Origin: Armatimonadota bacterium
GTDB taxonomy: Bacteria > Armatimonadota > Armatimonadia > Armatimonadales > Armatimonadaceae
Assembly (NCBI GenBank): GCA_026392155.1
Contig: JAPLCP010000141.1
Coordinates: 1 to 39,195 of the forward strand
Direction of reading: 5' to 3'
Length of the DNA: 39,195 bases
Below, piece after piece: positions 1 through 39,195 of this stretch. Numbering within the stretch: the first letter of the stretch is position 1; each line of letters begins with the position of its first letter. The notes under the pieces were generated by a model. The model saw only the letters and a list, made by a program, of their open reading frames with translations, made no database searches and was not told the origin of the DNA. The translations under genes were made by a program, and so were the position numbers.

Positions 1-225
1 ATCGTCTGTCAACGTGGCCAGCGAAACTATCGAATGATTGTCGAGACGCTCTTTTCCGGTTGGGTTCGGATTTTTGGGATGAAATCGATCACAGAGCGTG
101 GCTGGCCCGGTATTGAGAGTCATCTTGCCTTTGCCTGTGCTACCTGGAATTTGGTGACGGATATGGCCACAGCATTATTTGGTGGCGACAAAAAGAGCAT
201 CAGTACGGCTTGGGTGCCGATTTGA
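1..225 (+). pseudogene. Transposase C-terminal fragment (cut by window edge)
   Basis: The reading frame is open from the first base and ends at a TGA at 223-225, so only the last ~74 codons are visible. The residues around RNYRMIVETLFSGWVR and the following HLAFACATWNLV resemble the C-terminal end of DDE transposases of the IS4/IS5-like superfamilies, where a conserved Glu of the catalytic triad sits in an alpha-helical segment before an aromatic, helical tail. The stretch is slightly more AT-rich than the genes to its right. No terminal inverted repeat can be defined because the other end lies outside the window. It may be an intact gene truncated only by the window, or a remnant; the family assignment is by resemblance only. 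Confidence 0.55.
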
Positions 226-242
226 AATAGCACCAATGGTTA

Positions 243-1037
243 TTAGTCTCCGTGACAGCAGTGCTCATCAAGCGGTGCTTCTATGGTGCTAACAAGATCA
301 TCGCGGTGACCGGCGGCGAGGCGTGCCCACTGCGGGGTCGGGCGGCCTTCTTTACCCGAGGGTGGAGCGCTCCCATCTTCCATAAGCCGATAGGAGTTGC
401 TTTTGGGGCCGTAGAGTACCGGCCAGCCCTCGGGCGAGTCCTCCCAGTGCTCCTGCCTGCCGTAGACCGTCATGTCGAGGATTCCAAAGCTGCCATTCAT
501 CACCTCGCACCCACGCGCTGTCGTCCAGTAGGTCTCAAACACACGATCACCCTCACGCAGATAGCACACTTTCATCCCAAAGTGACGCCCGGCAATTAAA
601 ATCTCTTCAGATGCCTCAGGTACGGAGTACCACGGCAGCTCCCAGCCCATGAACTCCCGGTAGCGGTCGCTCGGCTCAAACGGCCCCTCGCAAAAGACGG
701 CGTAGGTGACATCGCGTGCATGCAGATACGATAGCTCACGCATCTGGCCGGAGTTGAACGTGCAGCCCTCACACTGCTTGGCAGCGGGCTTGCCCAAGTG
801 CCACATGTGGTACGACGCGAATAACTGGGTACGCCCCTCAAACGTATCAAGCAGCGAGATAGGACCATTTTTCCCGATGACCAGCGTCGCGGAATCCACC
901 TCCACCATCGGCAAGCGGCGACGTGCAGCGGCGATGGCATCGCCTTCGCGGGTGTGGGCCTTTTCCCGAACCCGAAGCGCAGCGACTTGTGCCATCCAGC
1001 TCTCCCGAGTGACAAGGGGAGGGGTTGCTTTTTTCAT
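243..1037 (-). CDS. DUF899 family thioredoxin-like protein
   Basis: 264 aa. The N-terminal LVTRESWMAQ..., the RRRLPMVEVD stretch, the LLDTFEGRTQLFASYHMW segment, the CEGCTFNSGQM motif (CxxC) and the ARDVTYAVFCEGPFE and MGWELPWYSV stretches are the hallmarks of DUF899, a thioredoxin-fold family of unknown substrate often annotated as dithiol-disulfide oxidoreductase-like. It is cytoplasmic; no signal peptide is seen. A TAAAAT box lies 6 nt before the ATG, so it may be transcribed leaderlessly from its own promoter even though the GT39 gene ends 32 bp upstream on the same strand. The C-terminus ends in a Cys-Cys-His stretch that may bind metal. The family call is firm; the biochemical role is unknown. 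Confidence 0.88.
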   Translation of the reverse strand: MKKATPPLVTRESWMAQVAALRVREKAHTREGDAIAAARRRLPMVEVDSATLVIGKNGPISLLDTFEGRTQLFASYHMWHLGKPAAKQCEGCTFNSGQMRELSYLHARDVTYAVFCEGPFEPSDRYREFMGWELPWYSVPEASEEILIAGRHFGMKVCYLREGDRVFETYWTTARGCEVMNGSFGILDMTVYGRQEHWEDSPEGWPVLYGPKSNSYRLMEDGSAPPSGKEGRPTPQWARLAAGHRDDLVSTIEAPLDEHCCHGD

Positions 1038-1043
1038 ATCGCG

Positions 1044-1049
1044 ATTTTA
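1044..1049 (-). promoter_or_regulatory. -10 box TAAAAT, 6 nt before ATG (leaderless)
   Basis: On the minus strand TAAAAT is followed by CGCGAT and then the ATG of the DUF899 gene. This leaves no room for a Shine-Dalgarno site if transcription starts 6-7 nt after the box. No clear -35 is seen. Confidence 0.55.
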
Positions 1050-1069
1050 CAGTACTCAAACGATAGTTT

Positions 1070-2575
1070 TCAATACCCATCCCGATGTTCCTTGGGATCG
1101 TAGCCCTTGAAGTCTCGACACAGCGTGATATACCAGCGCTTGACGGGCTTGTCGTAGCCGGGGCGGGTGAGGAGAATCGGGGGGAGCGGCTCGACGGAGG
1201 CAAAGTACTTCTTGGCAATTTCGAGGCTGCCTTTTTCGTCTTCCACATCGTTGACCAAGACGATACTCTTACCGATCAGGGCTTTCTCATCGGTCCAGAG
1301 CCGGTAGTTATCCCAGCGCACCTTGAAGTAGAGACCATTGGTCTGTGGCTGACCGGGCAGATAGAACGCCATCACGGAGTTGACCCGGTAGGTCACACTG
1401 CCGTAGGCCACTTCCCTGCCCTCGGCCTTGAGTTTTTCTCCTGCCACCGCCGTTTTTGCCATCAGCTCTGGCCAGCCGTAGGTCTCATTGAGCTTGATGA
1501 AGGGGGTCGCCGGAAGGGTCAGGCCCAGCATGCCCGGCAGGCCGGGGAAGAAGGCGAGCGTGATGAGAAAAAGATTCAGCGCGATGCTCGCTAGGGGGAG
1601 GGCGCGTTTGCCCTCACGCCAGAGCCGGTCAAAGAGCACGGCGACAGGCAAGAGACTGGTGAGGTGCATCGTGGTCGGCCAGTTGATCTCGAGTTTTGAC
1701 CGCAGCGAGGTGTAGACACAGATCGCCAGCAGCGGGAGCGTGAAGGCGAGTGCGAAGGCGCGGGGGGCATCATCGCGGAGGAGCTGCTTACTCTTAACCA
1801 GAGCCCAGAGTGTCAGACACCAGGCAAGTGGGCCAACAAAAAGTGCCTGGCCCACCAGAAAGTCCCCGAACCAGCGGCCAAAGGCGGCATCGGTGTGGCG
1901 CTGCGAGAGGGTCTTGATGTGCAGGGAGAACATCTGCTCATGCTGTCTGTCCCAAAGCGCGTAGGGCAACAAGCCCAGCACCGCAATTCCAAAGGCCAGA
2001 TACGGATGCGGCGTCTTGAACCACTTGCGGTAGCCAGGCACGAGGGCAAGGAGCAGTAGAACGCCCGGCGCGAAAGTCAGCATGGTCAGCTTGGAGGCAA
2101 TCCCCAGCCCGACAACGGCACCAACCGCGTACCAAAGAATAGGCTTGTTCTCTTGCAGCGTCTTGGTCAGCAGCCAGCTTGCCAGCGCCCAGCAGAACAC
2201 CAGCGGGCTGTCGTAGGTGGCCAGCAGGCTCCCAGCGGCGTAGAGCGGCGCAAGGCTCATCAGCAAGAGCATCCACCATGCCACCGACTCCCCCAGCCAG
2301 CGCCGTGTCGTTAAGAAAGTCAGCCACGAGCCGAGCGCCGCAAAGACAATCGGCACGAGGCGAATTCCCAGGTGCGTATGGCCCACAATCAGCGTCCCCA
2401 GTTTGATACAGTACGCAATCCCCGGCCCCTGATCGTAGTAGGAGAGATCTAAATGGCGGCTCCACTGCCAATAATACGCTTCATCCCAGGCGAGGCCAAG
2501 CTGTGCACCATAGAAAAGCCGGAAAAGTGTCAGCGCCCCGATAAGCAAGAGCGCGGAGCGGGTGAGCGAGGTCAT
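1070..2575 (-). CDS. GT39-like (ArnT/PMT) membrane glycosyltransferase
   Basis: 501 aa from the chosen ATG. An upstream in-frame extension to 2761 exists but is rejected because a perfect TATAAT lies 7 nt before this ATG and the extension overlaps the divergent gene. Residues 1-20 form a first membrane helix. It is followed by the AWDEAYYWQW motif with the acidic DE pair typical of GT-C fold GT39 enzymes, then SYYDQGPGIAY, the lumenal/periplasmic loop signature seen in ArnT-type transferases. About ten more hydrophobic segments run to residue ~400, and a soluble C-terminal domain follows. Such enzymes transfer a sugar from a polyprenyl-phosphate donor to lipid or protein acceptors at the outer face of the inner membrane; the acceptor here is unknown. 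Followed 32 bp later by DUF899. Confidence 0.85.
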   Translation of the reverse strand: MTSLTRSALLLIGALTLFRLFYGAQLGLAWDEAYYWQWSRHLDLSYYDQGPGIAYCIKLGTLIVGHTHLGIRLVPIVFAALGSWLTFLTTRRWLGESVAWWMLLLMSLAPLYAAGSLLATYDSPLVFCWALASWLLTKTLQENKPILWYAVGAVVGLGIASKLTMLTFAPGVLLLLALVPGYRKWFKTPHPYLAFGIAVLGLLPYALWDRQHEQMFSLHIKTLSQRHTDAAFGRWFGDFLVGQALFVGPLAWCLTLWALVKSKQLLRDDAPRAFALAFTLPLLAICVYTSLRSKLEINWPTTMHLTSLLPVAVLFDRLWREGKRALPLASIALNLFLITLAFFPGLPGMLGLTLPATPFIKLNETYGWPELMAKTAVAGEKLKAEGREVAYGSVTYRVNSVMAFYLPGQPQTNGLYFKVRWDNYRLWTDEKALIGKSIVLVNDVEDEKGSLEIAKKYFASVEPLPPILLTRPGYDKPVKRWYITLCRDFKGYDPKEHRDGY

Positions 2576-2582
2576 GGTCTCT

Positions 2583-2588
2583 ATTATA
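2583..2588 (-). promoter_or_regulatory. -10 box TATAAT, 7 nt before ATG of GT39 gene
   Basis: Perfect TATAAT consensus on the minus strand with a 7-nt spacer (AGAGACC) before the ATG. It lies in a 38-bp divergent intergenic space shared with the gene starting at 2614. It decides the start of the GT39 gene and implies a leaderless mRNA. Confidence 0.65.
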
Positions 2589-2601
2589 CGCCGTGGGATG
2601 G

Positions 2602-2607
2602 TACCAT
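2602..2607 (+). promoter_or_regulatory. -10-like box TACCAT, 6 nt before ATG 2614
   Basis: TACCAT followed by AGAGGC and ATG. The GAGG could instead act as a weak, close Shine-Dalgarno, so leaderless initiation is likely but not certain. The same hexamer lies 5 nt before the NudC-like start at 38126 on the other strand. Confidence 0.4.
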
Positions 2608-2613
2608 AGAGGC

Positions 2614-3492
2614 ATGCAAAATCTTTCCAATAGTGCTTTATGGAAAGAGGCGGAGACGTTTCTTGCACGGCTCCCTCTGGCACCTCGCAGTGCCCCGCCT
2701 TGCCGCGACCCACGCCTGCGCCGTCCCCTACTGGATGAGAAGCAAAAAGCCGCTCTGACACCCAATCCGAAGCTCGCCGAGCGGATCCAATTCCTCTCCG
2801 AAAAACTCATGCCCACAGGCAATCCCTCACTAGCAGAGATCAAGCTACTGCTGAACAACCCGGAGTATAAAGAGCTGATAGCCCTAACAGAGCAGCTCCA
2901 AAACAACCCTGAGCTGAAACGCTATGAGGCGCAGCAACAGACTTTTAACCAGGAGCAGGCTCGCTACGACGCAGAAACCAAAGCCTGGCTCAAGTCGTCG
3001 GGCTACGCTATGGTTCCTGCGTGGCGTGGACGAGCCGTGGCACTCTACCTTGGCACACGCTCACAGACGAGCACTGTGAGCTTCACCACCACTAAGCGCT
3101 ACTTCGACACTAGCAGCGGACGGCAGGTGTGGAGCGGCCCCTGCAGCCTGGTTGCGGGGATCGATGGCGAGGGAGAGCGCCGCTACGAACGGACGAATCC
3201 TGCCAATCTCCAGTTTTTCCTTGGTCAGGAGGGGTTCTTGTTAAAGTACTCGGGAGCCTCTTTCGGCGAGAAACGCCTGCTGATCTACCAGCCTTTTATT
3301 AGCACCCATCTCTTTTCGCTCTCAAAGACCGAGCACTTCCCCCACATCTTGGGCTCGCCAGGCGATGCAGGCTTAGTTGGCTTCCCTTTTTCAGGGGGGA
3401 ACAGCAAGAAGCTCATTGGAAAGCTTGTGCTCTCTCTGCCTGACCAGGCAACCTATACCACTGGCTGGGAGCTGGAGCCAGCTACTCAATAA
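2614..3492 (+). CDS. Uncharacterised protein
   Basis: 292 aa from the ATG at 2614; an in-frame ATG at 2593 is possible but would leave no promoter room. I do not recognise a family. The first ~110 residues are charged and rich in Leu, Glu and Asn (PEYKELIALTEQLQNNPELK), predicted helical. From ~125 the sequence turns to beta-rich stretches with aromatic residues (GYAMVPAWRGRAVALYLG, VWSGPCSLVAGIDGEGERRYERTN). No signal peptide, transmembrane helix or catalytic motif is evident. It is divergent from the GT39 gene and convergent with the OB-fold-like gene; the last 11 bases overlap that gene tail to tail. Codon use matches its neighbours, so it is likely real. Confidence 0.7.
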   Translation: MQNLSNSALWKEAETFLARLPLAPRSAPPCRDPRLRRPLLDEKQKAALTPNPKLAERIQFLSEKLMPTGNPSLAEIKLLLNNPEYKELIALTEQLQNNPELKRYEAQQQTFNQEQARYDAETKAWLKSSGYAMVPAWRGRAVALYLGTRSQTSTVSFTTTKRYFDTSSGRQVWSGPCSLVAGIDGEGERRYERTNPANLQFFLGQEGFLLKYSGASFGEKRLLIYQPFISTHLFSLSKTEHFPHILGSPGDAGLVGFPFSGGNSKKLIGKLVLSLPDQATYTTGWELEPATQ

Positions 3493-3952
3493 TCAGCTTG
3501 ACTTGCTCGGACTTGGTGAGCTGAATCTCAGTGCTACCTTTATAGTCCACAAACGTACCGGTGATCAGCACGTGCTTGCCCTTGAGGGTCTGCATGTCCG
3601 GGAAGCTCGCGTAGTTCTTCACCCGGAGCACCGCCGTCAGAGCATTACGATAGTTCTTGTCGAAGTTCAGAATGACCAGGCCATTGCTACGGGGCGAGAA
3701 AACTTTTACGACCACTCCCTCAAACGCGCCGTCTTTGCCGACCAGCTTCTTCGCCCCCGCCAGATCGGTCGCTTTGAGTGCGGTTTTCACGGAGCCATCC
3801 CCCCGCTTGACCGTGTCAAACTTAGCGGTCTTGGAAGCCACACTCGCCTGTGGTTTAGCAGGATCAGACTTGGGTTTCTCATCTTGGGCAAAAACAAAAG
3901 ATACCGCACAGGCACAGAGCGCGGCTAAAACAGGAAGGCGAAGTTTTAACAT
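3482..3952 (-). CDS. Secreted OB-fold-like small protein
   Basis: 156 aa. Residues 1-22 are a signal peptide (MLKLRLPVLAALCACAVSFVFA, cleavage after FA). A Lys/Pro/Ser-rich linker follows to ~45, then a ~105-residue domain with alternating hydrophobic strands: GAFEGVVVKVFSP, GLVILNFDKNYRNALTAVL, LKGKHVLITGTFVDYKGSTEIQLT. The pattern of a five-stranded barrel with a GK-x-V-x-I-x-G-x(4)-Y-x-G-x-x-E-I turn recalls bacterial OB-fold modules related to the YdeI/nucleic-acid-binding tRNA_anti-like families. Predicted periplasmic or extracellular; ligand unknown. A TACAAT box lies 6 nt upstream, overlapping a GGAGG that could serve as Shine-Dalgarno. The gene is on the same strand as, and just downstream of, the FGE-domain gene. 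Confidence 0.75.
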   Translation of the reverse strand: MLKLRLPVLAALCACAVSFVFAQDEKPKSDPAKPQASVASKTAKFDTVKRGDGSVKTALKATDLAGAKKLVGKDGAFEGVVVKVFSPRSNGLVILNFDKNYRNALTAVLRVKNYASFPDMQTLKGKHVLITGTFVDYKGSTEIQLTKSEQVKLIIE

Positions 3953-3958
3953 GCCTCC

Positions 3959-3964
3959 ATTGTA
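3959..3964 (-). promoter_or_regulatory. -10 box TACAAT, 6 nt before ATG 3952
   Basis: TACAAT followed by GGAGGC and ATG on the minus strand. Both a leaderless start and a GGAGG-directed start fit. The box directly abuts the second stop codon (3965-3967) of the read-through frame of the FGE-domain gene. Confidence 0.45.
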
Positions 3965-4000
3965 CTACAACGATCTCGCGCAGCGAAATCCGGTGTCGTC
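3965..4000 (-). other. Conserved FGE-domain tail beyond an in-frame TGA
   Basis: In the same frame as the upstream FGE-domain gene, directly after its TGA (4001-4003), the sequence encodes DDTGFRCARSL and then TAG. The GFRCAR motif is the usual end of FGE-sulfatase domains, so this is the missing C-terminus of that protein. It is separated by one stop codon, in the same frame with no indel. The TGA could derive from CGA (Arg) by one transition. Confidence 0.75.
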
Positions 4001-4681
4001 TCAGGTGGCTTTTGCGCCCTCGATTCCCCGCTCATAGGTGCGGCAGCCACGCTCGCTGTAGCCCACCGCGCCGCCTTTGATCATGCGCTGCTCCGTGTTA
4101 CCGTTGGGGTGCCCCTGTACCCACTCCCAGGCATTTCCCGCCATGTCCACGCAGCCATAGGGGCTTGTCCCCACAGGGACAGACCCAACAGGCCGAACGC
4201 GCGAGGGCTTCCCGCAGGCGAGCTTCTGGGTCGGCTTAGGAGCCCGAGCCGCGACTTTGCTCTTATCCCAAGTGTTGCCCCATGGAAAGACACGGCCATC
4301 AGTACCACGGGCCGCCTTCTCCCACTCATCCTCGGTGGGGAGCCGCTTCCCAGCCCACTTTGCATAGGCCTCGGCTTCGTCGTAGGTGATGCCCGTTGCA
4401 GGGAGCTTGGCCTGACTAGGATCAAACACGTGGGCCGGTCGAAAATGCGCAAACTCGGCGTTGGTAACCTCAGTCCGGTCTATAAAAAACCCAGAAAGCC
4501 AGACGGAGTGCAGGGGCTGACGTTCTTCGTCGCTATCCGGGTCATCGCTGCCCACGAGTGCAGTTCCAGCGGGAACCAGCACCATTCCCTCAGGTGTTGG
4601 TGGCAAGGCAGAGGAGTCTGTCACAGGCCGACAGCCGCTTAAAAACAACAACACCGCACCGACTCGCAGAATGGCTTTCAT
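4001..4681 (-). CDS. FGE-sulfatase (SUMF1-type) domain lipoprotein, C-terminus cut by TGA
   Basis: 226 aa from the ATG at 4681, chosen because it gives a lipoprotein signal MKAILRVGAVLLFLSGC with the lipobox Cys at 17; the longer frame to 4783 overlaps the neighbour. The domain follows: PEGMVLVPAGTALVGSDD, HSVWLSGFFIDRTEVTNAEF, YDEAEAYAKWAGKRLPTEDEWEKAARG, FPWGNTW, GCVDMAGNAWEWV, MIKGGAVGYSERGCRTYERG. This is the formylglycine-generating-enzyme fold; most lipoprotein members are not proven sulfatase activators. The frame stops at TGA just before the conserved GFRCAR tail, which continues to 3965 in frame (separate entry). The true product is therefore either truncated, read through, or a sequencing artefact. 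It starts 74 bp after the upstream minus-strand gene ends. Confidence 0.85.
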   Translation of the reverse strand: MKAILRVGAVLLFLSGCRPVTDSSALPPTPEGMVLVPAGTALVGSDDPDSDEERQPLHSVWLSGFFIDRTEVTNAEFAHFRPAHVFDPSQAKLPATGITYDEAEAYAKWAGKRLPTEDEWEKAARGTDGRVFPWGNTWDKSKVAARAPKPTQKLACGKPSRVRPVGSVPVGTSPYGCVDMAGNAWEWVQGHPNGNTEQRMIKGGAVGYSERGCRTYERGIEGAKAT

Positions 4682-4754
4682 AGACACTCTACAGATCGGC
4701 GCGGCGGAAAGTTCCGGCAGCGTGATTAGCTCTTGCGGCGGCGGGCCTAAACGG

Positions 4755-6407
4755 CTAAATACTGGTAGTGCGCAGGGTGACACACGCTTCGACAGGAGTT
4801 AAAAAAGTCAGGAGCACTCGCACCAGCCCCGGCGCGGGTTCCGAGTCGCGCATGGCCCACATCTGATGGGCACTGGCTCCCGGGGAGACTTCGATCATAT
4901 CGCGGCCATAGCGCATCCTCCCCACGCCGCTTTTTAAAAAGATCACCTGCCCAGCCTGTGGTTGAAGCGCCGTATCGTCGGTCTCCCACACGCCACCGAC
5001 CGCAAAGTCCAAAGCAAGCTGTGCTGGGACGCGATCTAGGCCGTCGCGTGTGACGTAGCGCAGGGAAATCCCACTACCGTCCTCAAGCTCTTTTATCTCC
5101 AGCTCACTGGTGCAGTCCGCGACGCGGCGTAGCGCACGCTCGGCCCGTAGCTCTTGGTATTTTTCCGGAGGTACAGGACGCCCCAGCGGCAGCTCGTAGC
5201 CGGGACGGTAGGGCGAAAGCTTGCCCTCGGAGCGGAGCACCACCACACCGTCTTCTTCGCCAATGCTATCCCCAACAAAGCGCCCGACCCCGAAGTACGC
5301 CTGGCTGATCTTGACGCTCACTAGCTCCGCCTGGCCACTCACAAGGTGCAGCAGCCGGGTCGTGCCGCCAAACGCGGTGACACTCCGCTCCCCGCGCCGG
5401 ATCCGATGGGCCTGCAAGACGGGATAGTGTGCTGTGTAGTCATCGGGCAGCCTTGGCTCAATGGCTCCCGGCTCGCCGTACTGACGCAAAAACTGCGTCA
5501 GGGAGTAGCCATCGCACGACGATTTTTCTTGTAGAAACGCCGCCGCCTGCAAAAAGCGCGGCTCGTTTACAAGCGTCCCTGCCCAGAGCAAGGGAACGAT
5601 CAGTGACGAGGGCACCGCACGCGTCCCGTGATCCTGCCTCCGCGAGAGCCCCGTCTCGATCGTGCCGTCGGCATGAAAGAGCTGCAAGTTGAGCGTGAGA
5701 TTGCGCTGTACCGCCTCCAAACACGTCTCACGCTCGTAGCCACACTCCGCGAGAATCAGCAGAGACTTCGCACAGATCGCATCGTAGACCCCGGCGCTGC
5801 GCTCGATCCAGGCGCTGTCGGCGTTTAGGTCAAAGCCCTCCGCCAGATAGCTCTCGATCACGGGTCGAATTTGCTCGGAGAGATCCGGGAAGCACTTCTC
5901 GGCGAGCGCCAGCCCTGCACTCATCACCCAGCGATGGTTCGGTGTGTGGAAGCCACCCGTCAGTGTCCCCGCGACCATGCGGCGGAGGAAAGCTTCTACC
6001 CTCCTCCCCCCACCCCCCTCCTCCCAACCCTGGGAGGAGGGGGCGAGCATGGGGGAGGTCGGTGCTCCCTCCGCCAATCCTGCCTCCACAGGGTTGGCAC
6101 CCAGAGGGTACAAGGCAGGGCACATGGCCTGGAGGATAAATCCGGCATCAGGGCTGGAGTCGAAGTTGCAGTCGCGCAGGTCGGTGAGGCCGCTGGGCCG
6201 CTGGTAGGCTTCCAGATAGTCTAAGGCGTGAGCAGCGGCATCTAAGTGACAGCCTGTGTAGAGGCATAGGGCGACCAGCGAACACGTGGCTCCGGGATCG
6301 TCAAGGCCCCAGTCGGCTCTATGAATCGCGCCATCGGCTTGCTGGAGGGCAACGTAGGAATCACACTGAGCAAAGAGCGCTTTCTGCGCGGCGTCGAGAG
6401 AAAACAT
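4755..6407 (-). CDS. Helical-barrel (six-hairpin-like) protein, possible polysaccharide-processing enzyme
   Basis: 550 aa, no signal peptide. The N-terminal ~330 residues alternate short helices with aromatic and His-rich turns (ALQQADGAIHRADWGLDDPG, GGFHTPNHRWVMSAGLALAE, NADSAWIERSAGVYDAICAK). This looks like an alpha/alpha-toroid as in heparinase/hydrolase families. The C-terminal ~200 residues are beta-rich (GISLRYVTRDGLDRV, GRMRYGRDMIEVSPG), as in the beta-sandwich domain that follows the toroid in polysaccharide lyases. I cannot name a family. Residues ~103-135 (Gly, Pro, Glu-rich) come from a palindromic repeat inserted in frame (separate entry); excising it would join PALYPLG to RVEAFLRRM. 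Divergent from the O-methyltransferase gene, with 57 bp between. Confidence 0.7.
   Translation of the reverse strand: MFSLDAAQKALFAQCDSYVALQQADGAIHRADWGLDDPGATCSLVALCLYTGCHLDAAAHALDYLEAYQRPSGLTDLRDCNFDSSPDAGFILQAMCPALYPLGANPVEAGLAEGAPTSPMLAPSSQGWEEGGGGRRVEAFLRRMVAGTLTGGFHTPNHRWVMSAGLALAEKCFPDLSEQIRPVIESYLAEGFDLNADSAWIERSAGVYDAICAKSLLILAECGYERETCLEAVQRNLTLNLQLFHADGTIETGLSRRQDHGTRAVPSSLIVPLLWAGTLVNEPRFLQAAAFLQEKSSCDGYSLTQFLRQYGEPGAIEPRLPDDYTAHYPVLQAHRIRRGERSVTAFGGTTRLLHLVSGQAELVSVKISQAYFGVGRFVGDSIGEEDGVVVLRSEGKLSPYRPGYELPLGRPVPPEKYQELRAERALRRVADCTSELEIKELEDGSGISLRYVTRDGLDRVPAQLALDFAVGGVWETDDTALQPQAGQVIFLKSGVGRMRYGRDMIEVSPGASAHQMWAMRDSEPAPGLVRVLLTFLTPVEACVTLRTTSI
6000..6104 (-). repeat. Palindromic element family A, copy 1 (in frame, residues ~103-135)
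   Basis: GC-rich repeat inside the helical-barrel gene. On the plus strand the left arm begins with CTCCTCCCCC and contains CTCCTCCCAACCCTGGGAGGA, itself a hairpin. The right side has CCTGCCTCCACAGGGTTGG. Both blocks recur almost identically in copy 2 (27329-27468). The outer right arm is degenerate here (CACCCAGAGGG). It is translated without a stop as a Gly/Pro/Glu-rich loop including NPVEAGLAEG. The same peptide motif, NPAEAGWAEG, appears on the strand opposite the coding strand in copy 2, so the two copies are inserted in opposite orientations relative to their host genes. Confidence 0.75.
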
Positions 6408-6464
6408 AGGGGGAGGTTCGGCGTAGCGCAGGAGAAAACCTTTTCGATAGGGAAACCTTATTTT

Positions 6465-7127
6465 ATGTCAAGAACGTCTTTTGCGCTCCCTGAAGCGCTA
6501 CACAGCTATCTTCTCACCGTCGGGACGCGCCCTGATGCCGTGCGCCTCGCTCTGCGCGAGGCAACCAACGACCTTCCCAACTCTGGGATGCAGATCAGTG
6601 TCGAGCAGGGTGAGTTTATGGATCTGCTGATCAAGCTCACCGGCGCAAAAAAGTGCATTGAAGTCGGGACTTTCACCGGCTACTCCGCGCTTGTCACCGC
6701 ACAAGCACTACCTGAAGACGGCAAGCTGATCTGCTGCGATGTCTCGGATGACTACACCAAGATCGGCAGGCCGTTCTGGGCACAGGCAGGCGTAGCACAT
6801 AAGATTGATTTACGCATCGCCCCAGCGACTGAGACTCTTGATGCCCTCCTCGCTGATGGTCAAGCCGGGACGTTTGATTTTCTCTTTATTGATGCCGACA
6901 AGCACAACTACGACCACTACTACGAGCGTGGACTCAAGCTCCTCAAGCAAGGCGGCTTAATCGGCATTGACAACACTCTCTGGAGCGGGAAAGTCATTGA
7001 CGACGAAGCACAAGACACAGACACTGTGGCTCTGCGGGCACTCAATCTGAAAATTCACGCCGACCCACGGGTTCAGGTCTCGATGCTTCCTATTGGTGAT
7101 GGTTTGACGCTCTGCCGAAAAATCTAA
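6465..7127 (+). CDS. SAM-dependent O-methyltransferase (class I, CCoAOMT-like)
   Basis: 220 aa. The ATG at 6465 is chosen over an upstream in-frame ATG at 6321 that overlaps the divergent gene. The SAM-binding motif is EVGTFTGYS (66-74), a second acidic motif CCDVSDDY lies at ~90-97, and the divalent-metal/catalytic segment FIDADKHNYD is at 141-150 with GGLIGIDNTLW after it. These are the defining features of the Methyltransf_3 family (caffeoyl-CoA/catechol O-methyltransferase-like), which methylates hydroxyls of small aromatic or other diol substrates with Mg2+. Length is normal for the family. It is cytoplasmic and probably monocistronic: a GTCGC-GGA-GCGAC hairpin plus T5 follows the stop. 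Substrate unknown. Confidence 0.93.
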   Translation: MSRTSFALPEALHSYLLTVGTRPDAVRLALREATNDLPNSGMQISVEQGEFMDLLIKLTGAKKCIEVGTFTGYSALVTAQALPEDGKLICCDVSDDYTKIGRPFWAQAGVAHKIDLRIAPATETLDALLADGQAGTFDFLFIDADKHNYDHYYERGLKLLKQGGLIGIDNTLWSGKVIDDEAQDTDTVALRALNLKIHADPRVQVSMLPIGDGLTLCRKI

Positions 7128-7140
7128 TCCCAGCTGTCCG

Positions 7141-7158
7141 GTCGCGGAGCGACTTTTT
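7141..7158 (+). terminator. Intrinsic terminator after O-methyltransferase
   Basis: GTCGC stem, GGA loop, GCGAC stem, then TTTTT. It lies 14 bp after the O-methyltransferase stop and before the YraN -10 box. Confidence 0.7.
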
Positions 7159-7189
7159 AGCCTACGAGCGCTTCTACGACAATATGGGC

Positions 7190-7195
7190 TAAAAT
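7190..7195 (+). promoter_or_regulatory. -10 box TAAAAT upstream of yraN-like gene
   Basis: TAAAAT 9 nt before the ATG at 7205. The spacing is slightly longer than for other leaderless boxes in this window, giving a leader of zero to three nt. No Shine-Dalgarno is present. Confidence 0.45.
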
Positions 7196-7204
7196 TGCCC
7201 TAGA

Positions 7205-7600
7205 ATGAGTAGCACCCGCGCCATAGGAACTCTGGGAGAAGAGGCAGCCATTGCCCACCTAGAGCAGCGCGGGCTGCGGCTGATTGATAAGAATGTCCAG
7301 TTTGGCCCCAAGTCGGGCCTTAAAGGGGAGCTGGATATTATTGCCTGGGATGGCGAGACCCTAGCCTTCATCGAAGTCAAGACCCGCCGTGGCCATCCAG
7401 GCCGCGTCGCTCCCGCAGAAAATATCACGGTAACCAAGCGCCGTCAGCTCTCCCTGCTTGCCCAGACCTACGCTGCCCGTCATCACCTGCTTGATGAAGA
7501 CATTGGGCTGCGCTTTGACATTGTGAGTGTCTTTTTGGGGGAGCAAGACCAAGTGCTTGCCGTTCACTACACCCGTGGTGCCTTTCTCGCGGGAGACTAG
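7205..7600 (+). CDS. YraN/UPF0102 family putative endonuclease-fold protein
   Basis: 131 aa. Starts MSSTRAIGTLGEEAAIAHLEQRG and carries the family signature GELDIIAWDGETLAFIEVKTRRG at ~45-66, a PD-(D/E)xK nuclease-like core (D47, E58-x-K60 by eye), followed by KRRQLSLLAQTYAA. YraN proteins are widespread, usually near rnhB or rsmI, and their biological role is unsettled; some have been linked to Holliday-junction-type nuclease folds. Length is normal for the family (about 120-130 aa). It sits just upstream of a tRNA gene with its own promoter. The family call is firm; activity is not established. Confidence 0.92.
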   Translation: MSSTRAIGTLGEEAAIAHLEQRGLRLIDKNVQFGPKSGLKGELDIIAWDGETLAFIEVKTRRGHPGRVAPAENITVTKRRQLSLLAQTYAARHHLLDEDIGLRFDIVSVFLGEQDQVLAVHYTRGAFLAGD

Positions 7601-7624
7601 CCTTGGCGTTTTGGCAAATTAAAC

Positions 7625-7653
7625 TTGACGAACCCCCGTTCGCACGATAGAGT
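7625..7653 (+). promoter_or_regulatory. Sigma70-type promoter of tRNA-Val
   Basis: TTGACG (7625-7630), a 17-bp spacer, then TAGAGT (7648-7653). Predicted transcription start is ~7660, five nt before the mature tRNA 5' end. This is the only promoter in the window with an obviously good -35. Confidence 0.75.
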
Positions 7654-7664
7654 GTATCTCGCAC

Positions 7665-7736
7665 GGACGGTTGGCGCAGTGGTAGCGCGTCTCCTTGACA
7701 CGGAGAAGGTCACAGGTTCGAACCCTGTACCGTCCA
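7665..7736 (+). tRNA. tRNA-Val (anticodon GAC)
   Basis: A full cloverleaf is visible. Acceptor stem GGACGGT pairs with ACCGTCC (7665-7671/7729-7735). D stem GCGC/GCGC encloses an AGTGGTA loop. Anticodon stem TCTCC/GGAGA flanks loop TTGACAC, giving anticodon GAC at 7697-7699 (reads GUC/GUU, valine). T stem ACAGG/CCTGT encloses TTCGAAC. The discriminator base is A at 7736. CCA is not encoded, so it must be added post-transcriptionally. Confidence 0.97.
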
Positions 7737-7750
7737 CTCGTAAATATATT

Positions 7751-7788
7751 TGCCATGGGACTTTAGTCTCATGGCATTTTTGCTTTTT
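7751..7788 (+). terminator. Intrinsic terminator after tRNA-Val
   Basis: TGCCATGGGACT pairs with AGTCTCATGGCA (two G-T wobbles) across a short TT loop, followed by a T-rich run (TTTTTGCTTTTT). It ends the tRNA transcription unit. Confidence 0.85.
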
Positions 7789-7835
7789 AGGGGCATAATG
7801 GGAACCAGTTTGAATTAAGATAGGTTGAAAAGAAT

Positions 7836-8906
7836 TTGTCAGCTCCCACCCCCACCCTGCCATCCTCGTCGCCATCCTCCTCCACACGTCGTCAGCCCCT
7901 GCCTGACTGGTACCGTAAGCTCTCCGACTACGAGCAACCAAGCACCCCGCGTGCGGTGCGTCAGCTGCTCAACACGCTTATCCCTTATGCCGGTCTCTGG
8001 CTTGCCATGGCCTGGATGCTGAGGCACGGAGTGAGCTACTGGGGCGGCGTCTTCCCAACTGCCATCCTTGCCGGCTGCCTACTCATCCGCGTCTTTATCT
8101 TCTTCCACGACTGCGGCCACGAGTCGTTCTTTGCGTCGGCGAAGGCCAATAAGTTCTTTGGCTATCTGTGTGGCATTCTTGTTTTTACCTCGTTTGAGGA
8201 CTGGCGACGGCCCCATGCACGCCACCACGCCACTGCCGGCGATCAAGACCGACGTGGCGTGGGCGATGTCTGGACCATGACCGTCGAAGAGTTTAAGGCC
8301 GCAACACCACTCAACCGATTTCTCTACCAGGCCTACCGCATCCCGATCTTCATGTTCACCTTTGGCCCTGGCTTCATGTTCCTGATCGGCAACCGCTTCC
8401 CGCACCGGGGAACCAGCGCCCGTGAGAAGCTCAGCACGCTCTACACCAATATCGGCCTAGCTGTCGTCGCAACCGTCATGAGTTTTGTGATGGGCGGCTT
8501 TACAAACTACCTCTCCGTCCAGCTTCCCGTGATGCTCACGGCAGCGACTTTAGGCGTGTGGATGTTCTATGTCCAGCACCAGTTTGAGGGCACCTACTGG
8601 AAGCCGCACGACGAGTGGAGCCCGATTGAGGCCGCGCTTCAGGGCAGCTCGTACTACAAGCTCCCTAAGCTCATGCAGTGGTTCACCGGCAATATCGGCC
8701 TGCACCATATCCACCACCTGCGCCCCAGAATCCCCAACTACAACCTCCAGCGCTGCTACGACGAGGTTCCGGCGATGCAGAACGTGAAGCCGCTGACGAT
8801 TCTGGAGAGCTTCAAATCCCTCAACATGCACCTCTGGGACGAGAAGAGCGAGAAGCTCATCAGCTTTCTTGAGTACTACCGCCGCACTAAAACCGCGGGC
8901 GCATAA
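7836..8906 (+). CDS. Membrane fatty acid desaturase (three His-box, DesA type)
   Basis: 356 aa with a TTG start; no ATG is available before the conserved core, and an in-frame M first occurs inside a membrane helix. The three histidine boxes that bind the di-iron centre are all present: HDCGH at 91-95, HARHH at 127-131 and HHIHH at 290-294, with hydrophobic helices at ~45-62, 68-90, 105-120, 170-186 and 205-245. This is the acyl-lipid/omega-6-type desaturase family, which inserts a double bond into membrane acyl chains with O2 and reduced electron carrier. The N-terminus is Ser/Pro-rich and cytoplasmic. The gene appears monocistronic; a perfect 10-bp hairpin lies 17 bp after the stop. Regiospecificity cannot be read from the sequence. 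Confidence 0.92.
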   Translation: MSAPTPTLPSSSPSSSTRRQPLPDWYRKLSDYEQPSTPRAVRQLLNTLIPYAGLWLAMAWMLRHGVSYWGGVFPTAILAGCLLIRVFIFFHDCGHESFFASAKANKFFGYLCGILVFTSFEDWRRPHARHHATAGDQDRRGVGDVWTMTVEEFKAATPLNRFLYQAYRIPIFMFTFGPGFMFLIGNRFPHRGTSAREKLSTLYTNIGLAVVATVMSFVMGGFTNYLSVQLPVMLTAATLGVWMFYVQHQFEGTYWKPHDEWSPIEAALQGSSYYKLPKLMQWFTGNIGLHHIHHLRPRIPNYNLQRCYDEVPAMQNVKPLTILESFKSLNMHLWDEKSEKLISFLEYYRRTKTAGA

Positions 8907-8922
8907 CTAAAAACCACGCAAC

Positions 8923-8946
8923 AGCGGGCGGCACAAGCCGCCCGCT
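8923..8946 (+). terminator. Perfect 10-bp hairpin after desaturase gene
   Basis: AGCGGGCGGC, loop ACAA, GCCGCCCGCT. Very stable, but no T-tract follows on either strand, so it may be a transcript-end stabiliser or a factor-dependent terminator rather than a classical intrinsic one. Confidence 0.5.
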
Positions 8947-8971
8947 GATGAGTTTAGCGATTTATTACAGG

Positions 8972-8977
8972 TATACT
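8972..8977 (+). promoter_or_regulatory. -10 box TATACT upstream of glgP-like gene
   Basis: TATACT about 63 nt before the GTG start. It implies a real 5' leader of ~55-60 nt, in contrast with the leaderless pattern elsewhere; the leader carries GAAAGGA as Shine-Dalgarno at 9026-9032. Confidence 0.45.
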
Positions 8978-9040
8978 AAGGCCGACCCGACGATGTGTCC
9001 GATACTCTAGATTGGATTCATACATCGAAAGGATTTTTTC

Positions 9041-11533
9041 GTGCCCCGAACTCTTCATACCTACACCGTCACTCCTCGGCTTCCCGAGCGGCTCGCGCCG
9101 CTTCGAGAGCTTGCCTACAACCTGCGCTGGACCTGGCACCCCGATACCCGCGCCCTCTTTGTCACTCTAGGAGGCGAGGCACTCTGGAAAGAGTGTGAGC
9201 ACAACCCCGCCAAGGTCTTAGGGATGGTGCCACAAGCGACCTACGATGCGCTCTCCCAGAGCCCTGAGTTTTTAGAGAAGCTCGATGCGGTCTGGGAGGA
9301 TTTCAGCACCTACAAAAATGCCCCCGCAGATCCGCGCTGGGAGGGCTTGGGAACCGTGGCGTACTTCTCCGCCGAGTTTGGACTCACCGAGAGCCTGCCG
9401 ATCTACTCTGGGGGTCTGGGGGTACTGGCCGGCGATCATCTCAAAGCCGCCTCGGACATCAACCTGCCGCTGGTCGCCATTGGGTTTCTCTACCAGAACG
9501 GCTACTTCCGCCAGAGCCTGAACATCGATGGCTGGCAAGTCGAGCACTACCCCGCCAACGATTTCTACACGCTCCCAATTGAGCCTACGGAGAAAAAGAT
9601 CGCGGTGCAGTTCCCCGGGCGCATCGTCCACGCCGCGATCTGGAAGGCGCAAGTGGGGCGCATCCCGCTCTATCTTCTGGACACGAATCTTCCTGAGAAC
9701 GCCGACGCGGACCGGCACATTGCGGGCAACCTCTACGGCGGTGACCAGGAGACGCGCATTCAGCAAGAGCTTGTCCTTGGTGTGGGCGGTGTCCAAGCCC
9801 TCGCCGAGCTCGGAATCACGCCGACGGTCTGCCACATGAACGAGGGACACTCCGCATTTCTGTCTCTGGAGCGGGCACGCCAGCTCCGTGACAAAACCGG
9901 CCTGAGCTTCTCGGAGGCGACCAATGCCACCGCCGCCGCCCATCTCTTCACCACCCATACGCCCGTCCCTGCGGGCTTTGATATCTTCCCTGGAGAGCTC
10001 ATCTGGAAGTACTTTGGCGAGTTTGCCACCAAGCTTGGGATCTCGTTTGACGAGCTCCTTGACCGAGGCCGTGCGCCCCAGATGGAGCCGGGCAAGTTCA
10101 ATATGGCGGTTCTTGCGTTTCGACATGCCCGCTACATCAATGGCGTGAGTAAGCTCCACGGTCATGTGAGCCGCGAGATGGCCCACCCCGTCTGGCAGGA
10201 GTTCCCGCTCGATGAAGTGCCCATCGGCAGCGTGACCAATGGCATCCACACCCCAAGCTTTCTCTCGCGCCAGATGGCCGAGCTGCTGGAGGCGCACGAC
10301 AACAACCCGCTGGAGCTCCCCGATGAGGCACTCTGGAGTATCAAGCAAGAGCGCCGTGAGATCCTGGTCAAGTGGGCTCGTACCTACCAGCGCAAGCGGG
10401 CCGAGCTGCGAAAAGCCTCGGATCGTGAAGTGGACGAGGCCGATAATATCCTCGATCCCCATGTCCTGACCATTGGTTTTGCACGGCGCTTTGCCACCTA
10501 CAAGCGCGGCGATCTGCTGCTGCGCGAGGTCGAGCGGGTCAAGCGCTTGGTCAACCATGCCGACCGACCAGTGCAGTTTGTCTTCGCGGGCAAGGCGCAC
10601 CCCCGCGATGATGGCGGCAAGGAGCTGATCCGCCATATTGTCCAGTTCTCCCACGATTCGCAGGTCCGGGGGCGCATTGTCTTCTTAGAGGACTACGACA
10701 TGGCCATGGCGCGGCGGCTGGTACAGGGCGTGGATGTCTGGCTCAACAACCCGCGCCGTCCGTACGAGGCATCCGGCACTAGTGGCATGAAAGTGGTGAT
10801 GAACGGCGGCCTGAACTGCTCGATTTTGGATGGCTGGTGGGCTGAGGCCTACGCTGATCATGGCTCCGCCGTGGGCTGGGCGATTGGGCAGGGCGAGGAC
10901 TACGCCGACCTGGGCTACCAGGATCATGTCGAGGCGCAGGCGATCTACCACTTGCTCGAAGACGAGATCGCGCCCTTGTTCTATGCCCGCGATGAGTTCG
11001 GTATCCCGCGTGGCTGGGTCGCTAAGATGAAGCAGTCTATGCACAAGCTCGGCCCGGTCTACGACACCCGCCGCATGGTCGCCGAGTACGCCACAACCTA
11101 CTACTTGCCTGCCGCCAAGCGTGCTGCCAAGCTGGCCGAGAGCGACTTTGCCCTCACCCGAGAGCTGGTGGCCTGGAAGCTCAAGGTGCGAGAGCAGTGG
11201 TCTCAAGTACGCCTAGATTCTGTCACCACCGACTCGGATCACCTAGAGGCGGGTCAGCAAGCCACGGTGCGTGCCGCGCTCTGGCTGGGCGAGACGCTCC
11301 TGCCAGGTGATGTGCAAGTCCAGCTCTACACCGGACCTGTGGACACGGACCGAAACTTCCTCCACGCTGCAGGCATCCCTCTCACGTGCGAGGGAAAAGA
11401 TGGCGGCGCGTGGATCTACACGGGTCACTTACCCACGGAGCACTCCGGCCAGCAAGGCTTCTCAGTGCGGGTGCTCCCCTACCACCCCGAGGCTGTCCTT
11501 CCCCAAGAGCTGCCCCTGATCGTCTGGGAGTAG
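9041..11533 (+). CDS. glgP: Alpha-glucan (glycogen) phosphorylase, GT35
   Basis: 830 aa with a GTG start chosen by the AAAGGA site 8 nt upstream. The N-terminal ~110 residues (LRELAYNLRWTWHPDTRALF) form the extra domain of the shorter, bacterial alpha-glucan phosphorylase subfamily. Then GTVAYFSAEFGLTESLPIYSG and the GLGVLAGDHLKAASD glycine loop follow, and CHMNEGHSAFL. The pyridoxal-phosphate lysine is Lys584 in GTSGMKVVMNGG. The enzyme releases glucose-1-phosphate from alpha-1,4-glucan using phosphate, in the cytoplasm. It is followed by gpsA and ppk, which suits a storage-polymer and phosphate theme, though each of those appears to have its own promoter. A long open frame on the opposite strand here is a codon-bias shadow. 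Confidence 0.95.
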   Translation: MPRTLHTYTVTPRLPERLAPLRELAYNLRWTWHPDTRALFVTLGGEALWKECEHNPAKVLGMVPQATYDALSQSPEFLEKLDAVWEDFSTYKNAPADPRWEGLGTVAYFSAEFGLTESLPIYSGGLGVLAGDHLKAASDINLPLVAIGFLYQNGYFRQSLNIDGWQVEHYPANDFYTLPIEPTEKKIAVQFPGRIVHAAIWKAQVGRIPLYLLDTNLPENADADRHIAGNLYGGDQETRIQQELVLGVGGVQALAELGITPTVCHMNEGHSAFLSLERARQLRDKTGLSFSEATNATAAAHLFTTHTPVPAGFDIFPGELIWKYFGEFATKLGISFDELLDRGRAPQMEPGKFNMAVLAFRHARYINGVSKLHGHVSREMAHPVWQEFPLDEVPIGSVTNGIHTPSFLSRQMAELLEAHDNNPLELPDEALWSIKQERREILVKWARTYQRKRAELRKASDREVDEADNILDPHVLTIGFARRFATYKRGDLLLREVERVKRLVNHADRPVQFVFAGKAHPRDDGGKELIRHIVQFSHDSQVRGRIVFLEDYDMAMARRLVQGVDVWLNNPRRPYEASGTSGMKVVMNGGLNCSILDGWWAEAYADHGSAVGWAIGQGEDYADLGYQDHVEAQAIYHLLEDEIAPLFYARDEFGIPRGWVAKMKQSMHKLGPVYDTRRMVAEYATTYYLPAAKRAAKLAESDFALTRELVAWKLKVREQWSQVRLDSVTTDSDHLEAGQQATVRAALWLGETLLPGDVQVQLYTGPVDTDRNFLHAAGIPLTCEGKDGGAWIYTGHLPTEHSGQQGFSVRVLPYHPEAVLPQELPLIVWE

Positions 11534-11605
11534 ACGACGGATACCGCCCATAACTCCGGAAACTCGGTATGGCCCGAAGCGGCCTTCGTAGCCGCAGGCT
11601 CTCCA

Positions 11606-11630
11606 GTCCCCTCGTTCTGATCGAGGGGAC
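11606..11630 (+). promoter_or_regulatory. 9-bp palindrome overlapping the -35 region of gpsA
   Basis: GTCCCCTCG, 7-nt loop, CGAGGGGAC. It ends 8 bp before the gpsA -10 box and spans where a -35 would be. No T-tract follows, so it could be an operator, or the end hairpin of the glgP transcript. Confidence 0.35.
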
Positions 11631-11638
11631 ACATACGG

Positions 11639-11644
11639 TAAACT
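11639..11644 (+). promoter_or_regulatory. -10 box TAAACT, 6 nt before GTG of gpsA
   Basis: TAAACT then CTCTGG then GTG. The surrounding decamer ACGGTAAACT is identical to that in front of ppk (12655-12664), so the two genes may share regulation. Leaderless by spacing. Confidence 0.55.
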
Positions 11645-11650
11645 CTCTGG

Positions 11651-12649
11651 GTGAGTTTTGAGCATTCTGAGATTGCAGTTTTAGGAGCGGGTTCGTGGGG
11701 AACGGCACTGGCTCTCTTGCTGGCCCAAGATGGTGGGATCGTGCGACTCTGGGATCGCACGGACACACAGATCGCGGCTCTGCTGACGGAGCGGGAGAAC
11801 CGGCGCTACCTGCCGGGACATCGTCTTCCCGAAAATCTCCACCCGACGGCGGAGCTGGGCGTCGCGCTTGCGGGGGCGAGCTGCGTGGTCGTGGCCGTGC
11901 CCTCGGCCGCGGTCGATGAAGTCTTGGTTAGGGCAAGACTCGCAAGCGGTGCCGATATCGTGCTGGCCGCCAAGGGCATTGACCCCGAGACACTAGAGCT
12001 TCCCTCGGATGTGACGACGCGTCTTGCCCCCGGTCATCCCGTGGTCGCACTCTCTGGGCCCAATCTCGCACGTGAGGTTGCCGCCGGGATTCCTGCCGCC
12101 GCCGTGGCGGCCAGTGGAGACGGCGCAGCGGCACAGCGCGTGGCGGAGCGCTTCAACCGAGCGACCTTTCGGACCTATGTCAGTGACGATCTGATCGGTG
12201 TCGAGGTGGGCGGGGCAGTCAAGAATGTCCTCGCCATTGCAGGCGGCATCTCGGATGGCTTGGGCTACGGCGACAACACGAAGGCCGCGCTCATGGCCCG
12301 TGGGCTGGCAGAGATGGCACGGCTGGGGGTGGCTCTGGGCGGCAAACAAGAGACTTTCTACGGGCTTGCTGGTGTCGGGGATCTTATTGCCACGGCAGCC
12401 TCCAAGCTCTCCCGAAACTGGCGCGTCGGCCATGGGCTCGGCCAGGGCAAGAACCTCCCTGATATCCTCACGGAGCTGGGCCAAGTCGCGGAAGGTGTCC
12501 CCACGGCACGCGCCGTCGCCAAGCTAGCCACTAGGCACGGTCTCTTTCTCCCCGTCTGTAGCACCGTCGCCGAGCTACTTGAAGGAAGCCTCACCCCTCG
12601 GGAGGGTGTCGCTCGCCTCACCGAAAACCGCGCTGCCAAAACGGAATAA
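11651..12649 (+). CDS. gpsA: Glycerol-3-phosphate dehydrogenase [NAD(P)+]
   Basis: 332 aa, GTG start set by the -10 box 6 nt upstream. The Rossmann nucleotide-binding loop is AVLGAGSWGTALA (residues ~9-21). VVAVPSAAV and VLAAKGIDPE match the GpsA pattern, ALSGPNLAREVAAG is the family signature, and the catalytic Lys lies in EVGGAVKNVLAIAGGISDGLGYGDN. GLAGVGDLIATAASKLSRN matches the C-terminal substrate-binding domain. It reduces dihydroxyacetone phosphate to sn-glycerol-3-phosphate for phospholipid synthesis, in the cytoplasm. Full length. The last ~25 residues diverge, as usual for the family. A 23-bp gap carrying a -10 box separates it from ppk. Confidence 0.96.
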   Translation: MSFEHSEIAVLGAGSWGTALALLLAQDGGIVRLWDRTDTQIAALLTERENRRYLPGHRLPENLHPTAELGVALAGASCVVVAVPSAAVDEVLVRARLASGADIVLAAKGIDPETLELPSDVTTRLAPGHPVVALSGPNLAREVAAGIPAAAVAASGDGAAAQRVAERFNRATFRTYVSDDLIGVEVGGAVKNVLAIAGGISDGLGYGDNTKAALMARGLAEMARLGVALGGKQETFYGLAGVGDLIATAASKLSRNWRVGHGLGQGKNLPDILTELGQVAEGVPTARAVAKLATRHGLFLPVCSTVAELLEGSLTPREGVARLTENRAAKTE

Positions 12650-12658
12650 GGAACACGG

Positions 12659-12664
12659 TAAACT
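12659..12664 (+). promoter_or_regulatory. -10 box TAAACT, 8 nt before ATG of ppk
   Basis: TAAACT followed by AAAAGCCT and ATG, preceded by ACGG exactly as at gpsA. It lies in the 23-bp gap after the gpsA stop codon. Confidence 0.5.
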
Positions 12665-12672
12665 AAAAGCCT

Positions 12673-14748
12673 ATGTCTGTCCATGCTGAGTCCCTGCCGC
12701 TTGCGCCGGAGCGCATGCCCTACATCAACCGGGAGCTTTCCTGGCTTGCCTTTAACTCGCGTGTGCTGGAGGAAGCCTGGGACACGACCAACCCTCTTTT
12801 AGAGCGCGTGAAGTTTCTTTCAATCTTTGGCAACAACCTCGACGAGTTCTTCATGATCCGCGTCTCCGGGCTTCAAGCGCAGCGAACTGCCCATGTCGCC
12901 GATGTCGCCGCCGATGGCCTCACCCCAACCGAAGCGCTGGATCAGATTGGAAAGGAGGTTGAAAAGCTCTCCGCACAGGCCCAGGACTGCTGGAAAGAGC
13001 TGCGCCGCCTCCTCAAGCGCCAGCAGATTGAAGTCCTCACCTACGACGAGCTCTCTGACAGCGAGCGTGGACACTTAGCCCGCTTCTTTGAGAACGAGGT
13101 CTTCCCCACACTAACCCCTCTGGCCGTAGATCACGGGCACCCGTTTCCCCATATCTCCAACCTCTCTCTCAACCTTGCTATCGTGGTCAACGATCCGGTG
13201 CGTGGCCAGCGCTTCGCCCGAATGAAGATCCCAGCCACCCTCTCCCGGCTTGTCCCCACCGGCTCTACCACGCGCTTTGTCTGGATCGAGGAGGTCATTG
13301 CTCACCACATCGGGGCGCTTTTTCCCGGTCTGGATGTCAACCATAAAGCCGTCTACCCTTTCCGGGTGACCCGCGATGCCGATATCGAGATCCAAGAAGA
13401 CGAAACCGAGGATCTGCTTCGCTCTATTGAAGCCGATATCAACAAGCGTCACTTTGGCTTTGTCACGCGCCTTGAAGTCACGGAGGCGATGCCCGCCACG
13501 ATCCGCACTCTGGTTATCGAGGGACTGGAGATGGATCCGCGTAACCTTGTGGCCACGGGGGCAAGCCTGGGCGGTGAGCTGGGCTACTCCTCGCTCATGG
13601 AGCTGATGAAAGTGGATCGGCCCGATCTGAAAGACAAGCCCTACATCTCCCGAATGCCCGCCGCTCTCTCGACAGGGCAGGACATCTTTGGAGCCATTGC
13701 CAACAGCGATATCCTCCTCCACCACCCCTACGACTCCTTCGCGCCGGTTCTGGCTCTTGTGGAGACGGCTGCACGCGACCCGCACGTTCTTGCGATCAAA
13801 CAAACTCTCTACCGTGTGGGAGCCAACTCGCCTCTGATCCCCGCCCTGATCGCCGCACGCGATGTCGACACCCAGGTCGCCGTTTTGGTGGAGCTCAAGG
13901 CCCGCTTCGATGAGCAGAACAATATCGCCTGGGCCCGCCAGCTAGAGAGGGCGGGTGTGCACGTGGTCTACGGCCTGATTGGTCTCAAAACCCACTCCAA
14001 GTGCCTTCTGATTGTGCGAAAAGAGGCCGATGGGATCAAGCGCTACGTGCACTTTGGGACGGGCAACTACAACGCTACCACTGCCCGTTTCTATACCGAC
14101 CTGGGCCTGCTCACCTGCGATGAGGAGCTGGGTGCCGATGTCACGGATCTCTTTAACTACCTCACGGGCTACTCGCGTCAGACCAAGTTCCGCAAGCTTC
14201 TTGTCGCGCCCATTAACCTGCGCCAGGAGATCGCCTACCGCATCCAGCGCGAGACCGAGCACGCCAAGGCGGGGCGAGCTGCCAAGCTGATCTTCCAGAT
14301 GAACGCGCTGGTGGATCCCGAGATGATTGGCCTGCTCTATGACGCCTCGCGGGCGGGCGTAAAGATCGAGCTGATTATCCGTGGGATCTGCTGCCTGCTG
14401 CCCAAGCTCCCTGGCTGGTCCGAGAATATCCGGGTGATCTCGATCGTGGGGCGCTTCTTAGAGCACGCACGTATCTTCTACTTCGAGAACGGCGGCGACT
14501 CCGAGCTCTACGCCGGGAGCGCGGATCTGATGCAGCGCAACCTGGACCGACGCGTGGAGGTCGTCTTTCCTATCGAGAGCCCCAAGCTTAAGGCGCATGT
14601 CGTAAAGAAGATCCTTGCCACGCTCTTAGCAGACAATGTCCAAGCCCGCGAGCTCCAGCCCGATGGCAGCTACGAGCGCCTGAAACCCACCGATCGGAAA
14701 CGCCGCGACTCCCAGATGCTCTTCCAGCGCACCGGCCAGCGGCGCTGA
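12673..14748 (+). CDS. ppk1: Polyphosphate kinase 1
   Basis: 691 aa, the usual length for PPK1. The N-terminal domain begins YINRELSWLAFNSRVLEEA, then FLSIFGNNLDEFFMIRVSGL. The head domain has PFPHISNLSLNLAI. The catalytic half carries HHPYDSFAPV, IKQTLYRVG and two phospholipase-D-like histidines: His441 in GLKTHSKCLL (autophosphorylated residue) and His598 in RFLEHARIFYF, with the conserved SADLMQRNLDRRVEVVFPIE near the end. It makes polyphosphate reversibly from ATP, usually at the membrane. All key residues are present. TGA is the stop. The MITE-like element begins 14 bp downstream. Possible co-regulation with gpsA through a shared ACGGTAAACT. Confidence 0.97.
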   Translation: MSVHAESLPLAPERMPYINRELSWLAFNSRVLEEAWDTTNPLLERVKFLSIFGNNLDEFFMIRVSGLQAQRTAHVADVAADGLTPTEALDQIGKEVEKLSAQAQDCWKELRRLLKRQQIEVLTYDELSDSERGHLARFFENEVFPTLTPLAVDHGHPFPHISNLSLNLAIVVNDPVRGQRFARMKIPATLSRLVPTGSTTRFVWIEEVIAHHIGALFPGLDVNHKAVYPFRVTRDADIEIQEDETEDLLRSIEADINKRHFGFVTRLEVTEAMPATIRTLVIEGLEMDPRNLVATGASLGGELGYSSLMELMKVDRPDLKDKPYISRMPAALSTGQDIFGAIANSDILLHHPYDSFAPVLALVETAARDPHVLAIKQTLYRVGANSPLIPALIAARDVDTQVAVLVELKARFDEQNNIAWARQLERAGVHVVYGLIGLKTHSKCLLIVRKEADGIKRYVHFGTGNYNATTARFYTDLGLLTCDEELGADVTDLFNYLTGYSRQTKFRKLLVAPINLRQEIAYRIQRETEHAKAGRAAKLIFQMNALVDPEMIGLLYDASRAGVKIELIIRGICCLLPKLPGWSENIRVISIVGRFLEHARIFYFENGGDSELYAGSADLMQRNLDRRVEVVFPIESPKLKAHVVKKILATLLADNVQARELQPDGSYERLKPTDRKRRDSQMLFQRTGQRR

Positions 14749-14762
14749 CCTCTCCCGTGGCA

Positions 14763-14884
14763 GGGGTGCAGGACAAAAAAACGGGTGAGGCGAACGAATG
14801 CGAGGAGTCTAGTGAGGGATTTTCAACCCCTCGCACTACCCAGAAAACGAGGGGCTAACTCAGCACTTTTTTGTCCTGCACCCT
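14763..14884. mobile_element. MITE-like element, ~122 bp, with inverted ends and 7-8 bp target duplication
   Basis: The ends are inverted copies of GGGTGCAGGACAAAAAA (17 bp, perfect). The similarity extends weakly inward to a shared TGAG. Outside lie direct repeats CGTGGCAG at 14756-14763 and 14885-14892, consistent with a target-site duplication of 7-8 bp (the final G may belong to the element). The interior has further pairing (CCCCTCG with CGAGGGG) and no open frame of meaningful length. It sits between ppk and the promoter of the HAF-repeat gene. No autonomous transposase with these ends is in the window. Confidence 0.75.
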
Positions 14885-14922
14885 CGTGGCAGTGCATGGT
14901 CACAATTTGCCCAAAAACGCCG

Positions 14923-14928
14923 TATAAT
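14923..14928 (+). promoter_or_regulatory. -10 box TATAAT, 8 nt before ATG 14937
   Basis: Perfect TATAAT. The TTG at 14931 is only 2 nt from the box and cannot be the start, so this site selects the ATG at 14937. Confidence 0.6.
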
Positions 14929-14936
14929 ATTTGTCC

Positions 14937-15854
14937 ATGACTCTACCACGCTACCATCTGGTTGATCTTTCCGGGCCGAATCCGAGCGCGAAGTTCGGTC
15001 TGCGCTCGCGTCTGGCAATCAACGATGCTGGGACGATTGCCGGGGCGTGCGATGACCGTGCCGCACTGTGGGAGCGCGGCAAGATTCACTTTCTGGCCGG
15101 GCCGGGCACCTACGCCTGGGGAATCAACCCTAAGGGCGAAGTGGCCATTGAAGACGGTAAGACCGGTCTCTTTTGGCGCAAGGGGCTGCTAGAGCCGCTT
15201 CCGATCCAGACACAGCCCGGCGAGCGTGTCGTCCCAAGAGACATCGCTGAGGGCCGAACCGTGGTGGGCACGACCCAGAGCAAGGGCATTCCACTGGGTC
15301 AAGCTTGGGTGCTCAAAGGGACGATCTTCCGCTGGCTCGCCGATGCGGCGGAGGCGTGCGTTCTCTGTCCCGATGGGCGTGTGGCAGGCTTTGCACACGT
15401 GGCACAAGGCGATGTGCCCGTGGTCTGGAAGAGCAACCAGATCGCCTGGTTGCCACTCCCCACGCGCTGTAAAACGGGCCGCGTGACAGCCGTCAATGCA
15501 AGCAGTGTACTAGTCGGAAGCGGGATGCTTGCGGAGGACGACACCGAAGAGGGCTTTCCGACCCGTGCGCTCCGCTGGCGTCCCGGCGCGACCGCTGAGG
15601 TGCTCTTTTCCGGTGTCGCAACTGGCATCAACGACCGTGGCTGGGTTGTAGGGCATCAGGCAGACACGTTTGAGGGTGTCGGAGCGGGTGGCATGATCTG
15701 GATTGACGGCAAGAAGCATGTCGCCGATGAGCTCATCGAGAACCTAGGCCACTGGCATGTCCTAGAAATCCACGGTCTCAACAACAAAGGCCAGCTTGTC
15801 GGGCAAGCTCTCTACCGCGATGAGCTTCGGGCCGTCTTGCTTGACCCGCGCTAG
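14937..15854 (+). CDS. HAF-repeat (extracellular-repeat type) beta-propeller-like protein
   Basis: 305 aa. Repeated modules of the form INDAGTIAG...RAALWERGKIH, INPKGEVAIEDGKTGLFWRKG, VNASSVLVGSG, INDRGWVVGHQAD and LNNKGQLVGQA match the HAF/probable-extracellular-repeat motif (I/L-N-x-x-G-x-V-x-G). They are spaced about 45-50 residues apart and are expected to build a beta-propeller. No N-terminal signal peptide is evident, which is unusual for HAF proteins and suggests a cytoplasmic location. Two bases separate the stop from the next gene, a kinase-like protein, so the pair is almost surely one transcription unit. Confidence 0.75.
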   Translation: MTLPRYHLVDLSGPNPSAKFGLRSRLAINDAGTIAGACDDRAALWERGKIHFLAGPGTYAWGINPKGEVAIEDGKTGLFWRKGLLEPLPIQTQPGERVVPRDIAEGRTVVGTTQSKGIPLGQAWVLKGTIFRWLADAAEACVLCPDGRVAGFAHVAQGDVPVVWKSNQIAWLPLPTRCKTGRVTAVNASSVLVGSGMLAEDDTEEGFPTRALRWRPGATAEVLFSGVATGINDRGWVVGHQADTFEGVGAGGMIWIDGKKHVADELIENLGHWHVLEIHGLNNKGQLVGQALYRDELRAVLLDPR

Positions 15855-15856
15855 CG

Positions 15857-16555
15857 ATGACGGCACACGAGTGGCTCGCTGCCAACCTCCCCGATGCCCG
15901 TCCGCTTGCCAAAAGCAACAGCGCCACAATAGCCTGGCGCACGCCCGCGCTTTTTGTCAAGTTCTTCCCCTACGCCCTCCAGGAGCGGGCCGCGGTCGAG
16001 GCGGAGATCGCCTCGGCGGGCCTACACGAGAATATCATCCCCTCGCTGATGATGTGTGGCGTGGACGACGGCATGATCTTGATCTACCCGTTTGTCTCGG
16101 GCGAGACGCTCAGTACATGCGAGGCCCGCGAAAAATTCTACGCCCTGCCACTTGCCGAGCGCCGCGCCGCCCTCGCGACGATTCTCTCAGCACTGGCAGC
16201 TATCACGTCGGCAGGCTGGCTCCTAGTGGACTTCTACGAGGGGAATGTAATCTACGACTACGAGAACAAAAAGCCCTGGGTCTTCGACTGGGACTTGTGC
16301 CTAAAAGCCGAGAGCTTCGTGCTTACCACCGAGCGCAACTGGGGCAGCTCGCGCCTCATGGCCCCGGAGGAGTTTGTCAAAGGGGCGCTTATCGACAGCC
16401 AAACCAATGTCTTCAATCTAGGTAAGTTTGTCTTGCTGACTCTAGGTAGCGATGCCACGGAGACAGAGACAGCCACTCTCACCCGCGCCACGAGCCCTGA
16501 AAAATCCCTGCGCCACGGCTCCGTCGCGGCCCTGGTTACCGAACTAGGACTCTAG
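15857..16555 (+). CDS. Protein-kinase-like protein (serine/threonine kinase fold)
   Basis: 232 aa. A small N-lobe with a candidate ATP-binding Lys in PALFVKFFPYALQERAAVEAEIAS (VKF...E) is followed by a C-lobe with DFYEGNVIYDYENKKPWVFDWDL. There DFYEGN takes the catalytic-loop place of HRDxxxxN and DWD replaces DFG. SSRLMAPEEFVKGALIDSQTNVFNLGKFVL then matches the APE helix and the following D-x-x-S/T-N-V-F-x-L-G segment of bacterial small Ser/Thr kinases. It lacks a glycine-rich loop of classical form, so activity is plausible but not certain. Encoded 2 bp after the HAF-repeat protein, which may be its partner or substrate. The C-terminus ends near a short unassigned stretch. Confidence 0.72.
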   Translation: MTAHEWLAANLPDARPLAKSNSATIAWRTPALFVKFFPYALQERAAVEAEIASAGLHENIIPSLMMCGVDDGMILIYPFVSGETLSTCEAREKFYALPLAERRAALATILSALAAITSAGWLLVDFYEGNVIYDYENKKPWVFDWDLCLKAESFVLTTERNWGSSRLMAPEEFVKGALIDSQTNVFNLGKFVLLTLGSDATETETATLTRATSPEKSLRHGSVAALVTELGL

Positions 16556-16671
16556 CGCTTCGCAGGTTTAGGGCGCATGAGGTCTCCGGCGATACGTGCG
16601 GCGGCAGCGCCAAAACGGCGCTCATCAGCCCATCAATCGCAACAACTTTTCCCTGAGCCAGCGCCTTGAGG
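16556..16671 (-). other. Intergenic stretch with possible coding remnant
   Basis: Between the kinase-like gene and the S41 peptidase end. On the minus strand a short frame ends at a TAG at 16552-16554 and reads ADERRFGAAAARIAGDLMR near its end, which resembles a real protein C-terminus. It is closed by a stop about 25 codons upstream and has no start. It may be decayed coding sequence; no function is assigned and nothing else is seen. Confidence 0.25.
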
Positions 16672-17964
16672 CTAGGGCACCTTCGACGCTAGCTCTAGCG
16701 CCTTGGCCAGCACGGGGTCCTTGCCCGAGCGCAGGTCCGCGATGGTTGTCGAGACGGCGATATCGGGCTGCACCCCAAGCCCTTCAAACGGTGAGCCATC
16801 GGGGAAGGAGTCGCGCTTCGACGAGACCCGGAAGCCGATGCCATTGGGAAAGCTCACCGAGTATGGCTGCCCTGTACTGCCCCCGGTCGCCTCCCCGATA
16901 ATCGTGGCGCGGTGGTTGTCCTTGAAGGGGATGCAGCAGTCCTCCCCTGCAGAAAAGACACTGCGGTCAATCAGGATAAAGACCTTCCCCGCAAAGACCA
17001 GCTTGCTGGGCTTGCTCCAAGTGCTGGGAGAGAAGTACATGCCCGTGCCAAGGTCGCGGAGGGTCGAGAGTGCCCCGTAGGTCTCGTCGTGCGGGGCCTT
17101 CGGGTCTTTGTCCAGCTCCGTGATATAGTCCCCCCAGACCTTGAAGACCGCGACATGCTGCGGCGACTGCCAGCTGGCACTGCGGTAGGGGCGATCCATC
17201 AGGGCATCGATTAGCTTTGACGGAGTTGAGCCACCCCCGTTGCCACGCAGATCCAAGATCAGGCTCTTGGCCCCCTTGTACTCCGTCACCAGCTTTAGTG
17301 CGTCCTCCTCAAACACCGCGGGCTGAAATGCGGGAACCTTGATGTAGGCGACCTGGTCTTTGACGAGCCAGCGCCCCTCGGTCTTCTCGGTGACATTGAT
17401 AAAGGGAACGCGCTTGATGGTCACTTTGGTGCCATCGCCCTTGACCAGCTGGAACTGTGGCGGGAAGAGATAGCGCTGGTAGGTAAAGCGATTGCGACTG
17501 TCGCGCTCACTGGAGGCGCTGATGTAGCGCTTCTTGCTCTGGTAGAAGGTCTCAAACGGCTGGCTGTCTAGCGATACGAGAACCTCCCCAACCTTCAGCT
17601 CCGGGATGTGCGAGTAGGTCACGACCCACTTGTCCTCGTAGTACCCTGCCTGAAAGCCCAGCGACTCGCCATTGTAGGTACCCAACCAGTCGTCGTAGAA
17701 GTTCGAGTGGCCGTTCTTCAGCTCTGCGACAAAGGCGATACAGGCCAGATCGAAGGCGTAGCGGTCCTTTGCCGCAAAGGCCTCATCCAGGAGCTTGGCG
17801 TAGCTTGCCTCTAGATCAAAGTCCGGGATGGCCGAGAGATGCGCGAAGTAGAACTTTACCGCGGCGTAGAGCTTCGCCGTGATGAGTGCCCGCTCTCGGG
17901 GGGCCAGAGCTGCAGGAGTGGTCTGGGTAAGCGCTGCGGTGGTGACGAGTGGCAAGAATATCAT
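16672..17964 (-). CDS. S41 family (C-terminal processing/tricorn-like) serine peptidase
   Basis: 430 aa. Residues 1-19 look like a signal peptide or short anchor (MIFLPLVTTAALTQTTPAA). An N-terminal helical region (~25-85) precedes a PDZ-like segment (LKVGEVLVSLDSQPFETFY, ~122-141), then the S41 core: SLILDLRGNGGGSTPSKL (235-251), the nucleophile Ser338 in DRSVFSAGED, and IIGEATGGSTGQP with the basic/acidic partners around it. The family cleaves C-terminal ends of substrates in the periplasm or outside the cell. Length is normal. Its start lies 14 bp after the stop of the metalloprotease-like gene, so the two are probably co-transcribed. Confidence 0.88.
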   Translation of the reverse strand: MIFLPLVTTAALTQTTPAALAPRERALITAKLYAAVKFYFAHLSAIPDFDLEASYAKLLDEAFAAKDRYAFDLACIAFVAELKNGHSNFYDDWLGTYNGESLGFQAGYYEDKWVVTYSHIPELKVGEVLVSLDSQPFETFYQSKKRYISASSERDSRNRFTYQRYLFPPQFQLVKGDGTKVTIKRVPFINVTEKTEGRWLVKDQVAYIKVPAFQPAVFEEDALKLVTEYKGAKSLILDLRGNGGGSTPSKLIDALMDRPYRSASWQSPQHVAVFKVWGDYITELDKDPKAPHDETYGALSTLRDLGTGMYFSPSTWSKPSKLVFAGKVFILIDRSVFSAGEDCCIPFKDNHRATIIGEATGGSTGQPYSVSFPNGIGFRVSSKRDSFPDGSPFEGLGVQPDIAVSTTIADLRSGKDPVLAKALELASKVP

Positions 17965-17978
17965 GTTGTTTATCTTTC

Positions 17979-19214
17979 TTAAAATTTCTCTGCGTAGTGG
18001 CTGGCGGCGAGAAACGCCTTGAAGTTGGTGATGTGGAGGATGTCATGGACGGCTTGTTTTTTATCTGCGGCGTTTTTGTAGTAGGCCTCGCAGATCTTGT
18101 AGCCCATGAAGTAGCCCAGATCGTCGGGGCGCTTGCCCTCGCCGCTCTCGGAGTAGAGCCAGACTTTTTGCTTATCGAAGCGCAGCATGTCCTGCTGGAA
18201 CTTCTTCCAGAGCTCGCGCTCGTGGGCATTGCCGTAGGGGAAGACCTCGCGCTCGTGGAACTGCCCGACGCTCCCGGAGCAGAGCTCGCCCAGAAAGTCC
18301 GCGCTGCCTTCTTGGATACAGGCGCGGAGCAGCGTGGCATCGAGCGTGTTGTAGCGCTGCTGAAAGTGGATCATCTCATGGGCGATGATAAACGGCAGGT
18401 CGTGGGTCGGGGTGAGCACGAGCTTTTGCCAGCGCCCGAGCTCCTCGGTGGGGGTCTGTGGTCTGGCGGTGTACATCTCCGCGCTCATCAGTAAACTGCG
18501 CCCCGAGACCGTCCCACCGCCGTAGAATGCTCCAATACAGAAAGTCGACGCAGGAAACTGGGCGTCGGGGTAGAGCGCCTTGAACTTACGAAACGCGGCT
18601 ATAGTTGCGGGGCGTTGCTTGGCGATCTCGTAGGTCGCGGGCCGGATCGCAGCAAAGAACTTAGGGTTAGCCGTGACAAAGCTCGCGACTCCCGCCGCAC
18701 TGGCCCGGCGCACCCGAACCCAGTCCTTCATTCCGGGCGTTGCCTTATCAAAGTAGTCCCGCTGGAAGATCGCGGTGCGCTGGGTTCCTGGCGGAAGTGA
18801 GATTGCCTTGTCGTAGGCCGCCCAAAAACGCGGGATATCGTCGGTGATAAACGGCGCACGGTCCGGGTTTGCCAGCGCAATCCGACGGCTCTCGGCAGCT
18901 TTTTCGGTGTGCACAAGAATCCCTGCCCAACGTGAGTCGGTGCGAATGCCCTCGAAGTCCGTGTCTTTCTTTAAGAGCGGGGCATCGTCGAAGCCCGCCT
19001 TGAGCGCCTGCTCCAGCACGGAGAACGCCCGGTCACGATCCCCCGCGAGGGCAAGCGCACAGGCCGTATTGTAGAGCGCCTCGGGCTGGCGCTCCCCCAT
19101 GGAGATCGCGTAGAGGCCTAGGGCACTCGCCTCTAAGTAGTGCTTGGCATCGTAGGCGGCCTGAAACGCCTGAGCGAGCTGCTGAAGATTGGGGGGAGTC
19201 TGTAGGAGAGCCAT
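17979..19214 (-). CDS. DUF2268-like zinc metalloprotease with N-terminal TPR-like repeat
   Basis: 411 aa. Residues ~10-75 contain TPR-like helices (EALYNTACALALAGDRDRAFSVLEQALKAGF). The rest resembles DUF2268 (predicted Zn-dependent proteases): HEMIH at 279-283 supplies the zinc-binding HExxH, and Glu302 in QEGSADFLGEL is the likely third ligand, a gluzincin arrangement. A Gly/Tyr-rich GAFYGGGTVSG block precedes it, as in the family. No signal peptide is seen although its co-transcribed neighbour is an S41 peptidase; function in the cytoplasm or non-classical export is open. The ATG is set by a TATTCT box 7 nt upstream; a GAGGG also lies in the spacer. Confidence 0.78.
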   Translation of the reverse strand: MALLQTPPNLQQLAQAFQAAYDAKHYLEASALGLYAISMGERQPEALYNTACALALAGDRDRAFSVLEQALKAGFDDAPLLKKDTDFEGIRTDSRWAGILVHTEKAAESRRIALANPDRAPFITDDIPRFWAAYDKAISLPPGTQRTAIFQRDYFDKATPGMKDWVRVRRASAAGVASFVTANPKFFAAIRPATYEIAKQRPATIAAFRKFKALYPDAQFPASTFCIGAFYGGGTVSGRSLLMSAEMYTARPQTPTEELGRWQKLVLTPTHDLPFIIAHEMIHFQQRYNTLDATLLRACIQEGSADFLGELCSGSVGQFHEREVFPYGNAHERELWKKFQQDMLRFDKQKVWLYSESGEGKRPDDLGYFMGYKICEAYYKNAADKKQAVHDILHITNFKAFLAASHYAEKF

Positions 19215-19221
19215 GCCCTCT

Positions 19222-19227
19222 AGAATA
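19222..19227 (-). promoter_or_regulatory. -10 box TATTCT, 7 nt before ATG 19214
   Basis: TATTCT then AGAGGGC then ATG on the minus strand. It drives the metalloprotease/S41 pair. The spacer GAGGG could also be a close Shine-Dalgarno. Confidence 0.45.
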
Positions 19228-19244
19228 GCAACAATAAATCGAAA

Positions 19245-20054
19245 TTACTTGAAAGAACTGTGCATTTTGGAAGCGGATTTGCGGAACTGATGTGGCGAGA
19301 CTCCTTGGTGCTTACGAAACGTGCGACTGAAGTGGCTCTGGTCGGCAAAGCCCAGCTCCTGAGCAAGCTCCGCCAGGGAAAGTTCGGGCTGGGTGCGCAG
19401 GCGATGACAGGCTTCAAAAATTCGGAGCTGGCGCACGAACTCTCCCGGCGTGGTGTGGTAGTGCTGGCGGAAGGCGCGAACTAAATGTGACGGATGAATC
19501 TCTACCAACGCCGAGAGTTCGGTCAGAGTCGGCGGGGTGGCGAGGTTCTCCCGGAGTGTGGCCTCTACACAGCCAAGCCAGCTCGCGGCCTGTGTGCTTG
19601 TCGTGTCTTGATGGCGTGCGAGGTTTCCCAAGAGCTCCAGGACAATCCCCTCGGCAATTAAAGGCGAGTAGGCATCCCAGCCCAGAAACTCCTGGTAGAG
19701 CCGTCGCATCAGAGCCGTGGGTGGCCCGCTCTGGTGCATAGCGTAGCCGCCATGCAGGTGGCGGTGGGTCTGATCTGTGGGGGCAAGCTCCAGGTGGAAG
19801 CAGCGTCCCCCACTCTCAGGTGCCCACCGCGTGGCATGGGTCTCTCCTGCGGGTAAGACCACCAGTGTCGCGGGGAGATGTATCCTCTCTTGGCGAACAG
19901 CACTCTCACTACAGCACCCTTCCAGGACAAAGTAGAAGAGCGTGGTGTCGTGTGTGTGCGGCGGCGTGCTCTGGTCTGGCAGATACTGGTTCTCAGAGAG
20001 GGTTAGCCCTCCTACCCGCACACAACGCGATGTCTCGCCAAAAAATCTCCCCAT
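19245..20054 (-). CDS. AraC family transcriptional regulator
   Basis: 269 aa. The N-terminal half is a cupin-like sensor (PPHTHDTTLFYFVLEG, LVVLPAGETHATRW). The C-terminal ~100 residues hold the two helix-turn-helix motifs of AraC/XylS proteins: PTLTELSALVEIHPSHLVRAFRQHYHTTPGEFVRQ and LSLAELAQELGFADQSHFSRTFRKHQGVSPHQFR, the second matching the family signature closely. It binds DNA and usually responds to a small ligand. On the same strand, its stop is 30 bp before the metalloprotease gene start and the pilin-like gene ends 99 bp upstream. Target genes cannot be named; the adjacent secreted peptidase pair is a candidate. Confidence 0.93.
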   Translation of the reverse strand: MGRFFGETSRCVRVGGLTLSENQYLPDQSTPPHTHDTTLFYFVLEGCCSESAVRQERIHLPATLVVLPAGETHATRWAPESGGRCFHLELAPTDQTHRHLHGGYAMHQSGPPTALMRRLYQEFLGWDAYSPLIAEGIVLELLGNLARHQDTTSTQAASWLGCVEATLRENLATPPTLTELSALVEIHPSHLVRAFRQHYHTTPGEFVRQLRIFEACHRLRTQPELSLAELAQELGFADQSHFSRTFRKHQGVSPHQFRKSASKMHSSFK

Positions 20055-20153
20055 AGTCTGCTCTTCATATAAATGCCCAGTTTAATGCACTTGCTTACAC
20101 AGGCAATACAGAAGACATGAAAATCGTCCCTGAGGTTCTTTTTATCGCAGATT

Positions 20154-20969
20154 TTAGGTGTCCGCCGTACCTCCGGGAATGCCGGAGAGGTCGCAGGGGA
20201 GCGTGTAAGTGGGCACCGTGGTTGCGCCGCTGGGGGAGGTGCCAGGGATGGTGCCTCTTTTGTTGGAGAACTTGGCATGGCCGTCTACAAATCCGACATT
20301 GAAGCCATCGGAGTGGCGCGAGTCACCAGGGAAGTTGTCCCATCCGAAGACACTGGTTGCTCCCAGGAGGGAGCACCCCTCGGCGGTGCGTTTGGCGTTG
20401 GCTCCAGGCCTGTCGTAGCGGGTGTCGTAGAACATCGTGGTCGTCACGGGTTCGTTCACCGCTGCTAGCGCGATCACCGGATCGGCCTCAAAGAGCCCCG
20501 GTGGCAGGCCGGGATCTTGGAAAAGCGCAAAGTTGATGCCGTAGGAGGCGTAGCGAAAAGTCGTGGTGAGCTGCAAACCAATCGGGGCAATCGTGGCCCG
20601 GAAGTCTACCCCAGGACGTTGCGAGGGACAGACCAGTATATCCGTGTTTTTCATGTAGGGCATGATCAGACTGTAGACCGTCTCCACCGTTGCCCCACTA
20701 CCCGGCACGATAATCCCGCCGCGCCCCAAGGGGTCAGCCATGCAGCCACTCACACAGTTCACGCTCTGTGGGAACGTCTCGTCGTAGTCTTGCAGATACA
20801 TCAGGGCCGAGAGCGAGAACTGCTTCACGTTGGAGAGGCAAGAGATGCTGCGTGCTTTCTCTCGGGCCTGCGCAAAGACCGGGAAGAGAATGGCGGCAAG
20901 AATGGCGATAATGGCAATAACGACGAGTAACTCGATGAGCGTAAAGGCTCGCTTCTGTACTTTCTTCAT
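20154..20969 (-). CDS. Type II secretion/type IV pseudopilin-like protein (DUF1559, H-x9-DG)
   Basis: 271 aa from the ATG giving [26 protein letters not shown] site 9 nt upstream supports this start over a TTG at 20999. The prepilin-peptidase site is A-FTLIE (Ala rather than the usual Gly before Phe), followed by a hydrophobic helix to ~35 and [17 protein letters not shown], the usual DUF1559 continuation. Near the end the segment [17 protein letters not shown] carries the H-x9-DG motif of this family, common in Planctomycetota and Armatimonadota. Such proteins are assembled or displayed through type II secretion or type IV pilus systems; most genomes carry many copies. Its own transcription start is probably a TACAAT box at 20989-20994. 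Confidence 0.93.
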
Positions 20970-20988
20970 GATGAATTGTCCTCGCCGC

Positions 20989-20994
20989 ATTGTA
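20989..20994 (-). promoter_or_regulatory. -10 box TACAAT upstream of pseudopilin gene
   Basis: TACAAT 19 nt before the ATG, with GAGGA between them. This is a short-leader promoter of the ordinary Shine-Dalgarno kind. Confidence 0.4.
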
Positions 20995-21022
20995 GACAAT
21001 CTCTTGGCATGGAGTATTAAGG

Positions 21023-21028
21023 CATAAT
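21023..21028 (+). promoter_or_regulatory. -10-like box CATAAT, 5 nt before ATG 21034
   Basis: CATAAT followed by GAAGT and ATG. The hexamer also precedes the selenoprotein gene at 38139. Leaderless by spacing. Confidence 0.45.
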
Positions 21029-21033
21029 GAAGT

Positions 21034-21681
21034 ATGCTCGCTGATCCAAAAACCTATCTTGCCCCTCTGAGTGAGGAGCTGACGAAAACCTGGCCGAAGA
21101 ACCGCCTCGTGAATATTGTCTGCCACGGACATAGTGTGCCGGCGGGGTACTTCAAGACGCCGGTTGTGGATAGCTTTCATGCCTACCCGCACCTGCTCCA
21201 CAGAGCTCTCAAGGCACGTTTTCCTCATGCCGTACTCAATGTCATCGTGACGGCAATCGGGGGCGAGGAGTCCGAGAGTGGGGCGAGGCGCTTTGAGTCC
21301 GAGGTGCTCTGCCACCGACCCGACTTGCTCTTGATAGACTACGGCCTCAACGACCGCCGTATTGGGCTGGAGCGTGCGCAGGCAGCGTGGACCACGATGA
21401 TTCAGGCGGCGAAAAAGCGCAATATCAAGCTGATTCTCTGCACCCCGACTCTGGATAATGGCGACCTAATCGAGCTTCGTAAGCATGCCATCCAAGAGCG
21501 AGCGCTTGCGGAGACTTTTGAGCTTGGGCTAGCCGATAGCTTTGCCCGCTGGGAGCAAGCGAGCGCTGAGGGCACGCTGCGCGAGGCGCTACTCTCTCAG
21601 AGCAACCACCCCAACGAAGCCGGGCACATCTTGGTTGTCGAGGAGCTACTCCGCTGGTTTCCCGCCCTGCGTGGGGTATAG
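21034..21681 (+). CDS. SGNH/GDSL hydrolase-like protein
   Basis: 215 aa, no signal peptide. The SGNH blocks are visible: block I as [10 protein letters not shown] with nucleophile Ser34, block II as [10 protein letters not shown] (Gly76/Gly77), block III as DYGLNDRR with Asn106, and block V as SNHPNEAGH with His192. The Asp normally three residues before that His (D-x-x-H) is Gln189 here, so the catalytic triad is altered. SGNH enzymes remove acyl or acetyl groups from lipids or sugars. Located between a divergent pseudopilin gene and a lipoprotein gene whose -10 box overlaps this stop codon. Confidence 0.82.
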
Positions 21682-21682
21682 T
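21677..21682 (+). promoter_or_regulatory. -10 box TATAGT, 6 nt before ATG 21689
   Basis: TATAGT overlaps the TAG stop of the SGNH gene; spacer TACAGG, then ATG. It selects this start over longer frames that overlap the SGNH gene. Confidence 0.5.
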
Positions 21683-21688
21683 TACAGG

Positions 21689-22291
21689 ATGAGACGCTAC
21701 ACTTTTCTCCTCCCACTCGCCGCTCTTGGTCTGCTCGGTTGCTCGCCCGAGAAACCCGCAGAACCACAGACCGCCCCGGCTACCACAGCCCCAGGCGAGA
21801 CCCACTCTGCTGACGATGGTCATGGCCACAGTGCCACAGCAACAGATCCCCACGCCGCCCCTAAGGCCCCTAAGGCCCCTAAAGCCCCCGAGGCTCCTAA
21901 GGCCCCTGCCGCCAGCGATGCTTCCATGCCGGGTGGCCCCATGGCAGGAGCCGCAGATCCCTACGCCCCGCTCTCGAAAACGCCCGAGCTGGATGCCAAG
22001 ATCGCAGAGGCCGAAAAATCGGGCGATAAGGCTGCCCTCGTCGATGCCTATGTCAAGCGGGGAATGTTCCGGATGCGCGATGACGACAAGGCGGGACAGC
22101 GGGTTAAGTACCGTGCCGCACTCTCGGATTTTAGAAAAGCCCTAAAAATATCTGGGAATGATACTAACGCTTTAGTTGGTAAAGATCAAATAGAGAGCAT
22201 TTATACGGGCATGGGCCGTCCTGTCCCCTCGGAAGCTGAGGCAGACGAAGTAAGCCGCACCGGAGTGTATAAACCAAAGCCAGGCGAGTAA
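21689..22291 (+). CDS. Lipoprotein with His-rich and Ala-Pro-Lys repeat linker
   Basis: 200 aa. Lipoprotein signal MRRYTFLLPLAALGLLGC with lipobox Cys18. A low-complexity linker follows: a His/Asp-rich patch (HSADDGHGHSATATDPHA), then tandem APK/APE units, as in surface-tethering linkers. Residues ~105-180 form two predicted helices with a TPR-like look (KRGMFRMRDDDKAG, YRAALSDFRKALKISG). The protein is probably anchored in the outer or inner membrane with a periplasmic helical domain. I do not recognise a named family. The His-rich patch might bind metal; this is speculation. The last ~60 codons are noticeably lower in GC than the first part. Confidence 0.72.
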   Translation: MRRYTFLLPLAALGLLGCSPEKPAEPQTAPATTAPGETHSADDGHGHSATATDPHAAPKAPKAPKAPEAPKAPAASDASMPGGPMAGAADPYAPLSKTPELDAKIAEAEKSGDKAALVDAYVKRGMFRMRDDDKAGQRVKYRAALSDFRKALKISGNDTNALVGKDQIESIYTGMGRPVPSEAEADEVSRTGVYKPKPGE

Positions 22292-22372
22292 CAAAACCTG
22301 CCGTGGCACAGTTATTGCACTATCTGATCCTAGATCACTGCCCGAGAGGGCACAAGGAACAGGTAGACTCTC

Positions 22373-23068
22373 TTGAAAAACTTCTTTCGCTTAGCTGTTG
22401 CCACGGCAGTTCTCACAGTCACCACATTTGCGCACGCCCAGACATCACTCTTTGCCAACTTCCAGCAGATTGGCGCGACTAAGCCATTCGAGTTTATCAA
22501 CGACGGGGTCAACTCTCGTTTCATCACCTCGGTGGTAGTTCCTGTAAACTTCTTCTACCGCGCTCCCAATAGCAGTGGAACGATTGATGTCGCTCTTCCT
22601 GCAAACCTGACGATCACCTCCATAGTCAATGGAACCGCCTCGCTCAGTTCCCCCACGATCTCTCAAAAATTACAGAGCGTCGAGATGGTTTTCACGGGAA
22701 CAGGAGCCGTTACCGGGAACCTGCTGACGATTATCAACTCTTCTACAGGAACCCTAGGGGGGGTTCTTGGAGACTCTGGAGCCGGGCTTGAGGAGACTCA
22801 CGGCGTTTCTGGGGGAGTGGTCAACTACTCTTCGGCTTACCTCGATTTTAGCGCCTCCACCCAGCGCAACTACAGCCTTGCTATCAACAATATCGCGCCC
22901 CCTGGACTTGCCAATGGTGCGGGTAACTACCTGGCAGGATTCACCTCAGATGTGACTGGTCAGTTTTCTTCTAATGGCATGGTTCCAGAACCCTCCACCG
23001 TAATGTTGCTAGGTTTTGGTGGTTTAGGGCTTATCGCGAGATACCGCCGCAAAAAAGATCACTGCTAG
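22373..23068 (+). CDS. PEP-CTERM sorting-domain protein 1
   Basis: 231 aa with a TTG start giving a signal peptide MKNFFRLAVATAVLTVTTFAHA. A ~180-residue Ser/Thr/Asn-rich beta region follows, then the tripartite PEP-CTERM end: VPEPSTVMLLGFGGLGLIARYRRKK, i.e. Pro-Glu-Pro, a hydrophobic helix and a basic tail. Such proteins are exported and processed by an exosortase (EpsH-type), usually into extracellular matrix. It is a paralogue of the next gene: LFANFQQ/LFATFTQ near the mature N-terminus and GNYLAGFTSDVTGQF/GNGYLAPFTTTATGNF before PEP align. No exosortase is in the window. Gene GC is lower than surroundings. Confidence 0.85.
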   Translation: MKNFFRLAVATAVLTVTTFAHAQTSLFANFQQIGATKPFEFINDGVNSRFITSVVVPVNFFYRAPNSSGTIDVALPANLTITSIVNGTASLSSPTISQKLQSVEMVFTGTGAVTGNLLTIINSSTGTLGGVLGDSGAGLEETHGVSGGVVNYSSAYLDFSASTQRNYSLAINNIAPPGLANGAGNYLAGFTSDVTGQFSSNGMVPEPSTVMLLGFGGLGLIARYRRKKDHC

Positions 23069-23168
23069 TCTTACTAGTTTTAGTGTTATTTTTCACTCAG
23101 AGTAACTTTATTAGGGTATAAAATGTAAGATTATCAAAAGGGGTCTATCGTGGACAGCTGAAAACAAA

Positions 23169-23888
23169 ATGAACTTCAAATATACCAAAGTACTGTTATC
23201 TGTCGGCACGCTAGGTTTGACCCTGTGTGCCGTGCCTGCTCAGGCTCAAGAGCTGTTTGCCACATTTACTCAGGCGTTTCAGACTCCTGCCTTCACGTAC
23301 TCTTCTACTAGCAGTGGTGCGACTCTGGGCCTGGCAAGTGCCATCCCTGTGAGCTTCCAGTTCCAGACAATCAATGGACTTGGTGCCGCCGTCGGCGAGG
23401 ATATTGAAGCAACCATGACCATGTCAGCGGTGAGCGCGGGCAATGCCTTCTCCAGCACCAGCTTTCTCGTCCAGCCCATGAAAGATATCGAGCTGCGCTT
23501 CACGTCCACCAGTGCGGCTCCAGACTCCGGCGATCTGCTTCGCGTGTCTCTGACTACGGGTAATCTTGTGGCACGTGTAGGCGGGCAGACCGCTAGACTA
23601 ACCGGCACTGAGAGTTCCACCAGCAACAACATCGTAACGTTCGACTCGGATTACTTGGATTTCTCCCAGCCTCTCGTCAATAAAAACTTCGCAATCTCTT
23701 TCACGAGTATTGCTCCTGATATTGCAAATGGAGGAAACGGCTATCTAGCCCCCTTCACCACCACTGCCACCGGCAACTTTGGATCGGACCCGCTTCCTCC
23801 TCCCAAGAACAATATCCCAGAGCCTGCCACTCTCGTGCTAGCTATGCTGGGTGGTCTTGCCCTTGCTCGCCGGCGCAGGGCTGCCTAG
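23169..23888 (+). CDS. PEP-CTERM sorting-domain protein 2
   Basis: 239 aa. Signal peptide MNFKYTKVLLSVGTLGLTLCAVPAQA. A beta-rich Thr/Ser/Ala region follows, then IPEPATLVLAMLGGLALARRRRAA, a clear PEP-CTERM signal with an Arg-rich tail. Tandem paralogue of the preceding protein, 100 bp downstream. The gap holds a TATAAA-like box (~23116) and no strong hairpin, so it may have its own promoter. The body is unrelated to any domain I can name. Ends one base before the convergent VanW gene, so the two transcripts must overlap or terminate within coding sequence. Confidence 0.86.
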   Translation: MNFKYTKVLLSVGTLGLTLCAVPAQAQELFATFTQAFQTPAFTYSSTSSGATLGLASAIPVSFQFQTINGLGAAVGEDIEATMTMSAVSAGNAFSSTSFLVQPMKDIELRFTSTSAAPDSGDLLRVSLTTGNLVARVGGQTARLTGTESSTSNNIVTFDSDYLDFSQPLVNKNFAISFTSIAPDIANGGNGYLAPFTTTATGNFGSDPLPPPKNNIPEPATLVLAMLGGLALARRRRAA

Positions 23889-24620
23889 CTAGTTGTCCGG
23901 GATGACTTCGTCGAGGGTGGCGTAAGTGTCGTCTGAGAGGCGCTCGCGGTTGCCATTTTTCGTTCGGTAGGTGGCAACCCGAATCCCCGAGACCCCCGCG
24001 CTACTTCGCCTGCGCCCCACCACACTCCGTCGTGCGGGCTCCTGGATGGAGAGAACACGGGTCTCCAGCACGATCTCGCTTGCCCTCCCCCTCTCGCCTA
24101 CCACCTCGACACTCAGGCGCTCCCCCACCACTTTGGCGCTCAAGCGCACGGGAAACGGGTAGGGATTGCGTAGCCGCAGATCCACTCCCGGCCAGGCGAC
24201 GGCAGCGTCTCTGCCCGGCGGGACGTACTTGGGAGCGATCGTGTGAGGATGGCGCTCTAGAACCTCCAGCCCCGCCAGGAGCGCCGCGTTATAGAGCGTC
24301 GTGGAGGTCTGGCAGACACCACCGCCCAGTGCGGGCACCATGGTTCCCTCCACGGAGACGGGAGCGGGGACATAGCCCGTATCGTTGTCCGTCGCAGAGA
24401 CAACCGCGTTGTAGGAAAACACCTTCCCCGCCTTGATCACCTGCCCCTCCAGCGCGCGCGCCGCGAGAGTTGCATTACGAATCTGCGCCTTCTTGCGCCC
24501 CTTGAGGCTCGTCGTGTAGCCCGCCAGACGCACTTCGCTCACACGCGGTGTCACCCGCACATTGACCCACACGAAGCCGCCCATCACGGCCAGCCCCAAG
24601 AGCCCAAGCGCGGCTTTCAC
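23889..24620 (-). CDS. VanW family protein
   Basis: 243 aa from the GTG at 24620, chosen because it overlaps the TGA of the upstream beta-helix gene as GTGA, the usual sign of translational coupling; an upstream in-frame GTG at 24644 is less likely. Residues ~5-20 are a membrane anchor (ALGLLGLAVMGGFVWV). The VanW core is IKAGKVFSYNAVVSATDND, ALGGGVCQTSTTLYNAALLAGLEVLERHPHTIAPKYVPPGRDAAVAW and LRLRNPYPFPVRL. VanW domains are widespread in envelope proteins (YoaR-like); vancomycin resistance is only the historical name and the function is unknown. The C-terminal ~65 residues are basic and Arg-rich. Confidence 0.9.
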   Translation of the reverse strand: MKAALGLLGLAVMGGFVWVNVRVTPRVSEVRLAGYTTSLKGRKKAQIRNATLAARALEGQVIKAGKVFSYNAVVSATDNDTGYVPAPVSVEGTMVPALGGGVCQTSTTLYNAALLAGLEVLERHPHTIAPKYVPPGRDAAVAWPGVDLRLRNPYPFPVRLSAKVVGERLSVEVVGERGRASEIVLETRVLSIQEPARRSVVGRRRSSAGVSGIRVATYRTKNGNRERLSDDTYATLDEVIPDN

Positions 24621-26107
24621 GGCTTTGCCTGCCTCTGGGCACACTGGGCTTTGTAGAGGCTGGGAATCGCCGTCTCGGTGACGATCCAGTTACGCGCCGT
24701 GGGCGGGTTCTGGACGATCATCTCGGGGGCAGTCGAGTTCCAGATCACTTGGTACGCCCCCGTCCAGCCGTGGCCTGTGCCAAGATTTCCCCGGTTGCGA
24801 ATATTGATCCCCACTCCCTTAGCACCCTTGGCAGCAGTAATCGTTACGTTGTCGTAGAGCACGCCACAACTCCAGCGATGGTGTGGCCCACTGTCGGCGT
24901 GGCTCTGGGTGGCGGTGCAGTCGGAGAAGACATTGGGGCCAGGAACCGACGAGTCGAGGGCAAAGTCATGACGGCCATTGCGAGCCTTGCAGCGCTGGAC
25001 TAAGTTGCGCTGGCCCGTGATCTGGAACGGGTAGCGCCTGCCCCCTTCGATCTTGGAGATGGGATCAAGGCACATGGAGTCCTCGACCGTGATATTTCTC
25101 GCGCTCCGGCCGATCGCGACACACGCAAAGCCAAAGTGCTCCGCCGTGATATGGCGCACCCAGCCGTTACGCGCCGCCCGAAAGGCAATCGCACTCCAGC
25201 CATGATCTTCGTCGTAGGGCGACGCAAACTCGGAGACGCAGCGCAGGTTCTCCACCCCGATCTCCTCGATGCGCTGGGGAAAGCGTAGCTTGCTCACCGT
25301 GTGCGGCCCAAACTCGCGCTCCAGCGCATTGGTCACGGGCGCATCCAGCGTGAGTGTCTTGCCCGAGATAGCCGTAATACGTCGCTCAAAGGCTAGGTCT
25401 TTACTGCCCGGAGCCCACTGCTGAATCGCCGTGCCGTCGCTGCGGGGGGGAATCTTATCCATCCCAAGCACCGAGATCCACTTGGCCGTGCTCGCCCGCC
25501 GGACGATCACCTCATCGCCCACCTTAAAGCCGCTGGCATCCGCAACCGTGAGCGTGTCCGCGCCACAGGGCACGTAGTCATCGGTGATCTCTTGCCGTGA
25601 GTCTTTCTCAGCTTGTGCTTGCCCCTCACCGCCCACGACAATCAGCGTGTGCTGCTTTTTTTGGGTTGCGACCAACACCGTGCCGTCCGCGCCTTCGCCC
25701 TCGCCGCGTAGCACCACGCCAGGATTTCGCAGAAAAATGCCTCCGGCAAACCGGTAGGTTCCCCGCTTGAGCAGCACCGCGCCGCTTTTTGTTTCGTCCA
25801 GCGCCTTCTGGACAATCGCATCCGCAAATGCCGCTTTATCCGCAAGCGGCTCCACAACTCGCGTGACGGGTAGTTCGGGAATCGGCGCATCTCCGTCTTT
25901 GTAGCCCACCCGAGAGAAGTCGGGAATCCGGTTGCCTTTCTCATCGGCGCGGTACGTGAGCGTCCCATCCACCGTTCGAGAAACCCATGCTTCGTCGGAT
26001 CTGTCTGAACCCACCCGGCTCGTTCCTCGCCACCCTCCCTCTACGAAGGAGGGTTGAGGAGCGTTGAGAGCTAGCAGGAACAATATAGCGGCGGTGCTTC
26101 GGAACAT
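24617..26107 (-). CDS. Secreted right-handed beta-helix (pectate-lyase-like) protein
   Basis: 496 aa. A signal peptide (MFRSTAAILFLLALNA) is followed by a short inserted-looking segment (~17-38, see family C repeat). The body follows: TYRADEKGNRIPDFSRVGYKDGDAPIP, a common opening of pectate-lyase-superfamily proteins, then AVLLKRGTYRFAGGIFLRNPGVVLRGEGEGADGTVL and repeated coils such as RNGWVRHITAEHFGFACVAIGRSARNITVEDSMCLDP and RNLVQRCKARNGRHDFALDS. This implies a parallel beta-helix of a polysaccharide-active enzyme; catalytic residues cannot be assigned. The start is fixed by TATACT 6 nt upstream. Translationally coupled to VanW by a GTGA overlap. Confidence 0.83.
   Translation of the reverse strand: MFRSTAAILFLLALNAPQPSFVEGGWRGTSRVGSDRSDEAWVSRTVDGTLTYRADEKGNRIPDFSRVGYKDGDAPIPELPVTRVVEPLADKAAFADAIVQKALDETKSGAVLLKRGTYRFAGGIFLRNPGVVLRGEGEGADGTVLVATQKKQHTLIVVGGEGQAQAEKDSRQEITDDYVPCGADTLTVADASGFKVGDEVIVRRASTAKWISVLGMDKIPPRSDGTAIQQWAPGSKDLAFERRITAISGKTLTLDAPVTNALEREFGPHTVSKLRFPQRIEEIGVENLRCVSEFASPYDEDHGWSAIAFRAARNGWVRHITAEHFGFACVAIGRSARNITVEDSMCLDPISKIEGGRRYPFQITGQRNLVQRCKARNGRHDFALDSSVPGPNVFSDCTATQSHADSGPHHRWSCGVLYDNVTITAAKGAKGVGINIRNRGNLGTGHGWTGAYQVIWNSTAPEMIVQNPPTARNWIVTETAIPSLYKAQCAQRQAKP
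25985..26059 (-). repeat. Family C repeat-like segment at the signal peptide junction
   Basis: Within the 5' end of the beta-helix gene, encoding residues ~17-41 (PQPSFVEGGWRGTSRVGSD). It contains ACCCTCC and GGAGGGT as a 7-bp inverted repeat with a 9-nt loop (26032-26054). The peptide has no place in a signal peptide or in the conserved start of the domain. Proposed as a third in-frame palindromic element; only one copy is in this window, so the family status is unproven. Confidence 0.35.
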
Positions 26108-26113
26108 GGGGAT

Positions 26114-26119
26114 AGTATA
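26114..26119 (-). promoter_or_regulatory. -10 box TATACT, 6 nt before ATG 26107
   Basis: TATACT then ATCCCC then ATG on the minus strand. Divergent from the propeller-phosphoesterase promoter; 113 bp separate the two starts. Confidence 0.55.
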
Positions 26120-26208
26120 CCGTCTGCTAAAGCTGCCGGAACCACAAGAGTTTTGGTTTAACTAGTATCCGTTATACAAGTCTTCATAAACTCTGCTGTG
26201 ATTTTTGG

Positions 26209-26214
26209 TATCCT
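26209..26214 (+). promoter_or_regulatory. -10 box TATCCT, 6 nt before ATG 26221
   Basis: TATCCT then GTCGGC then ATG. The region 26120-26208 otherwise shows only an AT-rich patch (GTTATACAAG) and no clear operator. Confidence 0.45.
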
Positions 26215-26220
26215 GTCGGC

Positions 26221-28923
26221 ATGAAGACAAAGAGTATGGGATTGGCGCTGGTGCTTGGCCTAGGAGCCGTGACGCTGGGGCTGACACAAGGGAATGCGGA
26301 GCAGATTGGTGAGCAGGCCGGCGGCTCGACTTTAGTGTCGTCGAACCAGCGGGTAACACCCGTAGGGAAACTCCAGACACTGAGGGCATCGCGGCCCAAG
26401 GATGTGGCAGTCTCTCCCGATGGCGCACTCGTGGCGGTACTGGCGCAGAGCCAAGTGGCGATCTACAGTGCCGCAGGTGAAGCCGTCGCGAGCGTGGCCG
26501 GAATCGAGGCGGGGCCGCTGGGGATTGTCTGGGAGCCGAGTGGTGAGGCGCTCTACGCAACACTGGCAGGCGGCAAAGTCGCAAAAATCAGCAAGAGCGA
26601 GACAGGCTGGAAAAAAGAAAAAGAGCTCACGATTGACTCGGTGGGGGCGCTGGGTGACCCGGATGTTGCGGCGGGAACCCAAGGGCGTGGCCGCGCAACC
26701 GGCGATCCCCAGCTCACGGGTCTTGCCATCTCGCCCGATGGCACGCGACTCTATGTCGGGATGGGGATTCGCAATGTAGTCGTCGTAGTGCGGCTGAGCG
26801 ATGGCAAGACTGAGCGCACGGTTCTGGTGGATGCGGCTCCGTATCACCTGCGCCTCTCCCCCAATGGCAAGACACTGGCCGTCTCGTGCCGGGGCGGGCG
26901 CGTGGCACAAAAAGGCGAGGCCAGCGCGGACTCGGCAGGCACCGCGATTCGAATCGACACAAAAACCGATGCGGCCAAGAGCGGCAGCGTGACGCTGGTG
27001 GACACGGCGAGCCTGACCGTGCGAAAAGTGGAGGCGGGGCGGCAGCCGAGCGGCCTGGCGTTTACCAGAGACAGCAAGACGCTCTACGTGGCCAGCAGCG
27101 ACGATGACACATTGCAAGTTCTGGACGTTGCGGGTGCAACAGTGACTCGCGCCTTTGTTCTGGCCCCAGAGCAAGACCCCGGCTTTGGCCAGATTCCCAC
27201 CGCAGTCGCACTCAGTGCCGATGAGAAGATCGCCTATGTGGCCTGCGGCGGTGCCAATGCCATCGCGCATGTCGAGCTGGCCACGGGCAAGATTCTCGGC
27301 TACACCCCGACTGGCTGGTACCCCATTGCCCTCCTCCCCCTGCCCCTCCTCCCAACCCTGGGAGGAAGGGAGAGAGAGGAGTCTCGTGACTTCAGCAACT
27401 CGGAAGATAAGCTCCCCTCTGCCCAACCTGCCTCCGCAGGGTTGGGAGGAGGGGCAGGGGGAGGAGGGTTGGTGGTGGCAAGTAGCAAGGGCTACGGGAG
27501 CCGCGCACAGCGCACAGGTCCGTCGCCGGCCTATGGGGTTCATGGGACGATGGGACTCGTTCAGTTCACGCCACCGGCAATCGCCGCGCCAAGTGTCGTG
27601 GCGCAGAACAACCGCTGGGGAATGGCGGAAAAGCCTGCCCGCCGTGGGGTCGCGCCTATGCCGATTCCCGAGCGAGTGGGGGAGCCTTCGGTGTTTAAGC
27701 ACGTGGTCTACATCATCAAGGAGAACCAGACCTACGACTATGTCTTTGGGGACATGAAAGAGGGCAACGGAGATCCCAAGCTAGCACTCTTTCCGGAGGA
27801 AGTGACCCCCAACCACCACGCGCTCGCCCGGCAGTTTGTCCTGCTCGATAACACCTACACCAGCGGGACGAACTCTGCCGATGGGCACCAGTGGAGCGTC
27901 TCAGGCGTGGCCAATGGCTACATGGAGCAGAACTATGCCGCTCATGCACGCTCCTATCCCTACGACGGCGGCGATGCGCTCTCAGGCTCCCCGACAGGCT
28001 TTCTCTGGACAGCAGCGCTCGCGAAGAAAAAATCGGTGCGGGTCTACGGGGAGTTTGTCAACAAGCCCGTGATCACCGACACCGAGACAGGCAAGGCCGT
28101 GCGCCCCAGCTGGAAGACACTCTGGGACGACTACAAGCAAAATAATGGCAAGCGCTACGCCATCAAGCCCGGCACCGACAACGCCGCGCTGCGCCCCCTG
28201 CTCCATCCCACCTACATCGGCTTTCCCTCGACGGTCTCCGACCAGTGGCGCGCCGACCAGTATGTCGCGGATATAGACAGCTTTGAGAAATCTGGCAAGA
28301 TGCCCCATCTCTCGATCCTACTCTTGCCCAACGACCACACCGCAGGCACCCGCGCCGGTGGCCCGACACCCCGCGCCACGGTCGCCGACAACGATCTGGC
28401 GCTGGGCCGGATTGTCGAGCGCATCAGCAAGTCGAAGTTCTGGAAAGAGACCCTGATCCTGGTAATCGAGGACGACTCACAGTTTGGGGTGGACCATGTG
28501 GACGGGCACCGAACCGTCGCGCTCTGCATCTCTCCCTACACCCGGCGCGGCAGTGTCAATAGCACCCTCTTCAACCACACCAGCTTTATCCGCACCATCG
28601 GCCTCGCGCTGGGCTTCCCCGCAATGAACCGCTTCGACCGCACTGCGACCCCGCTCACAAGCTGCTTCACCAGCACTCCAAACCTCGCCCCATTTTCCTC
28701 CGTGCCCAATCGTATCCCGATAGACGAGCTCAATGTCACAAAGACGGCACTCTCTGGCGAGGCACGCCGCCTCGCCGAGGCCTGCGAGAAGCTCAACTGG
28801 GACGATGTGGACAAGGCCGATGCCGAGACCGTCGCACGGGCAATCTGGAGCGCACAAAAGCCCAGGGTTCGGTTCCCGAGTGCGCTGTATCAAGCGCCCA
28901 CAAGTGGCGACGGAGACGACTAG
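26221..28923 (+). CDS. Bifunctional YVTN beta-propeller / phosphoesterase (AcpA-PLC type)
   Basis: 900 aa. Signal peptide MKTKSMGLALVLGLGAVTLGLTQG. Residues ~45-440 are YVTN-type propeller blades (LTGLAISPDGTRLYVGMG, GLAFTRDSKTLYVASSDDDTLQVLD, TAVALSADEKIAYVACGGANAIAHVELATGK). Residues ~495-840 are a phosphoesterase domain (PF04185-like): FKHVVYIIKENQTYDYVFGDMKEGNGDP with metal-binding Glu and Asn, NTYTSGTNSADGHQWSVSG, LPNDHTAGT and EDDSQFGVDHVDGHRTVALCISPY. The protein hydrolyses phosphoesters outside the cytoplasm. Residues ~370-416 come from an in-frame palindromic repeat interrupting a blade between GWYPIA and LVVASSKG, where native proteins have a short loop. A minus-strand frame through it is a shadow. 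Confidence 0.9.
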   Translation: MKTKSMGLALVLGLGAVTLGLTQGNAEQIGEQAGGSTLVSSNQRVTPVGKLQTLRASRPKDVAVSPDGALVAVLAQSQVAIYSAAGEAVASVAGIEAGPLGIVWEPSGEALYATLAGGKVAKISKSETGWKKEKELTIDSVGALGDPDVAAGTQGRGRATGDPQLTGLAISPDGTRLYVGMGIRNVVVVVRLSDGKTERTVLVDAAPYHLRLSPNGKTLAVSCRGGRVAQKGEASADSAGTAIRIDTKTDAAKSGSVTLVDTASLTVRKVEAGRQPSGLAFTRDSKTLYVASSDDDTLQVLDVAGATVTRAFVLAPEQDPGFGQIPTAVALSADEKIAYVACGGANAIAHVELATGKILGYTPTGWYPIALLPLPLLPTLGGREREESRDFSNSEDKLPSAQPASAGLGGGAGGGGLVVASSKGYGSRAQRTGPSPAYGVHGTMGLVQFTPPAIAAPSVVAQNNRWGMAEKPARRGVAPMPIPERVGEPSVFKHVVYIIKENQTYDYVFGDMKEGNGDPKLALFPEEVTPNHHALARQFVLLDNTYTSGTNSADGHQWSVSGVANGYMEQNYAAHARSYPYDGGDALSGSPTGFLWTAALAKKKSVRVYGEFVNKPVITDTETGKAVRPSWKTLWDDYKQNNGKRYAIKPGTDNAALRPLLHPTYIGFPSTVSDQWRADQYVADIDSFEKSGKMPHLSILLLPNDHTAGTRAGGPTPRATVADNDLALGRIVERISKSKFWKETLILVIEDDSQFGVDHVDGHRTVALCISPYTRRGSVNSTLFNHTSFIRTIGLALGFPAMNRFDRTATPLTSCFTSTPNLAPFSSVPNRIPIDELNVTKTALSGEARRLAEACEKLNWDDVDKADAETVARAIWSAQKPRVRFPSALYQAPTSGDGDD
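27329..27468 (+). repeat. Palindromic element family A, copy 2 (perfect 32-bp inverted arms, in frame)
   Basis: 140 bp. The left arm 27329-27360 and right arm 27437-27468 are exact 32-nt inverted complements (C-rich arm starting CCCTCCTCCC and its G-rich partner). Flanks show TTG on both sides, a possible 3-bp duplication. Each arm end also folds locally (CCTCCCA with TGGGAGG at left; AACCTGC with GCAGGGTT at right). It is translated through without a stop as a Leu/Pro, Glu/Ser and Gly-rich 46-residue insert in the propeller. It is related to copy 1 at 6000-6104 but in the opposite orientation relative to the host gene. Confidence 0.85.
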
Positions 28924-29072
28924 TGCCCCGCTACCTTATGGTAAGAGATTTCTGGGGGCTCCCCAAAAAGAAAAAGCTATTCATAGGAAAAGATCCTTGC
29001 AGACATGCGCTACGACAGCGTTAAAAGCTCAGGCAGGACTTTTCTCCCATTGCCTGTATAGGGTTCGTGCGT
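28924..29072. other. Intergenic region before dgk-like gene
   Basis: 149 bp with no open frame worth calling. A small inverted repeat TGGGG-GCT-CCCCA followed by AAAAAG near 28951-28969 might terminate the phosphoesterase transcript weakly. Nothing else recognised. Confidence 0.4.
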
Positions 29073-29078
29073 TACAAT
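29073..29078 (+). promoter_or_regulatory. -10 box TACAAT, 6 nt before ATG 29085
   Basis: TACAAT then CGGCTC then ATG. It selects MEHMVSEGG as the true N-terminus of the kinase and drives the three-gene phospholipid operon. Confidence 0.55.
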
Positions 29079-29084
29079 CGGCTC

Positions 29085-29990
29085 ATGGAACATATGGTCA
29101 GCGAGGGTGGTCTGGTGATCTTCAACCCGACTGCCGGGCGGGGCAAGGCAGGCAAGCGCAAAGAAGAGGCGCAAGCGTACCTGGGGCCAGCGTTCGAGTG
29201 GCTTCCCACACAGCGTCCCGGACACGCCACGGAGCTGGCACGCGCGGCGGCAAAAAAACATGAGCTGGTGGTCGCTTTCGGCGGTGATGGGACTGTCGGC
29301 GATGTGATGCGGGGAATCTTGCAGGCTAAGAACGATGGTGATGCGCCTCACGAGGCAACGCTTGGGATTATCCCCGTCGGTACGGGCAACGACATGGCCC
29401 GCAACCTAAAGCTCGTTTTGGAGACCCGCGAAGCCTGTGCGACAATTTTAGGGGGCGTGACGACGCGCATTGATGTCGGGCTGATCAATGGCACTCCGTT
29501 TATTAACAATGCGGGAACGGGCTTTGATGCGGCTGTGATGCACACGATGAACACCGGGATTAAGTTCGCCAGTGGTCAGCTTGCCTTCCGTCTGGCTATT
29601 TTAAAGACACTCGTCAAGTACAAGCCTTTCGCGCTCACGATTGAGGCGGATGATAGCGAGAAGCGTCAGATGCGGGCCTTTATGGTCTCGGTGCTCAATG
29701 GCAAGGTCTACGCCGCGGGAATGGAAGCGGCTCCTCATGCCGAGGTAGACGATGGCCGTCTGGACGTGATGATCATCAAGGAGATGTCCAAGTTCAAGCT
29801 CCTTCCCGTGATTCAGCTCGTGGCGTCCGGCAAGCACCTGGACCATCCTGCCGTCGAGATGCTGCAAGTGCGCAAGCTCAAAGTGGGCACCATTCCGCCG
29901 CAGCCACTCAACATTGACGGCGAGGTGCGCGGCCTCACCCCGATGAATATCGAAGTCCGTCCCCGAGAGCTCAAGGTGCTGATACGGTGA
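29085..29990 (+). CDS. Diacylglycerol/lipid kinase family protein (DagK catalytic domain)
   Basis: 301 aa from the ATG at 29085. The DAGK fold is clear: GLVIFNPTAGRGKAGKRKEE (phosphate loop), VVAFGGDGTVGDVMRGI with the GGDGT nucleotide motif, IIPVGTGNDMARNLKL, then FINNAGTGFDAAVMH and, near the end, PLNIDGEVRG, the conserved G-E pair. DgkB/YegS-type enzymes phosphorylate diacylglycerol or related lipids with ATP and recycle it to phosphatidate. It is the first gene of an operon: the next start overlaps its TGA (GTGA), and cdsA, which consumes phosphatidate, follows. That context supports a phospholipid role over a sphingosine or other lipid kinase role. Confidence 0.92.
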   Translation: MEHMVSEGGLVIFNPTAGRGKAGKRKEEAQAYLGPAFEWLPTQRPGHATELARAAAKKHELVVAFGGDGTVGDVMRGILQAKNDGDAPHEATLGIIPVGTGNDMARNLKLVLETREACATILGGVTTRIDVGLINGTPFINNAGTGFDAAVMHTMNTGIKFASGQLAFRLAILKTLVKYKPFALTIEADDSEKRQMRAFMVSVLNGKVYAAGMEAAPHAEVDDGRLDVMIIKEMSKFKLLPVIQLVASGKHLDHPAVEMLQVRKLKVGTIPPQPLNIDGEVRGLTPMNIEVRPRELKVLIR

Positions 29991-30766
29991 TTCCTGCGGT
30001 CGTGACAGCGGGGGGACGGCTTGAGGGAGCGCTGGCGGAGGCCACGGGCCAGAGTGTCAAGGCCCTGGTGGCGCTCCATGAAGGTACCCCGATGCTTTGG
30101 CGTGTGCTGGAGGCGCTCTCCGGCTCGGGTGTGATCGGCGATACGGTGGTGGTTGGCCCCGATGCGCTAAAGCCACACGTCGGGGCCGCTTGCCTGATCC
30201 CGGAAGGAGATAGCGGGATCGAGAACCTGATACGTGGCCTAGAATACATTGGCTCCGCCCCCCCCGCCCCCAAGATTGGGGGAGCCAATGTTGGGGGTTT
30301 TGCGCTCTTTGCCGCCTCGGATCTGCCGTATCTTTGCGCCGAGTCGGTGCGCTGGCTCGTGGAAAATGCCCCCGAAGACGCTGACATTGTCTTCCCCATC
30401 ACGGACCGCCAGCGCTATGAGGCGCGCTTTCCTGGCACTCCCGGAGCCTGGACAAAGCTGCGCGACGGGGAATTAACGGGCGGCTCGGTCTTTTTGATGC
30501 GCCCTGCGGCAGTTCAGCGCAACCGTGGCCTAATTGAGAAAGTCTTCAACGCTCGCAAGAGCCAGTGGCAGATGGCGCAGCTACTTGGTTTAAGCTTCGC
30601 TCTGAAGTTCGCCACCGGTGGCCTTACCATCGCTGCCGCCGAAGCCCGCGCCACCGCGCTCACCGGCTGCCGCTGCCGCGCCCTTCCCGATGCCCACCCA
30701 CATCTGGCGTGTGACCTAGACACCCATGAAGAGTGGCTCTACTTGAAAGGGTTGGGGCGCCCATGA
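29987..30766 (+). CDS. MobA-like NTP transferase
   Basis: 259 aa with a GTG start overlapping the upstream stop (GTGA). The N-terminus VVTAGGRLEG is a degenerate nucleotidyltransferase loop (usual LAGGxSxRMG). K25 in SVKALVALHEGTPMLWRVLEAL and FALFAASDLPYL supply the substrate Lys and the metal-binding Asp of the NTP_transf_3 (MobA-like) fold. ITDRQRYEARFPGT and TGGSVFLMRPAAV follow the same family. Usually such enzymes attach a nucleotide to a small phosphorylated substrate; here the gene lies between a lipid kinase and CdsA, so an activating role in polar-lipid head-group synthesis is conceivable. Residues 88-102 come from an in-frame palindromic element. Stop overlaps the next start as ATGA. 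Confidence 0.78.
   Translation: MIPAVVTAGGRLEGALAEATGQSVKALVALHEGTPMLWRVLEALSGSGVIGDTVVVGPDALKPHVGAACLIPEGDSGIENLIRGLEYIGSAPPAPKIGGANVGGFALFAASDLPYLCAESVRWLVENAPEDADIVFPITDRQRYEARFPGTPGAWTKLRDGELTGGSVFLMRPAAVQRNRGLIEKVFNARKSQWQMAQLLGLSFALKFATGGLTIAAAEARATALTGCRCRALPDAHPHLACDLDTHEEWLYLKGLGRP
30246..30292 (+). repeat. Palindromic element family B, copy 1 (in frame, residues 88-102)
   Basis: ACATTGGCTCC (30246-30256) and GGAGCCAATGT (30281-30291) are perfect 11-bp inverted arms; the interior contains CCCCCAA-GA-TTGGGGG. It is translated as IGSAPPAPKIGGANVGG. Copy 2 in the aminotransferase gene (35682-35726) has the same arms, the same trailing GGGGTT and the same reading phase. It sits just before the predicted strand that leads to the catalytic SDLP motif, where family members have a short turn. 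Confidence 0.8.
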
Positions 30767-31770
30767 GCGATCCGTTTCGCGATGCCCAAGAGCGGATGCG
30801 TGAGGCCCAGGAGCGCGCCGCCGCTCTGGGGCGTGAGTACGCCCATGAGGCACAGGAGCGTGCCAAGGCCGTCCGCGATGCCATGCCACCGGGGCTGCCC
30901 AAGCGCCTTGTCTCGGCGTTTGTGGGAATCCCGCTCATCCTGGCGCTGATCTTTGTGGAGGTCTGGCCAGACCGCTTTCCGGGGATTGTCTTCACCCTCG
31001 CGGTGGCACTCATTGCCCTGATCTGTGCCAGTGAGTACTTTAAGGCGCTCAAGCACCGTGGCTTCCGACCTAACGAGCAGCTCTCCTATATCGGGGTGGT
31101 GGTCTTGCAGTTCGCCGCTTGGAACGTGAGCCGAGGTCAGCTTGTCAACTTCCTGCCCGTGATGCTGGTCGTTTTGACGATTGCCACTCTGATCAATCAG
31201 GTCCTACGGCGTGAGTCGGAGCCGGTGGCGAACCTCGGGGTGACTCTCTTTGGCGTGGCCTATGTCGGGTGGCTTGTCTCGTACCTGGTCTTCCTGCGCT
31301 CCCTGCTACCGGGTCAGAGTATCGCCATTCCTCTCCCCTGGGGCGATGGCCCCTCGGTCAGCCATGGCGCGTGGCTGACACTTTACGTGATCGCCGTCAC
31401 CTGGATGACCGACACCGGAGCCTATGCCTTTGGGGTACGCTTCGGAAAAAATAGCCGCAAGCTCGCGCCCTCACTCTCGCCCAATAAGACCGTGGTCGGG
31501 GCCATCGGGGGGCTGGTCACCGCAACCCTCACATCGCTTCTCTGGGGAGCCTGGGCGCACCTGCCGTGGTACCACTGCCTGATTCTCGGCCCGATTCTAG
31601 GTGCCCTCGGCCAGGTCGGTGATCTGTGCGAGTCCGCCCTCAAACGCGATCTAGGTATTAAAGACTTCGGGGGAATCATGCCCGGCCACGGCGGCTTATT
31701 GGATCGCTTCGACTCGCTCCTCTTCACTGCCCCCATCGCCTACTACTACCTCGCCCTCATTGTCACCTAG
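30763..31770 (+). CDS. cdsA: Phosphatidate cytidylyltransferase
   Basis: 335 aa; the ATG at 30763 overlaps the upstream TGA (ATGA). Residues ~5-42 are a charged, Ala/Arg/Glu-rich amphipathic helix (RDAQERMREAQERAAALG) not usual in CdsA. From residue ~44 come about eight membrane helices. MTDTGAYAFGVRFGKN and SPNKTVVGAIGG precede the family signature near the C-terminus: SALKRDLGIKDFGGIMPGHGG followed by LLDRFDS, with the metal-binding acidic residues present. CdsA makes CDP-diacylglycerol from phosphatidate and CTP in the inner membrane, the branch point to all phosphoglycerolipids. Third gene of the lipid operon. Converges on a small lipoprotein gene 10 bp away. Confidence 0.96.
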   Translation: MSDPFRDAQERMREAQERAAALGREYAHEAQERAKAVRDAMPPGLPKRLVSAFVGIPLILALIFVEVWPDRFPGIVFTLAVALIALICASEYFKALKHRGFRPNEQLSYIGVVVLQFAAWNVSRGQLVNFLPVMLVVLTIATLINQVLRRESEPVANLGVTLFGVAYVGWLVSYLVFLRSLLPGQSIAIPLPWGDGPSVSHGAWLTLYVIAVTWMTDTGAYAFGVRFGKNSRKLAPSLSPNKTVVGAIGGLVTATLTSLLWGAWAHLPWYHCLILGPILGALGQVGDLCESALKRDLGIKDFGGIMPGHGGLLDRFDSLLFTAPIAYYYLALIVT

Positions 31771-31779
31771 AGCTTGAGG

Positions 31780-32229
31780 CTACTTTTTCGCAGCAAACTC
31801 TTCGAGGATCTTTTTTTGTTCGGGTGTATAAATGGCCTGCTCTTCTTCTTTTTGCTTCGCTTTCAGGGGCTCTAGCTCCCCGTTTTTCTTCGCCACAATC
31901 GCATCGAGGGCAGCCTTGGTCTTTGGATCCATCGATTTTCCCCCACGCCCACTAGCCATCGCCTCGGCTTGATACGGCTTGGTCAGCTCCACGTACTTTT
32001 TTTCAATAGCCACTGCCTCAAGAGTGTACTTACGACGGATCTCTTGAAGCTTGCTTTTCTGGTCTTCCGTCAGATTAAGTTTTGCCTGTAAATCCCGTGA
32101 AGCTGAGCGTGGAGCAGGCTGGTTGGTGTTCGGGATATCGATCACTTCATCCTGCTTGCCACAGCCTGAAAAAATAAATCCCAGCCCTACAAGGCAGAGG
32201 CGAGGAAGGGTCTTGAGTACTTTTTGCAT
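31780..32229 (-). CDS. Small lipoprotein, Spy/LTxxQ-like helical
   Basis: 149 aa. Lipoprotein signal MQKVLKTLPRLCLVGLGFIFSGC with lipobox Cys23. A short Pro/Asn linker is followed by an all-helical, charged domain: LNLTEDQKSKLQEIRRKYTLEAVAIEKKYVELTKPYQAEA and LDAIVAKKNGELEPLKAKQKEEEQAIYTPEQKKILEEFAA. The two L-T-x-D/E-Q and Y-T-P-E-Q-K motifs resemble the LTxxQ repeats of Spy/CpxP-type periplasmic chaperones, here as a membrane-anchored version. A chaperone or stress role is only suggested by that resemblance. The TATGAT box 6 nt before the ATG makes it leaderless. Convergent with cdsA. Confidence 0.75.
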   Translation of the reverse strand: MQKVLKTLPRLCLVGLGFIFSGCGKQDEVIDIPNTNQPAPRSASRDLQAKLNLTEDQKSKLQEIRRKYTLEAVAIEKKYVELTKPYQAEAMASGRGGKSMDPKTKAALDAIVAKKNGELEPLKAKQKEEEQAIYTPEQKKILEEFAAKK

Positions 32230-32235
32230 AGCCCT

Positions 32236-32241
32236 ATCATA
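32236..32241 (-). promoter_or_regulatory. -10 box TATGAT, 6 nt before ATG 32229
   Basis: TATGAT then AGGGCT then ATG on the minus strand. Shares a 66-bp divergent region with the radical-SAM gene. Confidence 0.5.
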
Positions 32242-32284
32242 CCTGAGAGTTTTTTTATGCCTCAGATTCTAGGAGGCTTTAGCG

Positions 32285-32290
32285 TATAAT
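32285..32290 (+). promoter_or_regulatory. -10 box TATAAT, 5 nt before ATG 32296
   Basis: Perfect TATAAT then GACGT then ATG. An AGGAGG at 32271-32276 is upstream of the -10 box, so it could only act as Shine-Dalgarno if transcription began further upstream. Confidence 0.55.
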
Positions 32291-32295
32291 GACGT

Positions 32296-33666
32296 ATGCC
32301 CTCGACCCCCTTGCTGACCGGAGTAGGACAGCTCCCCGCATTTCATGTGATGACCAAGCCTATTGGGCCGATCTGTAACCTGGACTGTCGCTACTGCTTT
32401 TATCTGGAAAAAGAGGATCTCTACCAAAGTGAGCGCAAGCAGCGGCCCTCCTGGGAGATGCCCCCAGAGATTTTAGAGAGCTATATCCAACAGTACATCG
32501 AGAGCCAGAGTGTCCCAGAGATTAACTTCGCCTGGCAGGGAGGGGAGCCGACACTTCTGGGGGTGCGTTTTTTTGAGCGCGTCGTGGCGCTCCAGAAGAA
32601 ATACGCCAATGGTAAGACGATCCACAATGCCTTCCAGACCAACGGGACGCTTCTCGACGATGCGTGGGGCGAGTTTCTTTCCAAGAATAACTTTCTCATT
32701 GGGCTCTCGGTGGATGGCCCGGCGCATCTGCACGATGCCTATAGAGTAGATAAGCAAGGCCGCCCGACTTTTGAGCGCGTGATGGCGGGGATGGCGGTCT
32801 TGAAGAAACATGCCGTTGAGTTCAACACGCTCACCGTGGTCAATCGCAAGAACTCCCAGGAGCCGCTGGCGGTCTATAAGTTTCTGCGAGAAGTGGGCTC
32901 GGGCTACATTCAGTTCATTCCGCTGGTGGAGCGCAACCCCATCGCCCCGATTGAGACACAAGATGGCCTGATCCAGCTCTCGCTAGCCACCCCTGCACAG
33001 CCTGGACAGCCGCGCTCGCCCGTCACCGATTGGTCTGTACGCTCAGAAGACTATGGTAAGTTTCTCATCGCCATCTTTGATGAGTGGGTGCGGCGTGATA
33101 TTGGCCGGACATTTGTCCAGATGTTCGATGTGGCCCTGGGCAACTGGGCTGGCGCAGGCCCCAGCCTGTGCGTCTTCTCCGAGACCTGTGGCGCGGCACT
33201 GGCGCTGGAGCACAACGGGGATCTCTATGCCTGCGATCACTATGTTTACCCCGACTACAAACTGGGAAACCTAAAAGACACGCCCCTTAGCGAGCTGGTC
33301 AATAGTGAGACGATGCGTAAGTTCGGCAACGACAAGCGCGACACACTTCCTAAGTACTGCCAAGAGTGCGATGTACGCTTTGCCTGCCACGGTGAGTGCC
33401 CCAAGCATCGCTTTCTCAAAGCCCCGGATGGAGAGTGGGGCCTTAACTATCTCTGCGCCGGATACTTAAAGTTTTTCCACCATGTAGACCCCTACATGAA
33501 AACGATGACCAGGCTTCTTCATGCAGGCCGTGCCCCTGCCGAGCTCATGGCACTGCTCCTGCAAAAAGAGACAGCAGCGGCGGCAACCAAAAAAGCACCG
33601 GGCCGCAACGATCCTTGCCCCTGCGGCAGCGGAAAGAAATTTAAGGTATGTTGTCTGCGACACTAA
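32296..33666 (+). CDS. Anaerobic sulfatase-maturating enzyme-like radical SAM/SPASM protein with C-terminal SEC-C motif
   Basis: 456 aa. Starts FHVMTKPIGPICNLDCRYCFYLEKEDLY; Cys27, Cys31 and Cys34 bind the radical-SAM cluster. NFAWQGGEPTLLG, FQTNGTLLDDAWGEFL and IGLSVDGPAHLHDAYR are the anSME landmarks. A SPASM region (CGAALALEHNGDLYACDHYVYPDYKLGN, CQECDVRFACHGECPKHRF, LCAGY) holds the auxiliary clusters. The enzyme oxidises an active-site Cys or Ser of sulfatases to formylglycine. The last ~22 residues add a SEC-C zinc motif (GRNDPCPCGSGKKFKVCC), common in SecA and many unrelated proteins. No sulfatase is in this window, so the substrate is elsewhere or the target differs. Followed 12 bp later by a GT2 gene. 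Confidence 0.92.
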   Translation: MPSTPLLTGVGQLPAFHVMTKPIGPICNLDCRYCFYLEKEDLYQSERKQRPSWEMPPEILESYIQQYIESQSVPEINFAWQGGEPTLLGVRFFERVVALQKKYANGKTIHNAFQTNGTLLDDAWGEFLSKNNFLIGLSVDGPAHLHDAYRVDKQGRPTFERVMAGMAVLKKHAVEFNTLTVVNRKNSQEPLAVYKFLREVGSGYIQFIPLVERNPIAPIETQDGLIQLSLATPAQPGQPRSPVTDWSVRSEDYGKFLIAIFDEWVRRDIGRTFVQMFDVALGNWAGAGPSLCVFSETCGAALALEHNGDLYACDHYVYPDYKLGNLKDTPLSELVNSETMRKFGNDKRDTLPKYCQECDVRFACHGECPKHRFLKAPDGEWGLNYLCAGYLKFFHHVDPYMKTMTRLLHAGRAPAELMALLLQKETAAAATKKAPGRNDPCPCGSGKKFKVCCLRH

Positions 33667-33678
33667 CGTTCCTAAGCC

Positions 33679-34539
33679 ATGCACGCTCCTGATCCCCCCT
33701 TAAAACTATCCGTCGCCCCCCTCCCCGAACAAACTCCCATGCCCTGGGAAACGGTGGCGCAGGATAGGGTCACACGAGACATTCTGCCTCAGCTTTCTGA
33801 GGGAGAGAGCCTGAGCGTGATGTTTCCTGCCTACAACGATGCCCACACGATAGGCTCACTTGTGGACTGGTCGGCGAAGATCTTGGCACGTGTGGCCCGC
33901 GACTACGAGATTATCGTGGTCAATGATGGCAGCCCCGACCAGACTGCCGCCGTGCTCACGGACCGTCAGCAAAAATACCCGTTTTTGCGTGTGGTCACCC
34001 ATGAAAAAAACGGAGGCTATGGGGCGGCACTTCGTAGCGGCTTTGCAGCGGCCCGCAAGACCTATGTTTTCTACACCGATGGCGACGGTCAGTACGATCC
34101 GACGGAGCTGGTAGTCCTCCTTCCTCAGATGGTCGAAGGGGTTGGTATGGTAAATGGCTACAAGCTCAAGCGCGGCGATAACTGGGTGCGGGTCGTGGTG
34201 GGCCGTAGCTACCACTGGAGCGCGAAGCTTCTCTTTGGACTGCCCATCCGCGATACGGACTGCGATTTCCGTCTGATGCGGCGCGAGGTTCTCGACTCGC
34301 TGACCCTCACCTCCAATAGCGGCTCCATCTGCCCGGAGCTGGTCTTTGAGATGAAGAACTCCAAAATGAAGATCATGGAAGCGGGTGTACACCACTACCC
34401 ACGTGTCTCGGGGACGTCTCAGTTCTTCAAGCCTAAAAGAATTATTGCGTCACTAGGAAAGCTCCTCGCTCTCTGGCGCAAGCTGATTCTCTGGCGCACA
34501 GGAGGGCGCATTCTGCGTGCTCTAGGGCTGCGAAAGTAG
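33679..34539 (+). CDS. Glycosyltransferase family 2 (DPM1/polyprenyl-phosphate sugar type)
   Basis: 286 aa. The GT-A core is SVMFPAYNDAHTIGSLV, YEIIVVNDGSPDQTAAVL (nucleotide-binding D-G-S), THEKNGGYGAALRSGFAAAR, and YTDGDGQYDPTEL with the D-x-D-like metal motif. IRDTDCDFRLMRREVLD and VHHYPRVSGTSQFF match the acceptor-side motifs of DPM1/GtrB-like enzymes. No membrane helices follow, apart from a weakly hydrophobic C-terminal stretch (ASLGKLLALWRKLILW). It probably transfers a sugar from a nucleotide donor to undecaprenyl phosphate at the cytoplasmic face; such a product could feed GT39-type transferases like the one at 1070-2575. Upstream residues 1-45 are variable. Same strand as the epimerase and aminotransferase genes that follow. 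Confidence 0.88.
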   Translation: MHAPDPPLKLSVAPLPEQTPMPWETVAQDRVTRDILPQLSEGESLSVMFPAYNDAHTIGSLVDWSAKILARVARDYEIIVVNDGSPDQTAAVLTDRQQKYPFLRVVTHEKNGGYGAALRSGFAAARKTYVFYTDGDGQYDPTELVVLLPQMVEGVGMVNGYKLKRGDNWVRVVVGRSYHWSAKLLFGLPIRDTDCDFRLMRREVLDSLTLTSNSGSICPELVFEMKNSKMKIMEAGVHHYPRVSGTSQFFKPKRIIASLGKLLALWRKLILWRTGGRILRALGLRK

Positions 34540-34542
34540 GTT
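34537..34542 (+). promoter_or_regulatory. Weak -10-like box TAGGTT, 6 nt before ATG 34549
   Basis: TAGGTT overlaps the TAG stop of the GT2 gene; spacer TTGGTG then ATG. The cluster may well be read through from upstream, so this could be incidental. Confidence 0.25.
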
Positions 34543-34548
34543 TTGGTG

Positions 34549-35538
34549 ATGGACTTTGCCGGAAAAGACTGCCTTATCACGGGAGGGCTGGGATTTATCG
34601 GGAGTAACCTCGCTCACCGACTTGTAGCACTAGGCGCAAGTGTCCATATCGTAGACTCGCTCATTCCAGGTCATGGAGGAAACTACCATAACCTCGTGGG
34701 GATCGAGCATAAAGTCACGGTCACCGAGGCAGACATGCGCGATCAGGCGATGCGCTCCCTTGTGCGCCACCGTGATGTGATCTTCAATCTCGCGGGCCAA
34801 GTCAGCCACTTGGACTCCATGAGCGATCCTGAGACGGACCTTCAGATCAACTGCCGCAGCCAGATGATCTTGATGGAGCTGGTGCGCCATGAGAACCCAG
34901 GGGCTATTGTGGTCTACACCAGCACCCGCCAGATCTATGGCAAGCCTCTCGATCTACCGGTCTCCGAGAACCACCCGATCCGTCCGGTGGATGTCAATGG
35001 GGTCAACAATGTCGCAGGCGAGATGTACCACCTGCTCTACCATGATGTCTACGGGATCAAGACAGTCTCCCTGCGCCTTACCAATACTTACGGCCCTCGG
35101 ATGCTCCTCACCAAAGGCAGTACACAAGGCTTTATCACCACGTTTGTACGAGCGGCGCTGGAGGGCGGCGAGATCACTCTCTACGGAGATGGTGAGCAGC
35201 GCCGGGACATGAACGAGGTCAGCGATGTCGTGGAGGCACTGCTGCGGGCCGCCTCGACCCCTGAGTGCTTTGGCCTTGCGTTTAATCTAGGCCACTTTGA
35301 AGTCGTCACCCTGCGCCAGGTTGCGGAGACACTTCAAACGATCTGCCCAAGACTCACCCTCCGCTACATTCCCTGGCCTGAGGAAAAAAAGCGCATTGAT
35401 ATCGGAGACTACTACGCGGACTTCTCGCGCTTCAGCAGTACAACCCAGTGGCTCCCGCGTGTGGATCTCACCACAGGACTTGAGCGTATGGTCGAGTTTT
35501 ACCGAGTAAACCGGCAGCACTATTGGGGAGCGCTATGA
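34549..35538 (+). CDS. SDR-family NAD-dependent epimerase/dehydratase, altered catalytic motif
   Basis: 329 aa from the ATG at 34549 (a TTG at 34543 is possible). The NAD-binding motif is CLITGGLGFIGSNLAHRL, then ADMRD, VIFNLAGQVSHLDSM, VVYTSTRQIYG, VSLRLTNTYGPRML and LYGDGEQRRDMNEVSDVV, all typical of extended SDR sugar-nucleotide enzymes. The catalytic Y-x-x-x-K is replaced: at the equivalent place the sequence is DVNGVNNVAGEMY, with Asn where Tyr and Lys are expected. Related proteins with NGINK keep the Lys; here even that is Asn. It may be a non-oxidoreductive or regulatory variant. Coupled to the downstream DegT gene by an ATGA overlap and probably to the GT2 gene, suggesting one nucleotide-sugar pathway. 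Confidence 0.85.
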   Translation: MDFAGKDCLITGGLGFIGSNLAHRLVALGASVHIVDSLIPGHGGNYHNLVGIEHKVTVTEADMRDQAMRSLVRHRDVIFNLAGQVSHLDSMSDPETDLQINCRSQMILMELVRHENPGAIVVYTSTRQIYGKPLDLPVSENHPIRPVDVNGVNNVAGEMYHLLYHDVYGIKTVSLRLTNTYGPRMLLTKGSTQGFITTFVRAALEGGEITLYGDGEQRRDMNEVSDVVEALLRAASTPECFGLAFNLGHFEVVTLRQVAETLQTICPRLTLRYIPWPEEKKRIDIGDYYADFSRFSSTTQWLPRVDLTTGLERMVEFYRVNRQHYWGAL

Positions 35539-36650
35539 CGATTCCTTTTGCAGAGTTCAAGAGCCAGTATGCCGCACTCAAGCCCGAGCTAGATGCCGCC
35601 CTTCAGAGTGTTTTAGAGGCGGGCTGGTTTGTGCTGGGCGAGCAGGGCAAGGCTTTTGAGCAAGAGTTCGGGGCGTGGCTCAACATTGGCTCCCCCGTTA
35701 TCGGGGGCGGGGGAGGAGCCAGTGTTATAGGGGTTGCAAATGGCACCGACGCGATTGCGCTGGCGCTCCGGGCGCTGGGCGTCGGCCAGGGCGACGAAGT
35801 GATCACGACGCCCATGACAGCCTTTCCGACCGCGGCAGCCATCCGACAGATCGGCGCGATTCCGGTCTTTGCGGATGTTCAAGCCGACACGCTCTGCCTC
35901 GATCCACAGAAGGCGCTGGCAAAGATCGGCCCAAAGACCAAGGCGATTGTCCCGGTGCACCTCTACGGCCAGGCAGTGGATCTCGGGCCATTACTGGAGT
36001 GCGGTATCCCGATCTTAGAAGACTGTGCCCAGAGCCACGGGACACGCTGGCGGGGTCAGCTCACGGGCACCCTCGGGAAAATCGCGACTTTTAGTTTCTA
36101 TCCCACCAAGAACCTGGGGGCCTACGGCGATGGGGGAGCAGTGGCAACGGGCGATCCCGCACTTGCAGCAATGGTTCGGAGCCTGCGCAACTACGGCGAG
36201 GGGACGCAGCGCTACGAGCACTTGTCTGAAGGCGTGAACTCACGCCTCGACGAAATCCAGGCGGCGATCCTGCGGGTGAAACTGCGACACTTAGACGTAT
36301 CCCTGGCACGTCGCCGGGAGCTAGCCACGCTCTATCGCCAGCTTCTTCGGGGAGTCGAGCTGCCAGTAGAGACGGACTATAGCCACAATACCTGGCATCT
36401 CTACGTGGTTCGCACCACCCCCGAGAAGCGCAATGCCCTGCGCCAACACTTAACCGAGCGGGGAGTCGGGACTCAGATTCACTACCCTATTCCCCAGAAC
36501 CGTCAGCCTGCCTTGGCACACCTAGGCCAACAGGATACCTGCCCCATCGCAGACGCAGAGGCAGAGAGAATTCTCTCTCTGCCCCTTTACCCCGAGCTCA
36601 CCGATGAACAAATTGCCTACATCGCCGAGCAGGTTACCGCGTTTTTCTAA
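35535..36650 (+). CDS. DegT/DnrJ/EryC1/StrS aminotransferase (sugar aminotransferase)
   Basis: 371 aa; ATG overlaps the upstream TGA (ATGA). Fold-type I PLP enzyme: FAEFKSQYAALKPELD, GVANGTDAIALALRALGVGQGDEVITTPMTAFPTAAAI, PVHLYGQAVDL, LEDCAQSHGTRWRG, and the PLP Lys192 in FSFYPTKNLGAYGDGGAV; RLDEIQAAILRVKLRHLD is the DegT dimer motif. The enzyme transfers an amino group to a keto-sugar nucleotide. Normal proteins read from FGxxxG directly to VANGTDA; here residues 50-64 (around IGSPVIGGGGGASV) are an in-frame palindromic element. Placed after the GT2 and SDR genes. Ends 3 bp before the convergent secreted-protein gene. Confidence 0.93.
   Translation: MTIPFAEFKSQYAALKPELDAALQSVLEAGWFVLGEQGKAFEQEFGAWLNIGSPVIGGGGGASVIGVANGTDAIALALRALGVGQGDEVITTPMTAFPTAAAIRQIGAIPVFADVQADTLCLDPQKALAKIGPKTKAIVPVHLYGQAVDLGPLLECGIPILEDCAQSHGTRWRGQLTGTLGKIATFSFYPTKNLGAYGDGGAVATGDPALAAMVRSLRNYGEGTQRYEHLSEGVNSRLDEIQAAILRVKLRHLDVSLARRRELATLYRQLLRGVELPVETDYSHNTWHLYVVRTTPEKRNALRQHLTERGVGTQIHYPIPQNRQPALAHLGQQDTCPIADAEAERILSLPLYPELTDEQIAYIAEQVTAFF
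35682..35726 (+). repeat. Palindromic element family B, copy 2 (45 bp, in frame, residues 50-64)
   Basis: AACATTGGCTCC (35682-35693) and GGAGCCAGTGTT (35715-35726) are inverted arms with one mismatch; inside is CCCCCG-TTAT-CGGGGG. The total is 45 bp, exactly 15 codons. It is translated in the same phase as copy 1: both start IGS and end GGA(N/S)V. It sits before the conserved GVANGTDA strand-loop of the aminotransferase, where homologues have only a short turn. Confidence 0.8.
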
Positions 36651-36653
36651 ACA

Positions 36654-37088
36654 CTACAGCTTGGCGTCTATCAAGCCCGTGACTCCCACCCCCGCGACAC
36701 GCTTGAGGGAGTCTAAGTTCTTCACCTCACGGCTCTCGACCGGGATCAGCCCCTTCACCCGAATCTGAAGACCAAGCCGAGCATCCCCTTCGATCTGGGC
36801 GATAGCACGCACTTTATCCACCTGCGCTTTCGGCCCCGTGATCTGCGCCGCACCTGCGTAGGTTCCCTTACCAATCGAAAGGATTGGCACTACACGGGTC
36901 TCAGCAGACTTAGGAGGATTTCCGACCAACCTATCCACAAAATTATTGATGTCCCCACCAAACTTGTCAATAGCGACGACAATCGCTCCACCTTTGAGAA
37001 GCTTATCGAGCTGAGCACTCGCACTCGGGGCAAGCACAAGCCCACTGAGCATTCCAACGGCAAAGATCGCAATCGGCAAACGTTTCAT
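36654..37088 (-). CDS. Secreted protein of unknown function
   Basis: 144 aa. Signal peptide MKRLPIAIFAVGMLSGLVLAPSASA, then QLDKLLKGGAIVVAIDKFGGDINNFVDRLVGNPPKSAETRVVPILSIGKGTYAGAAQITGPKAQVDKVRAIAQIEGDARLGLQIRVKGLIP. No named family is recognised. The regular G-x-G-x-Y-x-G-A-A-Q-I-x-G and alternating hydrophobics suggest a small alpha/beta periplasmic domain. An AAGGAG Shine-Dalgarno lies 8 nt before the ATG, the clearest in the window. Directly upstream on the same strand is the putative structured RNA with its own terminator (37124-37262), so that RNA could be an attenuating leader of this gene. Convergent with the aminotransferase gene. Confidence 0.75.
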   Translation of the reverse strand: MKRLPIAIFAVGMLSGLVLAPSASAQLDKLLKGGAIVVAIDKFGGDINNFVDRLVGNPPKSAETRVVPILSIGKGTYAGAAQITGPKAQVDKVRAIAQIEGDARLGLQIRVKGLIPVESREVKNLDSLKRVAGVGVTGLIDAKL

Positions 37089-37123
37089 TTGAATTCTCCT
37101 TCTTCCTCACCAATGTACCCCAC

Positions 37124-37163
37124 AAAAACGAGAAAGGCGCGGTGGGATACCCAGCCGCGCCTT
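37124..37163 (-). terminator. Intrinsic terminator of the putative RNA
   Basis: Minus strand: AAGGCGCGG, bulged C, TGGG, loop TAT, CCCA, CCGCGCCTT, then TCTCGTTTTTG. A strong 13-bp stem followed by a T-tract (37128-37124), 36 nt before the next gene's start codon at 37088. Confidence 0.8.
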
Positions 37164-37262
37164 GTCCCCATCAGCTCCGCGCACTCATCGTCGAGAGCCG
37201 CTATGCCTCCCGGTAAACTGCCTCCAACTTCGGGGGCGGACCCAGGGCACAGCGTGATGGAC
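37124..37262 (-). ncRNA. Putative structured RNA with promoter and intrinsic terminator (~139 nt)
   Basis: Read on the minus strand. P1: GUCCAUCA (37262-37255) pairs with UGAUGGGGAC (37173-37164), allowing a two-base bulge. P2 is a long arm: CGCUGUGCC (37254-37246) with GGCAUAGCG (37207-37199), 9 bp with one G-U, extended by CCC/GGG and GGU/ACC and an inner GCC-CC/GG-GGC hairpin. P3: GCUC (37198-37195) with GAGC (37077+97 to +100, i.e. 37177-37174). Together they make a three-way junction. A terminator follows (separate entry). I could not match it to 6S, SRP, tmRNA or a riboswitch class from memory. It could be a free small RNA or a cis-acting leader of the gene starting at 37088. Confidence 0.5.
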
Positions 37263-37268
37263 TCAGTT

Positions 37269-37274
37269 ATTATA
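37269..37274 (-). promoter_or_regulatory. -10 box TATAAT of the putative RNA
   Basis: Perfect TATAAT on the minus strand, 6 nt before the G that begins stem P1. No open frame starts behind it before the terminator, so it serves an RNA rather than a leaderless gene. The -35 is weak. Confidence 0.6.
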
Positions 37275-37304
37275 CATTGGCTTTAGCATTTTTGTTCCAC
37301 AGTG

Positions 37305-38126
37305 CTATTTTTCACAGTTTTTCACCCAGCGGTCAATGAGCTGGCGAGAGAGGGCGTAGGGGGGCGGGAGCTCGGGGAGGTTGGTGTGGTGGAACCACGC
37401 GGCGTGAGAGAGCTCGGTGGGGTCGGGGGTGATGGTGCCGGAGTCGTAGCGGCAGAGAAAGCCGACCATGAGCTGATGCGGAAACGGCCAGGTCTGGCTG
37501 CCGTCGTAGGTACACTCCCCTACCGTGACCTGCACTTCTTCGATGGTCTCACGACGGCAGCAATCTTCCAGTGACTCGCCGGGCTCGACAAAGCCTGCGA
37601 GAATCGAGTAGCGCTTCCCCCAGCCTTCTTTCTGGGCCAATAAGATATTGCCCGCGCCATCGTGGACAAGGATCAGTACGGCGGGCGTGGCGGGCGGGTA
37701 GTGAGAGAAACCGCAGGCCATACACTTCTGGTTCCAGCCATCATCATTGTGGGTCGGGCCGCCGCAGGCCGGGCAGAAGCGGGCATTTTTGTGCCAGCGA
37801 ATAAGCTGCGAGGCATACCCTGCGACCGTGATCTCTTCGTCACTCATATGACCAAAGAGCGAGCGCAGGCCAAGGCGCTTGACGTTCTCCGGCTCTACGG
37901 CATCGTCATCGGCGGGGAGTGGTTGAGAGAACGCGAGGCATGGGACGCCATCTAAGTCGCCGATATAGAGGGCGTTTTCGGGTGCGGGAGTCGCAGAGCG
38001 CAGTAAGCGTGCCCCGTGGCGGTCGTGGTGAACGAGCAGCTCGCCTTCAGCAACAAACGGGAGGTGAATCTGTAGACTGGCAGAAAGTACGGCGGGCTTG
38101 CCAGCGGGATAGGCGCGGAGAAACAT
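37305..38126 (-). CDS. nudC: NADH pyrophosphatase (NudC)-like Nudix hydrolase
   Basis: 273 aa from the ATG at 38126, preceded at 5 nt by TACCAT; an ATG at 38141 or a long extension to 38324 overlapping the divergent gene are less likely. An N-terminal beta domain (PFVAEGELLVHHDRHGARLL) is followed by LFGHMSDEEITVAGYASQLIRWHKNARFCPACGG, the zinc ribbon (CxxC...CxxC, second pair CMACG), and the Nudix box GFVEPGESLEDCC then RRETIEEVQV. SQTWPFPHQLMVGF corresponds to the SQPWPFPxS signature of NADH/NAD-capped-RNA hydrolases. It cleaves NAD(H) into AMP and NMN(H) and may remove NAD caps from RNA. Divergent from the selenoprotein candidate, sharing a 24-bp promoter space. Confidence 0.93.
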   Translation of the reverse strand: MFLRAYPAGKPAVLSASLQIHLPFVAEGELLVHHDRHGARLLRSATPAPENALYIGDLDGVPCLAFSQPLPADDDAVEPENVKRLGLRSLFGHMSDEEITVAGYASQLIRWHKNARFCPACGGPTHNDDGWNQKCMACGFSHYPPATPAVLILVHDGAGNILLAQKEGWGKRYSILAGFVEPGESLEDCCRRETIEEVQVTVGECTYDGSQTWPFPHQLMVGFLCRYDSGTITPDPTELSHAAWFHHTNLPELPPPYALSRQLIDRWVKNCEK

Positions 38127-38138
38127 GGGCCATGGTAC

Positions 38139-38144
38139 CATAAT
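38139..38144 (+). promoter_or_regulatory. -10-like box CATAAT, 6 nt before ATG 38151
   Basis: CATAAT then CGCACT then ATG. The bases ATGGTACCAT next to it give the oppositely directed TACCAT for the NudC-like gene; the two promoters overlap back to back. Confidence 0.45.
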
Positions 38145-38150
38145 CGCACT

Positions 38151-39032
38151 ATGAGACAGACTCCTCTCTCCACCGGCGCAGACGTGGTGTTTACCGATCA
38201 TCTCACGCCCGAACAACCCACGATCTTCTTTTTCTATCGCCCGAGCAGCACGATGGAGCAGCAGTACTTTGAAGGCATTCAGGCGCAGCTCAAAGGCAAG
38301 CCGGTGGGCCTGCAAGTCATTCACCTCAAGACGGGCGAGGAGCCCATTGCCAAGAAAAACGAGATCGTCACGACTCCCACCGCCCTGATCTTTGACCGCC
38401 GGGGCCGACTGACGGGCAAGGCTACCAACCCCGATGAGCTCATGATGCTCGCCCGTCAGGCAGGCGATGTGGCACGGATTGACTGGCTTACCGACCCCGC
38501 CGACCCGCGCTTTGAGGCGCTCAGGAAGATGGGAATGCCCTTCAAGAGTCCACAGCAGATCCCCGGCATCATGCGCACGATGAGCCTAAAACCCGAGGCG
38601 ATGGCGATGGTGCAGCAGCTTGCGGGCATGATGCACTTCGCCGACGGTGCCCTGACACGCCGCCAGAAAGAGCTGGTGGCGACCTATGTCTCGGCGCTGA
38701 ACCGGTGTAAGTACTGAGTGTCTAGCCATGGTGGTTTCCTGCGGTCGCAGGGACAAGAAATCAGTGACGTCGACGCGGTCGGCATGGGCGAGCCGGAGAA
38801 AGCCAAGGGCCTCGCCCCGAAAGAGCGCGAGCTACTGAAGTTTGTGAAGCGCTTGACTCTAGAGCCCGCCAAGACCTCGGACTTGGATATCGAGGCGCTC
38901 CGAAAAGCGGGCTGGACAGACGAGCAGATCTTCGAGGCAGCTTTTGACACGGCGCTCTTTGCGTTCTTCAACCGCATGGCCGATGCCTATGGCCTGGGCT
39001 ATGAAAAAAGCGGCTGGCTGCCGCCGAAGTAG
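38151..39032 (+). CDS. Candidate selenoprotein: Trx-like domain fused to AhpD-like (CMD) domain, in-frame UGA as Sec189
   Basis: 293 aa if UGA 38715-38717 is read as selenocysteine; otherwise 188 aa. Residues ~20-105 look thioredoxin-like (TIFFFYRPSS, TTPTALIFDRRGRLTG with the cis-Pro) but carry no Cys. Residues ~120-293 are a carboxymuconolactone decarboxylase/AhpD domain: ALTRRQKELVATYVSALNRCKY, UGA, VSSHGGFLRSQGQ, then FAFFNRMADAYGLGYEKSGW. Glu174, Cys186, Sec189 and His193 reproduce the spacing of AhpD Glu118, Cys130, Cys133 and His137. The UGA thus falls on the peroxidatic cysteine, and the frame continues without a shift to TAG at 39032. A SECIS-like hairpin follows. Expected role: peroxide or thiol reductase. 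The alternative, a nonsense mutation, is less likely given position and hairpin. Confidence 0.82.
38715..38717 (+). other. UGA codon proposed to encode selenocysteine 189
   Basis: Codon context is TGT-AAG-TAC-TGA-GTG-TCT-AGC-CAT, i.e. C-K-Y-U-V-S-S-H. In almost all AhpD-like proteins this position is Cys (C-x-x-C-x-x-x-H). Confidence 0.8.
38734..38755 (+). promoter_or_regulatory. Bacterial SECIS-like hairpin
   Basis: UUCCUGC (38736-38742), loop GGUC (38743-38746), GCAGGGA (38747-38753): five Watson-Crick pairs plus one G-U and one U-A. The apical loop contains GGU as in the E. coli fdhF element. Twenty-five nt separate the UGA from the loop, inside the roughly 16-37 nt range typical for bSECIS elements. 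SelB would bind here to insert Sec-tRNA. Confidence 0.7.
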
Positions 39033-39041
39033 ATACGGGGT

Positions 39042-39195
39042 TCAATCCAAGCGCAAATCAAGGCAGGGCAGGGTGAGAATCAGGCGCTTGCCGCCCCGCA
39101 AAACCGTGAGCTTTACCTTCTGCCCGACTTCTTTGTTGAGACGCAGCCAAGTGTGGAACTGGCGCGGGGTCATCTGCGGCAGGGTCTTGCCATCC
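39042..39195 (-). CDS. PDZ-like domain C-terminus (partial, runs off window)
   Basis: The last ~50 codons of a minus-strand gene, ending at TGA 39042-39044; the frame is open to the window edge. It reads DGKTLPQMTPRQFHTWLRLN, then KEVGQKVKLTVLRGGKRLILTL, the usual end of a PDZ domain as found after protease domains (retropepsin-like or HtrA-like): a glycine turn, the helix with K-E-V-G-Q, and the final R-G-G-K strand. The rest of the protein is outside the window, so the parent family is unknown. It ends 9 bp after the convergent selenoprotein gene. Confidence 0.65.
   Translation of the reverse strand, partial: DGKTLPQMTPRQFHTWLRLNKEVGQKVKLTVLRGGKRLILTLPCLDLRLD

Follow-up and report, generated by a model that had tools for sequence, protein, structure and literature searches.

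A predicted selenoprotein with a cysteine-free thioredoxin-fold domain fused to a CxxU AhpD-like domain in an Armatimonadota bacterium

The stretch of DNA analyzed here (the window) is a 39,195-nucleotide contig from the draft genome of an Armatimonadota bacterium (4.77 Mb in 228 contigs, ~97% complete). Near its right-hand end, terminating 163 bases from the end of the contig, lies a reading frame on the forward strand that contains a single in-frame stop codon, a TGA at residue 189. When this TGA was translated as selenocysteine (Sec, U), the frame yielded a protein of 293 residues ending at a TAG codon, in agreement with the first-pass annotation of this DNA, which had described a frame broken solely by that UGA and had placed it correctly. 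The features of the locus are as follows.

38151 to 39032, plus strand: predicted selenoprotein gene, 293 codons plus TAG, encoding a thioredoxin-fold domain followed by an AhpD/CMD domain with a CxxU motif
38151 to 38480, plus strand: N-terminal thioredoxin-fold domain, residues 1 to 110 (AlphaFold2, Foldseek, alignment)
38556 to 38993, plus strand: AhpD-like/CMD domain, approximately residues 136 to 281 (TIGR01926, PF02627, PDB matches)
38706 to 38708, plus strand: codon for Cys186, the predicted partner of Sec189 (invariant in the alignment)
38715 to 38717, plus strand: UGA codon for the predicted selenocysteine 189, which corresponds to AhpD Cys133 (TGA in eight further full-length homologues of the phylum, spread over seven genomes; TGT or TGC in paralogues)
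38736 to 38753, plus strand: putative bacterial SECIS hairpin of 7 bp with a GGUC loop at 38743 to 38746 (comparison and folding)

The gene is flanked on the left by an open reading frame for a NudC-like NAD diphosphatase (37305 to 38324, minus strand). If translated from its GTG start, this frame would run 174 bases into the selenoprotein gene. Its domain match does not begin until residue 92, and translation more likely starts in frame near 38126, which would separate the two divergent genes by a very short gap. On the right, positions 39045 to 39194 (minus strand) hold the C-terminal portion of a gene truncated where the contig stops, and its counterpart at the same place in the sibling genome is 74% identical. 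The neighboring genes vary between lineages, and among those examined we found no operon conserved past the sibling genome and no functional lead.

The proton relay of AhpD consists of Glu118, Cys130, His132, Cys133, and His137 (PMC3141380). Four of these residues correspond to Glu174, Cys186, U189, and His193 of the window protein, all with an offset of +56, so that the UGA sits on the reactive cysteine with AhpD spacing, as first annotated. The fifth position is occupied by Tyr188, making the motif CKYU; PA0269 of Pseudomonas aeruginosa likewise has Tyr in place of AhpD His132 (PMC3141380). Across the homologue alignment, Glu174, Cys186, and His193 are invariant, position 188 is Tyr or Phe, and position 189 is Sec or Cys in every sequence except one that carries Gly (L018, described below). 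The cysteine that the first-pass annotation had proposed looking for in this column is found in the paralogues (TGT/TGC), every Sec-type sequence has exactly one Cys plus the Sec, and the Glu/Cys/His-or-Tyr/Cys(Sec)/His relay of the AhpD-type peroxidase mechanism is present.

A search of 291 genomes of the phylum found TGA at the same codon in eight further full-length homologues, which come from seven genomes; the sole remaining full-length copy was a tandem Cys paralogue in the sibling genome. Many single-domain relatives also carry TGA at this position. TGC or TGT in close relatives, which would have pointed to an error or recent mutation, was not what we saw in the sibling-genus orthologue, which is 78% identical to the window gene and has TGA. 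Comparison of these two genes gave a dN/dS ratio of ~0.10 for the part after the TGA (dN, 0.085; dS, 0.856) and 0.13 for the 58 codons preceding it. We conclude from this that the codons beyond the TGA are translated and kept under selection.

The first-pass annotation had also held that this organism uses selenocysteine, and all four genes of the machinery that it proposed searching for are present. The genome encodes a tRNA-Sec with the anticodon TCA (64.3 bits, above the Rfam cut-off), together with selA (518 bits, against a curated cut-off of 268), selB (337 against 242), and selD (390 against 125). A tRNA-Sec (TCA) was found in eight of the nine checked genomes that carry relatives of the window gene; in the ninth (G038), the search for it returned a tRNA-Ser alone. 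The selD gene (L081 276 to 1259, minus strand; G000:C87) has an in-frame TGA of its own at U31 of the translated stretch, within RCAGUASKIG, and because of this it is most likely a selenoprotein gene itself. The same genome contains a second CMD-type selenoprotein (L080, G000:C222:26600-27800), with the motif CFYU in NACFYUTESHAEFLR and a hairpin, CACGCAGAGUUUCUGCGUG, ~9 nt after the UGA, a SECIS spacing unlike that of the window gene.

Immediately downstream of the UGA lies the hairpin UUCCUGC-GGUC-GCAGGGA (stem, 38736 to 38742 and 38747 to 38753), the loop of which begins 25 nt past the last base of the UGA. A hairpin right after the UGA with a small apical loop containing G is what PMC1088965 gives as the bacterial SECIS criterion, and both the position and the conservation in homologues bear out the SECIS-like element first noted there. 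The folding analysis that had been suggested gave a divided result: as a 22- to 26-nt element, the hairpin is unusually stable (z score, −2.3 to −3.0), whereas the 41 to 71 nt after the UGA show no excess stability (z score, ~0). As a consequence, the case for a SECIS rests on position, synonymous-codon randomization, and comparison. Randomization gave P values of 0.02 to 0.03 for the window hairpin alone and modest values for each of the other TGA members (range including the window, 0.004 to 0.13). The 5-bp core pairs at a fixed distance, in an ungapped alignment, in 13 of the 14 TGA homologues, the exception (L055) having its hairpin in another register. In the core, two positions show compensatory changes (two of G-C to C-G and one of C-G to U-A), a third, outer stem position is changed on both sides, and the GU of the loop is invariant. 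Shuffle controls lend this covariation modest support, with 8 to 20 of 500 shuffles matching or exceeding the observed pairing values on most measures, and a slide of +3 likewise gives a high covariation score. In the nine Cys homologues tested, no stem with a GU loop exceeded 4 bp, and the CFYU group, which is more distant, has another hairpin lying nearer to the UGA.

The C-terminal part of the protein (residues 137 to 281) matches TIGR01926, the "peroxidase-related" family, at 96.5 bits (cut-off, 81.8), and PF02627 matches at 63.4 bits. By contrast, the model for AhpD proper, TIGR00777, scores 20 bits against a cut-off of 191.95, and NF041238 (AhpD_rel_CFYUT) scores 73.8 against 175, aligning over model positions 172 to 337 of 357 only. 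The best PDB matches of the CMD part, by both sequence and fold, are 6k40, 3c1l, and 2prr. Thus, the AhpD-like family first assigned to this gene was upheld in general, but its nearest group is TIGR01926/COG2128 (6K40/DR1765-like) rather than AhpD itself. At 293 residues, the protein is longer than the TIGR01926 model (178) and the ~180 to 190 residues of single-domain members, a length that is typical of TIGR01926 proteins and not strictly defining.

The additional length is accounted for by an N-terminal domain that the first-pass annotation lacked. AlphaFold2 modeling of the full-length protein with the family alignment gave a pLDDT of 91.6 and a pTM of 0.81, with pLDDT values of about 84 to 95 in residues 1 to 110, which are arranged beta-alpha-beta-alpha-beta-beta-alpha. 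Foldseek matched this domain over ~105 to 120 columns to the thioredoxins 3hz4 and 3zzx and to the designed protein 6iev, and a conserved Thr-Pro (residues 75 and 76) stands where thioredoxins usually have their cis-Pro. The CxxC or CxxU of a redox-active thioredoxin is absent: neither the window protein nor any aligned Sec-type homologue has a Cys in this domain. Just three of 11 members gave a match to the Pfam thioredoxin model, and a weak one (E = 0.02). Because the domain folded alone and without an alignment gave a pLDDT of 46, its assignment rests on the full-length model and the Foldseek matches.

Selenoproteins of the AhpD-like CxxU type have been on record since 2005 (PMC1088965, PMC2398784, PMC13188914), in line with the first-pass annotation; these texts describe COG2128/TIGR01926 AhpD-like selenoproteins from the Sargasso Sea (27 sequences; PMC1088965) and "AhpD-like 1" selenoproteins from the GOS data (299 sequences; PMC2398784), and the family is reviewed in PMC13188914. 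The window protein shares with the COG2128/TIGR01926 selenoproteins an AhpD domain above the TIGR01926 cut-off, Sec at the second catalytic position, and a SECIS immediately downstream of the UGA, and, as far as those texts describe them, differs in adding ~130 N-terminal residues with a Cys-free thioredoxin fold. It resembles NF041238 (Sargasso Sea "hypothetical protein 1") in its C-terminal CMD domain with CxxU, but the N-terminal half of that model (positions 1 to 171) is unmatched. Deinococcus radiodurans DR1765 (PDB 6k40), the top structure and sequence match to the CMD part, has CxxC, 197 residues, and no thioredoxin-fold domain. Mycobacterium tuberculosis AhpD (TIGR00777) has the same Glu-Cys-(His/Tyr)-Cys/Sec-His relay and spacing, but with Cys instead of Sec and again without the thioredoxin-fold domain. 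A term search of the three publications did not find the fusion, NF041238 does not cover it, and our literature search on selenocysteine or selenoproteins in Armatimonadota returned nothing relevant. On sequence evidence, then, the window gene is a selenoprotein gene of the known TIGR01926/COG2128 CxxU kind; what is new is the fusion of a Cys-free thioredoxin-fold domain to a CxxU AhpD domain, together with two variants found in other genomes.

One of these is a tandem pair in the sibling genome (L022 1501 to 3217, minus strand / L082 1987 to 3703, minus strand), in which a TGA copy lies directly behind a TGT copy (CKFC, no hairpin). The pair sits between the NudC-like gene and the conserved downstream gene, at the same locus as in the window, where there is a Sec copy only. 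In a tree of 26 sequences, the Cys copy was sister to the two Sec orthologues (support, 100/99). Its nesting within a mostly Sec group suggests, although the root is arbitrary, that Sec was replaced by Cys after duplication. The other variant is a full-length homologue in a metagenome-assembled genome titled Planctomycetales (L018, equivalent to L073; G291), which has GGG (Gly) at the Sec codon (6535 to 6537). Its SECIS-like hairpin is nevertheless intact, and its genome has a tRNA-Sec. This GGG is either a loss of Sec or an assembly error; its use as a sense codon for Sec is unsupported because the tRNA-Sec of that genome has the anticodon TCA. We consider it somewhat better than an even bet that these proteins form a distinct, undescribed selenoprotein subfamily, with a Cys-free thioredoxin fold and a one-Cys/one-Sec AhpD domain, in which Sec is ancestral and the sibling Cys and L018 Gly copies are stages of its loss.

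Taken together, these results are explained best, and with high confidence, by a single 293-residue selenoprotein, a CxxU AhpD-like redox enzyme with SECIS-directed Sec189. The hairpin would recruit SelB with Sec-tRNA(UCA), so that the UGA is read as Sec; genome-wide and comparative evidence supports the insertion, the family, and the residue position, and decoding as Sec189 is strongly supported. Sec189 and Cys186 would form a redox pair beside the Glu174/Tyr188/His193 relay in the AhpD-like helical domain. The selenolate would attack a hydroperoxide (or the oxidized thiol of a partner) to give a selenenic acid, which Cys186 would resolve into an intramolecular Cys186-Sec189 selenenylsulfide, to be re-reduced by an external dithiol, either of a lipoyl protein or of thioredoxin. 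This selenenylsulfide cycle is the most likely chemistry of the enzyme. The N-terminal domain, which cannot carry electrons because it has no cysteine, might speculatively serve in docking, dimerization, or substrate binding. The predicted activity is either the reduction of hydroperoxides or a disulfide exchange that supplies a peroxiredoxin.

The draft state of the assembly and the closeness of the gene to a contig end might suggest that the TGA at 38715 to 38717 comes from faulty sequencing or assembly or from a nonsense mutation of recent origin. The TGA shared with the eight other full-length homologues already refutes this reading; the low dN/dS downstream, the conserved SECIS, and the complete Sec machinery also speak against it, and its chance is negligible. 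An open and conserved frame beyond a TGA could also arise if UGA were decoded as an ordinary amino acid, through a changed genetic code or general read-through. However, TGA ends 7 of the 33 main open reading frames that we chose in the window, which shows that UGA still serves for termination here, a tRNA-Sec with the anticodon TCA is present, and the relatives without TGA have Cys at this position; we give this contradicted reading practically no weight.

The remaining alternatives accept the same selenoprotein and concern its job. Rather than reducing peroxide, it may carry out disulfide or selenenylsulfide exchange to reduce another protein, either a peroxiredoxin or an OsmC-type partner, in the way that AhpD serves AhpC. 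AhpD is an adaptor linking lipoyl proteins to AhpC, and Corynebacterium glutamicum AhpD regenerates OsmC (PMC8945050, PMC3141380); the Cys-free domain could offer a surface for docking. Among the neighbors examined, none next to the gene was identified as AhpC or another peroxiredoxin. Loss of DR1765 in D. radiodurans increases sensitivity to H2O2, and full complementation requires the CxxC of this protein (PMC8945050). Because the CxxC relative PA0269 is a weak direct peroxidase (PMC3141380), we regard exchange and the direct reduction of peroxide as roughly equal in plausibility, and put the former slightly short of an even chance. Thiol chemistry of the CMD family directed at some other electrophile, for example a reductive dehalogenation like that of the debrominase Bmp8, seems very improbable: Bmp8 (6ohi, 6ohj) is among the Foldseek structural matches, but more weakly (E about 1e-5) than the AhpD-like 6k40 (4e-11), and no dehalogenation context was seen.

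The gene is thus almost certainly, as judged from its sequence, that of a single selenoprotein redox enzyme with Sec at the reactive site, which gene prediction would ordinarily report as two fragments, and it adds a firmly supported member to the selenoproteins that gene callers would cut in two. The adjacent Sec and Cys copies in the sibling genome offer a natural pair with which to probe what selenium gains this enzyme, and the fusion of a thioredoxin fold to an AhpD domain gives a hint of the way in which enzymes of the AhpD-like type may come upon their partners.
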